A stretch of 64,000 bases of DNA, taken from positions 2,418,001 through 2,482,000 of the forward strand of contig CM073203.1 of the NCBI GenBank assembly GCA_037042915.1, given 5' to 3'. The notes beneath the pieces are model-generated. The model had not been told where the DNA came from and searched no databases. It worked only from the letters and a program-made list of their open reading frames with translations. Positions within the stretch are counted from its first letter, which is position 1. Every line of letters begins with the position of its first letter. Shown here in pieces: positions 1-64,000 of the stretch. Source of the stretch: Auricularia sp. M13 (taxonomy: Eukaryota; Basidiomycota; Agaricomycetes; Auriculariales; Auriculariaceae). Both the position numbers and the translations under genes were made by a program.

Positions 1-776
1 TATTACTATTATCGTTCGGCGAGGTTACTTCTATGGGAGACGTCGGATCGGAAGAAGGGGATGAGGAGGACAAGGAAGGGGAAGACGTCCCTGACGCATT
101 AGGTCCTGTTGTATCTGGCGATGGTGTCTGTTCGTCTGGCACAGTTGAATGAGCGGGAGGGGTTTCGGTGCTGCTGGGTGGGTTAGGGGTCCGCGTACTC
201 GGCGGGTCCTGAGGGCTAGGCGTTGGCTTTGGCGTGCTGAGGTGGTTCCGTCAACGATTAGGCGGCGTTGCCACAGCGAAAGCAGAGCCGCGTACTTTGA
301 ACTCGGAGGCGGCGGTACTGTAGTGTCCGGATTGTCCACCTGGGTGCGTTTGAGCTCTCGAAGTTCGTGGCGATTACATTGCAAATGGAACATACCAGAG
401 CCGCACATCTGGTGTTCCATGCGTCGATGGCGCCCGCCGCACCACCGCCTCCCCCGCAGATCTTGTTAATGCAGTTGGGGACCGCGGTTTTCATCGACGC
501 CGTCGTACACATGCATTTCAGAGAGTTGATGTCGCATCCAGCTGTGGGAGGCGTCAGTCAAAAAGGCCACTCATGCTGGTCGTCGGAGCATACGCGTCGC
601 GTTAACCGTGATGCAGCGCCTGGTGCAGTCTGTAAAGGGCAAAGGCTGGTGAGTGGAGGCGTCCCTGGACCTGAGAATCCGCTAAACGACGCACCAGGCA
701 ACGACTGCGCGGCTGCACGACCCGCGAGCAGGAGAGCGACGGGAACCAAGGCGAGACCGAGCATCCCCCACCGCAC
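1..776 (-). CDS. CFEM-domain secreted/GPI-type protein (3' end cut by window edge)
   Basis: Extracellular cysteine-rich protein of the CFEM family, typical of fungal cell-surface proteins. Translation starts at 776 with a clear signal peptide (residues 1-24, hydrophobic core ALVPVALLLAG, then AAAQ). Introns inferred by eye: 694-630, 593-542, 395-340 and 295-237. Spliced, the mature start is SLPDCTRRC and the full eight-cysteine CFEM pattern appears (CxxxC, then C, CxC, CxxxxC and a final C in NTRC). Most of these cysteines lie on different exons, so no single reading frame shows the domain. After the domain comes a long Pro/Ser/Thr linker (TPKPTPSPQDPP and onward) that runs off the left edge. 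Such linkers usually lead to a GPI-anchor signal, which is not visible here. CFEM proteins bind haem in some yeasts; that role is only a possibility. Confident of family, not of function. Confidence 0.85.
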
Positions 777-1410
777 CCAGGCTGGCTAAGATGAAAGAAA
801 GAGGAAGAGGGCGGCGAATCAAGAAACCCAAGCACGCATGCCGTGTACAGTATGGGCGCCCACAGCCTGATCTCCACCCTACGCCCGACGGATATGCGCC
901 CGCGCGCAAGGCACCAGAACACGTCAAAGGATCCACATGTGATGACAGCTGCCACTCGTCGGTGTCACAGCGCGCGTCTCCGGTCCGGGATACCATAGTT
1001 AGTGAGCAGCTCACCGAGCTGAGGTGTGCTGTTGAAGATAGGCTCAGTCATTCGGCAGTCTGCAGTATCCTCTGGTCTGAGCTTCTGAGCAACGTCAACG
1101 GGAAGGATGAGCGGAAGAAGCCGCTGCAACTAAGAGCACAGCACGGATCGACCAGGGAACAGCAAGCCTCGTTGCATACTGCACAGCTTTTAACGAGATC
1201 TGCTCGCAGTTCGCCAATGCAAGCAGGGATCCCTCAACTACTTCCTTCTTGCTTGGAATCGCCACTTCCGCGCACTCCGCATCGCCCAGAAGCTCTAGTC
1301 AATCAGCGATCACGCACAGGAAGGATTGGTAGCAAAGTGTATAAGTTAAAATAACAAGAGGCTCAGATGGGTATCAGAGCGGGAGAAAAACAGATTATTC
1401 TTTCTTCGTT
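777..1410. other. Intergenic, divergent/convergent spacer
   Basis: Lies upstream of the CFEM gene and downstream of the GH18 gene. A 187-aa open frame crosses it on the plus strand, but it is basic, low in hydrophobic residues and matches nothing I recognise, so I treat it as chance. No RNA gene or repeat seen. Confidence 0.5.
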
Positions 1411-2679
1411 TTATGCACCCTTGACAGCGGAGACCCAGTCCTTGCCGGCGTGGTTCCACTGCCAGGTCATGGCGCCGCCGGTGAAGCCGTTCTTGCCAAC
1501 GTACTGCTTCAGGCACTCGCCGAGCGGGCCCGGGTCCATGAAGCCGTTGCTGGCGTCGGCCGTCGTCGCGGGCTTGCCGACCACGATCTTCGACCCATCG
1601 ACGCCGTTCGCGATCATCTCCATGACGGAGGTGCCTGGCCAGGCGTCGGCGGACTTCTCCATGAGGCCGGCACAGTCGGTGCTTCAGTCGCAGTCAGCAC
1701 CTTGCGGGGGAGTCTGGGACAAATGGATCACTTACTAGACGCCCTCGCCCTGGTTGTAGAACTGCATGTTGTACCAGTCGATGAGGTCGCCGACCGCCTG
1801 GTGTACCTTGAGGTAGCCTCCACCCTTCCACTTCTCGCCCGGCTGGAACCACGGTGCCAGCGGTGCGTGCTGCAAACATGGGTCAGACGCCGAGAATCGG
1901 TGCAGAAGACGAGGACCGACCGTGATGATGTACGGCGACGGCAGAGCGTCACGAAGCGCCTTCGTGAACGAGATCAGCCAGTCCTCAGCACCCGAGCCGT
2001 TGTTGAAGGCATCGAGGTCCTCGTAATCCTGTTTGAACGGGATGAGCGTTCCTGAGCTCCGCGATGCAAGGGAAGTGCACTTACGACATCGACACCGTCC
2101 ATGCCGTAGTCCTTGACCCACTGAGCGAGCGACTGGGCAGCACCAACCGGGTCGACGCCGCCGGTCGTAGGGAACTCGGTCGCGCCGAACGCGGAGATCA
2201 TGAGCTTCGCGCCGTTGGCGGTCATGCCGTCCTTCAGCTTTTGGCGAGTAGCAGCGTCCATCGACTCCCAGGACTGGGCGTTATCCGCGCGCTGCTTGCT
2301 CATCCAGAAAGCAAGGTAACTAAAATAGTGGGTCAGAGCGTGCCCCAGTATCGCTTCCTGCAGGGAGTGGAACGTACAAGCCAGTGTAGCCGTCGATGTC
2401 AGCGGCGGTCGGGAAGTTCTGGTCCGAAAGCCAAGCATCGGCGTAGACGGTGTACTGAGCACCCGAGGTGCTTCCTCCACCGCTGGGTGGCGGAGGAGCC
2501 GGGTCGCTCGGAGCAGGATCGCTTGGAGCGGGGTCACTCGGAGCTGGGGCGGGGGTGGTCGTGGGCGGTGCGGGGGCACACTGGCGGCGCGCGACTGGAG
2601 CCGTGACGTTTGTCGGGAGGGCCGACACAGCGCTCAATGCAGAGAGCGCAAGAGCGAAAGCAGCTGCCGAAGTCTTCAT
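1411..2679 (-). CDS. Secreted glycoside hydrolase family 18 (chitinase-like) protein
   Basis: Chitin- or chito-oligosaccharide-type hydrolase, secreted. Five exons (2679-2378, 2319-2085, 2028-1921, 1869-1736, 1681-1411) sum to 1050 nt, 349 aa, with all junctions in phase. Residues 1-20 form a signal peptide (MKTSAAAFALALSALSAVSA). A Pro-rich linker with four PAPSDPAP-like units follows, then the barrel domain beginning around QYTVYADAW. The catalytic GH18 signature DGVDVDYE (DxxDxDxE, the last E being the acid/base) is created exactly at the second splice junction. Other family landmarks are YIITHAPLAPWF and WYNMQFYNQG. The domain is at the N-terminal side of a short protein, and no carbohydrate-binding module is visible. 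A TATA-like TATAAAA sits about 100 bp upstream on the minus strand (near 2780). Substrate (chitin versus peptidoglycan-like glycans) cannot be told from sequence. Confidence 0.92.
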
Positions 2680-3032
2680 CGTGAAAGAAGAAATAAACGA
2701 ATAAAAGAAGAAAGAATAAGAACGAAAGAAAAAAGCGCGGGGTAGAAGTGAGGACGTACCGTAGGATCATGTTGCCGCTTTTATACGGATGGTCGCTGCG
2801 GTGTCGCCTGACAACGGGCGCTCCAACTTCGCGTGGCGCCCGCAGAGCTGTGCTGTTCCAATTTGAGATTGTTCCGAGTCGGGCATTGCACCGGTACCTG
2901 CTCAAATGCCCTTCAAGTTGTGACTGGTGAAGGAAACTTGAGGAAGGAGGTCTCAAGAACAGCCGCAGAATGAACTGTCATAAGGCAAGACGACCAAGAG
3001 ATATCACGATGAGCACCGTAAGAGTCGGCGAG

Positions 3033-3167
3033 GCCGTGCCAAGGGGCCCGCACGATTTGGATCCGTGATATCGTCTGGGGGAGGGGGTCGTGGGAAATGA
3101 TCTGGCGTCTACCGGCATCCCGGCAGATGCGATGTCGGTCGATGGCTCGGACTGCCACCGAGCTGCG
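3033..3167 (+). repeat. Left TIR (3039-3167) with target duplication GCCGTG (3033-3038)
   Basis: Begins CCAAGGGGCCCGCACGATTT and is the reverse complement of 7885-8013. It includes a G-rich run and ends at GAGCTGCG. Confidence 0.88.
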
Positions 3168-3172
3168 GTCTT

Positions 3173-3219
3173 ATTGCAGCCGTCTCAAACGCTCACTGAG
3201 CGTTTGAGACGGGTGCAAT
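3173..3219. repeat. Near-perfect 23-bp palindrome just inside the left TIR
   Basis: Two 23-bp arms (3173-3195 and 3197-3219) around a single-base centre; the inner 16 bp (CCGTCTCAAACGCTCA and its complement) are perfect and only one outer pair mismatches. It is 5 bp inside the TIR and about 70 bp downstream of the transposase stop. It could form a hairpin or cruciform; a role in 3'-end formation or transposition is a guess. Confidence 0.8.
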
Positions 3220-3289
3220 TGAAAATGCGCGATTTCTCGAACAGTCCGTGCAGGTGAATTCAAGCAAAGTACACAAGTGAATGCTATTA

Positions 3290-6200
3290 CTAGGCTGCAG
3301 ACTGGGACGCTAGTTTAGTTTTATACTCTTCAATGGCATCCGAGTCAGGCAAGCGAGCAACTTCACGATGTCGTTGCGTCTGCTCCTTCGAAATCCCGAG
3401 TCTCAACGACTCTTCCGAGCTAACGTGAGTGTCTACTAGTAAGCGCATGATGTGAGCTGGCTCGTAGTCGGCGTCATCGCTGTGAGCAGCGGCGCAATGG
3501 AAGAGTGCATTGTACTTCCAAATTGTACGGAGCTGCCCCGATTTCGATGGCGCGCACAGTGCACAGTGAATTGGAACATTGCTTGATTTGCTTGTATCCG
3601 TGGATTCTGCCGCTTTCTTGTAGTTCATGTTCTCGTAGTGATATTCGCAGCTCGATGAGATTTGAAACTGGTTCTTCCGGCGCCTGAGCATTGTAGTGCA
3701 AGCACCGAGGCCGCAAAAACCGCATGGATTGGCAGGGACTTGGTCCTGGGGAATGAATTAGTGCAGCAAATATTGATCTGACGTCAATCTTACGCATTGC
3801 GGATCAGGGACCTTTCTCAGTGCGCGAAGAAGGTGCTCGCCAACATGATCCCGCATCTTGGATAGCTTGAGATTAGCACGGCAGAGCTTACATGGCAGTA
3901 ATTCTTGCGCTTTGTGCTTCTTCTTTGGCTCAAGGTGCGGCGGCAACGACTGCACCTTGAAAATAACTTTGCCTGAACTGCGTGAGGAGAGCACAGCACT
4001 GTGAAATTGGGCGCACCATCTGCAGAACGCAAAGGCAGATCCTTCATGTTTTCAACGACGGGGAGGAGGAGAATGTTGGACATGATCTCCTCTGTTTCAG
4101 GGTTGAGCGCGTCCCAAGCGTCCTCACACGTCTGCAGCATGTCATCCTGTGAAAAGGACCATGTAGCGGTAGGTCCGACAGCTAAAATATAATCAGAGAA
4201 TACTACTTCGTTGCTCTAGGACGCACTTTCGGAATTCCGGACTACCTGGCTCAGCACCGGAGCCATGATAGACGTAATCGCGGCAGGTACCTCAAGGACA
4301 TAGCGCGCGTGCGAGATCTGCGTATCCATTTTGTCATCCAGCTGGAGATACTCTCCGGTCCAAGTCCACGTGCGTGGCTCCGCCTGCTCAAGACGGAGCA
4401 CTTGCCCGATCACCACCGTCTTGAGGTTCTTCGAGTTCTCCTCAAACTCATCGAGAGTGAGCGAGACACGCGCTTCACCCCATGACATGCGAAATGCTGA
4501 AATTTCGAGCAGGACCAGTGCGTAAGCTGTTCCGACGCGCGCAAGAAACGCAACAATGTCGCCAACTTTGACAGTAGACCCGTCGTCCATCTGCGTGCCG
4601 CCAAGAGCCACTACTTTTGAGTGGTGGAAATCTTGGAGAGAGCGCCCTGCTGCACGGAGCGGCCGGGTTGTGAGCTTCTTGTTGGACTCATCGGTAGAGA
4701 GTGTTGCAACATAGGCAGACTTGTAGAATGTCTTGCCCTCTGCATTCACGAATGTCGGAAAAACCTTCTGGTGAATTGTCTGCGATAGCTCCGGTGATGA
4801 CTCGTCAACGACCGTGTCGGGAAAGAAGTCGTCGATGTCAAATCCAGGTTCTACCATGGCCGCGTCGAGCTCGTCTGACGGATTGCGTGTATTTTCCGAA
4901 GCATCCGTTGCGTCGGCAGCTCTATCTGTGGTCTGAGAGTGCGGCTGAACAGCACTGGTCGTGCGGTGACGGGGAGAGGCTCCTGCGCTGCTAGCCTCCG
5001 GTGCTGGCTCAGCCATTGGAATATGTAAGGACTCAGCTGGTTCCGCGCGTTCCGAGCGGTTCTCAAGCTGTTCATTATGCAGAGTACGCTCATCGACGCC
5101 GACATAGAGCCCAGCAGGACGGAGCACATCGTGATTAGGGCGAGAGAAACAAGCCTCGAAGTCGAAGTCTGGCCGTCCCGGGAAAGCCTTACGAAAGCGG
5201 GCAAGGGCTTTTTCGCGGCCAGTCGCCCACGCCCGCGCAAGGTCCACATTTCCGACGCACACATCTCCCTTCCAGGAGCGCGGGTTGAGATGGTCAATCC
5301 CGATCGTCTTCGACACATCGAGTCGGCGATGACCACGATCGAGATCAGGCCTCCGCTGAAATATGGCCTGGATGAGACACGCAATGGCAAGCTTGCTCGA
5401 GAGCTGAGAAATGTCGAAGTTGCGTGCGTGATCGAGAGTGCGGACCTCTGAGAAAACCTGCTCCAGTCGATCTGTCCCCTCGAGCAGTAGCCAGAAGCAG
5501 AGCGTCGGGTCAAGGAGCTGGAGGCGAGCAACAATCGTAAAGATGTTCTTCACAATTGCCTGTGTGTCGTAGTAAAGTGCGCCGGTCATGCAGGTGTTAC
5601 CGTGTGCATCGTACAAAATGACCGCAGCATGTGCAAATGCCGCCAGTGACTCCAGTTGCTGCTGTAAGTTCATCTCAACGTCGATAAATGGGCAGACGAA
5701 GAACCAAAGAATGTCCGAAAAAAACTGGACAGAAGAGCGCCGCTTTGATTCGGCAGGCGAAGAGACTAAGGCGGGGGCGTTGTTCAGCTGCTGGAGCGAC
5801 TGCATTAGACTAACGGCCTTGGGCACGTTCTGCTTGTCTGCAGGGTCCAGTAAGTTGCGCGCGGTCAGGTACTCCATTGCTGTGAATACCCGGAGAACCA
5901 TAATGACGTCGTGCGGGCGGATATTCGTACCATAGAGCATGATGCCCTCGGAACTCCGCAGGAGGGTGGCAAAGCGCTTGAACACATGCTTCGGATCGCA
6001 CGTCGTTGTCATCCCTCCGTCCGCGGACATGTAGCGATTGAAGCCACGCAGCGGAGCCAGCTTCTGTCCGAGCGGTGTGAGAGGTGAGATCTCGGCGACA
6101 ACGCAAAGAGCGTGCTTTGCGCGGCGATACGTTGCATCGCCGTCGCTGCCGAGAGACCAGATGGGGCCGTTCAACATGCGTCCATACTGATGCAGATTCC

Positions 6201-7754
6201 AGGACTCCACAACAGTCGTAAGCCAAGCCTGAAGCTGCTCGGCCTTCTCCTTTTTATTGGAAGGGGACGAAACGAGCGGGACCGGCGTGTAATGCTCGCG
6301 TTGCGAATAGGGCGCAATGGCGACAATAGTGGCCTCAGTGCCGAAGGCAACTGTTTTCGCATGTAAAGCACGTCTAATCGTCTCGATATTCTCAACGGAA
6401 GTCGCCCGAGTGTCCAGACTGCCGATAGTCTCGCGAGCCAGGCCAAGAACCTGGTCGCGGTCTTGATCGTAACGTGCGCGTGTCTCAAGCGCCACTCCAT
6501 CGAACATGAGTATATTTCCAGCGTGAGAGCGGCTGCGGCTGGACGGAACCGGTGGAGGGCGAAATTCTGGGTCAAAAAACGCGGCGATATTGTGCAGAAC
6601 ATCGTCACGAAGAGGTATCGCGACGGAAGCACGCATCCGCGGAATCTTCGCACGACGCTCGAGCGTGCGCTTCGAGAGGAGCCCAAGTCCCTTGCACATT
6701 GCAAAGTGCATCCTCTCACCACCAGCGTAGGCCGACAAGAGCGAGATGTCGCGGAACCGTTCATCAGAGACGTGCGGGTGATACTGTCCGTCGGCTGCCA
6801 GTTTCAGAACAGAGAGAACTCGAGCCGGGGTTGATTCAGTGCGGAGTGATGCAGCAATGACCCAGCGCACGCGCTGGATATCGTTCTTGGAGAGAAACAA
6901 CAGAACGCGTTCATGATCCCGCACGCGATTCTGCGCATTGCGGTGACGCCGGCGCAGGGACTGGACCTGCGTAAAACACAAGTGAGTTACCAAGCAAAGG
7001 GCATTCATGTGCACTCACCTTGGATCGTAATTTCTTCTTTTCTGCAACGTGATAGTGCGTGACGGCAGCAAGCTGACTGTGTGTAAGCTTGTAATATGGG
7101 GTGTTCAGCGGTGCATCTGCACGAGCGCGTTCCAGCATGTGAAGAAAAGCGCCAGAGCCAATGACTTTGAGACACTCCACACAGGCCTCAGTGGCGGTCG
7201 TCGTCTGCTGGCGGCACTTCTCTGAGCGGAAGTAGATTCTGTTCAGACGTGTATTATAGCCACACGGCAGCCAGCCCAGGGAATCATCGATGTGCTCCTG
7301 GAACGGGTACGTGTTCCAGAACGAGCCCCAAGTCCAGACATAGTAAGCACCCGGGCAAGAGTAGTACACCGGACGCCTCGGGGTGGACGGAACCGCGGGG
7401 AGACTATGAGAGACTACAGGTGTTGTGAACTATGAGACGGATAATTTAGCCTAAACACCTTCCATTTGAATGTAATTAAATCACCTTTCTCTGCTCAGCT
7501 ACGCGCTTGTTACAATTTCTAGACTTGCGGTGCGTCAACATATTATCTGCAACCGCCGTCGGGCCCGAGTTGACCTCAAATCCGCAGAGATCACAGACAA
7601 AGAAGTGATAGCCAGTATTCTCGTCGTATTTGGACCACAGCTCGAGGTCAGAGGTCACACGGATTGCACGTGAGCTGGAGCTCCGCGCATGGAAGACACC
7701 GCTGGGAGGAGGTACAGCCAAAAGCTGTACGGTATTCGGCAGAGCACTAGACAT
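3290..7754 (-). CDS. Transposase-like protein: N-terminal zinc finger, RNase H-like core, C-terminal zinc knuckles
   Basis: Six exons (7754-7485, 7429-7019, 6966-4227, 4181-4017, 3972-3794, 3745-3290) sum to 4221 nt, 1406 aa, all phases consistent. N-terminal Cys/His finger: FVCDLCGFEVNSG, then THRKSRNCNK. The core in the 2.7-kb exon carries candidate acidic residues in GNILMFDGVALE, LGSDGDATYRR and CDPKHVFKR, a set reminiscent of the D, D and D-x-x-H-x-x-K-R blocks of P-type transposases. GHRRLDVSK and DHLNPRSWKGD are further conserved-looking blocks. A disordered acidic/Ser-rich stretch follows. The C-terminal end has three Cys/His clusters: LPCKLCRANL with DHVGEHLL, NPCGFCGLGAC, and VPIHCALC with WKYN and HCAAAH. 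The start at MSSALPNTV is the first in-frame Met just inside the right TIR. Nuclear DNA recombinase role is inferred from TIRs and domain layout, not from a known homologue. Confidence 0.82.
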
Positions 7755-7884
7755 TGCGCCGGTAGAGCACTCGATGGGACGGTGAGTGTAGCAGTACAAG
7801 GAGCGTAGCTTATCGATCCAGCACAATGCGCGTGCGCTCGCATGCGCTGGCAAGCGGGCCGCACCCGCACTCACGTGCAGAAAG

Positions 7885-8019
7885 CGCAGCTCGGTAGCAG
7901 TCCGAGCCATCGACCGACATCGCATCTGCCGGGATGCCGGTAGACGCCAGATCATTTCCACGACCCCCCTCCCCCAGACGATATCACGGATCCAAATCGT
8001 GCGGGCCCCTTGGGCCGTG
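7885..8019 (-). repeat. Right TIR (7885-8013) with target duplication GCCGTG (8014-8019)
   Basis: Reverse complement of the left TIR over 129 bp. It lies just upstream of the transposase start at 7754, so it probably contains or abuts the promoter. Confidence 0.88.
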
Positions 8020-10455
8020 CGGGCAGTTGCGGTGCATGACGAACAACGATCATGATTCTGAGCATTCGTTGGTCTGCTGGCTGTGTGTGCTAAGAATACA
8101 CGTTGGGCTTTCCGATCGCCAGATGGGTGTCGGGTGCGAGGGTGCCATGTTATAATACGAGTCCGGGGATGGAAGAATCCCAGTGACCAGGAACTCGATG
8201 ACGAGCAAGTACGCAGCTGGTTCAAGCACGCAGCGAATGTCTGGAATGTTTTTAGTCCGCAGTTGTGACGATTGACCGGAGCTGGATGACCAGGGAGGGA
8301 AGACACCGGTTCACGCTTTGGACTCCGCTTGCCCACTCTGCAACTTCTCGCTTACTGAGGAATTCTGCTGGGACTCTACCACCAACTGCCTTGCGTCAGT
8401 CAACACTTGTCCTTCAAAATTTCAGCAATTTTTGCCATTGCTTGTCGCGTAGCTCATCTGTTTGCGGTGCTATTCTGAGTGCGCGTCTCAGGCGGCCGGC
8501 GTTCAACGTTCAACATCCCTGCCCGCGCCGAACGTTTTTGGACCGCTTGGACCGCAAGAATAGATATTGAGCCTGTATAACTCGCCCACATTTTTTTCAT
8601 AACCATCATATCGTCGCCACTTCGGGATTGCATCGACCAGACACGTCTACGCGCCTTGCTTTCAACGCCCGTAGGTCTCTGTTTGACATCGAGGATCAGC
8701 AGTAACTACGATACGCAAGCCGATGAGCCGTCTAATGGGGACCGATGAGCGCGTCTACACCCCTATCTTGGTCAGGAATCTGTGAACTCGACTGGCCCGC
8801 TTAAGCTCATATTCGACGGCTACCGGTTGCACCTCGCCCTCCTAGATCACCAGATGTCCCTCCCAGCGCACGTTGGCGGTCCAGTCGGGCATTACGGGTA
8901 GCCCGAAAACGGTCTCAGTGGCCTCTTGGATACCCTATGCGAGACCTCTGCAGCTCTGTGTCCCAAAAAGTGCAAGTTGGCTATGAGGCTTGACAAAGTG
9001 TGATGAGTCCTGATAACAGGGTCAGCCGACCCCCTACCTGATCAAACAGCTTCAGGGGGTATACTCGCCTACAGGCCTATTATAGGGCTGACAAGGCCAA
9101 TACACTTCATAATGTGGAAAAGGGCCGATAAGAGCTGATCAGCGGCCCCGCCCAATATTATGAAAACACCCCCAGCTGCCGCTCGTATGCGGCAGCTGGT
9201 CTTACTTTATGTTACTACATATGTACACTTACTACTTACTCGTATTACTACCCTGTATACATACACTGATCTTACTCCAGTTGTACTTTCCGACTTGACC
9301 TGATTCGAACCGAGGGCTCGCCTGCAGGCCACACGTGCCCTCGCGCAAGCTACCACCTAGCCTATTCTGCCAGTTGTCTATAACGGTGGAGCGAAGGATA
9401 CAAGCCTGCTCCACAGCTCCACTGGACATTCCGCTCCGATGACTGCGGCTCCCACGGCTCCCAAAGACTCGTAATTATGTTCTCATGGATGACTTAGTCT
9501 ACTAGCAGGTAGGGCTTGGGTTAAAATGTAGTGGGGGGACTTGCTGGTGATGAAGGTTTATCACCGCTTATAAGACCTTGTCACAGGCCGCAGTGCGCTG
9601 ATCGACACTTATCGCCATTATCACGCCGCACTGACGGCTTATCAGTACTTACCAAGGCCTACAAGTAATTAAGGCATCCTATAGGTGTGTATAGACAGTT
9701 ATCACAGAACATAGTGAGCTGATAAGAGCATAATCGCTGATCACCAGTTTGCGATTTTTGGGACATGTACGCGCTGTATCGCGCCGTTCTCGATATCTGG
9801 CTGGGCATTCACCGACTTGCGCGCACGAAGCTCCTTGAGCTCACCTCCGTCATCACCCTGATTATCTCGAGAGGACGGGGCGTCAGCGCGCCGGGCTCGA
9901 TTCGCTCGAATATTTCAATGAACTTGTTGCGATCTGCGCATCCCACGCGCGACGCCCTGTTCCATACTATGTATATCAGTTTCAGCCAACTAGGACTTCT
10001 GCTTCTCAAGCTTCACCGGAACCCTTTGCAAACACTTCATCGAAATCCGGTGAGGCGAGCGGGACCTGAGGCATCGAGCAGCTAGTCTACTATTAATCTG
10101 CTCATCCCTATCTCCATTCCAACATTGCGCGACCAGATGACAGAAAAACCAATGCAAAGAGACCCTGGAAAGAAACAGTGGATGTGATCTATGTGTTGTG
10201 ACGAGATTTCCGTCCAGCGACAGGAAGGAGGATGCAAAGTGTAATGCCGTCGTTCGTCGGGCCGACGTGTCGTAAAGTGCGTTGCAGCGTCGTGTGTGTG
10301 CGAGGAATGGGAGATGGGAGAGTGGGTGAGGTTGCAAGGAAAGATCATGCCAGATGCAAGGGGAATAAAATAGATAAACTAGAGCAAAGCAAGGGGCCAG
10401 TCGTGCGCGGCAGAGGGCAGAGTGAAGCGCAAATATCCAGCGCATGCGGAATTGT
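8014..10455. other. Gene-poor stretch between the transposon and the GH16 gene
   Basis: About 2.4 kb with no convincing open frame. The 8.0-8.6 kb part is ordinary GC; 8.6-9.8 kb is rich in stops and in short TTATCA/TGATAA words, looking like decayed repeat DNA. A tRNA-like SINE candidate lies near 9.2-9.4 kb. The 10.1-10.4 kb part is probably the 3' flank of GH16. Confidence 0.5.
9215..9375 (-). repeat. Candidate tRNA-derived SINE fragment
   Basis: On the minus strand a box-B-like GGTTCGAATCA (9301-9311) follows about 45 bp after a box-A-like GGTGGTAGCTTGCG (9343-9356), the spacing of an internal RNA polymerase III promoter. The 5-bp stem expected beside a true TPsiC loop does not pair, so it is not an intact tRNA gene. 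An AT-rich GTAGTAA/AAGTAAG tail follows. One copy only; weak evidence. Confidence 0.3.
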
Positions 10456-11937
10456 CTACTCGTAGACGCGCAGCGACTTGATGTTCCAATAGGCCTCAGC
10501 AAACGCTTCCGGGTTCTGGGAGACGAAAGCTGCAGGGGGTATAGGTTCAACTCCATCCAATCACGTTCAAGGAAATACGCACCCTCGCAGGCCGGAGTGC
10601 CGCCAGGGAACGTGTGGCCGGCAAATCCACCACCTATGAGCAGCATCAGGGGGGCTGATAAACAGCGGACGGTACCGCAAGACGCACAGAAGGTCAGGTT
10701 AATGATGATGCGGTTAGGGCCCATCTTCGAGCTGAGCGGGCACATATCACTGTTGAACGCTGCCGTAGGCTACTGCAGTCAGCAATTGGCCTCGTCCGAT
10801 ATTTACACACAACGCACCTTGCCCCAAGTGGCCGGGTTCACAGTATCGGCGCCGTTGCGGACCTCGGCGGGTACCCGCTTGTCCTCGCGCGACCAGAACC
10901 ACATCTTAATGCTGTGCGCCGTGCGCTCCGTAGCGAAGAAGCCGCCACCAATCTGGTTAAGCGCAGGGCCAAAGTCGCGCTGCGAACGGACAGGCGCTAT
11001 CGGTACAACCGCCGAAGCGTAAAATTGGGGAGCATACCTTGGAGTCGCCAAACACGCCGCAACCAACGTTGCCGTTGGCGAAGGCGTTGCAGTCGTTGGC
11101 CTTGGTCAAGCTGCACAAGACGATCAACAATTACATACAGCGGGGGAGAGAGCTTCCACGCACCCCTTCATGACACGGTTCGCAGCAGGTTGTGTGCAGC
11201 CGGGGCCAGTGTGAAGGCTGTAGAGGTTAGGGCCGATGTCGTTGGCTCCCTCGATGATGTCGACTTCGCCGTTGAAGGGCCAGTTGTCACCGGACATCCA
11301 CTGGGATTATAGTTAGCAGTCCGCATGTCAATGCACTGAGCGAAGATAACGCACGTAAGCGGGCCACGTCCCACGACCTTGCGGCATGTGGACCAGGTCA
11401 AGGACCTGAACGTGGGTCGTGTACTTCTTCTTGGACTCAACGCGGACCGAGTCGCGACCTTGGCCGGGGGCCAGCTTGCGAGTCGCGTCGCCGCGGATGA
11501 CAAAGGAACCAGCATCGGCGTGCGTGAGGTTCTTTTGGCGCGCCTCAGACAGCGATACGTATCTGGGATCGTTGAGCGGCCGCTGGGTTGCGTATAACAC
11601 AAAATACTTACTTCACGAGGCCATCAGTGGGATCTGGGCGCGTGAAGAACTTGAAGCCGTCGTAAAAGTTGTCGCCCTGGTAAACATGTCAGCACGCGGC
11701 GCGCGCCACCGGGATAGCAAGTGGCACCTGGTAGACGTCGGAAACCTTGTAGGTGGTGGGGTTGACTTGAAGACGGTGAGCGATATCACAGGATAACGAG
11801 GGGATCAACGACTTACTGCCCCGCGCAGCGTGATCATGGACGGAGTTGTGCCCTGTAGCTGCCGCGTTCGCAGAGGTGCAGGAAAGGATGGTGGTCAAGG
11901 CCACCGAGGCGAAAGAGAGTGAAACGTAACGCGACAT
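10456..11937 (-). CDS. Secreted glycoside hydrolase family 16 (endo-beta-1,3/1,4-glucanase-like) protein
   Basis: Probable cell-wall beta-glucan hydrolase or transglycosylase. Ten exons sum to 1011 nt, 336 aa; introns inferred at 11816-11766, 11727-11677, 11611-11563, 11354-11301, 11163-11111, 11037-10980, 10817-10770, 10687-10634 and 10582-10530, all 48-58 nt. Signal peptide residues 1-26 (MSRYVSLSFASVALTTILSC, then TSANAA). Domain landmarks: YKVSDVYQGDNFYDGFKFFT, TWPAYWMSGDNWPFNGEVD, and the GH16 nucleophile/acid-base motif GEVDIIEG (ExDxxE). Then HTGPGCTQ, IGGGFFATERT, MWFWSRED and the C-terminal AYWNIKSLRVYE. This layout matches the common basidiomycete GH16 proteins of about 330 aa. No carbohydrate-binding module, GPI signal or second membrane helix is seen. 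Confidence 0.93.
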
Positions 11938-13755
11938 CGTAGAGCTCTTCTAGCCAGGCGTTGTAGCCGGGACAGAGACTAGGGAGGAAGAAGGCGGGGA
12001 GAAGAAGGGAGGCGGAGCAACTGTGTGGGAAATCTCCAGCCAGGCAGGGCCTTATTATAATGCCCTTGCCGCGCATAAGCAACACCGCCCAATGATGCCA
12101 AGCAACCATGTTGGAGCAATGAAGTTGAGCCACAAATTGGATATCCCTTTATTGTTTCTTTCTTCCAGCTCCACAGTGCCCTCTATGAGCCAGGATATCG
12201 AGGTACGACGCCGTGAGCATAGTAGGAGAGTCGCTTTCGAGGCAGCTTGGAGCTGATCATCAGCCCAACATATATACGTGGGCAATATGTAGTTACCTGG
12301 GCACTGATAACGATGGTGATCTATAGGAGCTGCTTCAGCTGGTCCGCTGTACACACTTGTCGTCCTTGGCGATGGCTGGAGACAGCTTCGCCTCGTAGAC
12401 ATGCACAATGCGCGTGGCCGGCTGCGGGCAAGAACAATGCAACGCCTTCTGGTAGGCAAAACGTTCCGGTCGTCTAGGGACAAGCAAGGCAACCGCGCGG
12501 TATCGGAAGCAAACGAAATGAGCGGCATGTCGACGGCACGGGCAAACATGATGCCGAAGGGGTCGAGAATCGGAGAAATGCAACCTCGAGGAGACGATGG
12601 GTAGATGAGCTCAGCCTAGGTTTAACATGAGTGCCAAGTGGTCCGGGAGCGGTAGAAAATGAGCGTACCTTGCGAATGACTTTGCAGGGGAACCGAGCGT
12701 TGAATCACAGTTTGCAGATAGTCAAACGCGTTCGGCGTTGTTGCTGGGAGACCAGTTTTGTGGACTTGCCCGTAGCGCACCCTAGCTTGGCTCCAGCTTT
12801 CGACCCAGGGTTGATTCAAGGAAGATTGCTGAGGCACATGCACGATCAATGCAGGGACCCACTGTACAGCCACAAAAAAGACAATCGCTCCAAAAATCCA
12901 ATTTGCAACCAAACACAGGTCCTGATGCAGCATGGGAATTAAAAAGTCGAAGACGGTCCTTGATGAGTCCTTCTGCTCGGCTGTAGCGTGCGAATGATAT
13001 AGCGACGGAAGTATTGTTCGAGAACAATGCCGTGTCCAGAGTTAGCAACCATAGACGCCTGAAGACGCCATACTATCACCTGAGAGATCTTCCACCACTG
13101 CACAGACCACAGACCCGTTGACGGGTTCAAGTGGCAGCAGCTAGATGTGTGGTATTACTGAGAATCCAGTACACTAGCAGCCAGGATCAGCGCTGCCCGG
13201 GTTTCTGCGCTCATGCTGATTGTTGAACGTGAAACGGCGATGCCCCGGAAGAAGTGCGACAAACTTTCGAGAGCATCGGGAGAAGCACGCACGCATGTAC
13301 TCGCTCGCTGCTCAGCGGGCCGCACGTCCAGATAACAGCCAAAAATCGGGCCAATTGGGGAAGATCAAAAGAAACCGAGGCACGCCCGGGGGAAGAAAAC
13401 GCGTCTGCAGTTTGGCTCCCGTATGTCCCCGACGGCGCGAACGAATGGCTGCGAGGAGAGAGTCGCTTTGCGTGCGTACGATTTCGATGGGGTTGTTCAC
13501 AATATTCCAGGCACAGGCGACCTTCGCTCATCCGGACAGAAGCCAGATAAGATGGCGTTCCCCAGACGTCGCACCAGGCCCCAGTGCTCCAGCATGAGCT
13601 TCGGGATGTGCGGGGAGGCTCGGAGCATGGAGCACAGGCCACTGGCTCTACGGATCTTCCTGAGAGAGCTCCCGTAAGAAAGCTTTCGTCGCATATAAGG
13701 CACGATCCACGGGAGAGACAGATATTGGTCTCCACTCGAGTTCCACCAAGCTGCC
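11938..13755. other. Intergenic region upstream of GH16 and THI4 (divergent promoters)
   Basis: Divergent promoter space of 1.8 kb. A TATA-like stretch (TTATAATAAGG on the minus strand, near 12055) suits GH16; CATATAAGG near 13690 suits THI4. Several open frames overlap on both strands but none has a family signature. Confidence 0.5.
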
Positions 13756-15076
<1,321 letters not shown>

Positions 15077-15866
15077 GCGACAATCTGGTTGTTCCGTCGA
15101 AAAGGCGTGCGTGTACCATAAGAATTTACCACCAACTCGAAAGATTCTGTGGGCGCTGAGCGGGGATGGCGGCCTGTGTGCGCTAGCATGGAAATAAGGT
15201 TGAGCGTTCTGACAGAACAGCCCGGTGGCAACTTCCGGAGCTCACGGTGGCTGGGCAGCCACCCAGTCAAATAACCGTGCACGTGCAAAATGTTTACAGT
15301 TGCTGAGAGCGCTGAGCCAAGACTCCGGACACCTCCTGCACGTGTTGGTCGTTGCTGCCAACCGTAGCTCTCAATAATGAGCCTTCGGCCGATGCTCTGG
15401 GAACACTCGTTAACACCATGTCGCAGCGCCTCAGAAGGGGGGATGGTGGGTGTTTCAACGCAATGGTGAGAAACCCCACGTCTTCAATTGCGGTTTGACG
15501 TTGTGGATCCCAGTGACAGTTATTGACTTCGGCGTGAGAGCGCATGGCAACTCAACGAGCAGATGTTCCCGCAAGGCTAAACAGACTCGTCAGCGGCCTT
15601 CGAAGGGAGCTAGGGTAAATAATCTGAGCAGATTAGCGTGGAAGCCGGGTGTAATGTCCCTTGAGTGCTATTGAGGAAGGACGCGCGAGCCTCCAGAACA
15701 CTCCAGTGAGCGCGGCGGAGAACGGCTCAATGGATCGTCGCACGTACTGCCACGATCAGCACTTCTTAAACGAGTTCGTCCAGTGCAAGGGAGTAACGAA
15801 GCGTGTGCACAAATTTATACGGTTGAAAGATGCAGGAACTATTATGGAATAAGCATCAAGCCGCGT
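15077..15866. other. Convergent intergenic region
   Basis: Between the 3' ends of THI4 and the methyltransferase. No convincing coding frame, RNA gene or repeat found. Confidence 0.5.
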
Positions 15867-16965
15867 TCAAACTTTGACGAGCGCGAGCTCGATCGCCTGA
15901 AGAGAGCCAGTTGACGGATACGTTGCTGTGTTGCTCATCTCCTCGCCAAATATGTCAGCGTCCACGAGCTCGTAGCGAGCGACCTGCCAACGTCCGTCTG
16001 ACTCTAGAGCGGTACGGACTAGAAGGTATTCAGGGTGACGCTCACAATGACAATTGCAACCCACTCACAGGCGTCGGAACCATCGAAACCCACGGGCACG
16101 GCGGTGTAGCTCCAAAGCTCCCCACCGTTCCTGAGCACGAGGTGTGCTTCGCTGATGAGGCGCAACGTGAGCTCGATTCCCGTGGGGCCACCGGCGGCGT
16201 AGACGCGGGCGTCGCCAGCAATGAAGGGCGGATGGATGGCGACGACGTCAAGAGGTGGCCCATCAAAGTTCGCGAGTCCGTCCGACAGTTTGAATTGCAC
16301 GGTGGGTGCGTTGAAACGGGCGACGGCGAGAGCTTTGGGATTGATGTCCACACCAAACACCTCTGCCTTGGGAAACAACCGCGAGAGATGCAGCGCGCCG
16401 ATGCCAGGCCCGGTGCAAAGATCGAGCACGCGGTACGGTAGGTGATGTTGCAGACGCAAGGCCGCGAGTGAGCTCAGGACTCGCATGTACCGGTAGGAGT
16501 CCGGTCCGAAGAAGATCGAGTCGGGCGCCACCGTCGGCCAAGAACCATGGACATAGAGGTCATGCCTCCGGCTGAGCGACAGGCTGGAGACGCGAATGGT
16601 GGGCATAAGAACACCGTTCTCGCGAATGAAGACCTTCGACTCGATCATCTCGGCGAGGAGCGCGGGTGGCATTAGATCAGTGCCGCTGGCAATGGCATTA
16701 GCTCACACCCGCGCTGCTTCGCGTAGACGCACGCGCATGCAGGTATACTCCAGCCGAAGATGTCTTGAAGCGTAGTGGCCACCAATGCCCCGCCTGCGAG
16801 ATGCTCGCGCTTGGCGATGACGCGTGCGTGTGTCTCCGGAGTTGGGCAGATGAAGGTGTAGGCTTTGGAGATGAGGAACGCGATGAGCTTCCCGTAGGCG
16901 ACGACGGGAGCCTTCTCGACGGTAGCACGCCGAGTGATGACTGTTTCGTTCGTCAGAGAGGGCAT
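15867..16965 (-). CDS. Class I SAM-dependent methyltransferase, small-domain/HemK-like
   Basis: Three exons (16965-16733, 16685-16069, 16018-15867) give 1002 nt, 333 aa. An N-terminal helical region (residues 1-120) precedes a Rossmann methyltransferase domain. SAM-binding motif I is RVLDLCTGPGIGALHLSRL, motif II is EVFGVDINPKALAVARFNA, and motif IV reads VVAIHPPFIAGD. HemK/PrmC and related N- or C-methyltransferases normally have NPPY/F at motif IV; here the Asn is His, so the substrate may differ. The C-terminal ELTLRLISEAHLVLRNGGEL is typical of the fold. No signal peptide or membrane helix is evident. Substrate unknown. Both splice junctions restore the frame and remove stops, so the model is firm even though the role is not. 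Confidence 0.85.
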
Positions 16966-19900
16966 TTGAGTATAGGGAGATTCTGGGTAACTGCATACGT
17001 TAAGCTTACGGGCGCGCGTTTTAAGGAGATCCCAGAAACCTACAATTCCGCGGGGTGTCAGCTCGGCACGGGGTCCTAGACTTGGCGCGGAAGAAATGTC
17101 GCAAACGGGTGGACGAAATCTGTATCAAGCCAAACAACAAAGACAGCCGCTCGATGAGCAGAGCAAGCTTGCCGATCGCCGGATGTCATCCTGCCCTTCA
17201 GGTACTGCATCGGCGCCGGGGTGAAGATTTGTGTAAACGTGCGTTTGGCGAATCAAAAAATAAGCAGGTTGCAGGAGACGTCGATTTTATGGCCGCACCG
17301 AAATCTCGACAGGCTGGTAGATTTGTGTTTGAGATCAGGGTAAGCGAGCAGCAACAGGGTCGAACCAGGAAAGAAACGCGACCAATCCGGAGCGCGCATG
17401 AAATGGAATCTAGGGCGCTTCATCAGCATTGCCCCTCATGCTGCGCTCGTGGATATAGGTTATGGAAAGTCAGGTGCGCACGGCCAGCACTGCGACGCAA
17501 AGCTTGCAGAAATTAATGACACTAAAATTGGTGCTGGAAGACCGGAAGCCGACGATAGGAATAACTGCAAATCGAGGGTGGTAGGGTTGCGCACCTCAGC
17601 TTCACCGAAACACCGATCTGGGGGCCACGAGCTGCCGGCCACGGGGAATCCGACCGAATGCTATCATGGCGGTCCAGCATGATCCACATTCACTCCCAGC
17701 CGTCGGTGGGAGACGGCGATGCAGGTAAATGCATATCCCTGTGAGAAATCGACCATAAATAGTCCATAATCCGTACGGCTGGAGCTTGGAGGAGTCCCTG
17801 CGATCACGGCGTCTTCTCAGAGCGCCAGCCTGTGCCCTGCGAAAGAAGAATTATGACTGAGCAGTGCGTCACATATGGGCGATTGTCCATAAGCCTGTGT
17901 TGGCCGTAGATGCACGAAGCAGATTCAAGCCATGCGTTCCTTCCAATGCGGGATAGTCGTTAGTCCAGAATACTGGGTATCAGAATCGTGGATGCGGCGC
18001 AGATTCAAGTGCCAAGTTCGGGATGCTCGATTGACGCCCAAGATAGAGAACAAACGAGAGAAACGGGACCACTCCATCTATCTGGATTCGTGGCGTATGC
18101 ACAGAAGCCTCGGATTCCGAAAGAGCGCAATCCGTGGGTACTTCCATACACGACCCTTTCGAGACGAGCACAAGTATGATCGGCCTTGTTCAGTAAAATA
18201 TCAATCCAAGAGGTAGTAGATCCACCAATACGCTCATCTCGGGGAGGGCGGCACTTTTGGACGCGTTTCCAGTCCGAAGTAGGTGGCAGCAAGCCACGTG
18301 CAGTAAGTTTCAGGGCGACGGAGAACAGTACCCGCACCAGTTCAAACAGCGGCAAACTTTGGGGTCCTCGTACTCTTGTTCGTGAGCCGAGCCTTCGACC
18401 TTTAGCCGCGCTGCCACAGATGCTAAGACCGACGCAGGCGCCAGACGCCACGTGCAAGTGTGAAGAGTGCCTAAATCCGGCGGCTCACCCGTGAACGTGG
18501 ACAAATGTTGGCAGGTGATGACCCACAGTTACTTGTCATCAGAGGCAGATGAATCTCGCAAGAGCAGCTTGCGGAGCGCCAACGGGAAGAAGGCCGACAG
18601 AGGCAGTGATCCCATTGCATTCAGTTCGGCCAGACCATCTCGATGCGAAGGCGAGAGATGTCAAAAATATATCAGTGTCGACCATGTTTGTGAGCGCAGT
18701 ACGAGCCGGCGCGTGGAGCACTAGGAAGGTCGTTGGGTACTGGCAGCGCCGTGCAAGCACTCCTGAGTCATGTGGCTGAGACTATCGGCTGCGCCTGCTA
18801 AGCTAGCCACATACATGTCGCCAGTTCAACTCGGGCGCATGTCGTACGGACACAGCAAAAGTCAATCGGTGAGGCGCCAGACCGGATAAGCAAAGTCTGC
18901 GGAGAGACATATAGTGGTGGCCCCAAGTCGTCCGAGTGTCTACTCGGCGGGATTTGGTACCTGTAAACGTACAGTGTCAGTTCTGAGCGCGCACCGGGAC
19001 TTTGAGTGATGAAAAGCGCACGTTAATGATATGGTGCGTGGTTGACACACAGATCCCAGGGAGTCTTCACTACAGAGGGAGACAGTGTGATGAATAAGAA
19101 GCTGTGGTGGCGTCGCGCGCGAGTGTAACCCGAAGGCAGCTGTACAATGCTCACCATCGATGCAGCACCCATCAGGATCAAATGCGTCTGTCGAGCATCG
19201 TATCGGCTGACACCAATGGATATAGGCAGCTAGTCCTTGGCGGCGGGAGCGGCGACAAACGTTGTCGACGTCCTACGGCGTCGGGGAAGCCAAAGGAGTG
19301 GATAGTTGATGGGCACGACGCTTCGACGCGGACGAATCCGCGAAGCTCGACGCGACGCTGACGGCTGATAAGGTCATTGAATTCTGTATTTCTACCTCCT
19401 GGGTTACAGCGACATCTGTGCTGGTCAAATGTTACTCAGTAGCTGGGTGGGATAGGCGGATAACATACCGCCCACGCAATGGAGTGTTTCGCCATGACAA
19501 TATAATCGTAGATAATATTGGGCGGTATGCATCGACGCAAACATGGCCGCTGCCCAGCGTACAGCTTGAATTTGGGCACACCTGGACGTGAGTGGGCGAC
19601 TGCGGGAAAAGATGTTGAGTCGGAACCAAGGTGCTGCCCGTTGGTTCCGGGCGGAGCCCGTGGCACCACCAGGTCGGCGACAGCCACCCAGTCAATTGAA
19701 GAAGAAAATGGGGTGACAGAAGCGTAACCACACTAAAATTGAATTAATCAAGTCTTATGCTCTCTTTTTCTCTCTGTTCAAAATGCTCTGATTATTTTCT
19801 TTGACATTCGCCTGTGGACCTTGCGTGGACCGATGCTTCAAGTACGGAAGGAGTCGCAACTGCAGTGATAGAAAAGATATACCTGCATCAGTGTGCTTCA

Positions 19901-22900
19901 GATGCTCTGAGAATTTTCCAGTTCTGCAGCGCGGCAGAATTACCATATTCTACAAAAAGGCAGAGCCGCTGTCAGCTGGGCACGTCGTCGAGCGAAAAGC
20001 ACATCGAGCGCATAGGGCTCGGTCAAAATCAGCTACTCAGGGGACCTCAAGTTGTTGGCGTAGGTGGCAGAATCAGTGGCATATCGCCTATCCCAGCGAG
20101 GATACAAGCAGAGATCAACTTGGTGACATGATTGACATCGATACCGCTGACCAGGCGTTCAACGTCAGACCGAGAGCGTCGGTATGGCTGATACAGAGCC
20201 CTGTTAAGATAATCACAATCCCTCCGGCATGCGTCATTCAGCACAATTCAGCTCGATTAGACAGTCCTCGGTTGCAGGCGCGAATATCACGCCGTGAGTT
20301 GTCGTGCCTCACTACGCGGGAGGGCAGAACCTCTTCAAGAAGCAAAAGAAGCGACCGGGATGCGCGTCAGCTGCGTTTCTGCAGTGCATGATCCTTGATA
20401 ACGGGGCCGGTTGGTGCGCGCACAAGATCCCGTGCCTTCAGCGGACCCATACGACAGCCGTAATCTCAAGAATCTTCCCTTGTGTATGTACAATGAAGAG
20501 AGCCGCCGAGACCAGCACCTTTGGCTTGGTGTTGACGCGCCGGTGCTGCTACCAGCAGCAACGTCGACCTCGAGGAGGTGCACCACGAGTCTGAGCAAGC
20601 ATGTGGGTATTCCCGAGTTTCAGAACGCTGTTGTGGATGAATACTGCCTGTGGTAGCCGCGCAGTGGAGGAGTGGCCTGGAGTTGCTATTCGAGACAGGT
20701 AAATCGCGAGCGTACCGACTGGCCGTCGTTGTAGGAGAGCGAGCAAGGAATCAGTTGCAGATTAAATAAAGGAAAGACGCGCGTAAACTCGCAGAGTAGT
20801 CGGAGAAGAGAGCGACGCAGAGAATCACAGGCCCACGGCGCGCAATGCACGAAAGATTTCTTCTGGCGCTCAGTCGGTAGATTTCGAACATCGGTTGGAG
20901 ATTCCACAGCATATCTCATATGCAGAGTAATAGAGCACGGAAACGAGCAGATCCTGGTATCCTGGTAGCGCGCCTCGTCGCAAGAGAGGGCGTGTTGAGG
21001 TCGAGGAGAAGGCTGTGTTGTTTGGAACTCCGCAATTGCTCCTCATCTGCCGTACGCTCAGTCGGGTTTCCGTCCAAATGAGTCCCCAAATTTTCATCCA
21101 GGAATGCATAAATCTCTAAGAATAGTCTCTTATAAATTATTTTTCTTCACATAGACAAGTCTTTGATCAAACTATGATCACCCAAGAGAGGAAACACAAC
21201 AGAGTTTTTGGTCTGGGGTCCTCTCACAGCCTCCTCACAGGTTTGAACCATGCACCCGGGGCGTCATACCACTTTCTACATAACCTATCGGCAAATTCGC
21301 AGCTTGCCGATGATACACGCACATGCGGCAACGAACAGTTCCAAGTGCCCGTGGGCCTCAACGGCGTGATCTCTCGAGCGCGCAATCTGCCCTCACCGTG
21401 TTTAGCGAGTATCATATACTCCAAATAGGGCTCGAAGATCCGGAGGTTGGAATCGTCGTGACTCGTAGAGCAAACACTCCGTGAGTCCACGTATGGCCCC
21501 GTTTCCCGCTCCCGATGTGAGAATGGAAAGATGAATGGCAAACAAACTCATCGCAACTTTTGGGGCGGAATGAGGCTCATGTTTGCGGTGATGAGAGCGC
21601 CGAAAGAAGCGAAGGGACTGCGGGAAGGTGTGGGGCGAGAGGAACCATTCCCACGCTGGAAACCCTGCGCGGGAGTTGCGCAAGGGAAAATACAGGCTTC
21701 TATCTTGGAAAATTCGGTCTTTGCTCTCTTCGAGCTCCAGTGAGTCTCCTCGCAGAATACCCGTGCGATGAGACCGCTAAATGATCACTAGGATCTCTGG
21801 CACAATTCCGTCCGGACCCCTGCCCCCTCTCCCTTCTTCCTCATAGACTATCACATCCACTGTCCGAATAGTGTGTCGGCGGTCGCGAATGCGCAATAGT
21901 TGGCACGGAAGCCGCTGATCTCCGAGTCTCTCAAATGAGCGCTTCCCCACACGCAACCTGTTGTACACAAACCAAGTGACGGTGGTTCCGCATTTCGAAC
22001 TGCAGGAACTGCCCCCCCCTCCCCCACTGTGGGATCAGCGCTTCCGGCGCCGAGCAAATATACAGACTTCTCACACACTAGAGGATCCGTTCTCTGGCCC
22101 GAGAGACGGAATCCGTGGCGCGATAGACTGCGTATTGGCTTTGAAGGGCATTCTTCGATTCAGGACGGCTTACCTTGCGCGGCCACATGGCATCCGAGAC
22201 GCAAACAGGGCTCAGGGAGATGAATGAATCCGTGACCCTCGCGCATGTTTCCGGGTACCTCCAAGCATCCCTGTGCCTTGTGGATCCCTGTTGCATGCTA
22301 CTGCATCTGATTCCCAGGACCAACTGGTGCGGTACTGACGATTTCGTTGGACTGTTGAACGTCTCGTGGTTCGCCAACAACCGGAAGCGCTCCCCCGCAA
22401 TCGACATTACAACGGCGTAGCACAGCTCCCACCATTCCCACGACAAGCTTGGACACGGCGGGGAATCAGGGGGGCTTCCGGGGATCAGCGCTGAGCGGTG
22501 CGTAAACAGGTGGCGATCGTCCGCGTCCGTCGCGCTGCAGCACTGGCAGCTCTCTCGCTCTCAAGCAAGAAATGAGCTAAATAAGACATGGCATTTCAAT
22601 TTCTTAGTAGACTACAGCTGAGAATGGGCAAAGGGAGCGGTGTCGGATGTCCACTGGTAGCCACAGCTCGTGCCAGTCCCGGACTACTGTATGTAGGAGA
22701 AGAGCACCGCCAGCGGCACTTGTGCTACTACCGCAGAAGCACCGTCTCATACCCAGTTTTCTCGGAGAACGAGTATTGCTGCTTCAGCAGTTGCACACCT
22801 CCTGTGCGTGTCGGGCGAGCCGCTCGCCGAGACTGCCACTGCTCAGCCCTGCCTCCCGCGTTGCCCGGTCTCTGCTACCCTGTCTGATGACTCCACAGCA

Positions 22901-23805
22901 TTATTTAAGCAATTGCGAAGACGGATAATCTCTTTGTAGATGTACGACCATGGAGAGAAAGCGCCAACGGACTCAGCCCTACTTTCCGCGCTGAGTCGCC
23001 CGACCAGCAAGAGTCTTCACAGTCCCATCAAGCCCCGCCGTCCATCTCACCTCATCCTCACCTAATAATACCAGTCTTTGTTAAGTGATGCGAAGCATAT
23101 CTCGACCCCAAGTCCCAACGAGACGTCCCCGTTCCTCAGCGCAAGCGTGGCAACGCCGAGCTAGTTTAGAGGTCCCCATCGCAAAACAGGCGCTCCCGCC
23201 CTCGCCACGAGCTTTTAACTTGAGATCATCACAGTGACGATAGATTGGATTAGGTAGAATCTGTACGTACCGCCCTCCTCGCTCGTTACTATTACTGTAT
23301 AGCTGGCTGAACAATGACAGCCGGGTCGGAAGTAAGTTGACGGCATCAAGGACAATCAAACTCGAGCGTTCAAGTTCAAACTGACGGTGACCTGGACGCT
23401 TTTGTAGATCACAGCGTAGACGTACATAAAGATGGACGTTTGAGATGCTCGATGATATATTGCAGACAGAGGGGCGAGATGGAGGAGATGCTATTACTAC
23501 AGCAACAACGGCAACAGGATCTGTGGTCGACACAGCACAGCGCTAAGTGCACACGATACACGAACGAACCAATAACTGAAACATGCGTGAGGCGTCACAA
23601 TGCACAAGTCGGCGCGGGCGAGGGGTGGGGGAGGTGGGGGTCGTAGATGTCGCGGAGAGGAGTGGAGTGGTAGGTCCGTTGCAACAGCCCAAGAAGATAA
23701 CAACGAAAGAGGGACGGGAAGGGAGAAAGCGGCGAGAGCGGGGGAGTATGTACCAAAGGTATATGTAGCGCAATAAGCATAGCATGCGGAACGTTACTTC
23801 GCGGG
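16966..23805. other. Long gene-poor region (about 6.8 kb)
   Basis: The longest stretch without a recognisable gene. Open frames reach 196 aa (19801-20391, plus) but show no domain, no signal peptide and no consistent splicing. No rRNA, tRNA or CRISPR-like structure seen. The last few hundred bases are probably the 3' UTR of the kinase gene. It could hold diverged transposon remnants or fast-evolving or non-coding transcripts; nothing supports a specific call. Confidence 0.5.
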
Positions 23806-25261
23806 TTACGACGAATAGTCAAAGTCGGGGAAGAGCGCGCCGAACGGGTCTTCTGCCTGCCGACCGTAGTCCAGCGTATTGTTTTCGGTGTATCGCGCGA
23901 ACCTGCGACGCGCTCAGCGAATAGTAAACAAAACAGCGCGTTACTCACTGGCTGGCGTCACCGTCACCCTCAATCTTGGGCACATACGGCGCAGGGATTT
24001 CCTTCTTGTACAGCCGCTCCCAGGGCACCTCCGCAAACCAGGCGTGGGCAAAGATATCCTTGGCGCCGTACTTCATGTTGCCGTAGCGTTCAGTCACGTC
24101 CGACGTGATGAAGCGACGGATGAGGTCTTTGGCCTTGTCGTCAAAGTAGGCAGGGTAGACGACGTTACCTTGGATGATGAGCTCGTAGAGCTTGAACGGG
24201 TTCGGGTGGGGGTCGGTGGTGAAGAATGGCGGGAATCCGGCGAGCATCTCGAAGATGAGGATGCCGAGGGCGTACCAGTCGACGGACTTGTTGTAGAACT
24301 TGCCCTCGACAATCTCGGGCGCGAGGTAGTCGGGCGTGCCGCAGAGCGTGCCGGTAACGGATGGCACAAGCTTGGAGAAGCCGAAATCGGTGATCTTGAC
24401 GTGGCCGTCGGCGCTGAGCAGAATGTTTTCCGGCTTGAGGTCGCGGTAGATGATTTGGTTCGAATGCAGGTAGTGCAGTGCGAGTGCGACCTCGGCAGCG
24501 TAGAATTTGGCGACCGGGTCTGGGAACCGCGTCGACTTGCGCAGTAACGAGAACAGCTCGCCGCCGGCGACGAAGTCCATGACCATATACAAATTCGAAG
24601 AATCCTGGAAGGTGCCCCAGAGATTGACAACGAACGGGTGTTGCACGTGCGAGAGCAAATTGCGCTCGTTGAGGGTGTGTTCGACTTGCTTCATTCGTAC
24701 GACCTTCTCTTTATTCAACACTTTGACAGCGTAGAACCGAAAGTTGTTTTTGCTGCGCACTGCCGATCGGTATGAGCAATCGGAAGAGGCGAACGGTAAT
24801 GACGAAAGGTAACGACGAAAGGACATACCTAGGTGCACACGGCCGAACGAGCCAGTACCCAGCGTACGATGGAAGACAAAGTCGCCAAGGCCGTATGTAT
24901 GCTTGGGTAGCTCTGCGCGGGGCTTCTTCGTCGGCATTGCCAGCAGCAGCGAGGCCTGGGACGGCGCGGCGATCGCTGGCGTCTTGCTGGGGTACGCCGG
25001 CGACGACGGATGTCTCACGCCGACGCCGTTGTCTGCGTCCTCGGGGTACGGTGTCGCCAGCATCGAGGAGTCGTCAGAGGACAGTGAGCCAAAGTGCGTC
25101 GGGGCCGTCGAGGACGGTGAGCGCGAGTGCATCGGGCGGTGGGGATGGGGGAAGACGGCGAGCGCTGCAGGGCGCACCGGCAACTTCCTTTGTCCAGGCA
25201 ACTTGTGCCCGTCGCGGATCCAATCTGCTTCCGATGCCATCCGCAGATCCCGCGACGGCAA
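23806..25261 (-). CDS. cAMP-dependent protein kinase (PKA-type) catalytic subunit, AGC kinase
   Basis: Serine/threonine kinase of cAMP signalling. Exons 25261-24829, 24759-23949 and 23902-23806 sum to 1341 nt, 446 aa. Residues 1-110 are a Pro/Ser-rich N-terminal extension, usual in fungal PKA. Kinase domain in order: glycine loop [14 protein letters not shown]-type lysine FYAVKVLNK, catalytic loop [18 protein letters not shown], activation-loop [16 protein letters not shown] (the PKA phospho-Thr in GTLCGTP), then [13 protein letters not shown]. The third exon supplies the AGC C-terminal tail ending [14 protein letters not shown], which resembles the hydrophobic motif; without this exon the protein would lack it. 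Start codon is uncertain: Met at 25240 or an upstream exon is possible. Mode of regulation by a regulatory subunit is inferred from family. Confidence 0.94.
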
Positions 25262-28200
25262 CTATCGACTACGGCCCGATCCTCCGGCCCACTCTCAGCT
25301 CTCTCCCACTCATTCTCACGCACGCTGCTGGTTTTCTTGCAGTTCCTCATAATGAGAAAAGTATTCCGAAGTAGGTAGGATACCTTTGGAATGACCTCGC
25401 GGACGGACAATCCTGAACAATAGAACACGTGTATCATGAGCTGAAAAGAACAACGATGAAACGCCCAGCCGTATTGTCCCGTTGTTGATTCTCCTTCTGC
25501 TTTTGCACTCATGAGTGCATGCGCATGCCCTTGCCAACCAAAGACAACAGAGCCCCGACCCCACATGAGGAGCAGCGTTTCAGCACCTCGAAGCATGCAT
25601 CGCCTGTAGTTTCAGCGTGAGGTTACACTGTAGTCGTACGACGCCAGTGGTACGAATTCGGTACTCACTGACGGACTTCCAGACGTCTGCTGGCCCGATG
25701 ACGCGATGCGAGACGTATATGCGACGCACGCTCCTGAGATTCGCGTTGCTCTGCTGCATGCGGGTATAAGCATCTCGGTGTTATGCAGCTCAAGAAGCGC
25801 TGCCGGACAGCCTCACCGCAAATGCTAGAGTGCTTATAGGGGGTGGAGACTCAGGAATGCTGCACTGGGTTTGGACCCCGCCGGCGCCGACACGCCTCGC
25901 TTGGTCTCTATGCTCTATCCCAGTAGCGCCTTCACCACTGGCAACAGCGACGCCTGGCGAACTCGGGAGCGACTGCGTGGACTCTATGAGACTGGTGCTC
26001 TCATCCATCAAGGCCTCACGCTAATAGATGCTGGCTAACGCTACACGATTACTGGCTACAAACTGGCTACGCACATTAGGCTCCCGATCCTCGAGTGGCT
26101 CAGGCTTTATGTTATCAACATTCCGGGCCGCTGTTATGCATCTCAGGCAGCGCTGATGAGCAGTATCTCCGCGGACGTTAGAGTGCTTATAGGGGCCGGG
26201 GGATGCTACAGTATCTGGTAATAGGACACGAACTGTACGCCTCGCGAATCCCGCCCGTCTCTACGTACTGTACATCGGGGCTGTGACTAACTAAGTGCCG
26301 CAGCGCTCCTTCATCAGAGGTCTCTGCTCCGAGGCGGTTCTCGAAACTCATAGTATGCAGCTTCAGGGAATCTCGGTTCTCACTTAGTATCAGAGCGCCC
26401 TCAGGCTAGATTCTGCTGGGCTGCATGTCGCGTTTGACTCTTACGCATTGAAACTCTGCTCCAAAGGCCAGGTTCATGTTGCTTCACTGCACTCACCTGA
26501 AATAAACATCTCGGTGTTAGGTACGCAGCTCAGAAAGCGCTCATGTTTGATTCACGGCTTTTGAGGGGTGAGGACTGCTAAATTACCAGCACAGTATGAC
26601 TTTGAAATCTGCTCTGAAATGCTCGGACTTGGCGGTACCTCTGAGGCCGCCTGTACTATGCACTGTGCATCCACTGACAGGCGCCCGCCAGTGCTGCAGC
26701 GCCTCCGAACTTCATTGGCCCTCAGGCTCGGAGACTGGTCACCGGCACATCGGGAAAACGTGCCAGCCGTGGGGAGACTCCGGGAGTCTCCACAGTAAGT
26801 GAAGTGATCAAACCTCGCTTAGGAACTGGTCGTTTTCAGCTGCTTCGTAAGTCAACGAAGCTTCAGATCTTCAGATGCTTCATTCACTCCAGGTGCTGAG
26901 GTGAGTCCCAGTGCTGCTTTACTTCGTTGCTTGTAATGTTCTTCCACTTTCGCGAAGAAAATCAGATATAACGAAAGAGATTATATATTGATTAGGATAG
27001 TAATACAAAGCAGCTAATGCAATCTCCTATGTACAGAGAGCTACAGTAGCCATGAGGGGGACCCTTTCCTACCACATAGGTACCTTCCTGCCCGTACGTG
27101 TGATCACGGACGATCCAGCACATCGTTAATAGGCTGGAGCGACGTCAGTGTGGAAAGGGAGGTATGCCGAATGCCATACCTGCTTCCCTGCTATAGAATC
27201 GCGACGGGCGGACGCGCCAAGTCGTTTAACTGCTGTGCTGCAACATGTGAGTTAACGATACGGGCACGAGACTAGCAGACATACCTGAGCCTAAGAGTAC
27301 CTCAGATGCGATACTGGAGGGCAGCTAATGGATGTAAACGCTGGATCGTGCGCGTCAGCGATGAGGGCGGTATGTTTGCAAATGAGAGCGTACCCGGACG
27401 CGCACATTGCACATGCACGGTGCGCGCAGCAAGGCCCAAGCAATGACAACAGCTGTGGGCAAATCAGAGAGGCCACAAACGGCGAGCAGCCTAGTTTGCT
27501 CACCGTACAGGGGCAGAGAAACATAGGCCGCCTTGAGTAGGCGCTGCAGGCTGACGCGCGGGACTTAGGAAAATTGTGCGAGAGAGCCGGACGGCGGACT
27601 TCGAACTTGCTCCGACCAAAATTTGACCCACCCGGCCACCGTCAGGTTGCTACCTATGCGCAGCCCTAATGGATGTTAGCGCAGTGAATATAAAATATGC
27701 AGCTCCTTCTCCTGCTCAATAAGCTCATAAAATCTGCATGCCTGACGCGATCAATCGAACATTGTAGCAATCAAGCGGTCACTTCGCAGTGCGACTGTTA
27801 CAAGAAATTGAACTATGCAATTAATGGCCTACAATTCGGGGCTCAAGCAGCTGGCAGGGCGATTGACGGACGGAAGTACTTTGATGGAAGCATGTGCCAA
27901 AGGCTCACTCCCATCACTTTGGTCACTCCGGGAGCTCCCTCATCATCTGCAGCACTTTGTTGGCTCCCGAAGGCCGTGAAGCGCGGCTGACGCCGAACGC
28001 GTTTTCCTGATGCATGGCGATCTCATTCATGACTCGTTAGACCCTCCGGCCGACTGAGCGTTCTCCGCCTTGTTCCCTCACCTGAGAGCACTGGCAGTTA
28101 AGAGTTCGCTGCCACTGGTAATGCCCATGAGGCGTATCTCTTGGTACTTAGTTCAGGACTCAACGCTAAGGGGTCGTTGTCGTCCGCCTCTAGCTCCGGC

Positions 28201-28788
28201 GCCGGTTCAGACTGCGCCTGCGGGTTCGCGACGCGGCGGCCGAGACAGCTACAGCATTTAAGCTGAACGTGTCCCCGACAACACTCGAAGACTGGGCGCA
28301 GAGAATGAATAGCCAGTAAGTTAGCCACAGTTTCACCGACGGACGCACGTGCCGCTGTCAGAATGCGGATTGGCTTCTACTTCGATTTCCGAGTCGCGCT
28401 GGCCGCTGATGACGACGCTTCTGTAAGTAGTACATGATATCCATCTTCGAGCGCGTGAGATGGAAGTCCTCAAACCTCCGCTCGAGAACAGCGAAGTGCG
28501 TCGGAGAAGCAGCAGCGAACTCGGATTCCCTTCAAACGCCGGTAACTCCAAGGCTTGAGAACGATGATTGGTGGTGATGCAAGACCCAGAATGCAGCGAA
28601 CGCAGTTTCAGTGTCAGTGCAGCCGAGCACCAGAAAATGTAAATGCAAAATTTGTTTATCCAGGTGACAAGGAAGAACAGGGCAAGTACAGACGCGCTAG
28701 CCAAATAGAAATCCAGAATCAACAGTCTTCAACACATTGAATTGGATATCCTGGGATTTAAAAGCGTAAGGGGAAGAGAAGTGACCGT
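25262..28788. other. Gene-poor region with diverged repeats
   Basis: About 3.5 kb of stop-rich DNA. Three diverged copies of a repeat occur near 25.76, 26.13 and 26.50 kb. A short perfect palindrome (GGAGACTCC around one base) is near 26.77 kb. No gene supported. Confidence 0.5.
25765..26560 (+). repeat. Three diverged copies of an interspersed repeat, about 370 bp apart
   Basis: Shared words are CATCTCGGTGTTA, GCAGCTCA(A/G)(A/G)AAGCGCT and, in the first two, TTAGAGTGCTTATAGGGG or a one-base variant. Copies start near 25765, 26133 and 26505. Likely relics of one unit tandemly duplicated or inserted repeatedly. Confidence 0.5.
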
Positions 28789-29517
28789 TCAGAGCTTGAG
28801 GAGGGCGAGGACGAGCGGGAGAGTGAGGCTAATGACCCCCTTGAGCTTGACGACGCTGCAAAGTTACGAAAAGAGTGTATGAGATTGGTTTCTGCGATCA
28901 CGGAAGAAGAATAGACGTACAGAGGGGCGATGATGACGAGGATACCGGCGATGGACAGGTTGAGGTGGATGAGGAGGGCCTGGAGCGCGACGTCGAGCGT
29001 CACGACGGCAGTCACGTTGGCGAAGACCTTGGCAAAGACGCTGACGGACGTGACGATGCTCTGCGAGAGAGAAAGTTGTTAAAAGGCTGATGTGGGAACA
29101 GCGCAGTGGGATTGAACGTACGACAAGGATCTGGGCGAAGACGTTGGCAATGACCGAGATCTTGTCCGTGTCGCTAAGGTCCACGACGGCGCCGACGCTC
29201 ACGAGCGCCTTGATGGCCACGTTGATCGCCACAACAATCTGCGAGACGACGACCGAGATTTTTGCGTTCACGTTGAGCTTGACTGCAGGGATGGTTGAGT
29301 AACGAAGTCATCAGTGGCAATGAACGAGGTTGCGCGCACCGAGAGCAGCAATGTTCACGTCAATCTTGGCCTTGAGGTCGACCAAAATGTTGAGGATGAC
29401 CGTGAGCGGGTCCGCAGCGCGGGCGACGGCGACGTCCTTGCCGACGGGGCTGGCGAACGCGAAGAGGCTGAACGCGAAGAACGCGAGGAAGAACGAGATG
29501 AGGCGAGACTGCTGCAT
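28789..29517 (-). CDS. Secreted Val/Ile-rich hydrophobic protein, paralogue 1
   Basis: Unrecognised family, represented three times in this window (also 31297-32022 and 42866-43649). Four exons (29517-29340, 29282-29122, 29060-28921, 28855-28789) sum to 546 nt, 181 aa. Signal peptide residues 1-23 (MQQSRLISFFLAFFAFSLFA then FASPV). The mature part is a series of amphipathic/hydrophobic segments almost without cysteine: LTVILNILVDLKAKIDVNI, VVVSQIVVAINVAIKALVSV, VIANVFAQILV, ALQALLIHLNLSIAGILVII and a leucine-rich C-terminus. They are too polar on one face to be certain membrane helices; surface-active or membrane-associating behaviour is a guess. A TATAAAA box sits about 100 bp upstream (near 29620). 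All splice junctions agree with paralogue 2, including identical middle exon lengths (161 and 140 nt). Confidence 0.8.
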
Positions 29518-31296
29518 GGCGAGGGAGCGCTGAGAGAACGTGGGATGCGTTGAGGAGTGACTAGTAGCTCAAGCTGGAGTTGCTGAGCTGGAGAACAGAG
29601 TGCGTTCCCGCTCTGCCTTTTATACCTTCGCCTTCGCAATGATCCAGAGTGTCAATAGATTTAGGATAGACACGGTTGCGTCAGAGAGCCTAACCTCTAA
29701 TGACGGCAGAAAGTCGCGAGACTGCGTAAGAGTTAGCCCCGAGCGCGATCAGAGTGATTGTTTCAACACGGGGCGGCTGCTTTTCGGTCGACTGCCACTG
29801 TGGGGTGGTTGCGGCGAAGCGCGGAGAAGAACAAGAAGATGATGCGTTCTTTCTCCGGAAATTCCAGCGTTTGAGGCCCATGAACAAGTCTGCAGTCGCC
29901 CCAAAGCCAAGGAAAGCAGTCTGAGACACGGGCAGCGAGCAGCAATATTCGAGTCTAAATGACGGTTGCCCGATGACGACGGTGAAATCATTCAAGCACA
30001 TTAGCTTACGGTGGTGCAGAAACCCGGATACTACGCTGGTCCCCCGCAGTACCCTAGAACGCGCGCGCGGCAGGTGCGCGGGCAAAGAAGACAAGTGGCG
30101 CGGCGTCCAGGCCATCCACCAGAATAGGACGACTCCATGGTCGTCAAAGACTCGAACGAGTTGACAGGGCTGTCCTGAGAAATGGCTCACGAGATACAAC
30201 AGACGTCATGCGTGACACGGAGCGTGTGTCGACAGGCGAACCCTGCATACCTGTGTTCGAGCTCGGCGGGCCTCGAGCTCGGCGGGCCCGCGACATCATC
30301 ATCATTCATTAGTCTTTGCACAGTTCTGGCATGCAGCGAGGGTCGGCAGCACATCTGTCAGGCGCTGGCTTGACCCTGTGGTGCGGAGGAGGAAGAGTGC
30401 CGAAGGTCGGACTTTGAACGGTAACAACGTTCCTTGCGAGTCGCCTTAGAAAAGCCATGACGCGGTGCAAAAGGACCGAAGTAGTCTCTGTGCTGTAACA
30501 CAGATCACAGTATAATTGGATAGTTCAAGTTTCCATGAATACTATTCAGTGTGTTTAATGCACAATGAGCGGCTCTTTCGGCATGAAGGGTGCGTCGTGG
30601 TAGGCTCCGTACCAGAAGTCTGCGCGAAGCGCACAGAGGCGTCTATCTCTCTCTGCGGGCAGTTAGCGAGTAACTGGGTAAACCTAAAGGGATAAGGGTC
30701 TTTCCCTGTGTATGCCATGCCAACACTGGGACGCGCATTACGTGCAACTCCTCTCAGAAGCCAAACTTGTCCGAAAGGACCTCAATACGCCATATATGGC
30801 ATTGATACGCGGTTTGATAAAAGATGGCCTGGCGAGACACTAACGAGAATACCGTCATAGCCAAGGGAGAGGTAGATTACCCGACCGTCAGAGATGGCAG
30901 CATTGGTCATCGCATACAGTCAGCTCTACCATGGTCTTAGACTCACCTCACGGGTCATCGGGAAGCGTAAAGCGTGCAGGCAGATGGCGTTCACACGCTA
31001 GCCTCGGGCTTATCCAGTGCACGGGAGCAGGAGGCGGTGACCACCAACACGGGTCCTCTCCCGGCAATGCTACAAGCAGCAATCGGATCAGGCTCTTACG
31101 TATACCCGAGGTGGCATAGGCTCAAAAGGGCTCAAAGCGCCACGCTATGCTCCATCAGGGTTCTTGGTGCTCACGCGCGTCAGGGAACTGTTCGGCGTTC
31201 ATGGCAGCAGAAAGAACTCGATCTCAGCGAACGTACGGTAAGACTAACGTGCCTGATTACATACGGTACGCAAGGCGCTAAGGAACTAGAACGGTC
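29518..31296. other. Intergenic region within the secretome island
   Basis: Promoter of paralogue 1 near the left side and 3' flank of paralogue 2 at the right. A 17-bp direct repeat (CGAGCTCGGCGGGC type) occurs twice near 30260-30290. No gene supported. Confidence 0.5.
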
Positions 31297-32022
31297 CTAG
31301 AGAAGCCCGAGGACAACGAGCACGAGAGAGAGTGGTAGGTTGACAACGGCGGTGAGGCTGACGCAGCTGAAGATGATGGATTAGCGAACGCAAATAGTGA
31401 CCAGGGGCAAAACTCACAGCGGAGCGATGAGCGCCACGATGCCACTGATGCAGATGTTCAAGTTGAGGAGGAGACCCTGGAGCGCGATGTCCAAGTTGAC
31501 TACGGCAAGCACATTGACCAGGATGGACGCAAAGACCGAGACGTGCACTTGGATGTCCTGAGACAGTTATTCAGCACAGATATAGCTGCATCATAAAGGG
31601 AAAACCGCGTACAATGAGGATCTGCGCACAAATGGAGACGATGGTGTTGAGGGTAACAGTGTCACTGATGTCGACCACGACGCCGAGTTCGATTATCGCC
31701 GAGATGCAGGCCCTGATGAGTACAACGATCTGCGCGACGGGTCCAGCGCAGCTGCCCTTTCCGTTCAAACCCGCTGAGAAGTCAGAAGCGATGAGCATGC
31801 GAGTTTTAAGACGAAGAGCAGAATCTGGAACTCACCGATGATGACGAGGATGGCCTTGATCTTGACCTGGAGGTCGAGGAAGAGGTTGAGGTAGGCCAGA
31901 AGCGCGGGAGCGCGCTTGACCTCCGCGACCTCAGTCGACGCCTCGGGAACGGGGCTGGCGACGGCAAGAAGAGCCCCAAAGGCGAGGACGGTAAAGAGGA
32001 TAGCGGAGACGCGGGACTGCAT
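31297..32022 (-). CDS. Secreted Val/Ile-rich hydrophobic protein, paralogue 2
   Basis: Same family as 28789-29517. Exons 32022-31836, 31773-31613, 31557-31418 and 31366-31297 sum to 558 nt, 185 aa. Signal peptide MQSRVSAILFTVLAFGALLA then VASPV. The mature chain repeats the pattern of paralogue 1: LLAYLNLFLDLQVKIKAIL, VAQIVVLIRACISAIIELGV, DISDTVTLNTIVSICAQILI, DIQVHVSVFASILVNVL, DIALQGLLLNLNICISGIV and a hydrophobic C-terminal tail ending LVLVVLGLL. Exons 2 and 3 have the same lengths as in paralogue 1, so the duplication followed intron gain. It has a few cysteines that paralogue 1 lacks. TATAAAA lies near 32090, about 70 bp upstream. Function unknown. Confidence 0.8.
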
Positions 32023-33327
32023 GGCGAGACTGGGTGGGACCGTTCAGTGAGGACTGATGAGGGCCTCCCAGCGGAAACGCCCTCCCTTTTATACGCTGTT
32101 TCCTCGCCGTGCTCGGGTAAAGTGTCTGATGACCGTGACAGAAAGTTTGACAAATGTCAGAGAATTAAATAGGACGCGGGATCCGCAATGCTTCAAGTTT
32201 CAATACAGTCTCTCAATGACCGCCGCATAGGCTATGCCCGTGCTCACGCACGGTTGCTTCTGCCGATGCCGGCGCTTGCATGCGAAACTCAGCCCAGAAC
32301 ACGTCTCGGCCCTGCGGGACCCTCGGAGTGCACGCCGTTCTCATGAACTACCGTGTACTTCGCACAGTGACACGGTGAAGATGGGTGGAGGGAGCATCGG
32401 CGTGCCTGGACTACCGGGCGTGCATGAGAGCACTCGCCGCGGGACACCAGAAGTCCGGTAGTAATCCTCAGGCCCTGTTCAACGTCCTGAGCTATGTGCT
32501 GGTCAATCTCGCCGCGAGAGCCATGGATCTGAGTTTGACATCCTCCGGAGCATGATACAGTCTCCAGGACCGTTGCAAACTCCCGAGAAATGACACATGC
32601 GACGTAGCAGCATGAACATGAAAATCTCAGTCTGACGGCCGCCCATATTGCCAGCGTTGAGGTCTAGCCGGGAAAGTCTAGTGCTCACCGCACTTCTACG
32701 CAGCCCACGGGATTTACTGCGACCCTGCGAGTCTTTCCCGTGCTGATGAACAATCCGACGTGCCCCTTGCTTCTGGGATCTAGATTGACCTGCATGTGGC
32801 AGATTGAAGTCTCCATATTTGACGCGGTTTGTTTCCCTAGAGAGCAAGGAAATTACAGCGCAACATCAACAGTTGACTTGTGCCCGGAGATGCATTGCTC
32901 CGCTGCGGGAAGGAGATATGACACGACATTGAGCGGGCAGTTGAGGGGTCGGTGCCACCAACGATGAAAACAAACTGTGACACAAAGTGATGCACGAGGA
33001 TTTGAGGAGACGCAGTGATTGGGGACACATTTGTTGCTTTCCGCTAGGCTCTGCTGATAGAAACTATCTGGGCGACGAGATCAAGAGATTCCCGGTAGGC
33101 GACGAAGTGTTTGGTGCCGACAAGCATTAAGAATGCCCGGAGGGTCGAAGGCCAAACAAATCGAATGCGGGTAACACCAGGTGCTGAATGGGGAATAGGT
33201 TGGACTGTCTATATCCAGGAGGGTGCTAGCGAATCGATGTGGTATTAATTGTACGAGTAAGAAAGTACCTAGTTTTATAATTTACGGCTTGCAAAGTGCA
33301 ACAAGTGCCCATGAAACTGAGAAATTT
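32023..33327. other. Intergenic region
   Basis: Promoter of paralogue 2 at the left; otherwise no supported gene, RNA or repeat. Confidence 0.5.
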
Positions 33328-33951
33328 CTACAGCATGTGACGCTTGTTCATTGCCTCGCGTTGAATTTGACGGCTCGTGCGGCGAGCTTTGCGGTCGCGA
33401 GGCACCTGGCGAAGCAGGCCGCCGTTGGTCGACTGGCCGGGGACGCAGCCGGCGGTCAGAGCCGTCGCGGCGTTGGGGCAGTCGCCGATGCTGAGCGTCA
33501 ATACGCCGGTAGTCTGAGAGAGGAGAATCAGACATGTGGGAGGGAAATGCGTGGGGGGAAGAGAGCGCACCTTTTGGTAAACACACGTGACGGCGTCGGC
33601 ATACGTGCACTTGAACGCGCCTTCCATGTCAAACTCGACGAGCTCGCGGCCGTCGGCGCCGCGCCATGGGCACGACCACTCGCACGCCTGCAGCGCGCGG
33701 CGGCTGTTCGAACCCGTGGGCCCGTTGGACGGCTGCGGCGCCGCGGGAGGCTCCTCTGCGGCGGTGCCGTTGCTCGATGTGCCGGGGGCGTCGGCGGAGG
33801 TACCGTTGCCCGCGACAGTAGGCGCGTCGGGAGTCGTACCGTTGCCAGCGGGCGCGTCTGGAGTCGTGCCATTGGCAGAGGTGTCTTGCGCGCGGACGAC
33901 GGCAACGGCGACGAAGAGGGCCAAGGCGACGGTGCGGAGGTTGACGAGCAT
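33328..33951 (-). CDS. Small secreted six-cysteine peptide precursor, copy A
   Basis: First of five paralogues (A-E) in 8.8 kb. Exons 33951-33571 and 33513-33328 give 188 aa. The 57-nt intron (33570-33514) has no stop and is a multiple of three, so retention would add 19 residues. Layout: signal peptide (MLVNLRTVALALFVAVAVVR then AQ); a pro-region of repeated NGT(T/S)xDAP units carrying several N-glycosylation sequons; a dibasic SNSRR site; a cysteine domain starting ALQACEWSCPWRGADGREL with CxxxC, then FKC, VTC, GDC and AGC; and a basic tail with RDRKARR. Kex2-type cleavage at both basic sites would release a six-Cys peptide. The CxxxC...CxYxxxxTCxY...G...CP layout resembles a broad set of basidiomycete small secreted proteins of unknown role. 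Confidence 0.85.
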   Translation of the reverse strand: MLVNLRTVALALFVAVAVVRAQDTSANGTTPDAPAGNGTTPDAPTVAGNGTSADAPGTSSNGTAAEEPPAAPQPSNGPTGSNSRRALQACEWSCPWRGADGRELVEFDMEGAFKCTYADAVTCVYQKVRSLPPTHFPPTCLILLSQTTGVLTLSIGDCPNAATALTAGCVPGQSTNGGLLRQVPRDRKARRTSRQIQREAMNKRHML

Positions 33952-33959
33952 TTTGCTGG

Positions 33960-34170
33960 CGAGTTAAGGCTTTCGAGAGAAGTAGAGCAGGTGAGGCGCA
34001 GTGATTGTCGGGGAGGATGAAGAAAAATAGCTTTGCATCGCCAGCTTTTGTACGAGCGCCAGCGAGTGGTCGGGCGCGAAATGGGGCTGCGGCTTGAGGC
34101 GGGTGCGTCGTTTCCGCCGACGCCGAGGAAACGGTCAGATCGACAATCGATCGCGCATGCGAGACTTGTG
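33960..34170 (-). promoter_or_regulatory. Conserved promoter block of copy A
   Basis: TATA-like TACAAAAGC (34044-34052) lies 93 bp upstream of the ATG. Further up is the shared CCGCCTCAAGCCGC element and a GATCGATTG-type motif. Same order as in copies B-E. Confidence 0.6.
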
Positions 34171-35237
34171 CCGCCCGCATGCTCCTGGGCCTGTAGATCA
34201 CAGTGCTGCAGCATAGAGTATTAGACTATAGACTATATCCATGGCTCCCAGGATGTCCGTGTTGTCGAGTAGTTCTGCATCTCGAAAAGCAGAAATGCTT
34301 TAGCGCTGGACTGGCCGCGGTGGACAGTCAGAACAGATAGGACGAGACTGCAGATCGACTCCTAAATGTCATGAACGGCCATGTCGGAAGGCTGGAGCGC
34401 GAATTTCTCTATCAAGTATGACTGAACCTGTCTGAACGCGGACTGTGGCCAGGGCACCTTATGCAAAGGCTTATTTCACCGCTTCAGCTGGTACAAGCGT
34501 CTGTAGAAAGCAGCATAACGTTTGAACGAGCGCGGAAGCGGAAAGCCAGATTTGGTGAGTCTGTCCTGGATTGAGTTACGGAACCTTTTGGCAGTTGCAT
34601 CCGCGCGAAATGCTCGCCGGAACAATTCGTTCGGTCGTTGATGGTCGACATGCTTCATTATGCAGAAAGATATGTGCACCTTCAGTCTTACTTCGGCAAT
34701 ACTGTTATCGTCCAGTCCTCCGATCTTCGTTAGCTCATGGCCAATGGTAGCCACCGTAAAGTATGAACCTTGCTGCAATGAAAGACTGTCTGTGCAAGAA
34801 TTGGATCTCCTACGACAATAGAAAGGAAAATAGAGATGGTGTTGAAGTCCCACGGATCGAATGGAGTACGGGAGCGCGGGTCAGTATCCGTGACGTTATG
34901 CTAGAGCATCTGAACTAAGTTCATAGAGATTGATATTTTCGCCACGTATAAGTAGATGGTTGTCGCCGAGTGATCGAGCGAATGCGAGTCGTATTCCAAG
35001 GAAATGACATTGTGAGCAGTCGGGGGCGCTGAGGGAAAGATTGCGCTCGTCTATTGCATGTGGCAACCTTTAAGGCGACGAAACGAGAGATATGGTACAG
35101 CTGATCATCGGTATATGCGAAATCGGAGGGAGGTCCATTTCTAATTTACCAGCAAAGCATTAATAGTGCAGAGGAATAGGACGGTTGCAGTATAACAGCA
35201 GAAAACGGCAAAGCACGATTGCGATGTGTTCAACAGA
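34171..35237. other. Intergenic region
   Basis: A 125-aa open frame (34476-34853, minus) has plausible codon composition but no start context, domain or paralogue; left unannotated. No other signal. Confidence 0.4.
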
Positions 35238-35861
35238 TCACAGCATGTTGCGCCTCGCAAGGGCCTCACGCTGTATGTCGCGGCTAGTACGGCGCGACTG
35301 GCGGGCGCGGCGTACATGCCGGAGCAGACCACCATTGGTTGACTGACCGGGGACGCAGCCAGCCGTGAGCGCCGTGGCGGCGTTGGGACAGTCGCCCAAG
35401 CTGAGCGTCAATACGCCGGTAGTCTGAGAGAGAGGAATCAGCCATATGGGAGAAAAATGTGTGGGGGAGAAAGAGCGCACCTTTTGGTAGACGCACGTGA
35501 CGGCGTCGGCGTACGTGCACTTGAACGCACCCTCCATGTCAAACTCAAGGAGCTCGCGCCCATCGGCGCCGCGCCACGGGCACGACCACTCGCACGCCTG
35601 CAGCGCGCGGCGGCTGTTAGAACCCGTGGGCCCGTTGGACGGCTGAGGCGCGGCGGGCGACTCCTCTGCGGTTGTGCCGTTGTTCGATGTGCCCGGGGCG
35701 TCGGCAGAGGTGCCGTTGCCCGGGGTGGCAGGCGCGCCTGCGGTAGTGCCGTTGCCTGCGGGCGCGTCTGGAGTCGTGCCATTGGCAGGGGTGTCCTCCG
35801 CGCGGACGACGGCGACGGCGACAAAGAGGGCGAGGGCGACGACACGGAGGTTGACGAACAT
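35238..35861 (-). CDS. Small secreted six-cysteine peptide precursor, copy B
   Basis: Exons 35861-35481 and 35423-35238 give 188 aa; the 57-nt intron is again stop-free and a multiple of three. Signal peptide begins MFVNLRVVALALFVAVAVVR. The sequon-rich pro-region, SRR site and six-Cys domain (ACEWSCPWRGADGRELLEF) are almost identical to copy D, which lies in the opposite orientation 3.7 kb away with a matching promoter. The cysteine domain and tail are the best-conserved parts of the family; the pro-region varies by point changes only. B and D are therefore the youngest pair. Confidence 0.85.
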   Translation of the reverse strand: MFVNLRVVALALFVAVAVVRAEDTPANGTTPDAPAGNGTTAGAPATPGNGTSADAPGTSNNGTTAEESPAAPQPSNGPTGSNSRRALQACEWSCPWRGADGRELLEFDMEGAFKCTYADAVTCVYQKVRSFSPTHFSPIWLIPLSQTTGVLTLSLGDCPNAATALTAGCVPGQSTNGGLLRHVRRARQSRRTSRDIQREALARRNML

Positions 35862-36065
35862 GGTTGTTGTTGGTTTTCTGGGGTGGGAGTGGAGCGGGTG
35901 GGTTGCTGTGGACGTGAGAGTTTATCGCTGAGGATGGAGAAAATGGGTTTTACGTCGTCCGCTTTTGTATGGGCCCGGAGGCATGGTCGGCCGTGAAACA
36001 GACCAGCGGCCTGAGGCGGATGCGCCGTTTCCGTCAAGGAGGATGGGCTGATCGCCAGTCGATCG
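35238..36065 (-). repeat. Inverted duplication, left arm (copy B gene plus promoter)
   Basis: Matches 39412-40240 in reverse orientation through promoter, coding exons and intron. The arms enclose about 3.3 kb with copy C and an unrelated gene. Confidence 0.75.
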
Positions 36066-36070
36066 CGTAC
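35862..36070 (-). promoter_or_regulatory. Conserved promoter block of copy B
   Basis: TATA-like TACAAAAGC (35961-35969), CCGCCTCAGGCCGC and GATCAGCCCATCCTCCTTGA in the same order and spacing as copy D; near-identical to it over about 200 bp. Confidence 0.7.
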
Positions 36071-36372
36071 AGGAGCTGCCGGGGCACTGTCTGCTTGGCA
36101 AATGAGACTTTTTAACATTGGCGACGCAGTAGACGGGCAGAACCCATACCACATTTTTTGTCTCCTTAATACCATTGATTAATATACTGCATGCTGGGCT
36201 TGTTGAGTCGACCGTGTGAAAGAACAACGAAAGAAGCGCGGTTCGGGCGCTTCCAGGGTGAGCATCGCGGTTTCAAGCGGAGACGAACCGGTGTTTGAAG
36301 CTCGCTCCCAATTTTCATCATCCACGCGTCGCGCCCAGCCCGCCCAGCCCACCAGCCGCCGCAGAGCTCGCC

Positions 36373-37205
36373 ATGCTCTCCGAGGTCCAGACGCATCCGA
36401 ACGCGGCGCTCAAGGCGTCCGCGAGAGCAGCCGGCGTTCCGCACGGCGAGAACGTCCACAACCTGCTCAAGCCTGGCGCGTCGTCGAGCAACCGGCTGTC
36501 ACTGACGCTGGGAAAACGGCCTCGCGAGAACAAGGAGCCCAGGGCCGAGCGCGTTGCGCGCCCCGACCAGCAGCGGCCGACCGTGAAGCGTGTCCGGATA
36601 TCGGACGTCACCAGCGTGCGGTAAGTAATTCATAACTCTTACTTTTCTTACTCGCGTTTTGTTAACTTTTGCAATTGAACAGAACTATTAACTCGTCGCC
36701 AGAATCTCCGAGGAAAAGCCTGTCGCCGACGCGTCAGTTCGCCCCTCTACCAACACCCGCAGCCGAGCCTCCTGTCCAGCTGCCGTCTGCGCCAAGTCCG
36801 ACAGTTGCCACTCCGCGGAGCCCTAGTCCATGGACAGACGAGGACGAGGAAGAGGAGCTTGGCCCTCCAAACTGGGGTCTTATGCCAGTTTCGCTGGTTG
36901 TGCAACCACATTCGGCGCTGAAGACGCCGTCGTCGCAAGGCCTGGCTCTCGAGCTTCATAGTCTCGCGCATGAACCGATTCCATTCCCCTCTCGCAAGCC
37001 GGAACCTGCAGGCGACTCGTCCGCTTGCAAGCTGCCCAGCTCTCCTTATCCGGGAATTCCTACGCCCCAACACGTCGTCTGGCGCAGCTCTGCGGTATTC
37101 GCTCCTGCGTTTTCGGAACCGTGCACCACGTCCCTTCGGCCAGCGCAGTGGAGTCCAGGGTCCACCCCTAGCGAATCCGCGGACAATGCGAAGGATATAG
37201 CATAA
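36373..37205 (+). CDS. Unrecognised disordered Pro/Ser-rich protein
   Basis: I do not recognise this gene. Exons 36373-36620 and 36683-37205 sum to 771 nt, 256 aa. No signal peptide. It is largely disordered: a basic segment (KRPRENKEPRAERVARPDQQ then VKRVRISDV) that could act as a nuclear localisation signal, then SSPESPRKSLSPTRQF with SP/TP sites of the kind proline-directed kinases use, an acidic patch DEDEEEEL, and a Pro-rich C-terminus. Lies between two inverted copies of the six-Cys gene and has a different character, so it is probably a bystander enclosed by the duplication. The alternative in-frame Met at 36295 is possible; 36373 was chosen because the upstream part is Pro-rich and low in coding character. 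Confidence 0.7.
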
Positions 37206-37469
37206 GGTGCGGCATCTCCCAACGTTCGCTAATTGCTGACCAAGACCATTTCAGTTCGAACAAATCTAGTTTATCATCAACTGTCCATCTATGTCTGCTA
37301 TGTTGTATCACCACGCAGTCCACACTGTCTTGTCTTGTTTTCGCCTCTTGCTAAGTTGCTTCGTGCGCCGCAATCACACTGATCATGTTCCTTCCGCCTG
37401 CCCCCTGCTCCCCGCCCGATCCCCGAACCGACGTCAATTGACAAAAGACTAAACGATGACGCCGCGGTG

Positions 37470-37667
37470 TGCGCACCGATTGCAATTCTCGATCAGCCCG
37501 CTCCTTCCTCGGCGGGAGCGGCGCACCCGCCTCGAGCCGCACCCCCCCGACCACGCCGCTGCAGCGTACAAATGCAGGCGATGTGGGACCACTCAACCTC
37601 ATCCTCGCCGATAACCTCCCACATTCACAGCAACTCTCTCGTTCCACCGCTCATAACCGTAGCAGCC
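37470..37667 (+). promoter_or_regulatory. Conserved promoter block of copy C
   Basis: TATA-like TACAAATGC (37567-37575) 93 bp upstream of the ATG, preceded by a diverged CCGCCTCGAGCCGC element and CGATCAGCCC. Confidence 0.6.
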
Positions 37668-38305
37668 ATGTTGGTCAACCTCCGCGCAGTCGCCCTCGCC
37701 CTCTTCGTCGCCGTCGCAATCGTCCATGCTGACGAGTCTGACCCGCCCGCCGGCAACGGCACGACGCCTGACGCGCCTGCTGGCAACGGCACTACCGCAG
37801 ACGCGCCTGCCACCCCGGGCAACGGCACCTCTGCCGACGCCCCGGGCACATCGAACAACGGTACAACCGCAGAGGAGCCGCCTGCCGCGCCTCAGCCGTC
37901 CAATGGGCCGACGGGCTCCAACAGCCGTCGTGCGCTGCAGGCGTGCGAGTGGTCGTGCCCGTGGCGCGGCGCCGACGGGCGCGACGGGCGCGAGCTCGTC
38001 GAGTTCGACATGGAGGGCGCCTTCAAATGCACGTATGCCGACGCCGTCACGTGCGTCTATCAAAAGGTGCGCTCTTTCTTCCCCCGCATTTCTCTTCACA
38101 TGGCTGATTCCTCTCTCAGACCACCGGCGTCTTGACGCTTAGCTTGGGCGACTGTCCCAACGCCGCCACGGCGCTCACGGCCGGCTGTGTCCCCGGACAG
38201 TCAACCAACGGTGGCTTGCTCCGCCAGGTGCCGCGCGAGCGCAAGACGCGCCGCACCAGCCGCGACATCCAGCGTGAGGCGCTTGCTAGGCGCAACATGC
38301 TGTGA
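37668..38305 (+). CDS. Small secreted six-cysteine peptide precursor, copy C
   Basis: Exons 37668-38066 and 38120-38305 give 194 aa. The intron is 53 nt and not a multiple of three, unlike copies A and B, so splicing is needed to keep the frame. Signal peptide MLVNLRAVALALFVAVAIVH. Pro-region contains four NGT sequons within GNGTT(P/A)DAP units. The cysteine domain has a three-residue insertion (GADGRDGREL) against the other copies. Exon 2 is 186 nt as in all five copies. C-terminal tail RERKTRRTSRDIQREALARR is dibasic-rich. Confidence 0.85.
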
Positions 38306-39411
38306 CCGTAAATCGCAGAGTCTGTCAAAACCAGCTCATTATCGTCGTCATTTCCATAAATTATCATATCCATTACTCCTCCACCCACTTCCTGTTCCCA
38401 GGTACTCTCAGCCCTGAACCACTAATGCATTGCTGGTAGATTAGCAATGGACCTGCTCCTTATTCCCTGTATATACTGAATACCATGTGTACCGACCCCC
38501 TCATTTCGACGCCGTAGATATTGTGACCGTGCAATAGATGAGCGTAGACTTTCCCTCACCAATTAGCTACCTGACACTTCTTGTTTCTTTCCATAGCACA
38601 ACTCGCTATATCCCTTTTTATCGCTCAAGCAGCGAAGCTGTGTCGCCTTGGTTGAAATGCAACGTACAAGCGTATAAGCTTATAAAGTAGGCGTGAAACG
38701 TTTACTGCACTCACTGGACTGCTGACATCAGCCCCACCTTCGTCTGCACAAGTATTCTTCAAGAAGTTCATACTCGCAGCATGTCCCAATTCTACAACCC
38801 ATCCGTACTAGTCGATATGCAGAGACTGGCGCTTCTGCCTGAGTGCTGCTACGCCTGACGGATCTCTGATATTCATGTCATCAACGTGGGTAAAATGGGC
38901 CGATATCAAAATTTACACAATTTCAATGTCACTAGAGACATTCATGATATAAATTCTCTCGACAGCAGCTCACATAGTATCTCATTATGCGGAATGATCA
39001 TGGCGTATCCGTCGGAACTCAGCCCGGAGTCAAAAAGTCTTGTCCAAGACTTCCAACGCGAGCAGGACACGAGCGCAACTCTACAGATTTTCCCCTGATT
39101 CCAAGGGACGTTTGCAGAGTACAGGTGGAAACAGGACCTCATGCGCGGTGCCCTGGCTTCTGAATATCATTGCATCTTCTCTGATGAACTGGACCCGGCG
39201 ACATTGCCAGTCAAGGAGCCGACCTTATATCCCAATTCTATATGTTTTTTTTTTTTCTTCCGTTGCTGGCGCCCTGCTCGACCAAACCCATTCTCTGTTG
39301 ATGGGGATGCAACTTGGGGACTCTGGACGCACATTTGATCGGGACGACGGCACATTCACGCTTCGAAATAGGAGCGCGAGGACATCTCCTATGGAACCTG
39401 GTCTCACATAC
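38306..39411. other. Intergenic region
   Basis: 3' flank of copy C and upstream DNA of copy D. A 13-bp poly-T tract near 39246. No gene supported. Confidence 0.5.
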
Positions 39412-39617
39412 GCGATCGGTTGGCGATCAGCCCATCCTCCTTGACGGAAACGGCGCATCCGCCTCAGGCCGCCTGTCTGTTTCACGACCGACCATGCCTC
39501 CGGGCCCATACAAAAGCAGGCGACGTACAACCAATTTTTCTCCATCCTCAGCGATAAACTCTCATATCCACAGCAACCCACCCGCTCCACTCCCACCCCA
39601 GAAAACCAACAGCAACC
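39412..39617 (+). promoter_or_regulatory. Conserved promoter block of copy D
   Basis: GATCAGCCCATCCTCCTTGA, CGCATCCGCCTCAGGCCGCC and TATA-like TACAAAAGC (39509-39517), the last 101 bp upstream of the ATG. Confidence 0.7.
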
Positions 39618-40240
39618 ATGTTCGTCAACCTACGGGTCGTCGCCCTCGCCCTCTTTGTCGCCATCGCCGTCGTCCGCGCGGAGGACACGCCTGCCAATGG
39701 CACGACTCCAGACGCGCCCGCAGGCAACGGCACTACCGCAGACGCGCCTGCCACCCCGGGCAACGGCACCTCTGCCGACGCCCCGGGCACATCGAACAAC
39801 GGTACAACCGCGGAGGAGCCGCCCGCGCCGCCGCAGCCGTCCAACGGGCCCACGGGTTCTAACAGCCGCCGCGCGCTGCAGGCGTGCGAGTGGTCGTGCC
39901 CGTGGCGCGGCGCCGATGGGCGCGAGCTCCTTGAGTTTGACATGGAGGGTGCGTTCAAGTGCACGTACGCCGACGCCGTCACGTGCGTCTACCAAAAGGT
40001 GCGCTCTTTCTCCCCCACACATTTTTCTCCCATATGGCTGATTCTCTCTCTCAGACTACCGGCGTATTGACGCTCAGCTTGGGCGACTGTCCCAACGCCG
40101 CCACGGCGCTCACGGCTGGCTGCGTCCCCGGTCAGTCAACCAATGGTGGTCTGCTCCGGCATGTACGCCGCGCCCGCCAGTCGCGCCGTACTAGCCGCGA
40201 CATTCAGCGTGAGGCGCTGGTGAGGCGCCACATGCTGTGA
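39618..40240 (+). CDS. Small secreted six-cysteine peptide precursor, copy D
   Basis: Exons 39618-39998 and 40055-40240 give 188 aa; intron 56 nt, which would shift frame if retained, although its near-twin copy B has a 57-nt intron. Signal peptide MFVNLRVVALALFVAIAVVR. Sequon-rich pro-region, SRR site, six-Cys domain and RRARQSRRTSRDIQ tail as in copy B. Confidence 0.85.
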
Positions 40241-41330
40241 TCGTAGATAGGAGAAGCTCTCTGCCAAAACCAGCTCATTTCTGGCTTGTTATCGTCGCCA
40301 TTTCCGTAATTTATACTCTCACAAACTGGGAGTCGCTATCCCACTGCTCTCGACCCCTAATCTATTGCCGGAAGTTTAGCAATGGACATCCGACGCTGTA
40401 TGTACTCGGTACCTTGTCCCTCTGTCGCCTAGAATCCCATGCAATAGACGAGCGCAATCTCTCCCCTCCTTCTCAAGTACAGGACCTTCCCGTCTTACAA
40501 TACTATCCTATCCTATCCTGCCTACATTTCCTTGCCACACACCTCGCATCATAAGAATCAGTGTGACGCTCAGACTGCCGCAGTAAGATCTTTGTACTAC
40601 TTATACCGTCTCATTCCCTGTTTTCCTTCAAAAGCGGGACTCTGCCACGCTGTCTCCCAAATCTTTCAGGTATATGATTTCTCAGGGCCTCTGTCAGTAG
40701 CCTGCTCCGGCGTACCGCGCATGACGTCTCCGAGAAATGCCCAGAAACCGCGCGGCAATGAGACCTCGAGTCCATTAAGCCCAAGTCATCAGGCCTCGTT
40801 AACATTTTAGCAACGCAACAGAGTTCTATGCACGTTGTAACCTTGTTCATGAGGTGAGACAAGTTCTATACTATCTCGGCCCTAGCAATTACTAGTCTCC
40901 CTTGCAGACTCTCCGTTGTGATGACTAACAGATTTCCCTCAGCGATTGCGCGGATGCAACCGAAGCTCCTCTGACTCCTTGTCCGACGCGAACGCGCATT
41001 TTCAGACGTATTCTGCTTCCCGGTCAGTCTGTTGGGGTACACAATTAATAGCGCTTAACGGGATGCGTCGTGGAGATATCGTGGCTCCAGCCGAATCGTG
41101 CTGGCTCGCGTTGCAGCTTTCCGTGACATTCAGGAGCCAACCGATCTTTGTTTCAGCCGCACGCTCCCTCGTCATCTTTTGGCGGGGTTCTACACCACCA
41201 AGCACTATTTCTTGCTGTTATTGGGCAGGACAGTGTCTGAATTTGTGCTCAAGAGTTAGCCGGGACGATAGCATATTCTGGCACTTCGAGCCCCAGGAGT
41301 GCGCGGCATCTCATTGTCTCATATACGTGA
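40241..41330. other. Intergenic region
   Basis: No gene, RNA or clear repeat. The last part leads into the copy E promoter. Confidence 0.5.
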
Positions 41331-41530
41331 TCGGTTGATGATCAGACCATCCTCTTTGGCGGAACCGGAATATCCGTCTCAGGCCGCCGATTCCACGACA
41401 GACCACCTGTCGACGCTCGTATAAAGTCGGCGATGCACAACCGCTTCTCTCTATCCTCATTGGCAATAGCCTCCTTCACCCAACGCGCCTACTCGCTCAA
41501 CTTCTCCCGACGTCTAAACCCAACTGCAAA
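41330..41530 (+). promoter_or_regulatory. Conserved promoter block of copy E
   Basis: GATGATCAGACCATCCTCTT, GTCTCAGGCCGCC and TATAAAGTC (41420-41428), 103 bp upstream of the ATG; the most diverged of the five but same order. Confidence 0.6.
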
Positions 41531-42157
41531 ATGCTAGTCAACCTCCGCACCGTCGCCCTCGCGCTCTTCGTCGCCGTCGCCGTCGTCCGCGCGGAGGACA
41601 CCCCTGCCAACGGCACAACCCCCGATGCGCCTGTCGTAGCTGGCAACGGTACGACGCCTGACGCGCCTACAGCGCCGGGAAACGGTACCTCGGCCGACGC
41701 CCCGGGTACATCGAACAACGGCACTTCCGCGGAGGAGCCACCCGCCGCGCCGCAGCCGTCGAACGGGCCCACGGGCTCGAACAGTCGCCGCGCGCTGCAG
41801 GCGTGCGAGTGGTCGTGCCCGTGGCGCGGTGCGGGCGAGCGTGAGCTCATTGAGTTCTCGTTGGGCGGCACTTTCACGTGCAAGTACGCTGATAGTATGA
41901 CTTGCGTTTACCAAAAGGTGTATTTCCTCCCTGTTTTTCTTTTGAGACCAAACTCACACGCATTTCTCCAGACTACTGGTGTTCTGACGCGCAGCGTGGG
42001 CGAGTGCCCGAACGCCGCCACGGCGCTCACCGCCGGCTGCATTCCACGACAGTCGACTAACGGTGGCTTGCTCAGCCAAGTGCCCCGCGATCGCAAGCTC
42101 CGCCGCACAAGCCGTGATATACAGCGTTCGGCGATGAAGAAGCGCAACATGCTGTGA
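41531..42157 (+). CDS. Small secreted six-cysteine peptide precursor, copy E
   Basis: Exons 41531-41917 and 41972-42157 give 190 aa; intron 54 nt. Signal peptide MLVNLRTVALALFVAVAVVR, closest to copy A. The cysteine domain is the most diverged: GAGERELIEFSLGGTFTCKY replaces the GADGREL...GAFKCTY of the others, but all six cysteines stay. Tail RDRKLRRTSRDIQRSAMKKR. The 54-nt intron contains no need for frame correction but carries a stop-free short frame in the same phase, so read-through forms cannot be excluded. Confidence 0.85.
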   Translation: MLVNLRTVALALFVAVAVVRAEDTPANGTTPDAPVVAGNGTTPDAPTAPGNGTSADAPGTSNNGTSAEEPPAAPQPSNGPTGSNSRRALQACEWSCPWRGAGERELIEFSLGGTFTCKYADSMTCVYQKVYFLPVFLLRPNSHAFLQTTGVLTRSVGECPNAATALTAGCIPRQSTNGGLLSQVPRDRKLRRTSRDIQRSAMKKRNML

Positions 42158-42865
42158 TGACCTCTTGGGGCGGCATCCATTTAAGTCGATCTCTTCCGTT
42201 GAAGTCGTTATCGTCGTTGGTCTCATAAATTATTCTCTCTCTTACCCCATGATGTCGCACTCATCTAGTCAGATTCATGTACCCTATTAAACTGCAATTA
42301 GACTCACATTTCCGACCGCACGATGTCTCGCGGGTATGCATCGCATGCAGGATTACAGATCAGAATACTGAATATGTGGAAAATGGACCTTATTGCCTCA
42401 CAGCTCAAATCTCACCTCTCATTAGCTGGAAAGGATCCGGGCGTTGTGGAGGAGGTACTCGTAAATATCTGGGCATGAAAGGAATTGGCCCGCAGCCTGA
42501 GAACCATCGCGGAAGCCAATAATTGCTACTTATGAACGTAAGCTGATGGTGACTCTGGAGATTATTGCGGCTGGGCGGAATGTAGGTCATGTAACACAGA
42601 TTGTATTCGCACTTCTCAGTGAGAACATCACGTTATGACAAGTCAGAAGTCCTCTAACAACTTGAAGCAGGGCTGGGGATCGAAATCATACTCGGGAACT
42701 TTACAACTCCCGTACCATAGCGATCATATCTCTTATATTGCGAAGCAAGCAGGAAAGAGCTCATCTACATGCTCAAGCAATAAAGCGACAGTCGCAGAAG
42801 TTTAGAAGTACAATCCACCGAGAGACATTAGGCCGAGCCGAGTCCGAGATCGTAGCATGTCAGAC
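42158..42865. other. Intergenic region (convergent 3' flanks)
   Basis: No coding or structural signal seen. Confidence 0.5.
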
Positions 42866-43649
42866 TCAGAGGATGATGATGATGCCGAGGATGTCGATGA
42901 AGACGCTGGCGATGAGGTCGAGGTGGATCTGTGGTGCTAGGGTTAAGCAGCGCGTCTGAGTCTCAGTGAAAGAAGACAAACGCTGAGGAGGCCCTTGATG
43001 TTGACGATCCTGAGAAAGTAGCGCGTGAGATACGCGCGTCTGTAGAATACGCTCAGGGAGAATGGTGCTCACAGCGGCGCAATGAGAACGTTGATGTTGA
43101 CGACGATGAGGCCGAGGATGTCGAGGAAGGCCTACAGTATATTCAGTGCTGAGAAAAGAGACCAGAATTCAGTAGTCATACGTTGATCTTCGCGTCCAGC
43201 AGCACGCTAGCGTTGACTACGGCGGCAGTCTGCTTGGCCTTGCTGATCGATGCGGCAGCGTTGTTGATAGCAGTGGCGACATTCTTCGCGACGGTCTGCT
43301 TGTCGGCGGCGGAGAGCGAGGCCGGACCGACGCCCTTCAGGCTGTTGGCAGCGTTGTCGAAGGCCGTGGAGAAGCTGTTGATGTCGGCGGCCGGGTCAAC
43401 AGCGGCAACTGTAATGACAATGAGAGCACATCAGTCTCCCCGTTAACATGGGGTGAGAGAGTGCCACTGACTGCCGACGCCGCTAACAATAGCATTGATG
43501 TTGACGACGAGGTTAGCGACGACGTCCACGACAAGGAGGGCCCGCTTCTCCATGTCGCGCGCCTCGAGCTGGGTCTCGACGGGAGACGAGAACGCGAAGA
43601 GACCGAAGCTCAGGAAGAAGAGGACGAGCGAGAAGACGCGAGACTGCAT
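42866..43649 (-). CDS. Secreted Val/Ile-rich hydrophobic protein, paralogue 3
   Basis: Third member of the family at 28789 and 31297, with the same signal peptide start (MQSRVFSLVLFFLSFGLFAF then SSPV). Exons 43649-43472, 43408-43182, 43131-43073, 43009-42982 and 42928-42866 sum to 555 nt, 184 aa, ending in the strongly hydrophobic IDILGIIIIL. An alternative without the last intron stops at 42943 (176 aa) and gives a 67-nt fourth exon, exactly the length in paralogue 1 but with a less hydrophobic end. Exon 2 differs from the paralogues: an Ala/Asn-rich helical segment (FSTAFDNAANSLKGVGPASL and onward) replaces the Val/Ile repeats, suggesting a domain exchange. TATA near 43730. Function unknown. 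Confidence 0.75.
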
Positions 43650-45346
43650 GTTGCTGGAGAAGGTAGGGCTGGCGAACGCTGATGAAGGCTGCTGGCTCTG
43701 AGGAATCTTTGCCTTCCGCAGGCCTGCCCTTTATACGTTTCGCGCTGAGCAGGTCATCAAATAGGTACCTCGCGACGCGCCGGCTCTGGAAAAGCACGCG
43801 AAATGGAATCGTGTGCGAGAAGCCTCATCTGATACGGCTGCGGATAGATTACCGATTGTAAAAGTGCGAGGGTCCATAGTTGGAGCGAGTTCTTGCGCAT
43901 GAGCGAGCGGATTGCGCCTTCCATGACAGCTGTTTCGGCATTGCATGCACGCGAAAAGCGTCTTCGGTGGCGCATACTATCGTGTGCAATGACGACAAAA
44001 AGCCTCGAGGACCCCAATGACATGATCACGGCAACTCCGAAAGGCTTTGTGGCACGGGCCAAGCAGAATATACGATCGTCCTGAACGCGAAGCACCGCGC
44101 AGGTAAGGTTTGAAAGGCCGCGCCGCGCGCGCGGTCCAGAATGTGAGGACGAAGATCATCCAGGTCCAAGCCGAGCCTAGAACTGCAGAGAAGTTCTTCC
44201 TCGCATACGAAGGGGTGAAAATGCGGCCCAACAATTCTGGGGGGCACTCGTGAGGTTGGAAATCATAGCAATGACGGTGTAAATCCCGGAGTTGGTTCAC
44301 CACATACAGCGCACACAGCTCGCGCTCCGCATTCTGCGTAGCAAGGGCGGCAGCGACGTAGTTCTTGCACAGCTCAACAGCTCGGACAGTAGGAGACCCT
44401 GGATGATTCATACAGTAAGAGTGCCCGGTACACGAGAGTTGGCCAAGCAGAACGACACGGTGGCGAGTGCGCGACCGCGTCATGAACATTGTTCCAAGAG
44501 CAGACTGTGTCTAAACTTGGAAGGAGCGCGTGGACGGGAAAATTTGCGCCTGCAGGGTAAGCTGCCTGCACGGCCATACAGATTTCCCGCACGCGCTGCA
44601 GCCCTGAAGAAACAGGCGTGGACGTCGCCGACCACGAGCACTCTACGTCCTATCACGTGCGTACCAGCAAAGCCTCGACACCACGAGTCTCCGTATGCCT
44701 GGAGAGACCATTCCATTCTGAAGCGGAAAGTCCCCGACGGTGCATCCGGCGCTCAGCGAAGTGCAGCTGAGTTGTGCTAGAGCGGGGAAGGCATCCCGGC
44801 GTCGGTGCCCCGCCTCGTGCGCCCATCAGGCCTGTCCAGCTGTCCCATGACCCCACGCTACTGGCGTGACGGCGAGCAGAGTGACTGCGAGTGCGGAACG
44901 TGCGCGGCCACTTTAGCACGCGAAAGCCCGAGCTGCCTTGACGTCTGACGCCCATTGTCCGATCGCCGCAGTGTTCAGGCGCCGTCTGCATCCGAATGCT
45001 TCGAATGCTTGTTTACACGTCTGCACCAGAAAGAGCGGAAGCTCCGCCACCCATGCAAAGAGGCGCGGTGGCACGACGCACCTAGCGCACGGCGCGAGCG
45101 ACGCGTCCATCGATGGCGCTCGCAGCGCCCGAGCGGAGACGAGTGAACGTCGCAAGAAGAGATGTCTTGTAGAAGCGGGTTGCCTTCCGCATCAGGGTCA
45201 GTTTCTACGGCAGCACAGAAGGACGAAGGGCGTCCACTTGGTGTTGAGCTAGGTAGCGACCCAAACGAGTGGAGCCGTGCATGTGCTATTGTCCCTGCAC
45301 AGAAAGGCGCGCGACATCGGAAAACAGCCTCGAACATAGACCACCT
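43650..45346. other. Intergenic region
   Basis: Promoter of paralogue 3 at the left. A 170-aa minus-strand frame (43977-44489) has fair composition but no recognisable domain or neighbours in phase; possibly a gene remnant. Nothing else supported. Confidence 0.4.
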
Positions 45347-47130
45347 CTACCGCGGCGGGTCCCGCGAGGTGGGCATAGAGCGCGGAGAAGGTGACATCAA
45401 GAATTCGTGAACACGTTTGAGCGTTGTACGGGATGGGTTCGCGCCGGGACGGCTTTCCAGCACCCACTGCAGGCGCTTCCTGATGCTGTCTTTGGTCGCT
45501 ACACTTGGCTTTAGTACACTGCCATGGTGCGACATGGACGGACAGCACTAACCCCTCGGAATAACCTTTGAGAGATCGCCGTTGTCGTCGAAGAACAGTT
45601 GCAAAACAGCGACAGCTAACCCGACGGACACATCTCTGCCGTCGTCGCAGGCAATGCAGACGCTTTTTCCAGACGCGAGTTGAGCCCGCACGAAGTCGCA
45701 ACCCTGCGGGAGAACGGTGTTCATGAAATGAAACTGGCCCTTCTTGCCCTGCACGACCAGGATCGTGCGTCTGTTGTCAGAAACATCGACCGCCTGCTCC
45801 GAAGCCGCGCGGACCGTCCCGTCACCCCGAGAGTCGCAGGGTAGCGTCAGCACGGCGATATTTTCGGATTCGGGAGCACGATCCCACGATGTTTGTTGAG
45901 CACCGCCCAGAGAGGCGACCCAAAGCTTTCCGCCGACCTGTCGTATCGGTGACGCGGGAAGTGCAGCAGCGTGATCAGATGGAGCTCGTGCGGACGTAGA
46001 CGAGAGCAAAGACGAGATTAATTCAGGGAGCATGGAGCGGGACGCGGAAAGAAGCTTTTCGCGGTGCGTCCAGTAGGCACGAGGTGTCAGCCCCTGAGCG
46101 GGAGCACCATGTGAAGTTAGGTCGCGATGCATAATTTGCACGGCCGTGTGTGGAGTGGGGGACGCACCTGGCTCCACAGCTCGTGGTCGTCGCCTGACCC
46201 TTGAACGTAGACATATCCTGACCGGCGGTCGAGTCCTTCATTCCCAACCAATTTTGAGGCAGAGACGCAGATGACACGAAAGTGAGCAGAGTTATCTGCC
46301 CTGGCCGGGAGAACTGTGGTGGATGGTGTGACCCAGAAGGGTCTAAGGGGTCTCTGGAGCTTTGGAAGGGTGTATTGCGACGCCTGTGCCAATATGTTGT
46401 CAGCGCGTGCAAGTTATGGCGATTCAACGACTGACTAATAGCTCGTCGGCCCATTCACTTATATGAGACTCAATTTGGTGGTGTTCGCTGGCTGATACGC
46501 TCGATGGAGGGGTAAAGAGAGCTGTCTCCCACTGCCCGGCGTGCCAGCGCCGACTGACGGCGCAGTTGACCACGGCACACCAGATCGGTACGGTCTTCGC
46601 GAGAGCGTCAGGGAAACGTTTTCCGCGACGCGTTGAATCAACGAGAATGACCCTTTATGTCGGCAGGGAGTATAAATCAAACAGTGCAGACAGCTGAAGT
46701 TGTTTATCGCTTACCCTCCGCGTTCTGCTATAAGCGTCAGCAAGTGGAGATTCGCACGCCGCAAGTTGAAGGCCCATTGGCCGAAGTGGCCGTCAGTAGA
46801 CTTAAAGTACACGGGCTCTGCGGTTGACTAGGTTGGCACAAAGTGAACATCGTCCCGTCCGGTGCTGTGAAGCAAAGCGCGCCTTTTGCGGGTCCGTGTA
46901 CCAGGCGCCGCATCGAAGGTTTGCTTCGTATCTGGTCAGGTTCCACTGCGATTACAACGCGTATGGCGAGCTTGCATACGCAGCAAGGGCAGATCTGGAT
47001 ATTCTGCTGCAATCGACGAAACGAATTGCGCGTCCTCGTCGATTGAATGCAAACGATTGTAGACGTCGACAGACTCGCGCCTGAGCTCTGCGGTAGTGTT
47101 CGCGAGGGCCAGTTGCTCGCTGGTGTCCAT
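45347..47130 (-). CDS. RIT1: Initiator tRNA phosphoribosyl transferase (RIT1 family)
   Basis: Adds a 2'-O-ribosyl phosphate to position 64 of initiator tRNA-Met so that it is excluded from elongation. Seven exons (47130-46980, 46923-46883, 46827-46715, 46652-46436, 46383-46168, 46093-45566, 45508-45347) sum to 1428 nt, 475 aa; yeast Rit1 is about 510. Landmarks in order: ESVDVYNRLHSIDEDAQFV, NLRCGAWYTDPQ, YFKSTDGHFGQWAFNLRRAN, VILVDSTRRGKRFPDALAKT, PIWCAVVN, then the C-terminal phosphatase-like domain with VCIACDDGRDVSVGLAVA and KDSIRKRLQWVLESRPGANP. The second intron (46882-46828) uses a GC donor (AAG then GCGCGC); a GT donor in phase was not found, so this junction is the least certain. Housekeeping gene. 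Confidence 0.92.
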
Positions 47131-47747
47131 GTCGGCCAGTGCACGGGGTTCGGATCAAGCCTCCGGAAGGACGGAGTTGTAGTATGTTCAGAAGCCGCAA
47201 CATTTGGTTCCGACAGATGATGAGTTTCTCCTCATCGTAAAAAAAATATGATACAGACTGCATGAAAATATTCAAGAGACTGCTCAGATTACGGGAGTCT
47301 CCTGGCTAACGTGCGAAGGGTTCACATGTTGCTGACAGCCGAGTCCGACAAACATCGGGCGGAACGTCCAAGAAAGGAACGTGGAGAAGCGCCCCTCAGT
47401 CGTCGATGCTTACAAATGGTATGTCAGACATTTCTGCTTACACCAGGACGATTACATGCTCAGTATACTGCTCCGGGTCGGTTGAGACAGCCCAACCTTC
47501 GCGCGATGGAGACACAGGCCAAATTTTCATCATCGAAAGCAGATCTCGGGGTATTTTGTCTTTGCAGATTCTATCAAGAAGGTGAATTGGGATTTAGTTT
47601 TTTTCCTGTGCCGTTCGGCCCGCAAGGTGTTCGTCATGCTTACGCCGGAATGCGGCCATCTCCAGCCTTTATAAGGGGCAAGCTTCCAGTACTAACTGCA
47701 AATACCTCCTCGTACGACGCGCGTCCCCATATTATTGGAACTGCAAC
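47131..47747. other. Divergent promoter region RIT1 / aldo-keto reductase
   Basis: Shared upstream DNA of about 600 bp. No other gene seen. Confidence 0.5.
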
Positions 47748-49023
47748 ATGGAGTACCAACGGTGAGCCCATCTTCATTGCTGCTAATCTGGATTCCTAAA
47801 GTACACATGCAGTCTCGGAACGTCAGGCCTCAAGGTGTCCAAGATCATCCTGGGCTGCATGACATTCGGCACTCCCACGTGGCAGGAGTGGGTTCTCGAT
47901 GAGGAGAAGAGCTTGCCCCTGATCAAAGCTGCCTACGACGCGGGGATTAACACGTTCGTGCCTTGGTTATCATGCCGTGCGTAACGTTATCTGAATATCT
48001 GCCCATTCCGCAGGTGGGACACAGCTGATACGTATAGTCACGGGGTCAGCGAGGTCATCGTGGGAAAGGCTATCAAGAAATACAACATTACGAGGAAGAA
48101 ACTCGTCATTCTCGTACGCACCACCCGACATCTGAGAGACATGCAGGGCGGAACTGAGCGATTCTTTCTCCAGACGAAATGCTGGGGAGTCGTCGAGGAT
48201 CCCGCGCTCGGTTGGGTGATGCCGTCCCCCAACGACCCGGTCTTCGTCAACCAGCACGGTCTCTCGCGCAAGCACATCTTCGACGCCGTTGACGCAAGCG
48301 TCGCGCGCCTGGGGACGTACATTGACGTCCTACAGATTCACCGCCTCGACCAGGAGACGCCGCCCGAGGAGATCATGGAGGCACTGCACGATGTCGTCAA
48401 GAGCGGCAAGGTGCGGTACATCGGCGCGAGCTCGATGTGGGCGCACGAGTTCGCAACGCTCCAGTTTACAGCGACGCTCCATGGTTGGACGAAGTTTATC
48501 TCCATGCAGAACTTCTACAACCTTCTCTACCGCGAAGAGGAGAGGGAGATGATACCCTTCTGTGCGTTCTTCCGCTTGCACTGCTTTCTACGAGGATTCT
48601 CATGAGAATTCCAAGGCAACAAAACCGGCGTCGCGCTCATCCCCTGGTCTCCCATCGCCCGCGGGAAGCTTGCGCGCCCATTCACGCAGTCGGACTCGGC
48701 GCGCGCGTCGTCCGATGCTGCAATCCAAGTGAGTCTCTTTCATGACGGAGTCTCGCCTTTCCTGACACAATAGGTAGTTTTTCGGACATGGTGCAGACGA
48801 AGAGATCATCAAGCGCGTGGAGAAGGTGGCAAAGGACAAGGGTGTGCCCATGTCGGCGGTCGCGATCGCCTGGGTCATCAGCAAAGGGCAGGCGCCCATC
48901 GTCGGCGTCAACTCCGAGAAGCGCATTCAAGAGGCTGTAGAGGCCTTGAAGGTGAAGCTGACCGAAGAGGAGAAGAAGTACCTCGAAGAACCGTACACGC
49001 CAAAGCCTGTGCTTGGTTTCTGA
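47748..49023 (+). CDS. Aldo-keto reductase, NADP(H)-dependent
   Basis: Cytosolic (alpha/beta)8-barrel oxidoreductase. Six exons (47748-47761, 47813-47953, 48014-48113, 48174-48561, 48616-48728, 48778-49023) sum to 1002 nt, 333 aa; the first exon is only 14 nt (MEYQ plus two bases). N-terminus MEYQRLGTSGLKVSKIILGC is typical of the family with yeast aryl-alcohol dehydrogenases and versiconal hemiacetal acetate reductase. The catalytic tetrad is visible: Asp in NTWDTADTY, Tyr in TYSHG, Lys in LVILTKCWG, His in LQIHRLD. Cofactor-binding end: IPWSPIARGKLARPF and IVGVNSEKRIQEAVEAL. Physiological substrate unknown; no secondary-metabolite cluster is around it. Confidence 0.94.
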
Positions 49024-49225
49024 GCCATGCGTTGAATGTACAGTATTCCGCATATCGAACATGGGACATATTGTGAGACGATGGTGTTTCAGGCAATTAT
49101 CCTGCAAAGGAGGCGATATGAGCTGATCTACGGGAATAGCAGCTGGGATATGTGAGCTTGGTTTGGCGCCGAAGCCGCCGGCGCTCCGATCCGAAGGCTC
49201 CGAACCTTGGTCTCGACACTCGAAC

Positions 49226-50240
<1,015 letters not shown>

Positions 50241-52092
50241 TGCGATCGCATCCAGAGCAAGAATAGACCGCGCACGCGCATGTATCAGCACCCGAAACCT
50301 GTACGACCATTGGCCTCGAATAAAATCGAAAATTGGGATTGTGTCTTGAATACGTGATCAATGACGCGGTTGTATCGGACGGCGGCCAACCTTTAGCGCT
50401 CTTCATAGGCCTTGCGAACGAATGACCTAAGGCGGCCGTTCACCGCTGCGTCCATATTCGTTCGGCGCTCAAGCTCTGCAGGTTTAGTTGCCTCCTACCG
50501 CCCGCACGCGCACGGGGGTGGAGCACCTTCACAGCTGTGCTCTGCAACACCTACTGCATTATTCGACCAGGACGGATGTCCGCCGAATCTTGCGCACAAT
50601 CCCATCTGGGTTCAGGTGATTCGAGCCCAGTCGGGGCCGTGTAACTTTCTCCATGCTAGGGTCCATCTCGTCCGTGCGAGTGCACGCGTCACCCACGCAC
50701 TGAGTGGAGAACGACCGCCGGTGGTCCTTCTTGAACCGACGCGAAGCCTGGCCCGCGTCGTCACAGGGACCCCGTTGGCCGCACTCGCGCCGCGCCCCAA
50801 GCCCGCGCTTGTACAGTACGTACCGTGCACGACTCGTTGTTCTCACTCCACTGGTTCTCGCTGACCAGAATTCCGTCAGCCCAGGCCCTTACCTTCTAGG
50901 ACCAGTAAGGTGTAACCTCTGCACCTAGATGATAGACCTTAGAGGGTCTCCAGAACCAGGTGCTCCTAGGTCCTCCCTCGCTGTTTTCGAGCTACATGGG
51001 GCACAATTTATTTGCACCTATACAGCACCTACTCCACCAATGTTTTTACACTGACACTCTGCCGAAGTCGTCTTCCATTGCCTAACGCCTGATCGTCTCG
51101 TTTGTGCCCTCACGTCGGCCTAATTTTTGACTGCACTCTGCACTTCCTTCACATTGCCTTCTGGATCATCACAGTGCCTAGGTTTCCAAATGTTTCTCCT
51201 CGCATTTCCTAGGTGTTGTCCTCCATGATTTCAAGTTTCGCTAATGCCAAGGTCCCGAGGCGGGATTGAGCCTAGATGCCAGGATTTTTATTACCTAAGC
51301 CACTCTCCGATGTACATATCACCTAGCAACTGCCTCCCAGACAGTTCGTTGTGCACGCTTCTGGGCGCACGTTCTGGATGATGGGACTCCTCAAGACATT
51401 TTCCAGCGGTGCCACTGGTGCTCTTCAACATCCGAGGCATTTCCTAGGATACAATACAATGGCATTGGAAAACCGCCTTGGTGGGCTCATACATGCGATT
51501 CGCCCGCCCGTCCTCATGTCATTTGCCCGCCTTTTTCTCCTTCGAAAGACCTAGCAGCTCGAGGAGCTTGTCCTGCTGCGCGTCAAAGTTGGAATTGCGC
51601 CTGCGCAACTCGAGGATTTCTTCTGAGTTCGCATATCTCGTCGTGCTGGCGTGACACGGTTTGGAATCTGGTCACACCATTTCCGCCGTCTCTGTGGAAT
51701 CTGGTCACGCCATTTCCGCCATCTCCGTCGTCTCCGGCTGCAGGGCTGAGCGACATCGATGAGTATGAGAGTGCAATATGAAGGGAAGTTGCGTGGTAAC
51801 GGCACTAGTCCGTCTTTACATGGTATTGGTTTTGGATCTCATCAGCACCTCGAACAACCCCTATGATGCGCCTGCTACTGCCTCGTCTACGCCTTCTGCA
51901 GCGCCTAGGTGCACCAATATGGGTGCGCATAACATTTCTCTGCAATATCAAGGCCTTTTTTGTGCAGCTTCTCCTCTATTCACTCAGCTGACAGGGCCTA
52001 GTCAATGACTGCCACGACAGTCATTCTTGCACCCTGTCCTTTAAGTACGCAGCGCATAGCGCCCTCCCATTGCTTCATCTCAGCACGCACCC
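50241..52092. other. Gene-poor left flank of the KDZ mobile region
   Basis: From about 50.9 kb the DNA becomes dense in CCTAG, GCCTA and TAGGC words. A 34-bp tandem pair (GGAATCTGGTCAC...) is at 51664-51731. On the minus strand 51522-51640 reads as the C-terminus of a coiled-coil protein (EEILELRRRNSNFDAQQDKL, then LELLGL and a lysine-rich end), but its 5' part could not be built. Confidence 0.45.
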
Positions 52093-52606
52093 ATGAGTTC
52101 CTCAAGTTCCGACGATTCGGATGAGCTCTCTGACCGCGTCCCCACCAGGATCTCCCCTGACGCGCCGCCCTTCAACTCCTATCCCCTTGCACGCCAAGTC
52201 CTCACGGAGACTCGTGCGCTTCACCGCAACTACTCTCAGACGCGGGCAAGCGTGACAGCGCTCGGATTGCTCATTCTCGGGCGGCACGCCGTCGCGGATG
52301 CGGCCATTGCTGCTGTGAACAATGAGGACATTATCAACTGTCGCGCAAAGGTCGCCGACCGGCTCTCTGCATTGGCATACCTACTATTGGTGCAGTACGG
52401 CACGCCCGGTGTGCACGAGCGCCTTTCCAGGCTTTTTCCGGACCTCCTCGATGCGTGCGCCGCCCTAAGAGAAAGCGTGGACGCGCTGGAGTCAGTTTGC
52501 CGGGCAACGATCGAGTAAGTACCGCCTTCAATACTGTTATAGCCACTAACTGCTTGCCTGCATCTCTGACAGACGCATCGAGCAGGAGGTTGACCTGCCC
52601 ATATGA
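52093..52606 (+). CDS. Small helical/coiled-coil protein of unknown function (KDZ-region accessory 1)
   Basis: Exons 52093-52514 and 52573-52606 sum to 456 nt, 151 aa. Starts MSSSSSDDSDELSDR, an acidic serine-rich tail, then long helices (ARQVLTETRALHRNYSQTRA, VADRLSALAYLLL, LSRLFPDLLDACAALRESVD) ending ERIEQEVDLPI. No cysteine cluster, signal peptide or catalytic motif. I do not recognise it. It lies between TAGGC-motif clusters, upstream and convergent with the KDZ gene. Confidence 0.6.
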
Positions 52607-52737
52607 CACCTCGGCATCTTGTATTTACGCCACGTTATTATGACGGCATTGCATGGTCATCTCCTTTCAGAGCAGCTTGAATCTGCCTCAGGAATACCTA
52701 GGCACTGGATTTTGCGTAGTCAAAACTGCACTGTCAA

Positions 52738-52851
52738 TAGGCGGACGTTGGGTGCTGCGCCACTCGCGGGCTTAGCGCCTACGCAACGCCTAGCCGAGTA
52801 GGCGGACGTTGGGCGCTGCTATACTCGCGGGTATAACGCCTACAGAACACC
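52738..52851 (+). repeat. Tandem repeat, period 61 bp, two copies
   Basis: Copies 52738-52798 and 52799-52851 (partial) begin TAGGCGGACGTTGGG and contain ACTCGCGGG and CGCCTAC. Contains the motif shared across the KDZ flanks. Confidence 0.8.
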
Positions 52852-53037
52852 TTTTCAGCACCAAAACGGGTTGCGGGAGGTGAGAACTGGAAGCACTGCA
52901 TAGGAAGAGCAGTCTATTCTCGCCTTCCACTCGTGTCACGCGATACATTTCCACAACGTCGGCGCGATAAGCGGCATTTCATTGGCTAGTCACTGCGTCA
53001 TCCGCGTTAGATTACTCTCTCAACAAGCAATACTACC

Positions 53038-53574
53038 TCACCCTGAGCTGCGAGTTCCGTCGGCGGTGTTGCGAGCGCGTGCAGTGTCGAGGCGGATCCA
53101 AGCATCGATCGCCGAAATCTTGGTATTCAGCGTCTCCCTCGCGTCCTCGTTGGCCTGCCTAAGCGCGCGGTTTTCTTCCTCGAGACGGAAGATTTCAGCC
53201 TTGAGATCGCCGACTTGTTGTATGAGCTCGATCACGACGTCGTTCTCCTTGTCCAACTCGGCCGTCCGCTTTCGCAGGTCAGCTACCTCCTGCAGGAGGT
53301 CGCAGATCACGTCCCAGCCCTCCTTGTACGTCTCGAACTTGGTGGTTTGCATGTTGCGCTGCATCTCCTCAAAGCCGATTTTCACGTCCGCCATGGCGCG
53401 GAAATTTGCCAAATCGGTGCTGGTCGGCCCGCTTGGCGACAGCAGGACGCGCCGTATATCGCTCGGTACTGCCCCTGGCAGAGAGCCGGAGGTGTCCGCT
53501 GCTGGCGGCTTGCTATCCGCTGCCGGCGCAGATACTGGCTTGTCGACACCGTTCGCCTTCAAAGCCTGCGACAT
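53038..53574 (-). CDS. Coiled-coil protein of unknown function (KDZ-region accessory 2)
   Basis: Single exon, 178 aa. N-terminal 60 residues are Pro/Ala/Ser-rich and disordered; residues 65-165 are a continuous coiled coil (LLQEVADLRKRTAELDKEND, then VIELIQQVGDLKAEIFRLEE with clear heptads). No DNA-binding domain seen. Opposite strand to its neighbours at 52093 and 53974. A plausible partner or dimerisation factor of an element-encoded protein, which is only inference. Confidence 0.6.
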   Translation of the reverse strand: MSQALKANGVDKPVSAPAADSKPPAADTSGSLPGAVPSDIRRVLLSPSGPTSTDLANFRAMADVKIGFEEMQRNMQTTKFETYKEGWDVICDLLQEVADLRKRTAELDKENDVVIELIQQVGDLKAEIFRLEEENRALRQANEDARETLNTKISAIDAWIRLDTARARNTADGTRSSG

Positions 53575-53640
53575 TGTGAGGGTAGCGGTCTAAGGGTGAA
53601 GCTCTTGATCCGCCTAGGCTCCTAGATTGCACCTCAGGTA

Positions 53641-53828
53641 CGTAGGCATTGCCTAGCCCGTAATGCTACCCTCGCACTGATCATCTCCAGCTGATTTCAC
53701 ACTGACTGCGTCCTGCCTAAAGAGCGCCTGATCTCGTAGGCATTGCCTAGCCCATAATGCGACCCTCACACTGACCATCTGCAGCTGAATTTACATTGAC
53801 CGTGTTCTGCCTAAAGAGCGCCTGATCT
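53641..53828 (+). repeat. Tandem repeat, period 94 bp, two copies
   Basis: Copies 53641-53734 and 53735-53828, starting CGTAGGCATTGCCTAGCCC and ending CTGCCTAAAGAGCGCCTGAT; about 85 percent alike. A third, partial and more diverged unit may follow to about 53910. Each unit carries three GCCTA/TAGGC sites. Confidence 0.85.
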
Positions 53829-53973
53829 GTGCACTGTCCATAGATTCTCAGTGACTGTGTTCTCCCTATTCCTGCCTGAATAGCGCCTGAGCTGCGCATT
53901 GTCCGTTGCCTGACTTCCCCACCATCCTGCGCTGGCTTCTCTTGCTCTAACCCACTTTACCTCACGTTGCACC

Positions 53974-54222
53974 ATGGACTCTTCGTCCACTCACCTGTCT
54001 GACGAACTTCGCCGCTACCATATTGCTGCACTCGGATTCGCGTTTATGAGGCAACTATACGAGCCGCACAGCAATTCGGTCGAGATATCCCGCATTCTGG
54101 AGACCTTGATGCATGCTGCCCATCTAGAGCGTATTGTCGAAGAGCTCAGAGACGAGGCGGCGGTCCTTCGGTCACGCATTGACGAGCTGGAGAGCACACT
54201 TCGACGGACCAGGCTTGAATAG
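53974..54222 (+). CDS. Short coiled-coil protein (KDZ-region accessory 3)
   Basis: Single exon, 82 aa, MDSSSTHLSDELRRYHIAAL, then a coiled coil from about residue 45 (IVEELRDEAAVLRSRIDELE) to the end. Similar size and style to the neighbouring accessory genes but no clear sequence identity. Might continue through an intron into 54.24-54.4 kb; stop taken at 54220-54222. Confidence 0.5.
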   Translation: MDSSSTHLSDELRRYHIAALGFAFMRQLYEPHSNSVEISRILETLMHAAHLERIVEELRDEAAVLRSRIDELESTLRRTRLE

Positions 54223-55041
54223 CGCGCATCACCTATGCCCTCACCGTCATTCTCGAACGTCGTCAAGGTCCGTATATCTTTATCTTCCTCCTCACGAGCT
54301 CTCGATGATATCTCATTTCTCCGCAGTTCTTGTCTGCCGCATGTGCGGAAATGCAAATTGTCCAGTGTAGCTCGATACTCTTCTGTTCACGCGCGAGCAC
54401 AGTCCTGAACACAGCTTTGTCATCGTGTGCCCTCGTCTACGCACTGCCCATCTCAGCGTCCATCAATCGCTTACAGCTTTCGCTCCATTGTCTGACTTTG
54501 CCCTTCGCATTTTGTCCATACGCACTGCCACTAGGCACTACCTAGTCGCGAGCAGCCCTCACAGCAATATAGTCACGTTCCCACTCGATCCCTGTGCGAC
54601 TATAACATAGAGTCTCCAGCTTTGACTAGCTAACGCCTACCTGATCCGAACTTGCTCGATCTACAATGTCGCGGAATTCAATTTTTTTCAGACATCCGTA
54701 TGAGACAGATTTAGCACTTCCTACAAGTACCAGTTATTCATCAAGCAATGGATGCAGACGCCGACTCGCGATTCGAGCCGCGGCCCAAACAATGTCGGTT
54801 GTCAGTCGCAGTCTTCATGGAGACATTGCCTATGCCTTGTTGAGGACAACTAGCCCTCGATCGGTCTCAGGCTGTGACGAATGAGCACATTGTCTTCTGC
54901 CATCTTCAGCCAACACTCCTTCTAGGCATTGCGCCTTCTAGGCATTGCCCAGGCAATGCCTAGGCGATAACATTGGCTGGACGAAAACAGTCTATTCCAT
55001 TCGTTTCTACTCTATGTACGGCGGTAGGCTGTATTGAGGCG
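54223..55041. other. Motif-rich spacer next to the KDZ gene 3' end
   Basis: Non-coding, with several TAGGC/GCCTA words and the palindrome at 54939-54962. No gene supported. Confidence 0.5.
54939..54962. repeat. Palindrome built from the TAGGC motif
   Basis: Arms TAGGCATTGCC (54939-54949) and GGCAATGCCTA (54952-54962) around a two-base centre; a further TAGGCATTGC lies at 54923. Candidate binding site for a dimeric DNA-binding protein. Confidence 0.8.
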
Positions 55042-58000
55042 CTAGTCGGATATCTCGATACAATCCACAGAGTCGTCCCACGCGGTTACCTTGCTATGAA
55101 CGGGGACCGGTTCCTCTACCCTCAGCGCTCTCACGCTTTCTGCCATCGTGCGTCTCCACTCGGTCATGTCTTCCTGAACCATGACGCTTGCTTCGTCGCT
55201 CGCGATGAGACTAACTGCATCGGCGGCGACGAAGGGGCCACAGTCCCAGCCGTTGTCCTGACGAGCCGCTCGCTTTTGCGCCACATGTTGAGAATTATAC
55301 AATGTAGCATTTAATAGAGGTACTCACCCTTTCCCGACCCATAGAAAGTCTGCGCCTCTCATACTCAGCCCGAAATGCTCGCTGCAGATGTCCACCAGAG
55401 CACGCACGCTCTTCGCAAGATCGTTCGCATATCCTTTGACGGCGGCATAGCTATCGTAGAAGTTGACTGTGCGCTCGACCCAGCGAAGTTCAAGCAGTGT
55501 CCAGTGCGCGGGATTTGCGACGTGTCCAAGCACGAGCCATTTCTTCGCTTCCACAGGATGTACGGCCTGGCGATCAAGTTCAGATGAAGTCATTGCATTC
55601 GGTTTTACACAATGCATCGCATACCTGTTGCAATGCTTGCACGATGTAACGTCGGTGGGACTCACTTTGCTCCGTGTTACCCGTGGCCAGTGCCTCCATG
55701 TAGCAGTTGACATCGAGTAGAGTTCTCGAGTGGATGATGGACACATCGTTGACCTTCGACTCCAGCAGCTTCTGCTGCAGAAACACGGCCAGGCCATCGC
55801 CGCTGAGCCATCCGTACGAGCGCGTGAAGCGGTCGAGATCCTCGCCATCGCAGGTGTACTCGCCCGCGCGATATACGATACGTGTCTTCGCGCGCTTCTT
55901 GCCCCGTGGACGCAGGGGCTCCTCTCTGTCTAAATCTGAACATGTCAATGGCGCGCTGCGCGCTAGAACACCCACTCACCTTGCCAAACTGTTGCCTCCA
56001 CTGACAACCCATCGCCAGCATGCCATGTCTGTCGCGCGGGATTCACTGACTGCGGGCGGATTTCCTTCTTCGAGTCGTCCCCGTCAGCACCTTCCTTCTG
56101 CATATCCTCGAGTTGTTGAGCGTTCGATTCCGGCATTTCCACATCCAGAGTCATGTCGACCATGAGCTCGTCCAGCGATTCGTTGCCGTCCTCCGGTTCC
56201 GGGTACGCGTCAGACGCGTCGTCCGAGTCGACGTCGTCAACCAGCGTGACCGGCGAGTCTTCTGCCATTTGAGCCGGTTCTGGGACTGACACGACGCCGG
56301 CGCCTGCTCGCTCCATAGCAGTGGTGAAGCGCAGACCGAGAGCACCGAGCGATAGGTCGCGCGTCCATGTCGCGCGCAGATCCTCGTGACAGGCAAGGCG
56401 CTCGTGGACGGCAGCTCGTAATATCGGGTCTAGCACAACTTCATGGTTAGTCTGGAAGCAACCTGAGGCGGCGGGCGTACCTAGCGTGCTGGTTGGCCCG
56501 ACGAGCTCTTCCATTGCCGACCTCGTCTCCACCCACCACGAGACGAGTCCAGCCATCTCCGCATCCAGACGCTCCATCTCTTCGCGACAGCGGTCCCACT
56601 GCTGAAGCGCCAGAATTCCCCGCTTAACGTTTTCATCGGTCAACCAGCGAGGCTGGTCGTCGTGTTCGCCCTGGGGTCCCAGGCCGACGTCCTCCTGCCA
56701 GATATCGTCGTCAACGTCCAATTTGAACAGTTTCTTCGCCTCCAGTTTACGCGGGAGAGGGGTGCGCGTGTCCGGCTTCTTGCCCTGCCGCGCAAGCAAC
56801 GCCATGTCGTCCACCAGTTTGTTGAACGCGCGGACCTGGTTGCCAATGCTGCGCTCGCGCCGATTGACAAGGTCTGTAACCTTCGCGTGCTCGCTCGCCT
56901 CTGGAACAAATTGTGCATTAGCCGGGAACGCGGACACAGACAAGAGCCACGCACGAAGGACCTGCTGCCCAAACCCGCGCTCCAGCTTACGATGCTCGAA
57001 TTTGTGATGTACGAGGGTATTCCGGATCGTCGCCCGCAGCGCGCGCGCCTTGACTCGCGCGCAGATGTACGCATTACCGCGCATAGACTCGAACCTCCTC
57101 GTACGTTCCGTGCCAAGCGTTGCGTGCAGTACTGCCATGCGGGACTCCGTAGCTTCGATTTCGCGTTGCGCGGATTCGATGGACGCGGACAGCGACTGCG
57201 TTTTAGACGAGGTGAGCGCGTGCACCTTGCGCAGCTGCCTCCTGTCATCGCGGATCTGCTGCCTGAGGTCGTCGACGAGCCCCATGAGCACTAGAATCTC
57301 GTCGATTATTTTGTCCGCAGCATTTGAGTCCTGCCCTGATGTCCAAAGAAATGCTCTGTCAGCGTCGTGCGGCGCACCATGCACATGCAACTTACGCGGT
57401 GGCTTCTTGAGCTGCGAATCAACCTGAGCCTTCCACTCGGCTCGAAGCTCCGGGATCGATACACCACAACCGTCGAGCGCCGCCTGAGATTCTGCCAACC
57501 TACGGACCGCTTCGCCGTGCTTGCGCCGTAGCCATACCCCAATTCTAAGCAGCGCGCTACTGCTCATGGCGTGTATCTGTCGATCCAGGATAAACAGCCG
57601 CCTGTAGAACTGGGCCTATGAGCACCGTGACAGATGTCTGCTCGTCAGACTTACCCCGGACACTCGCAGACTAGGTATCAGGTGGCGGATGGCGCTCCAG
57701 AAGCGTTCGCAGCCCTCGCCATCGCTGAGCCCGAAGCCGACGCGCTTCCGGGGGTGGAACACTATTTGGCACGCCCACTGGTGCCCGTATGCGTGGAACA
57801 CCGAGACCGCGTAGATAAAGCGATCCTCCAATTCGGGCAACAAGCCAAACTGTTCAGATTGGTTAGCGACTGCCCAGATCTGTGCCCACTGACGCCAACG
57901 CTGACCTTCTCGATGCTGCGGCCCAGCTGGCACGCGATATCGTACAGAAGGCCAATGAGCCAGTCCTTCGGCAAATGCTCCCCGAGACGACGCAACAACG

Positions 58001-59781
58001 CGAGAGCGTAGTGTTGTCGCTCTCCCGGTGTGCACATGTTGACGACCCACAAAACACGGTCGTGTCGGCAAAGTAGGGCCATTAGGCCCGTATCCGCGTA
58101 GTAATTCTTCGAGGCCTTCGTGACCTTCTCCTGGGCCGCGATGAACGATTGCTCGCATTCATTCAGAACGTCATCGGAGACGGCGGGCTCCCCGCGAGCA
58201 CGCCGACGCCTCGGGGGTGACTTCCGAAAGTACGCGAGCTCGGCCTCCATGGTGACGGTCTCGGCGGTGCCGAGAAACCGTGACGGTTCGTAATCGAGCG
58301 GCGGGTCTGCCTCTGCGCACTTGCGTCGTTTCTGAGCGAAGTTCGCGTCAAGGCAGACGATGACATTGGCCCTGTGAAGTGAAACTAGTTAGTACCGCAA
58401 AGCATAAGGCGATTTGCACAAAACGTACTTGGACAGAGTCAAGGCAGGCCGCGTCCCGCCAAAGCATAGCTGGCATTTATTTCGAAGCTCCACGGTGGGC
58501 CGCGTCAGCGGCTGGCCTGTGCCTGCCTCGGGCGGTGTCGATGCGTCCACGTCGGCGACTGGATTGCCGACGGCACGACTCGTTCCAGCCTGACCAGCGT
58601 TCCTGTCGGCGCCGTCTTCGTCAACGCGCACCTGGTTGATGTTGACGTCGGCGGCGGTCGCTTGACGTTCCTGGAGATCACGTCTCTGAGTTGACTCTGC
58701 AGGAAGACATTAGTAACGTTCTGTACGCAAAGACGTGTAGAATAAACGCACCCACGATTAGCGTCGAGACGCTCTGGTCCACGCGATTTTCCAACACTTG
58801 ATACCACGTCAGTGCCATGCCGAGACGCTTGCGCAGCCGTCCCTGCCCGTGGGTCAACATCGAGCAGCGAGAAAACGGGGCGCGAGCTGTGCGCGTACCC
58901 ATGTATTTCCGCCGGTCCCACGACGGGCCCAGAAGGCGTCCAGCGTCTCCGACCATGCCGTCACGTTCGGGGCAACGTGCAAGGAGTGGATAGATATCAT
59001 ATCCAGCAAGTCGAAGCTGAAGGCCAGTGACGGCGCCTTTGGAGCGCAGGGGAAGTAGCCGCTGCCGATCAACTGTTCTGCAGCGCCCCTACACGCGCAG
59101 ATCTCGAGGGACCCGTTCCTGACACCTGCGCATAGGGTCCGGTAAGCAGACGCGCAGACGACTGGCACGTACATACCAGACCAATCGACCCAGGAGATAG
59201 CGAGGCGCCGCCGATGTGCGCACGTGCAGACGCCCATGGGCGCCACGGGCTCGTGGTGTCGGAAGCCCATGTAGCGCACCAGTAGCGCCTCGTTGAGCAC
59301 AGTCCGCCAGTTGGCGTGCTGCGCGATTCGACGGCGCCGATGACGAGACGGGTTTGGCTCGAGCTGGCTGTTCACCGTGAAGTGGTGAATTTCGTCCCAC
59401 GAAGCCCCGATTTCGCCCCCTTCGTCGTCGTCTGATACATCGAAAGTTGTCGCAGGTCGGCGCGTCGAAGAAGAGAACAGGGCTCGCGAGCGGACTGCCC
59501 AGGTATCGCAGACGGCGGCAAGTTGGGCCGCTGGACCAGCCGTCGGCCACCAGGCAGTATGAGCGCTCCAGGAGCGCGCAGGCGCTTGGGTAGTTTCACT
59601 TCCCGGGCTGTCGGCGGCGCTTGGGCAGCTGCTCCTCGCGCATGAGCTGGAATTGCTCCAGATCGAGAGGCGGCGAAGGGTCCACAGCTACACCGTCCGC
59701 CACGGCCGTCGCGTACTGTGCTGCTGCAGCGCTGCGGCGCTTGCGCTTGGTGCCAGTGCCGGTACGGAAGCGCGAACTCAT
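55042..59781 (-). CDS. KDZ transposase with CxC1-like module and Ulp1-like cysteine protease
   Basis: Multi-exon gene; exon limits were not all solved, so only blocks are given. From the N-terminus: a basic start (MSSRFRTGTGTKRKRRS, 59781); a cysteine module CTCAHRR, SLEICACRGAAEQLIGSGYF, PCAPKAPSLAF (about 59.2-59.0 kb) like the CxC1 group; KCQLCFGGTRPAL (58.5 kb); then the KDZ RNase H-like core with candidate acids in VIVCLDANFAQKRR (58.34 kb), LLYDIACQLGRS (57.95 kb) and GLSDGEGCERFWS (57.7 kb); a 530-residue helical region (57.57-55.96 kb); and a C48/Ulp1-type protease with WLSGDGLAVFLQQKL, His in NPAHWTLLELR, Asp in NFYDSYA and Cys in DNGWDCGPFVA (55.4-55.1 kb). All expected catalytic residues are present and no obvious break was met, so it may be intact. 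Cut-and-paste role is known for the superfamily; the protease's job is unknown. Confidence 0.85.
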
Positions 59782-60319
59782 GATAGACAGCAACTTATGC
59801 CGTGCGCTGGAACCGGCGGAGAGAGAGGGCGGTTCGGACTTTGGAAGCGCGCCGCGCGGCAGTCCAGATCGCATTCAGTCCCATGTCCCTCTTATACTGC
59901 TCGTTGGGAAGCCATATATGCGCACTTTAGGATTGGAATCATACCTGCTGATTTGTTTGCCGTGAAAATAAAATACATTTACTGCAATAAATGGCTGTAA
60001 CTGAACGTCCGTGTGCGTTCTATGGGGCGTAAGTATCCAGAAGTCGCGCAGCGGCGCCCCCAGGGGACAGAGCAATTTTATCATTTTTTCCTCTGAGGTG
60101 CAAGAGCTTAGTAGACTTCATTCCTACAGATTCTGTGGGGATTCAAGAACGACTTGCTGTGTACAGGTCAAGCAATTGGTTGACAGCGACATTGCGCGTT
60201 TGCGGCAACAGGCAACCAACCCCGCTTTTCTGTCTCGTTCGTGTCCGCAGCTTAAAACCAAACTTGCACTCTTTCGTAACTGCGGATTTCCTTCGCCATC
60301 GTCTCGTATTGGCCTGCCA

Positions 60320-60994
60320 ATGGGTCGCCCACCGAAATACTCCTCCCCTGAGGAGCGATTGCAGGCAAGGCGGCTTGCGCGGCGGGCGTACTACGAAAGG
60401 TGTGCAACCAATGACTATATGTGGTCATGGCCGCTAATGTTACCCTCTATACAGGAATATCGAAGCCGAACGGGCTTCATCTCTTCGCCGATGGCATGAA
60501 CGAGGGCGTGCAAAAACCAACGGAAAACTTGTGGCACTGGAATCCGTGCTGCCGCGCACGACTTCGGTCTGCACATACAGCCTCCCAGTCGACGGCTAGC
60601 ATTACTCAACGACATTACATTTTAGGTTATTGGGAATCCGCCTACAATTTCTGATAGCACACAGCTGCAGTCTGTACTGTTGGCGCTTGCGCTGGATCTA
60701 GGGCGATGGTACGACGTTACACGGGACAGCGAGGATTGGCAGCGCTACACCTCAGGGCTCATCTCGCAGTCGAAACGAGCCAAGCCGTCAAAGAGACTGG
60801 TGGAGGACATCATGCTACAGTCTCACTTGGTGACCAAAGTGCGGGAGGTAGCCACGGATGCACATGCGGAGGCCTCCCGACGACGCGACGAGGATAGCCT
60901 CCCTGATCTTGGGGATTTGCTTGACCAGGCGGTAAACGTCTCGGATGCCCTCAGCGAGCTTCTCCTTTTTACGAGGCGGGGGCTCAATTCTTAG
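60320..60994 (+). CDS. Basic-region protein of unknown function (bZIP-like start), KDZ-region accessory 4
   Basis: Exons 60320-60399, 60455-60566 and 60626-60994 sum to 561 nt, 186 aa. N-terminus MGRPPKYSSPEERLQARRLA with RRAYYERNIEAERASSLRRW resembles the basic 'GRP+ky.(t/s)peEr...nR' start common in basidiomycete mobile-element-linked proteins; it may bind DNA or RNA. The rest is helical (WQRYTSGLISQ, VREVATDAHAEASRRRD, LLDQAVNVSDALSELLLF). Divergent from the KDZ gene, whose start lies 540 bp away, so they may share a promoter. Donor for the last intron could alternatively be 21 nt downstream in the same phase. Confidence 0.6.
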
Positions 60995-61164
60995 CGACGC
61001 GTTTGCAAGACAGGAACTTCATTGGCAGCGCATGTAGTAGAACATCGACATTGTACAATGCCATGCATCTCCTTGCCCTCCGCCAGCGCCAGTAAATGAA
61101 TACCTAGCCCAAAATTATTAGATGAGATACATAAGGCGAGATAAGATAAGATGCAGACCTAGTG

Positions 61165-62020
61165 TCACCGCGTATCCTCGAGCACATCGTCGAACGTAAG
61201 CGGGCGGGAAGGACCGTACTCCGGCGCATCCGGTTGCTGGACCTCGTCGGGCGTCGAACCAGACGCCTCAGCTTGCGCGATATCAGATTGCGTAGATCCA
61301 AACACGAGCTGCGGAGGGCGCAAGTTGCTGGCGCGGGTCGGGAGCCATGGCGGTAGAGTCGAACGTATTTTTAGGTAGTTGCCGAGGTGGTGGTCGACGC
61401 CCTCCTGCGACATGAATTGCCACATGGTCGACGGAACCGAGAAGCCGTCGTGCTCGCGGCAGGAAGAGCACGGTGACGTCCTCGTGCAGGGAACGGGCGG
61501 CTGGGATAGAGCGCGACGACGATCGCGACACCCTTCTTGGAAGATGACGAACTCGAGGTAAGCACGATCCTCCGCGGGGTCCTCGGTCGTCGTCCTGCGG
61601 GTATTGACCGTAATCATCGTCACTGTCGTAGTTGGCAGCGGTGCTGGACGGTGTATCGCGCCGAAATTCGGGGAGTGGCATCGCTGACTGCAGGTTCCGC
61701 ATGATCTGCTCGTGCTCCGCGAGGTCCCAGCCCGAGCCTTCGCCCTGCGGCTGAGCGATGATTGCAGGCATTGGGTCGACTGGGTCCCAGGCCTTCCATG
61801 CCGCGTCAATTCTAAAGACCACGTTGTGAGATGCATGATACGCTGGCACAGATGACGCACTCGCGCTGCCGCTCGTCGCGGATGGCCTGGTCAGCCTCTT
61901 CGCGAGCTCTCTGCCGTTGTTTCCTCCGTTCCTGTCTTGGACAAAGTAATCAGAAGTCAGCAAGAGTATGTTGTGCCGGGGCAGAACATACTTGGCGTTG
62001 TCTTCGTCCGTAGAAATCAT
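61165..62020 (-). CDS. Unrecognised helical/acidic protein (KDZ-region accessory 5)
   Basis: First exons are well supported: 62020-61992, 61935-61861 and from 61811. They read MISTDEDNAKQERRKQRQRA, REEADQAIRDERQR, then EIDAAWKAWDPVDPMPAIIA and LAEHEQIMRNLQSAMPLPEF. The C-terminal part is clear from about 61450 down to the stop (MWQFMSQEGVDHHLGNYLKI, ending TFDDVLEDTR) but in another phase; at least one intron between 61.62 and 61.45 kb was not resolved. A 5' UTR intron (62070-62022 region) is likely. No known domain. An alkaline coiled coil then acidic tail. Confidence 0.5.
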
Positions 62021-62720
62021 CCTGAAAGCGGGGGTTAGCTCAACGTCTCCGTTGTGCATAAACAAAGGGCGCACCTGACAGAATAGAGGGCGGAGCAGGG
62101 ATGAGAAGCTGTAACGAGCAAAGGTGAGGGAAGAGGACAAAGTGGCAAGCGAAAAAGAATGCGAATTAACGCCTAAGAGCTTGATGTCCGACACACCAGA
62201 TGAGTATCTTCGCCTGTGTGATTGGACCTAAGCTAAGCCTCGCGCACTCCTCGGCGCGTAGATTACGGACTGAGATAGTACCTCTTGAGTGCCTGAGGCA
62301 ATAGTCACACATTGAATCAGATGTGAATACCACCCCAAATTGTGACTTGCGTACCTGGGGCATATTGGTGTTATATTACCGCAGGAGAATCTGCCTGACA
62401 AAGCGATAGGCGCTATCTAGGCGAATCTATAGGCATACGCGAGGATGATGTTAGGCTGATGCATAGGCAATCTTTGCGCCAGCAGCGCCGGCAGCGCGGG
62501 GTAGATCATGTGGCGCCCGGCAGATCCCGGCGCCCTCTCTGATCTCTTTCGTACCTGGCAGCATGGGCATCGTCTCGAGTACTGCCTAGGCGCTCCTGCG
62601 CACCGGCGTCAAGGTGATCTGAGGTACAGTACCGCCTATATATCACGCGTCTACATCGCAGGCTGATCATAGTCGCTCTTTTTGTCCCACCGCTCTTCGC
62701 GCCTTTGCAACGCCTCGTCA
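62021..62720. other. Motif-rich right flank of the KDZ region
   Basis: Between divergent genes. Seven GCCTA/TAGGC words, five of them within 62406-62470 at roughly 12-20 bp spacing, and another pair at 62583 and 62630. Confidence 0.6.
62400..62640 (+). repeat. TAGGC motif array, right side
   Basis: GATAGGCGC, TCTAGGCGA, TATAGGCAT, TTAGGCTGA and CATAGGCA follow each other in 70 bp, then TGCCTAGGCGC. Same core as the left-side arrays at 50.9-55.0 kb. Confidence 0.7.
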
Positions 62721-64000
62721 ATGCCCGCCACTACCCGCAGTCGCAAACCCGTATCCGCCGCGCAGGTGGCATCTACGGCTACCGGACCTGTAGGCACTGA
62801 AGCAGCGGCTTCCGCGGCAGATGGGGAACCATCGGTCACAGGCCCGACGGCTCAACCTTCAGCTGCTGTGGCGACTGCTGGGCCGGACGGCGACGTGGAT
62901 GGGAACGCTGGGCCTGCGGTAGACGAGACGGAGGTTCGTCAAACTTTTGTCAGTACTGGCATATGTTGACAATGAATGCAGGACGAGTCTGCTGCTGCGC
63001 CGAGCACGTCGAAGTTGCGCAAGCCCAAGGCGAAATCAAAGGCTTCGACTCAGAAGAAGCCTGCCAAGTCCAAAGGCCCAGTGAGCTGAACCGCGTACAT
63101 AGTTCGATGCACGCGCTTAACGTTCTATTGCACTAGGCCAGCAGGAAAGGCAAGGCGAAGCAGGTCGTCGCGGATGAGGACGGTGAAGACCCCGCCCAGG
63201 TGTGTATCTGGTACATGCACATGAGTGCCCGACTTTCGGTGCTGATTGCGTTATAGCTGTCAGCCATCGACGAGGCCGCGCCTCCCCCTGACAACGCCGC
63301 GCAAGCCATGGCGAGCATCAGCGCCGCCAGTGCTGCTGCAACTGCAGCTGCGGACAACGAGGGTGCGGTCAGCGACGTCGAGGATGATGTCGACGACGAC
63401 AACGCCTTCATCCGTCTTCCTGCGATTACCCGAGGACGTGGGCGCGGTGGCAGAGTCTCGAGCCTGGGTCGCGCATCCACGCGCAGCCGCACTCGTGCTC
63501 CCGTGGTGGATGTTTCTGTGCGTAGGCCATTGCTAAGACCTCGCGCGCTCGCTTACACGAAGACAGACTATCAGGGTTTCCGTCCCCGCCCCTGTGAAGA
63601 CTGGGAATGCTTTCAAGGACGCCAAAGCCCGCATGGATGTTATTTTCAGTGCCATTTCCCAAGTACGCAGCTTGGCTGGCAACGCACTGGCAGATCGCGG
63701 CGAAAGAATGGGTCCGGACTGGGAAAACGCGCAGACTCTCGAGCTCAAGGCTGAGCTCGCCAATCTCGTGAGTCGATGTCTGCGTAATATGTGCGGGCAT
63801 TGATTTATTCACTAGTTGGGATGGTCACTGGAGAACAAAGAACCCAAGAGCCCGCGGTACACTGGTCCCCCGTTACCGTCGTCATCGCCCGAGCCAGAGG
63901 ATGCGGTTGAGATGCTTGCTGTCACCGCGGCTGCGCCGACCGCTCCAATCTCCCTGCTACCGCCCCCGCTGTGCCTATTACTGCCTCGACTGCGCCTACC
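62721..64000 (+). CDS. Low-complexity basic/acidic protein, 3' end cut by window edge
   Basis: I do not recognise this gene. Six exons traced to the right edge with short in-phase introns (62937-62981, 63081-63136, 63200-63255, 63522-63571 and 63766-63820, each within a few bases). Order of regions: Thr/Ala/Gly-rich disordered start (MPATTRSRKPVSAAQVAST), a lysine-rich block (SKLRKPKAKSKASTQKKPAK), an acidic block (VSDVEDDVDDDNAFIRL), an RG-rich stretch (ITRGRGRGGRVSSLGRAS), then a helical segment (NAFKDAKARMDVIFSAI, then NAQTLELKAELANLLGWSLE). Looks like a nucleic-acid-associated protein by composition. Lies just outside the right motif array and may belong to the same element, which would then extend beyond the window. 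Confidence 0.55.

Follow-up and report, generated by a model that had tools for sequence, protein, structure and literature searches.

The Drosophila P element is a well-studied, GTP-requiring transposon, and the GTP cofactor marks animal P transposition. Its ends are CA..TG, as are those of the fungal element described here. Drosophila P transposase (PDB 6p5a and 6pe2) combines a helix-turn-helix (HTH), a split RNase H domain and a helical insertion before the last catalytic helix with a D/D/DxxH/E signature, and the element leaves an 8-bp target-site duplication; the fungal element shares each of these features, the protein fold by prediction. Zebrafish Pdre2/THAP9 has an 8-bp duplication, ends CATACC..GGTATG and the same catalytic layout as the fungal element, which differs from it in having neither the THAP domain nor the 13-bp terminal inverted repeats (TIRs) with subterminal repeats. 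A THAP domain was ascribed in 2006 to all known P proteins (PMC1562414).

In fungi, P elements were reported from rusts in 2011 as 'previously unknown in any Dikarya', and those of Melampsora were described as leaving 8-bp duplications (PMC3164196). The Repbase families P-1_PSt, P-1_MLP and P-2_MLP are P-superfamily elements of Basidiomycota with 8-bp duplications by their published description, features shared with the present element (PMC3164196). This was the only fungal case met in a search covering mainly the open-access literature, which yielded no report of P elements in mushroom-class fungi; such elements may already be published, most of the subscription literature lying outside that search. 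Large zinc-domain transposases of basidiomycetes are likewise found in the KDZ group (Zisupton, Dileera, Kyakuja). Unlike the present element, two Kyakuja families are described as having 7-bp duplications and no TIRs (PMC12730594).

Structure of the element

The window analyzed is a 64,000-nucleotide stretch of the Auricularia sp. M13 genome. It contains an element with the following parts:

3040..8012, minus strand: complete autonomous DNA transposon, very probably of P-superfamily type, 4973 bp, ends CAAGGGG...CCCCTTG, transposase gene on the minus strand
3032..3039, strand not given: left copy of the 8-bp target-site duplication, GGCCGTGC
8013..8020, strand not given: right copy of the duplication, GGCCGTGC
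3040..3167, plus strand: left TIR, about 128 bp
7885..8012, minus strand: right TIR, about 128 bp, with one substitution and two 1-bp indels relative to the left arm
3173..3219, no strand: subterminal palindrome with 23-nt arms and a 1-nt loop, directly inside the left TIR

Read without gaps, the inverted arms span 129 nt (3039-3167 and 7885-8013) and are 95% complementary. Gapped alignment from positions 3040 and 8012 leaves the single substitution and shows that the two 1-bp indels compensate each other in and near a G run. TIRs of more than 100 bp also characterize the families closest to the window element, compared with 31 bp in Drosophila P. A palindrome with arms of at least 16 nt was present in one of the 10 other elements tested, L046, where the 16-nt arms start 220 bases from the left end.

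The gene occupies six exons on the minus strand that sum to 4221 nt, or 1407 codons including the stop, and encodes a protein of 1406 amino acids. Splice sites were picked using homologues aligned by tblastn, and all five introns (44-55 nt) are GT..AG. Core residues are numbered on the 932-amino-acid open reading frame (ORF) at 4216-7014, in the region of exon 3.

7485..7754, minus strand: exon 1, start codon and N-terminal C-x2-C...H...C zinc-finger-like cluster
7019..7429, minus strand: exon 2, conserved Cys cluster CPG...H...C...CxxC
4227..6966, minus strand: exon 3, transposase core, low-confidence linker and BAH-like module
5350..6852, minus strand: P-transposase-like HTH, split RNase H and helical insertion domain, ORF residues 55-555
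4240..4584, minus strand: beta-barrel module, weakly BAH-like, about ORF residues 811-925
4000..4181, minus strand: exon 4
3794..3955, minus strand: exon 5, C2H2-like zinc cluster CKLC...H...H
3290..3745, minus strand: exon 6, further Cys/His clusters and stop codon

An earlier note made from the sequence alone had described 129-bp TIRs differing at about two places, a six-exon gene of 1407 codons, Cys/His clusters at both ends of the protein and a transposase with several zinc fingers around an acidic, P-like core, all of which hold. The ORF of exon 5 matches the Pfam family zf_C2HC_14 (E 1.1e-4), its 22.4 bits lying under the family cut-off of 25. No THAP domain was matched by Pfam in the seven window ORFs or in 36 family members, and the N-terminal place where THAP would stand is taken by other Cys/His clusters. 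The Pfam P-type families likewise matched none of these sequences. Compared with Drosophila P transposase (751 amino acids), the window protein thus lacks THAP and has an extra linker, the BAH-like module and the C-terminal zinc clusters.

The nearest homologues of the protein are in Auricularia and Exidia, and by taxonomy we take all of its named homologues to be Agaricomycetes. The protein search bore out the statement in the earlier note that many Agaricomycete homologues carry no functional name. Among the homologues listed in searches with the window-family protein and with a more divergent relative from the same genome (L049), none was named as a rust protein.

Copies in the genome and target-site duplication

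A TIR search of the genome recovered three full copies with both their ends, plus a 53-bp remnant of a single end, and a protein search added 12 more divergent loci; these counts are lower bounds. Full elements were present in 14 of the 15 stretches examined, making 15 with the window. The genome therefore holds at least 15 full-length related copies, which nucleotide similarity sorts into about 10 families. One copy (L008) is related to the window locus by segmental duplication; the two share their flanks and count as one insertion, so there are 14 independent loci.

All 15 elements have CAAGGG at both ends. An exact 8-bp duplication flanks 12 of the 14 independent loci: GGCCGTGC, CGCCGACC, GCTTGAAC, GGCAAGGC, CGTCCACA, GGTTGATC, GGGATACT, GTGGAAAC, GTCATTAC, ATGAAGTT, GCTCTTGG and GTCCCATC. 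No matching duplication was seen at L009 and L039, perhaps as a result of recombination between copies. At the nine most divergent loci, end pairs lying up to 3.5 kb from the core were examined with no requirement for CAAGGG, and in all nine the best 8-bp pair proved to carry CAAGGG on both sides. A separate count gave, for each of these loci, a single CAAGGG..CCCTTG pair flanked by an exact 8-bp duplication, and none in 4500 shuffles (3-base blocks, 500 per locus). The duplications favor G at position 1 and C at position 8 (17 of 24, p 1.5e-5). Kolobok elements target TTAA, a sequence absent from all 12 duplications.

These copies correct the earlier reading of the window locus as a 6-bp GCCGTG duplication around CCAAGG ends, which takes the same sequence one base too far out on each side. 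Such a misreading is possible only because the target starts with G and ends with C, so that one base on each side mimics the TIR; the other copies identify the extra outer C/G as target DNA. The 6-bp reading breaks the inverted repeat at four of the 12 loci with a duplication (L040, L043, L045 and L049) and also at L009 and L039, and the remaining eight fit both readings. A 6-bp duplication was rejected on this count of 8 bp at 12 of the 14 loci. The further copies that the earlier note proposed to look for exist, at least 15 elements in all, the window one included, with the same CAAGGG ends and with duplications of 8 bp instead of 6.

Catalytic core

All structures of the window protein are predictions. 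The predicted fold is an HTH followed by an RNase H domain interrupted by a helical insertion domain, and matches P transposase (PDB 6p5a). The DDE layout is present in this model, with one Asp in strand beta1, a second just after beta4 and the Glu in a helix after the insertion. Conservation of each proposed residue was counted in alignment A1, which covers the window family with up to 80 rows:

6499..6501, minus strand: proposed first catalytic Asp, ORF D172, in strand beta1; Asp in 78 of 79 rows with a residue
6142..6144, minus strand: proposed second catalytic Asp, ORF D291, just past beta4; 80 of 80
5986..5997, minus strand: D340-x2-H343, the [C/D](2)H motif of the P superfamily; 79 of 79 rows with a residue
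5461..5463, minus strand: proposed catalytic Glu, ORF E518, in a helix; 80 of 80

In the predicted structure, D340-x2-H343 follows strand 336-339 (beta5). A [C/D](2)H motif directly after beta5 belongs to the catalytic-core definition of the P superfamily (PMC8230255). The contacts to GTP published for P transposase (K385, K400, V401, S409, F443, D444, N447 and D528; PMC7776569) are kept only in part in the window family. The residue aligned to V401 (V397) is retained in 79 of 80 rows and that aligned to D528 (D515) in all 80. Near D444 there is no conserved Asp, D445 being present in 22 of 80; several published contacts are not conserved, and the remaining ones have no sure alignment position.

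Sequence profiles relate the family to animal P transposases both directly and through L049. Animal P transposases were gathered by bait, and 49 of the 120 listed were aligned (A3). The A1 and A3 profiles match over 406 columns (E 5.5e-5, probability 66), with both Asp residues, DxxH and the Glu in register; D172, D291 and E518 align to D230, D303 and E531. A rerun with trimmed cores aligned only 96 columns (probability 33), the window core ORF alone gave E 1.3 against the P profile, and the best match of the A1 core profile among the 120 animal P proteins had E 0.0044, so the direct match of the window family to P is modest. Direct BLASTP against a P transposase gave no meaningful match. L049 scored E 1.1e-4 against the P profile in the test applied to the window ORF. 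When L049 was aligned with 15 of the 18 matches from a protein search (A5), the resulting profile matched animal P over 380 columns (probability 98.2, E 6.2e-14) and A1 over 630 columns (E 1.7e-123). At the level of sequence profiles, the chain from the window family through the L049 family to animal P is therefore firm.

Classification

Four features agree on the P superfamily: the fold as predicted, the signature of the catalytic residues, the similarity of sequence profiles and the 8-bp length of the duplication. Thus, we assign the element with high confidence to autonomous cut-and-paste P-superfamily DNA transposons, in a lineage that lacks THAP and occurs across the Agaricomycetes. Rather than a new superfamily, it represents a separate fungal branch within one already known. 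Judged by its sequence, it falls outside P elements in the strict sense of THAP-bearing animal elements.

The earlier note had instead proposed an undescribed superfamily with CCAAGGGG ends and a 6-bp duplication, arguing that 6 bp fits neither P nor KDZ elements. This argument is lost with the correction to 8 bp. In favor of this proposal, an identical 6-bp stretch does flank the element, its core matches no Pfam family and the listed homologues bear no functional name. Against these points stand the 8-bp duplications, the inverted repeats that the shorter reading breaks and the match to P transposase, strong in predicted structure and indirect in profiles. A clear match to a named superfamily is what the note itself had set as refuting the proposal, which we now consider very improbable.

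A KDZ element, one of the frequent types of large transposon with zinc fingers among these fungi, is a still slimmer prospect. Zinc domains are present here too, Zisupton also gives 8-bp duplications (PMC12730594), and Cryptococcus KDZ1 is described with 241-bp TIRs and 8-bp duplications (PMC12810828). The duplication alone therefore does not decide between P and KDZ. However, with 150 of 163 candidates scored, the KDZ Pfam model PF18758 has 149 matches in the genome, all of them outside the 15 elements, and it matches none of the 36 family members. A comparison of A1 with a KDZ fragment in the window, a weak single-sequence test, showed no similarity (E 0.34). No KDZ entry was among the PDB matches listed, so the fold search does not weigh KDZ directly; the window element has the P signature and the P fold.

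Mobility and gene intactness

The P-superfamily element has a near-identical relative on another contig (L009), 99.4% identical from end to end and set in unrelated flanks. Between the two genes there are 18 exonic substitutions, of which 12 are silent (24% would be silent under uniform mutation), with no exon indels, and the five introns of L009 keep GT..AG. The L008 copy, read with the same six exons, encodes a protein identical to that of the window. Intactness was checked in these three genes; some other copies have stops inside the matched core. That the window gene is intact and its 99.4% relative also intact with mostly silent changes suggests that the family has been mobile recently and under selection to stay functional.

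A further line of support comes from L047, whose element interrupts a short repeat ended by TAGGGTG. An uninterrupted relative of this repeat adjoins the L042 element (L042:8505-9019), and the joined flanks of L047 align to it throughout at 85%, with a loose fit at the junction itself. This comparison, at 85%, supports insertion. The view in the earlier note of the window element as a complete, recently mobile DNA transposon is upheld. A transposon-derived host gene that has lost mobility, which would suit the intact gene, the mostly silent changes and the single insertion behind the shared flanks of the window and L008, has a nearly negligible chance given the element-exact L009 copy in unrelated flanks and some 10 families with matching ends in the same genome.

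Proposed mechanism

The 1406-amino-acid protein would act as the transposase. Its N-terminal zinc clusters, and possibly the C-terminal ones, may bind the long TIRs, and the HTH, similar to that of P transposase, could help grip the ends. The core, an RNase H domain split by a helical insertion in the Drosophila P layout and carrying D172, D291 and E518, would then cut the ends and join them to the target at an 8-bp stagger; prediction and conservation point to this fold and these residues. Such a stagger would produce the 8-bp duplications, with G preferred at position 1 and C at position 8. More tentatively, the Agaricomycete elements could form a deep, separate, THAP-less P branch in which the element's own zinc clusters read the long TIRs, the BAH-like module chooses target chromatin and the GTP cofactor has perhaps been dispensed with, a possibility that we hold to be rather doubtful.

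Implications

The locus points to a THAP-less, zinc-finger lineage of P elements, with about 10 families carrying ends and duplications in one fungal genome and intact genes in the family closely examined. On this evidence, the stable core would consist of the catalytic engine together with the 8-bp cut, and the DNA-reading parts would be exchangeable. A large set of 'hypothetical proteins' from Agaricomycetes, with no Pfam match to their core here, also gains a likely function. The repeat annotation of Agaricomycete genomes could be corrected on this basis.

Apparent duplication of the transposon locus

Three stretches of the window (1–700, 777–9785 and 14000–16000) were tested and each has an inverted duplicate with 98–99% identity close to the end of the same contig:

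G000:C11:15497-31776, inverted, duplicate of the window stretches (98–99% identity)

This could be a genuine duplication or an error introduced during assembly. Because the locus is duplicated on the same contig, two of the three closest copies of the P-type element represent a single insertion.

Structure and surroundings of the element copies

Immediately inside the left terminal inverted repeat (TIR) of the window element, and on this side only, is a palindrome with 23-nt arms and a 1-nt loop (3173–3219). The palindrome is also present in both closest full copies (L008 and L009), and a comparable one with 16-nt arms was found in one of ten other elements tested (the more divergent L046). 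The L009 copy lacks a flanking 8-bp duplication, and its right flank opens with a perfect 26-bp palindrome, GGCGAAAGCCGAATTCGGCTTTCGCC (L009:7037-7062). A TIR search of the genome recovered no short non-autonomous copies of the family; a lone 53-bp remnant of one element end (L010, G000:C1:5393254-5393306) has approximately 85% identity.

Two matches to the KDZ model, which has 149 matches across the source genome, lie on the minus strand of the window (57652–58367) and apparently belong to one fragmentary KDZ transposase gene. Furthermore, the divergent element L047 inserted into a repeat with TAGGGTG ends (L047:1006-7697) flanked by its own 8-bp duplication, TGCCAGCG. The ends of this target repeat suggest that it is hAT-like.
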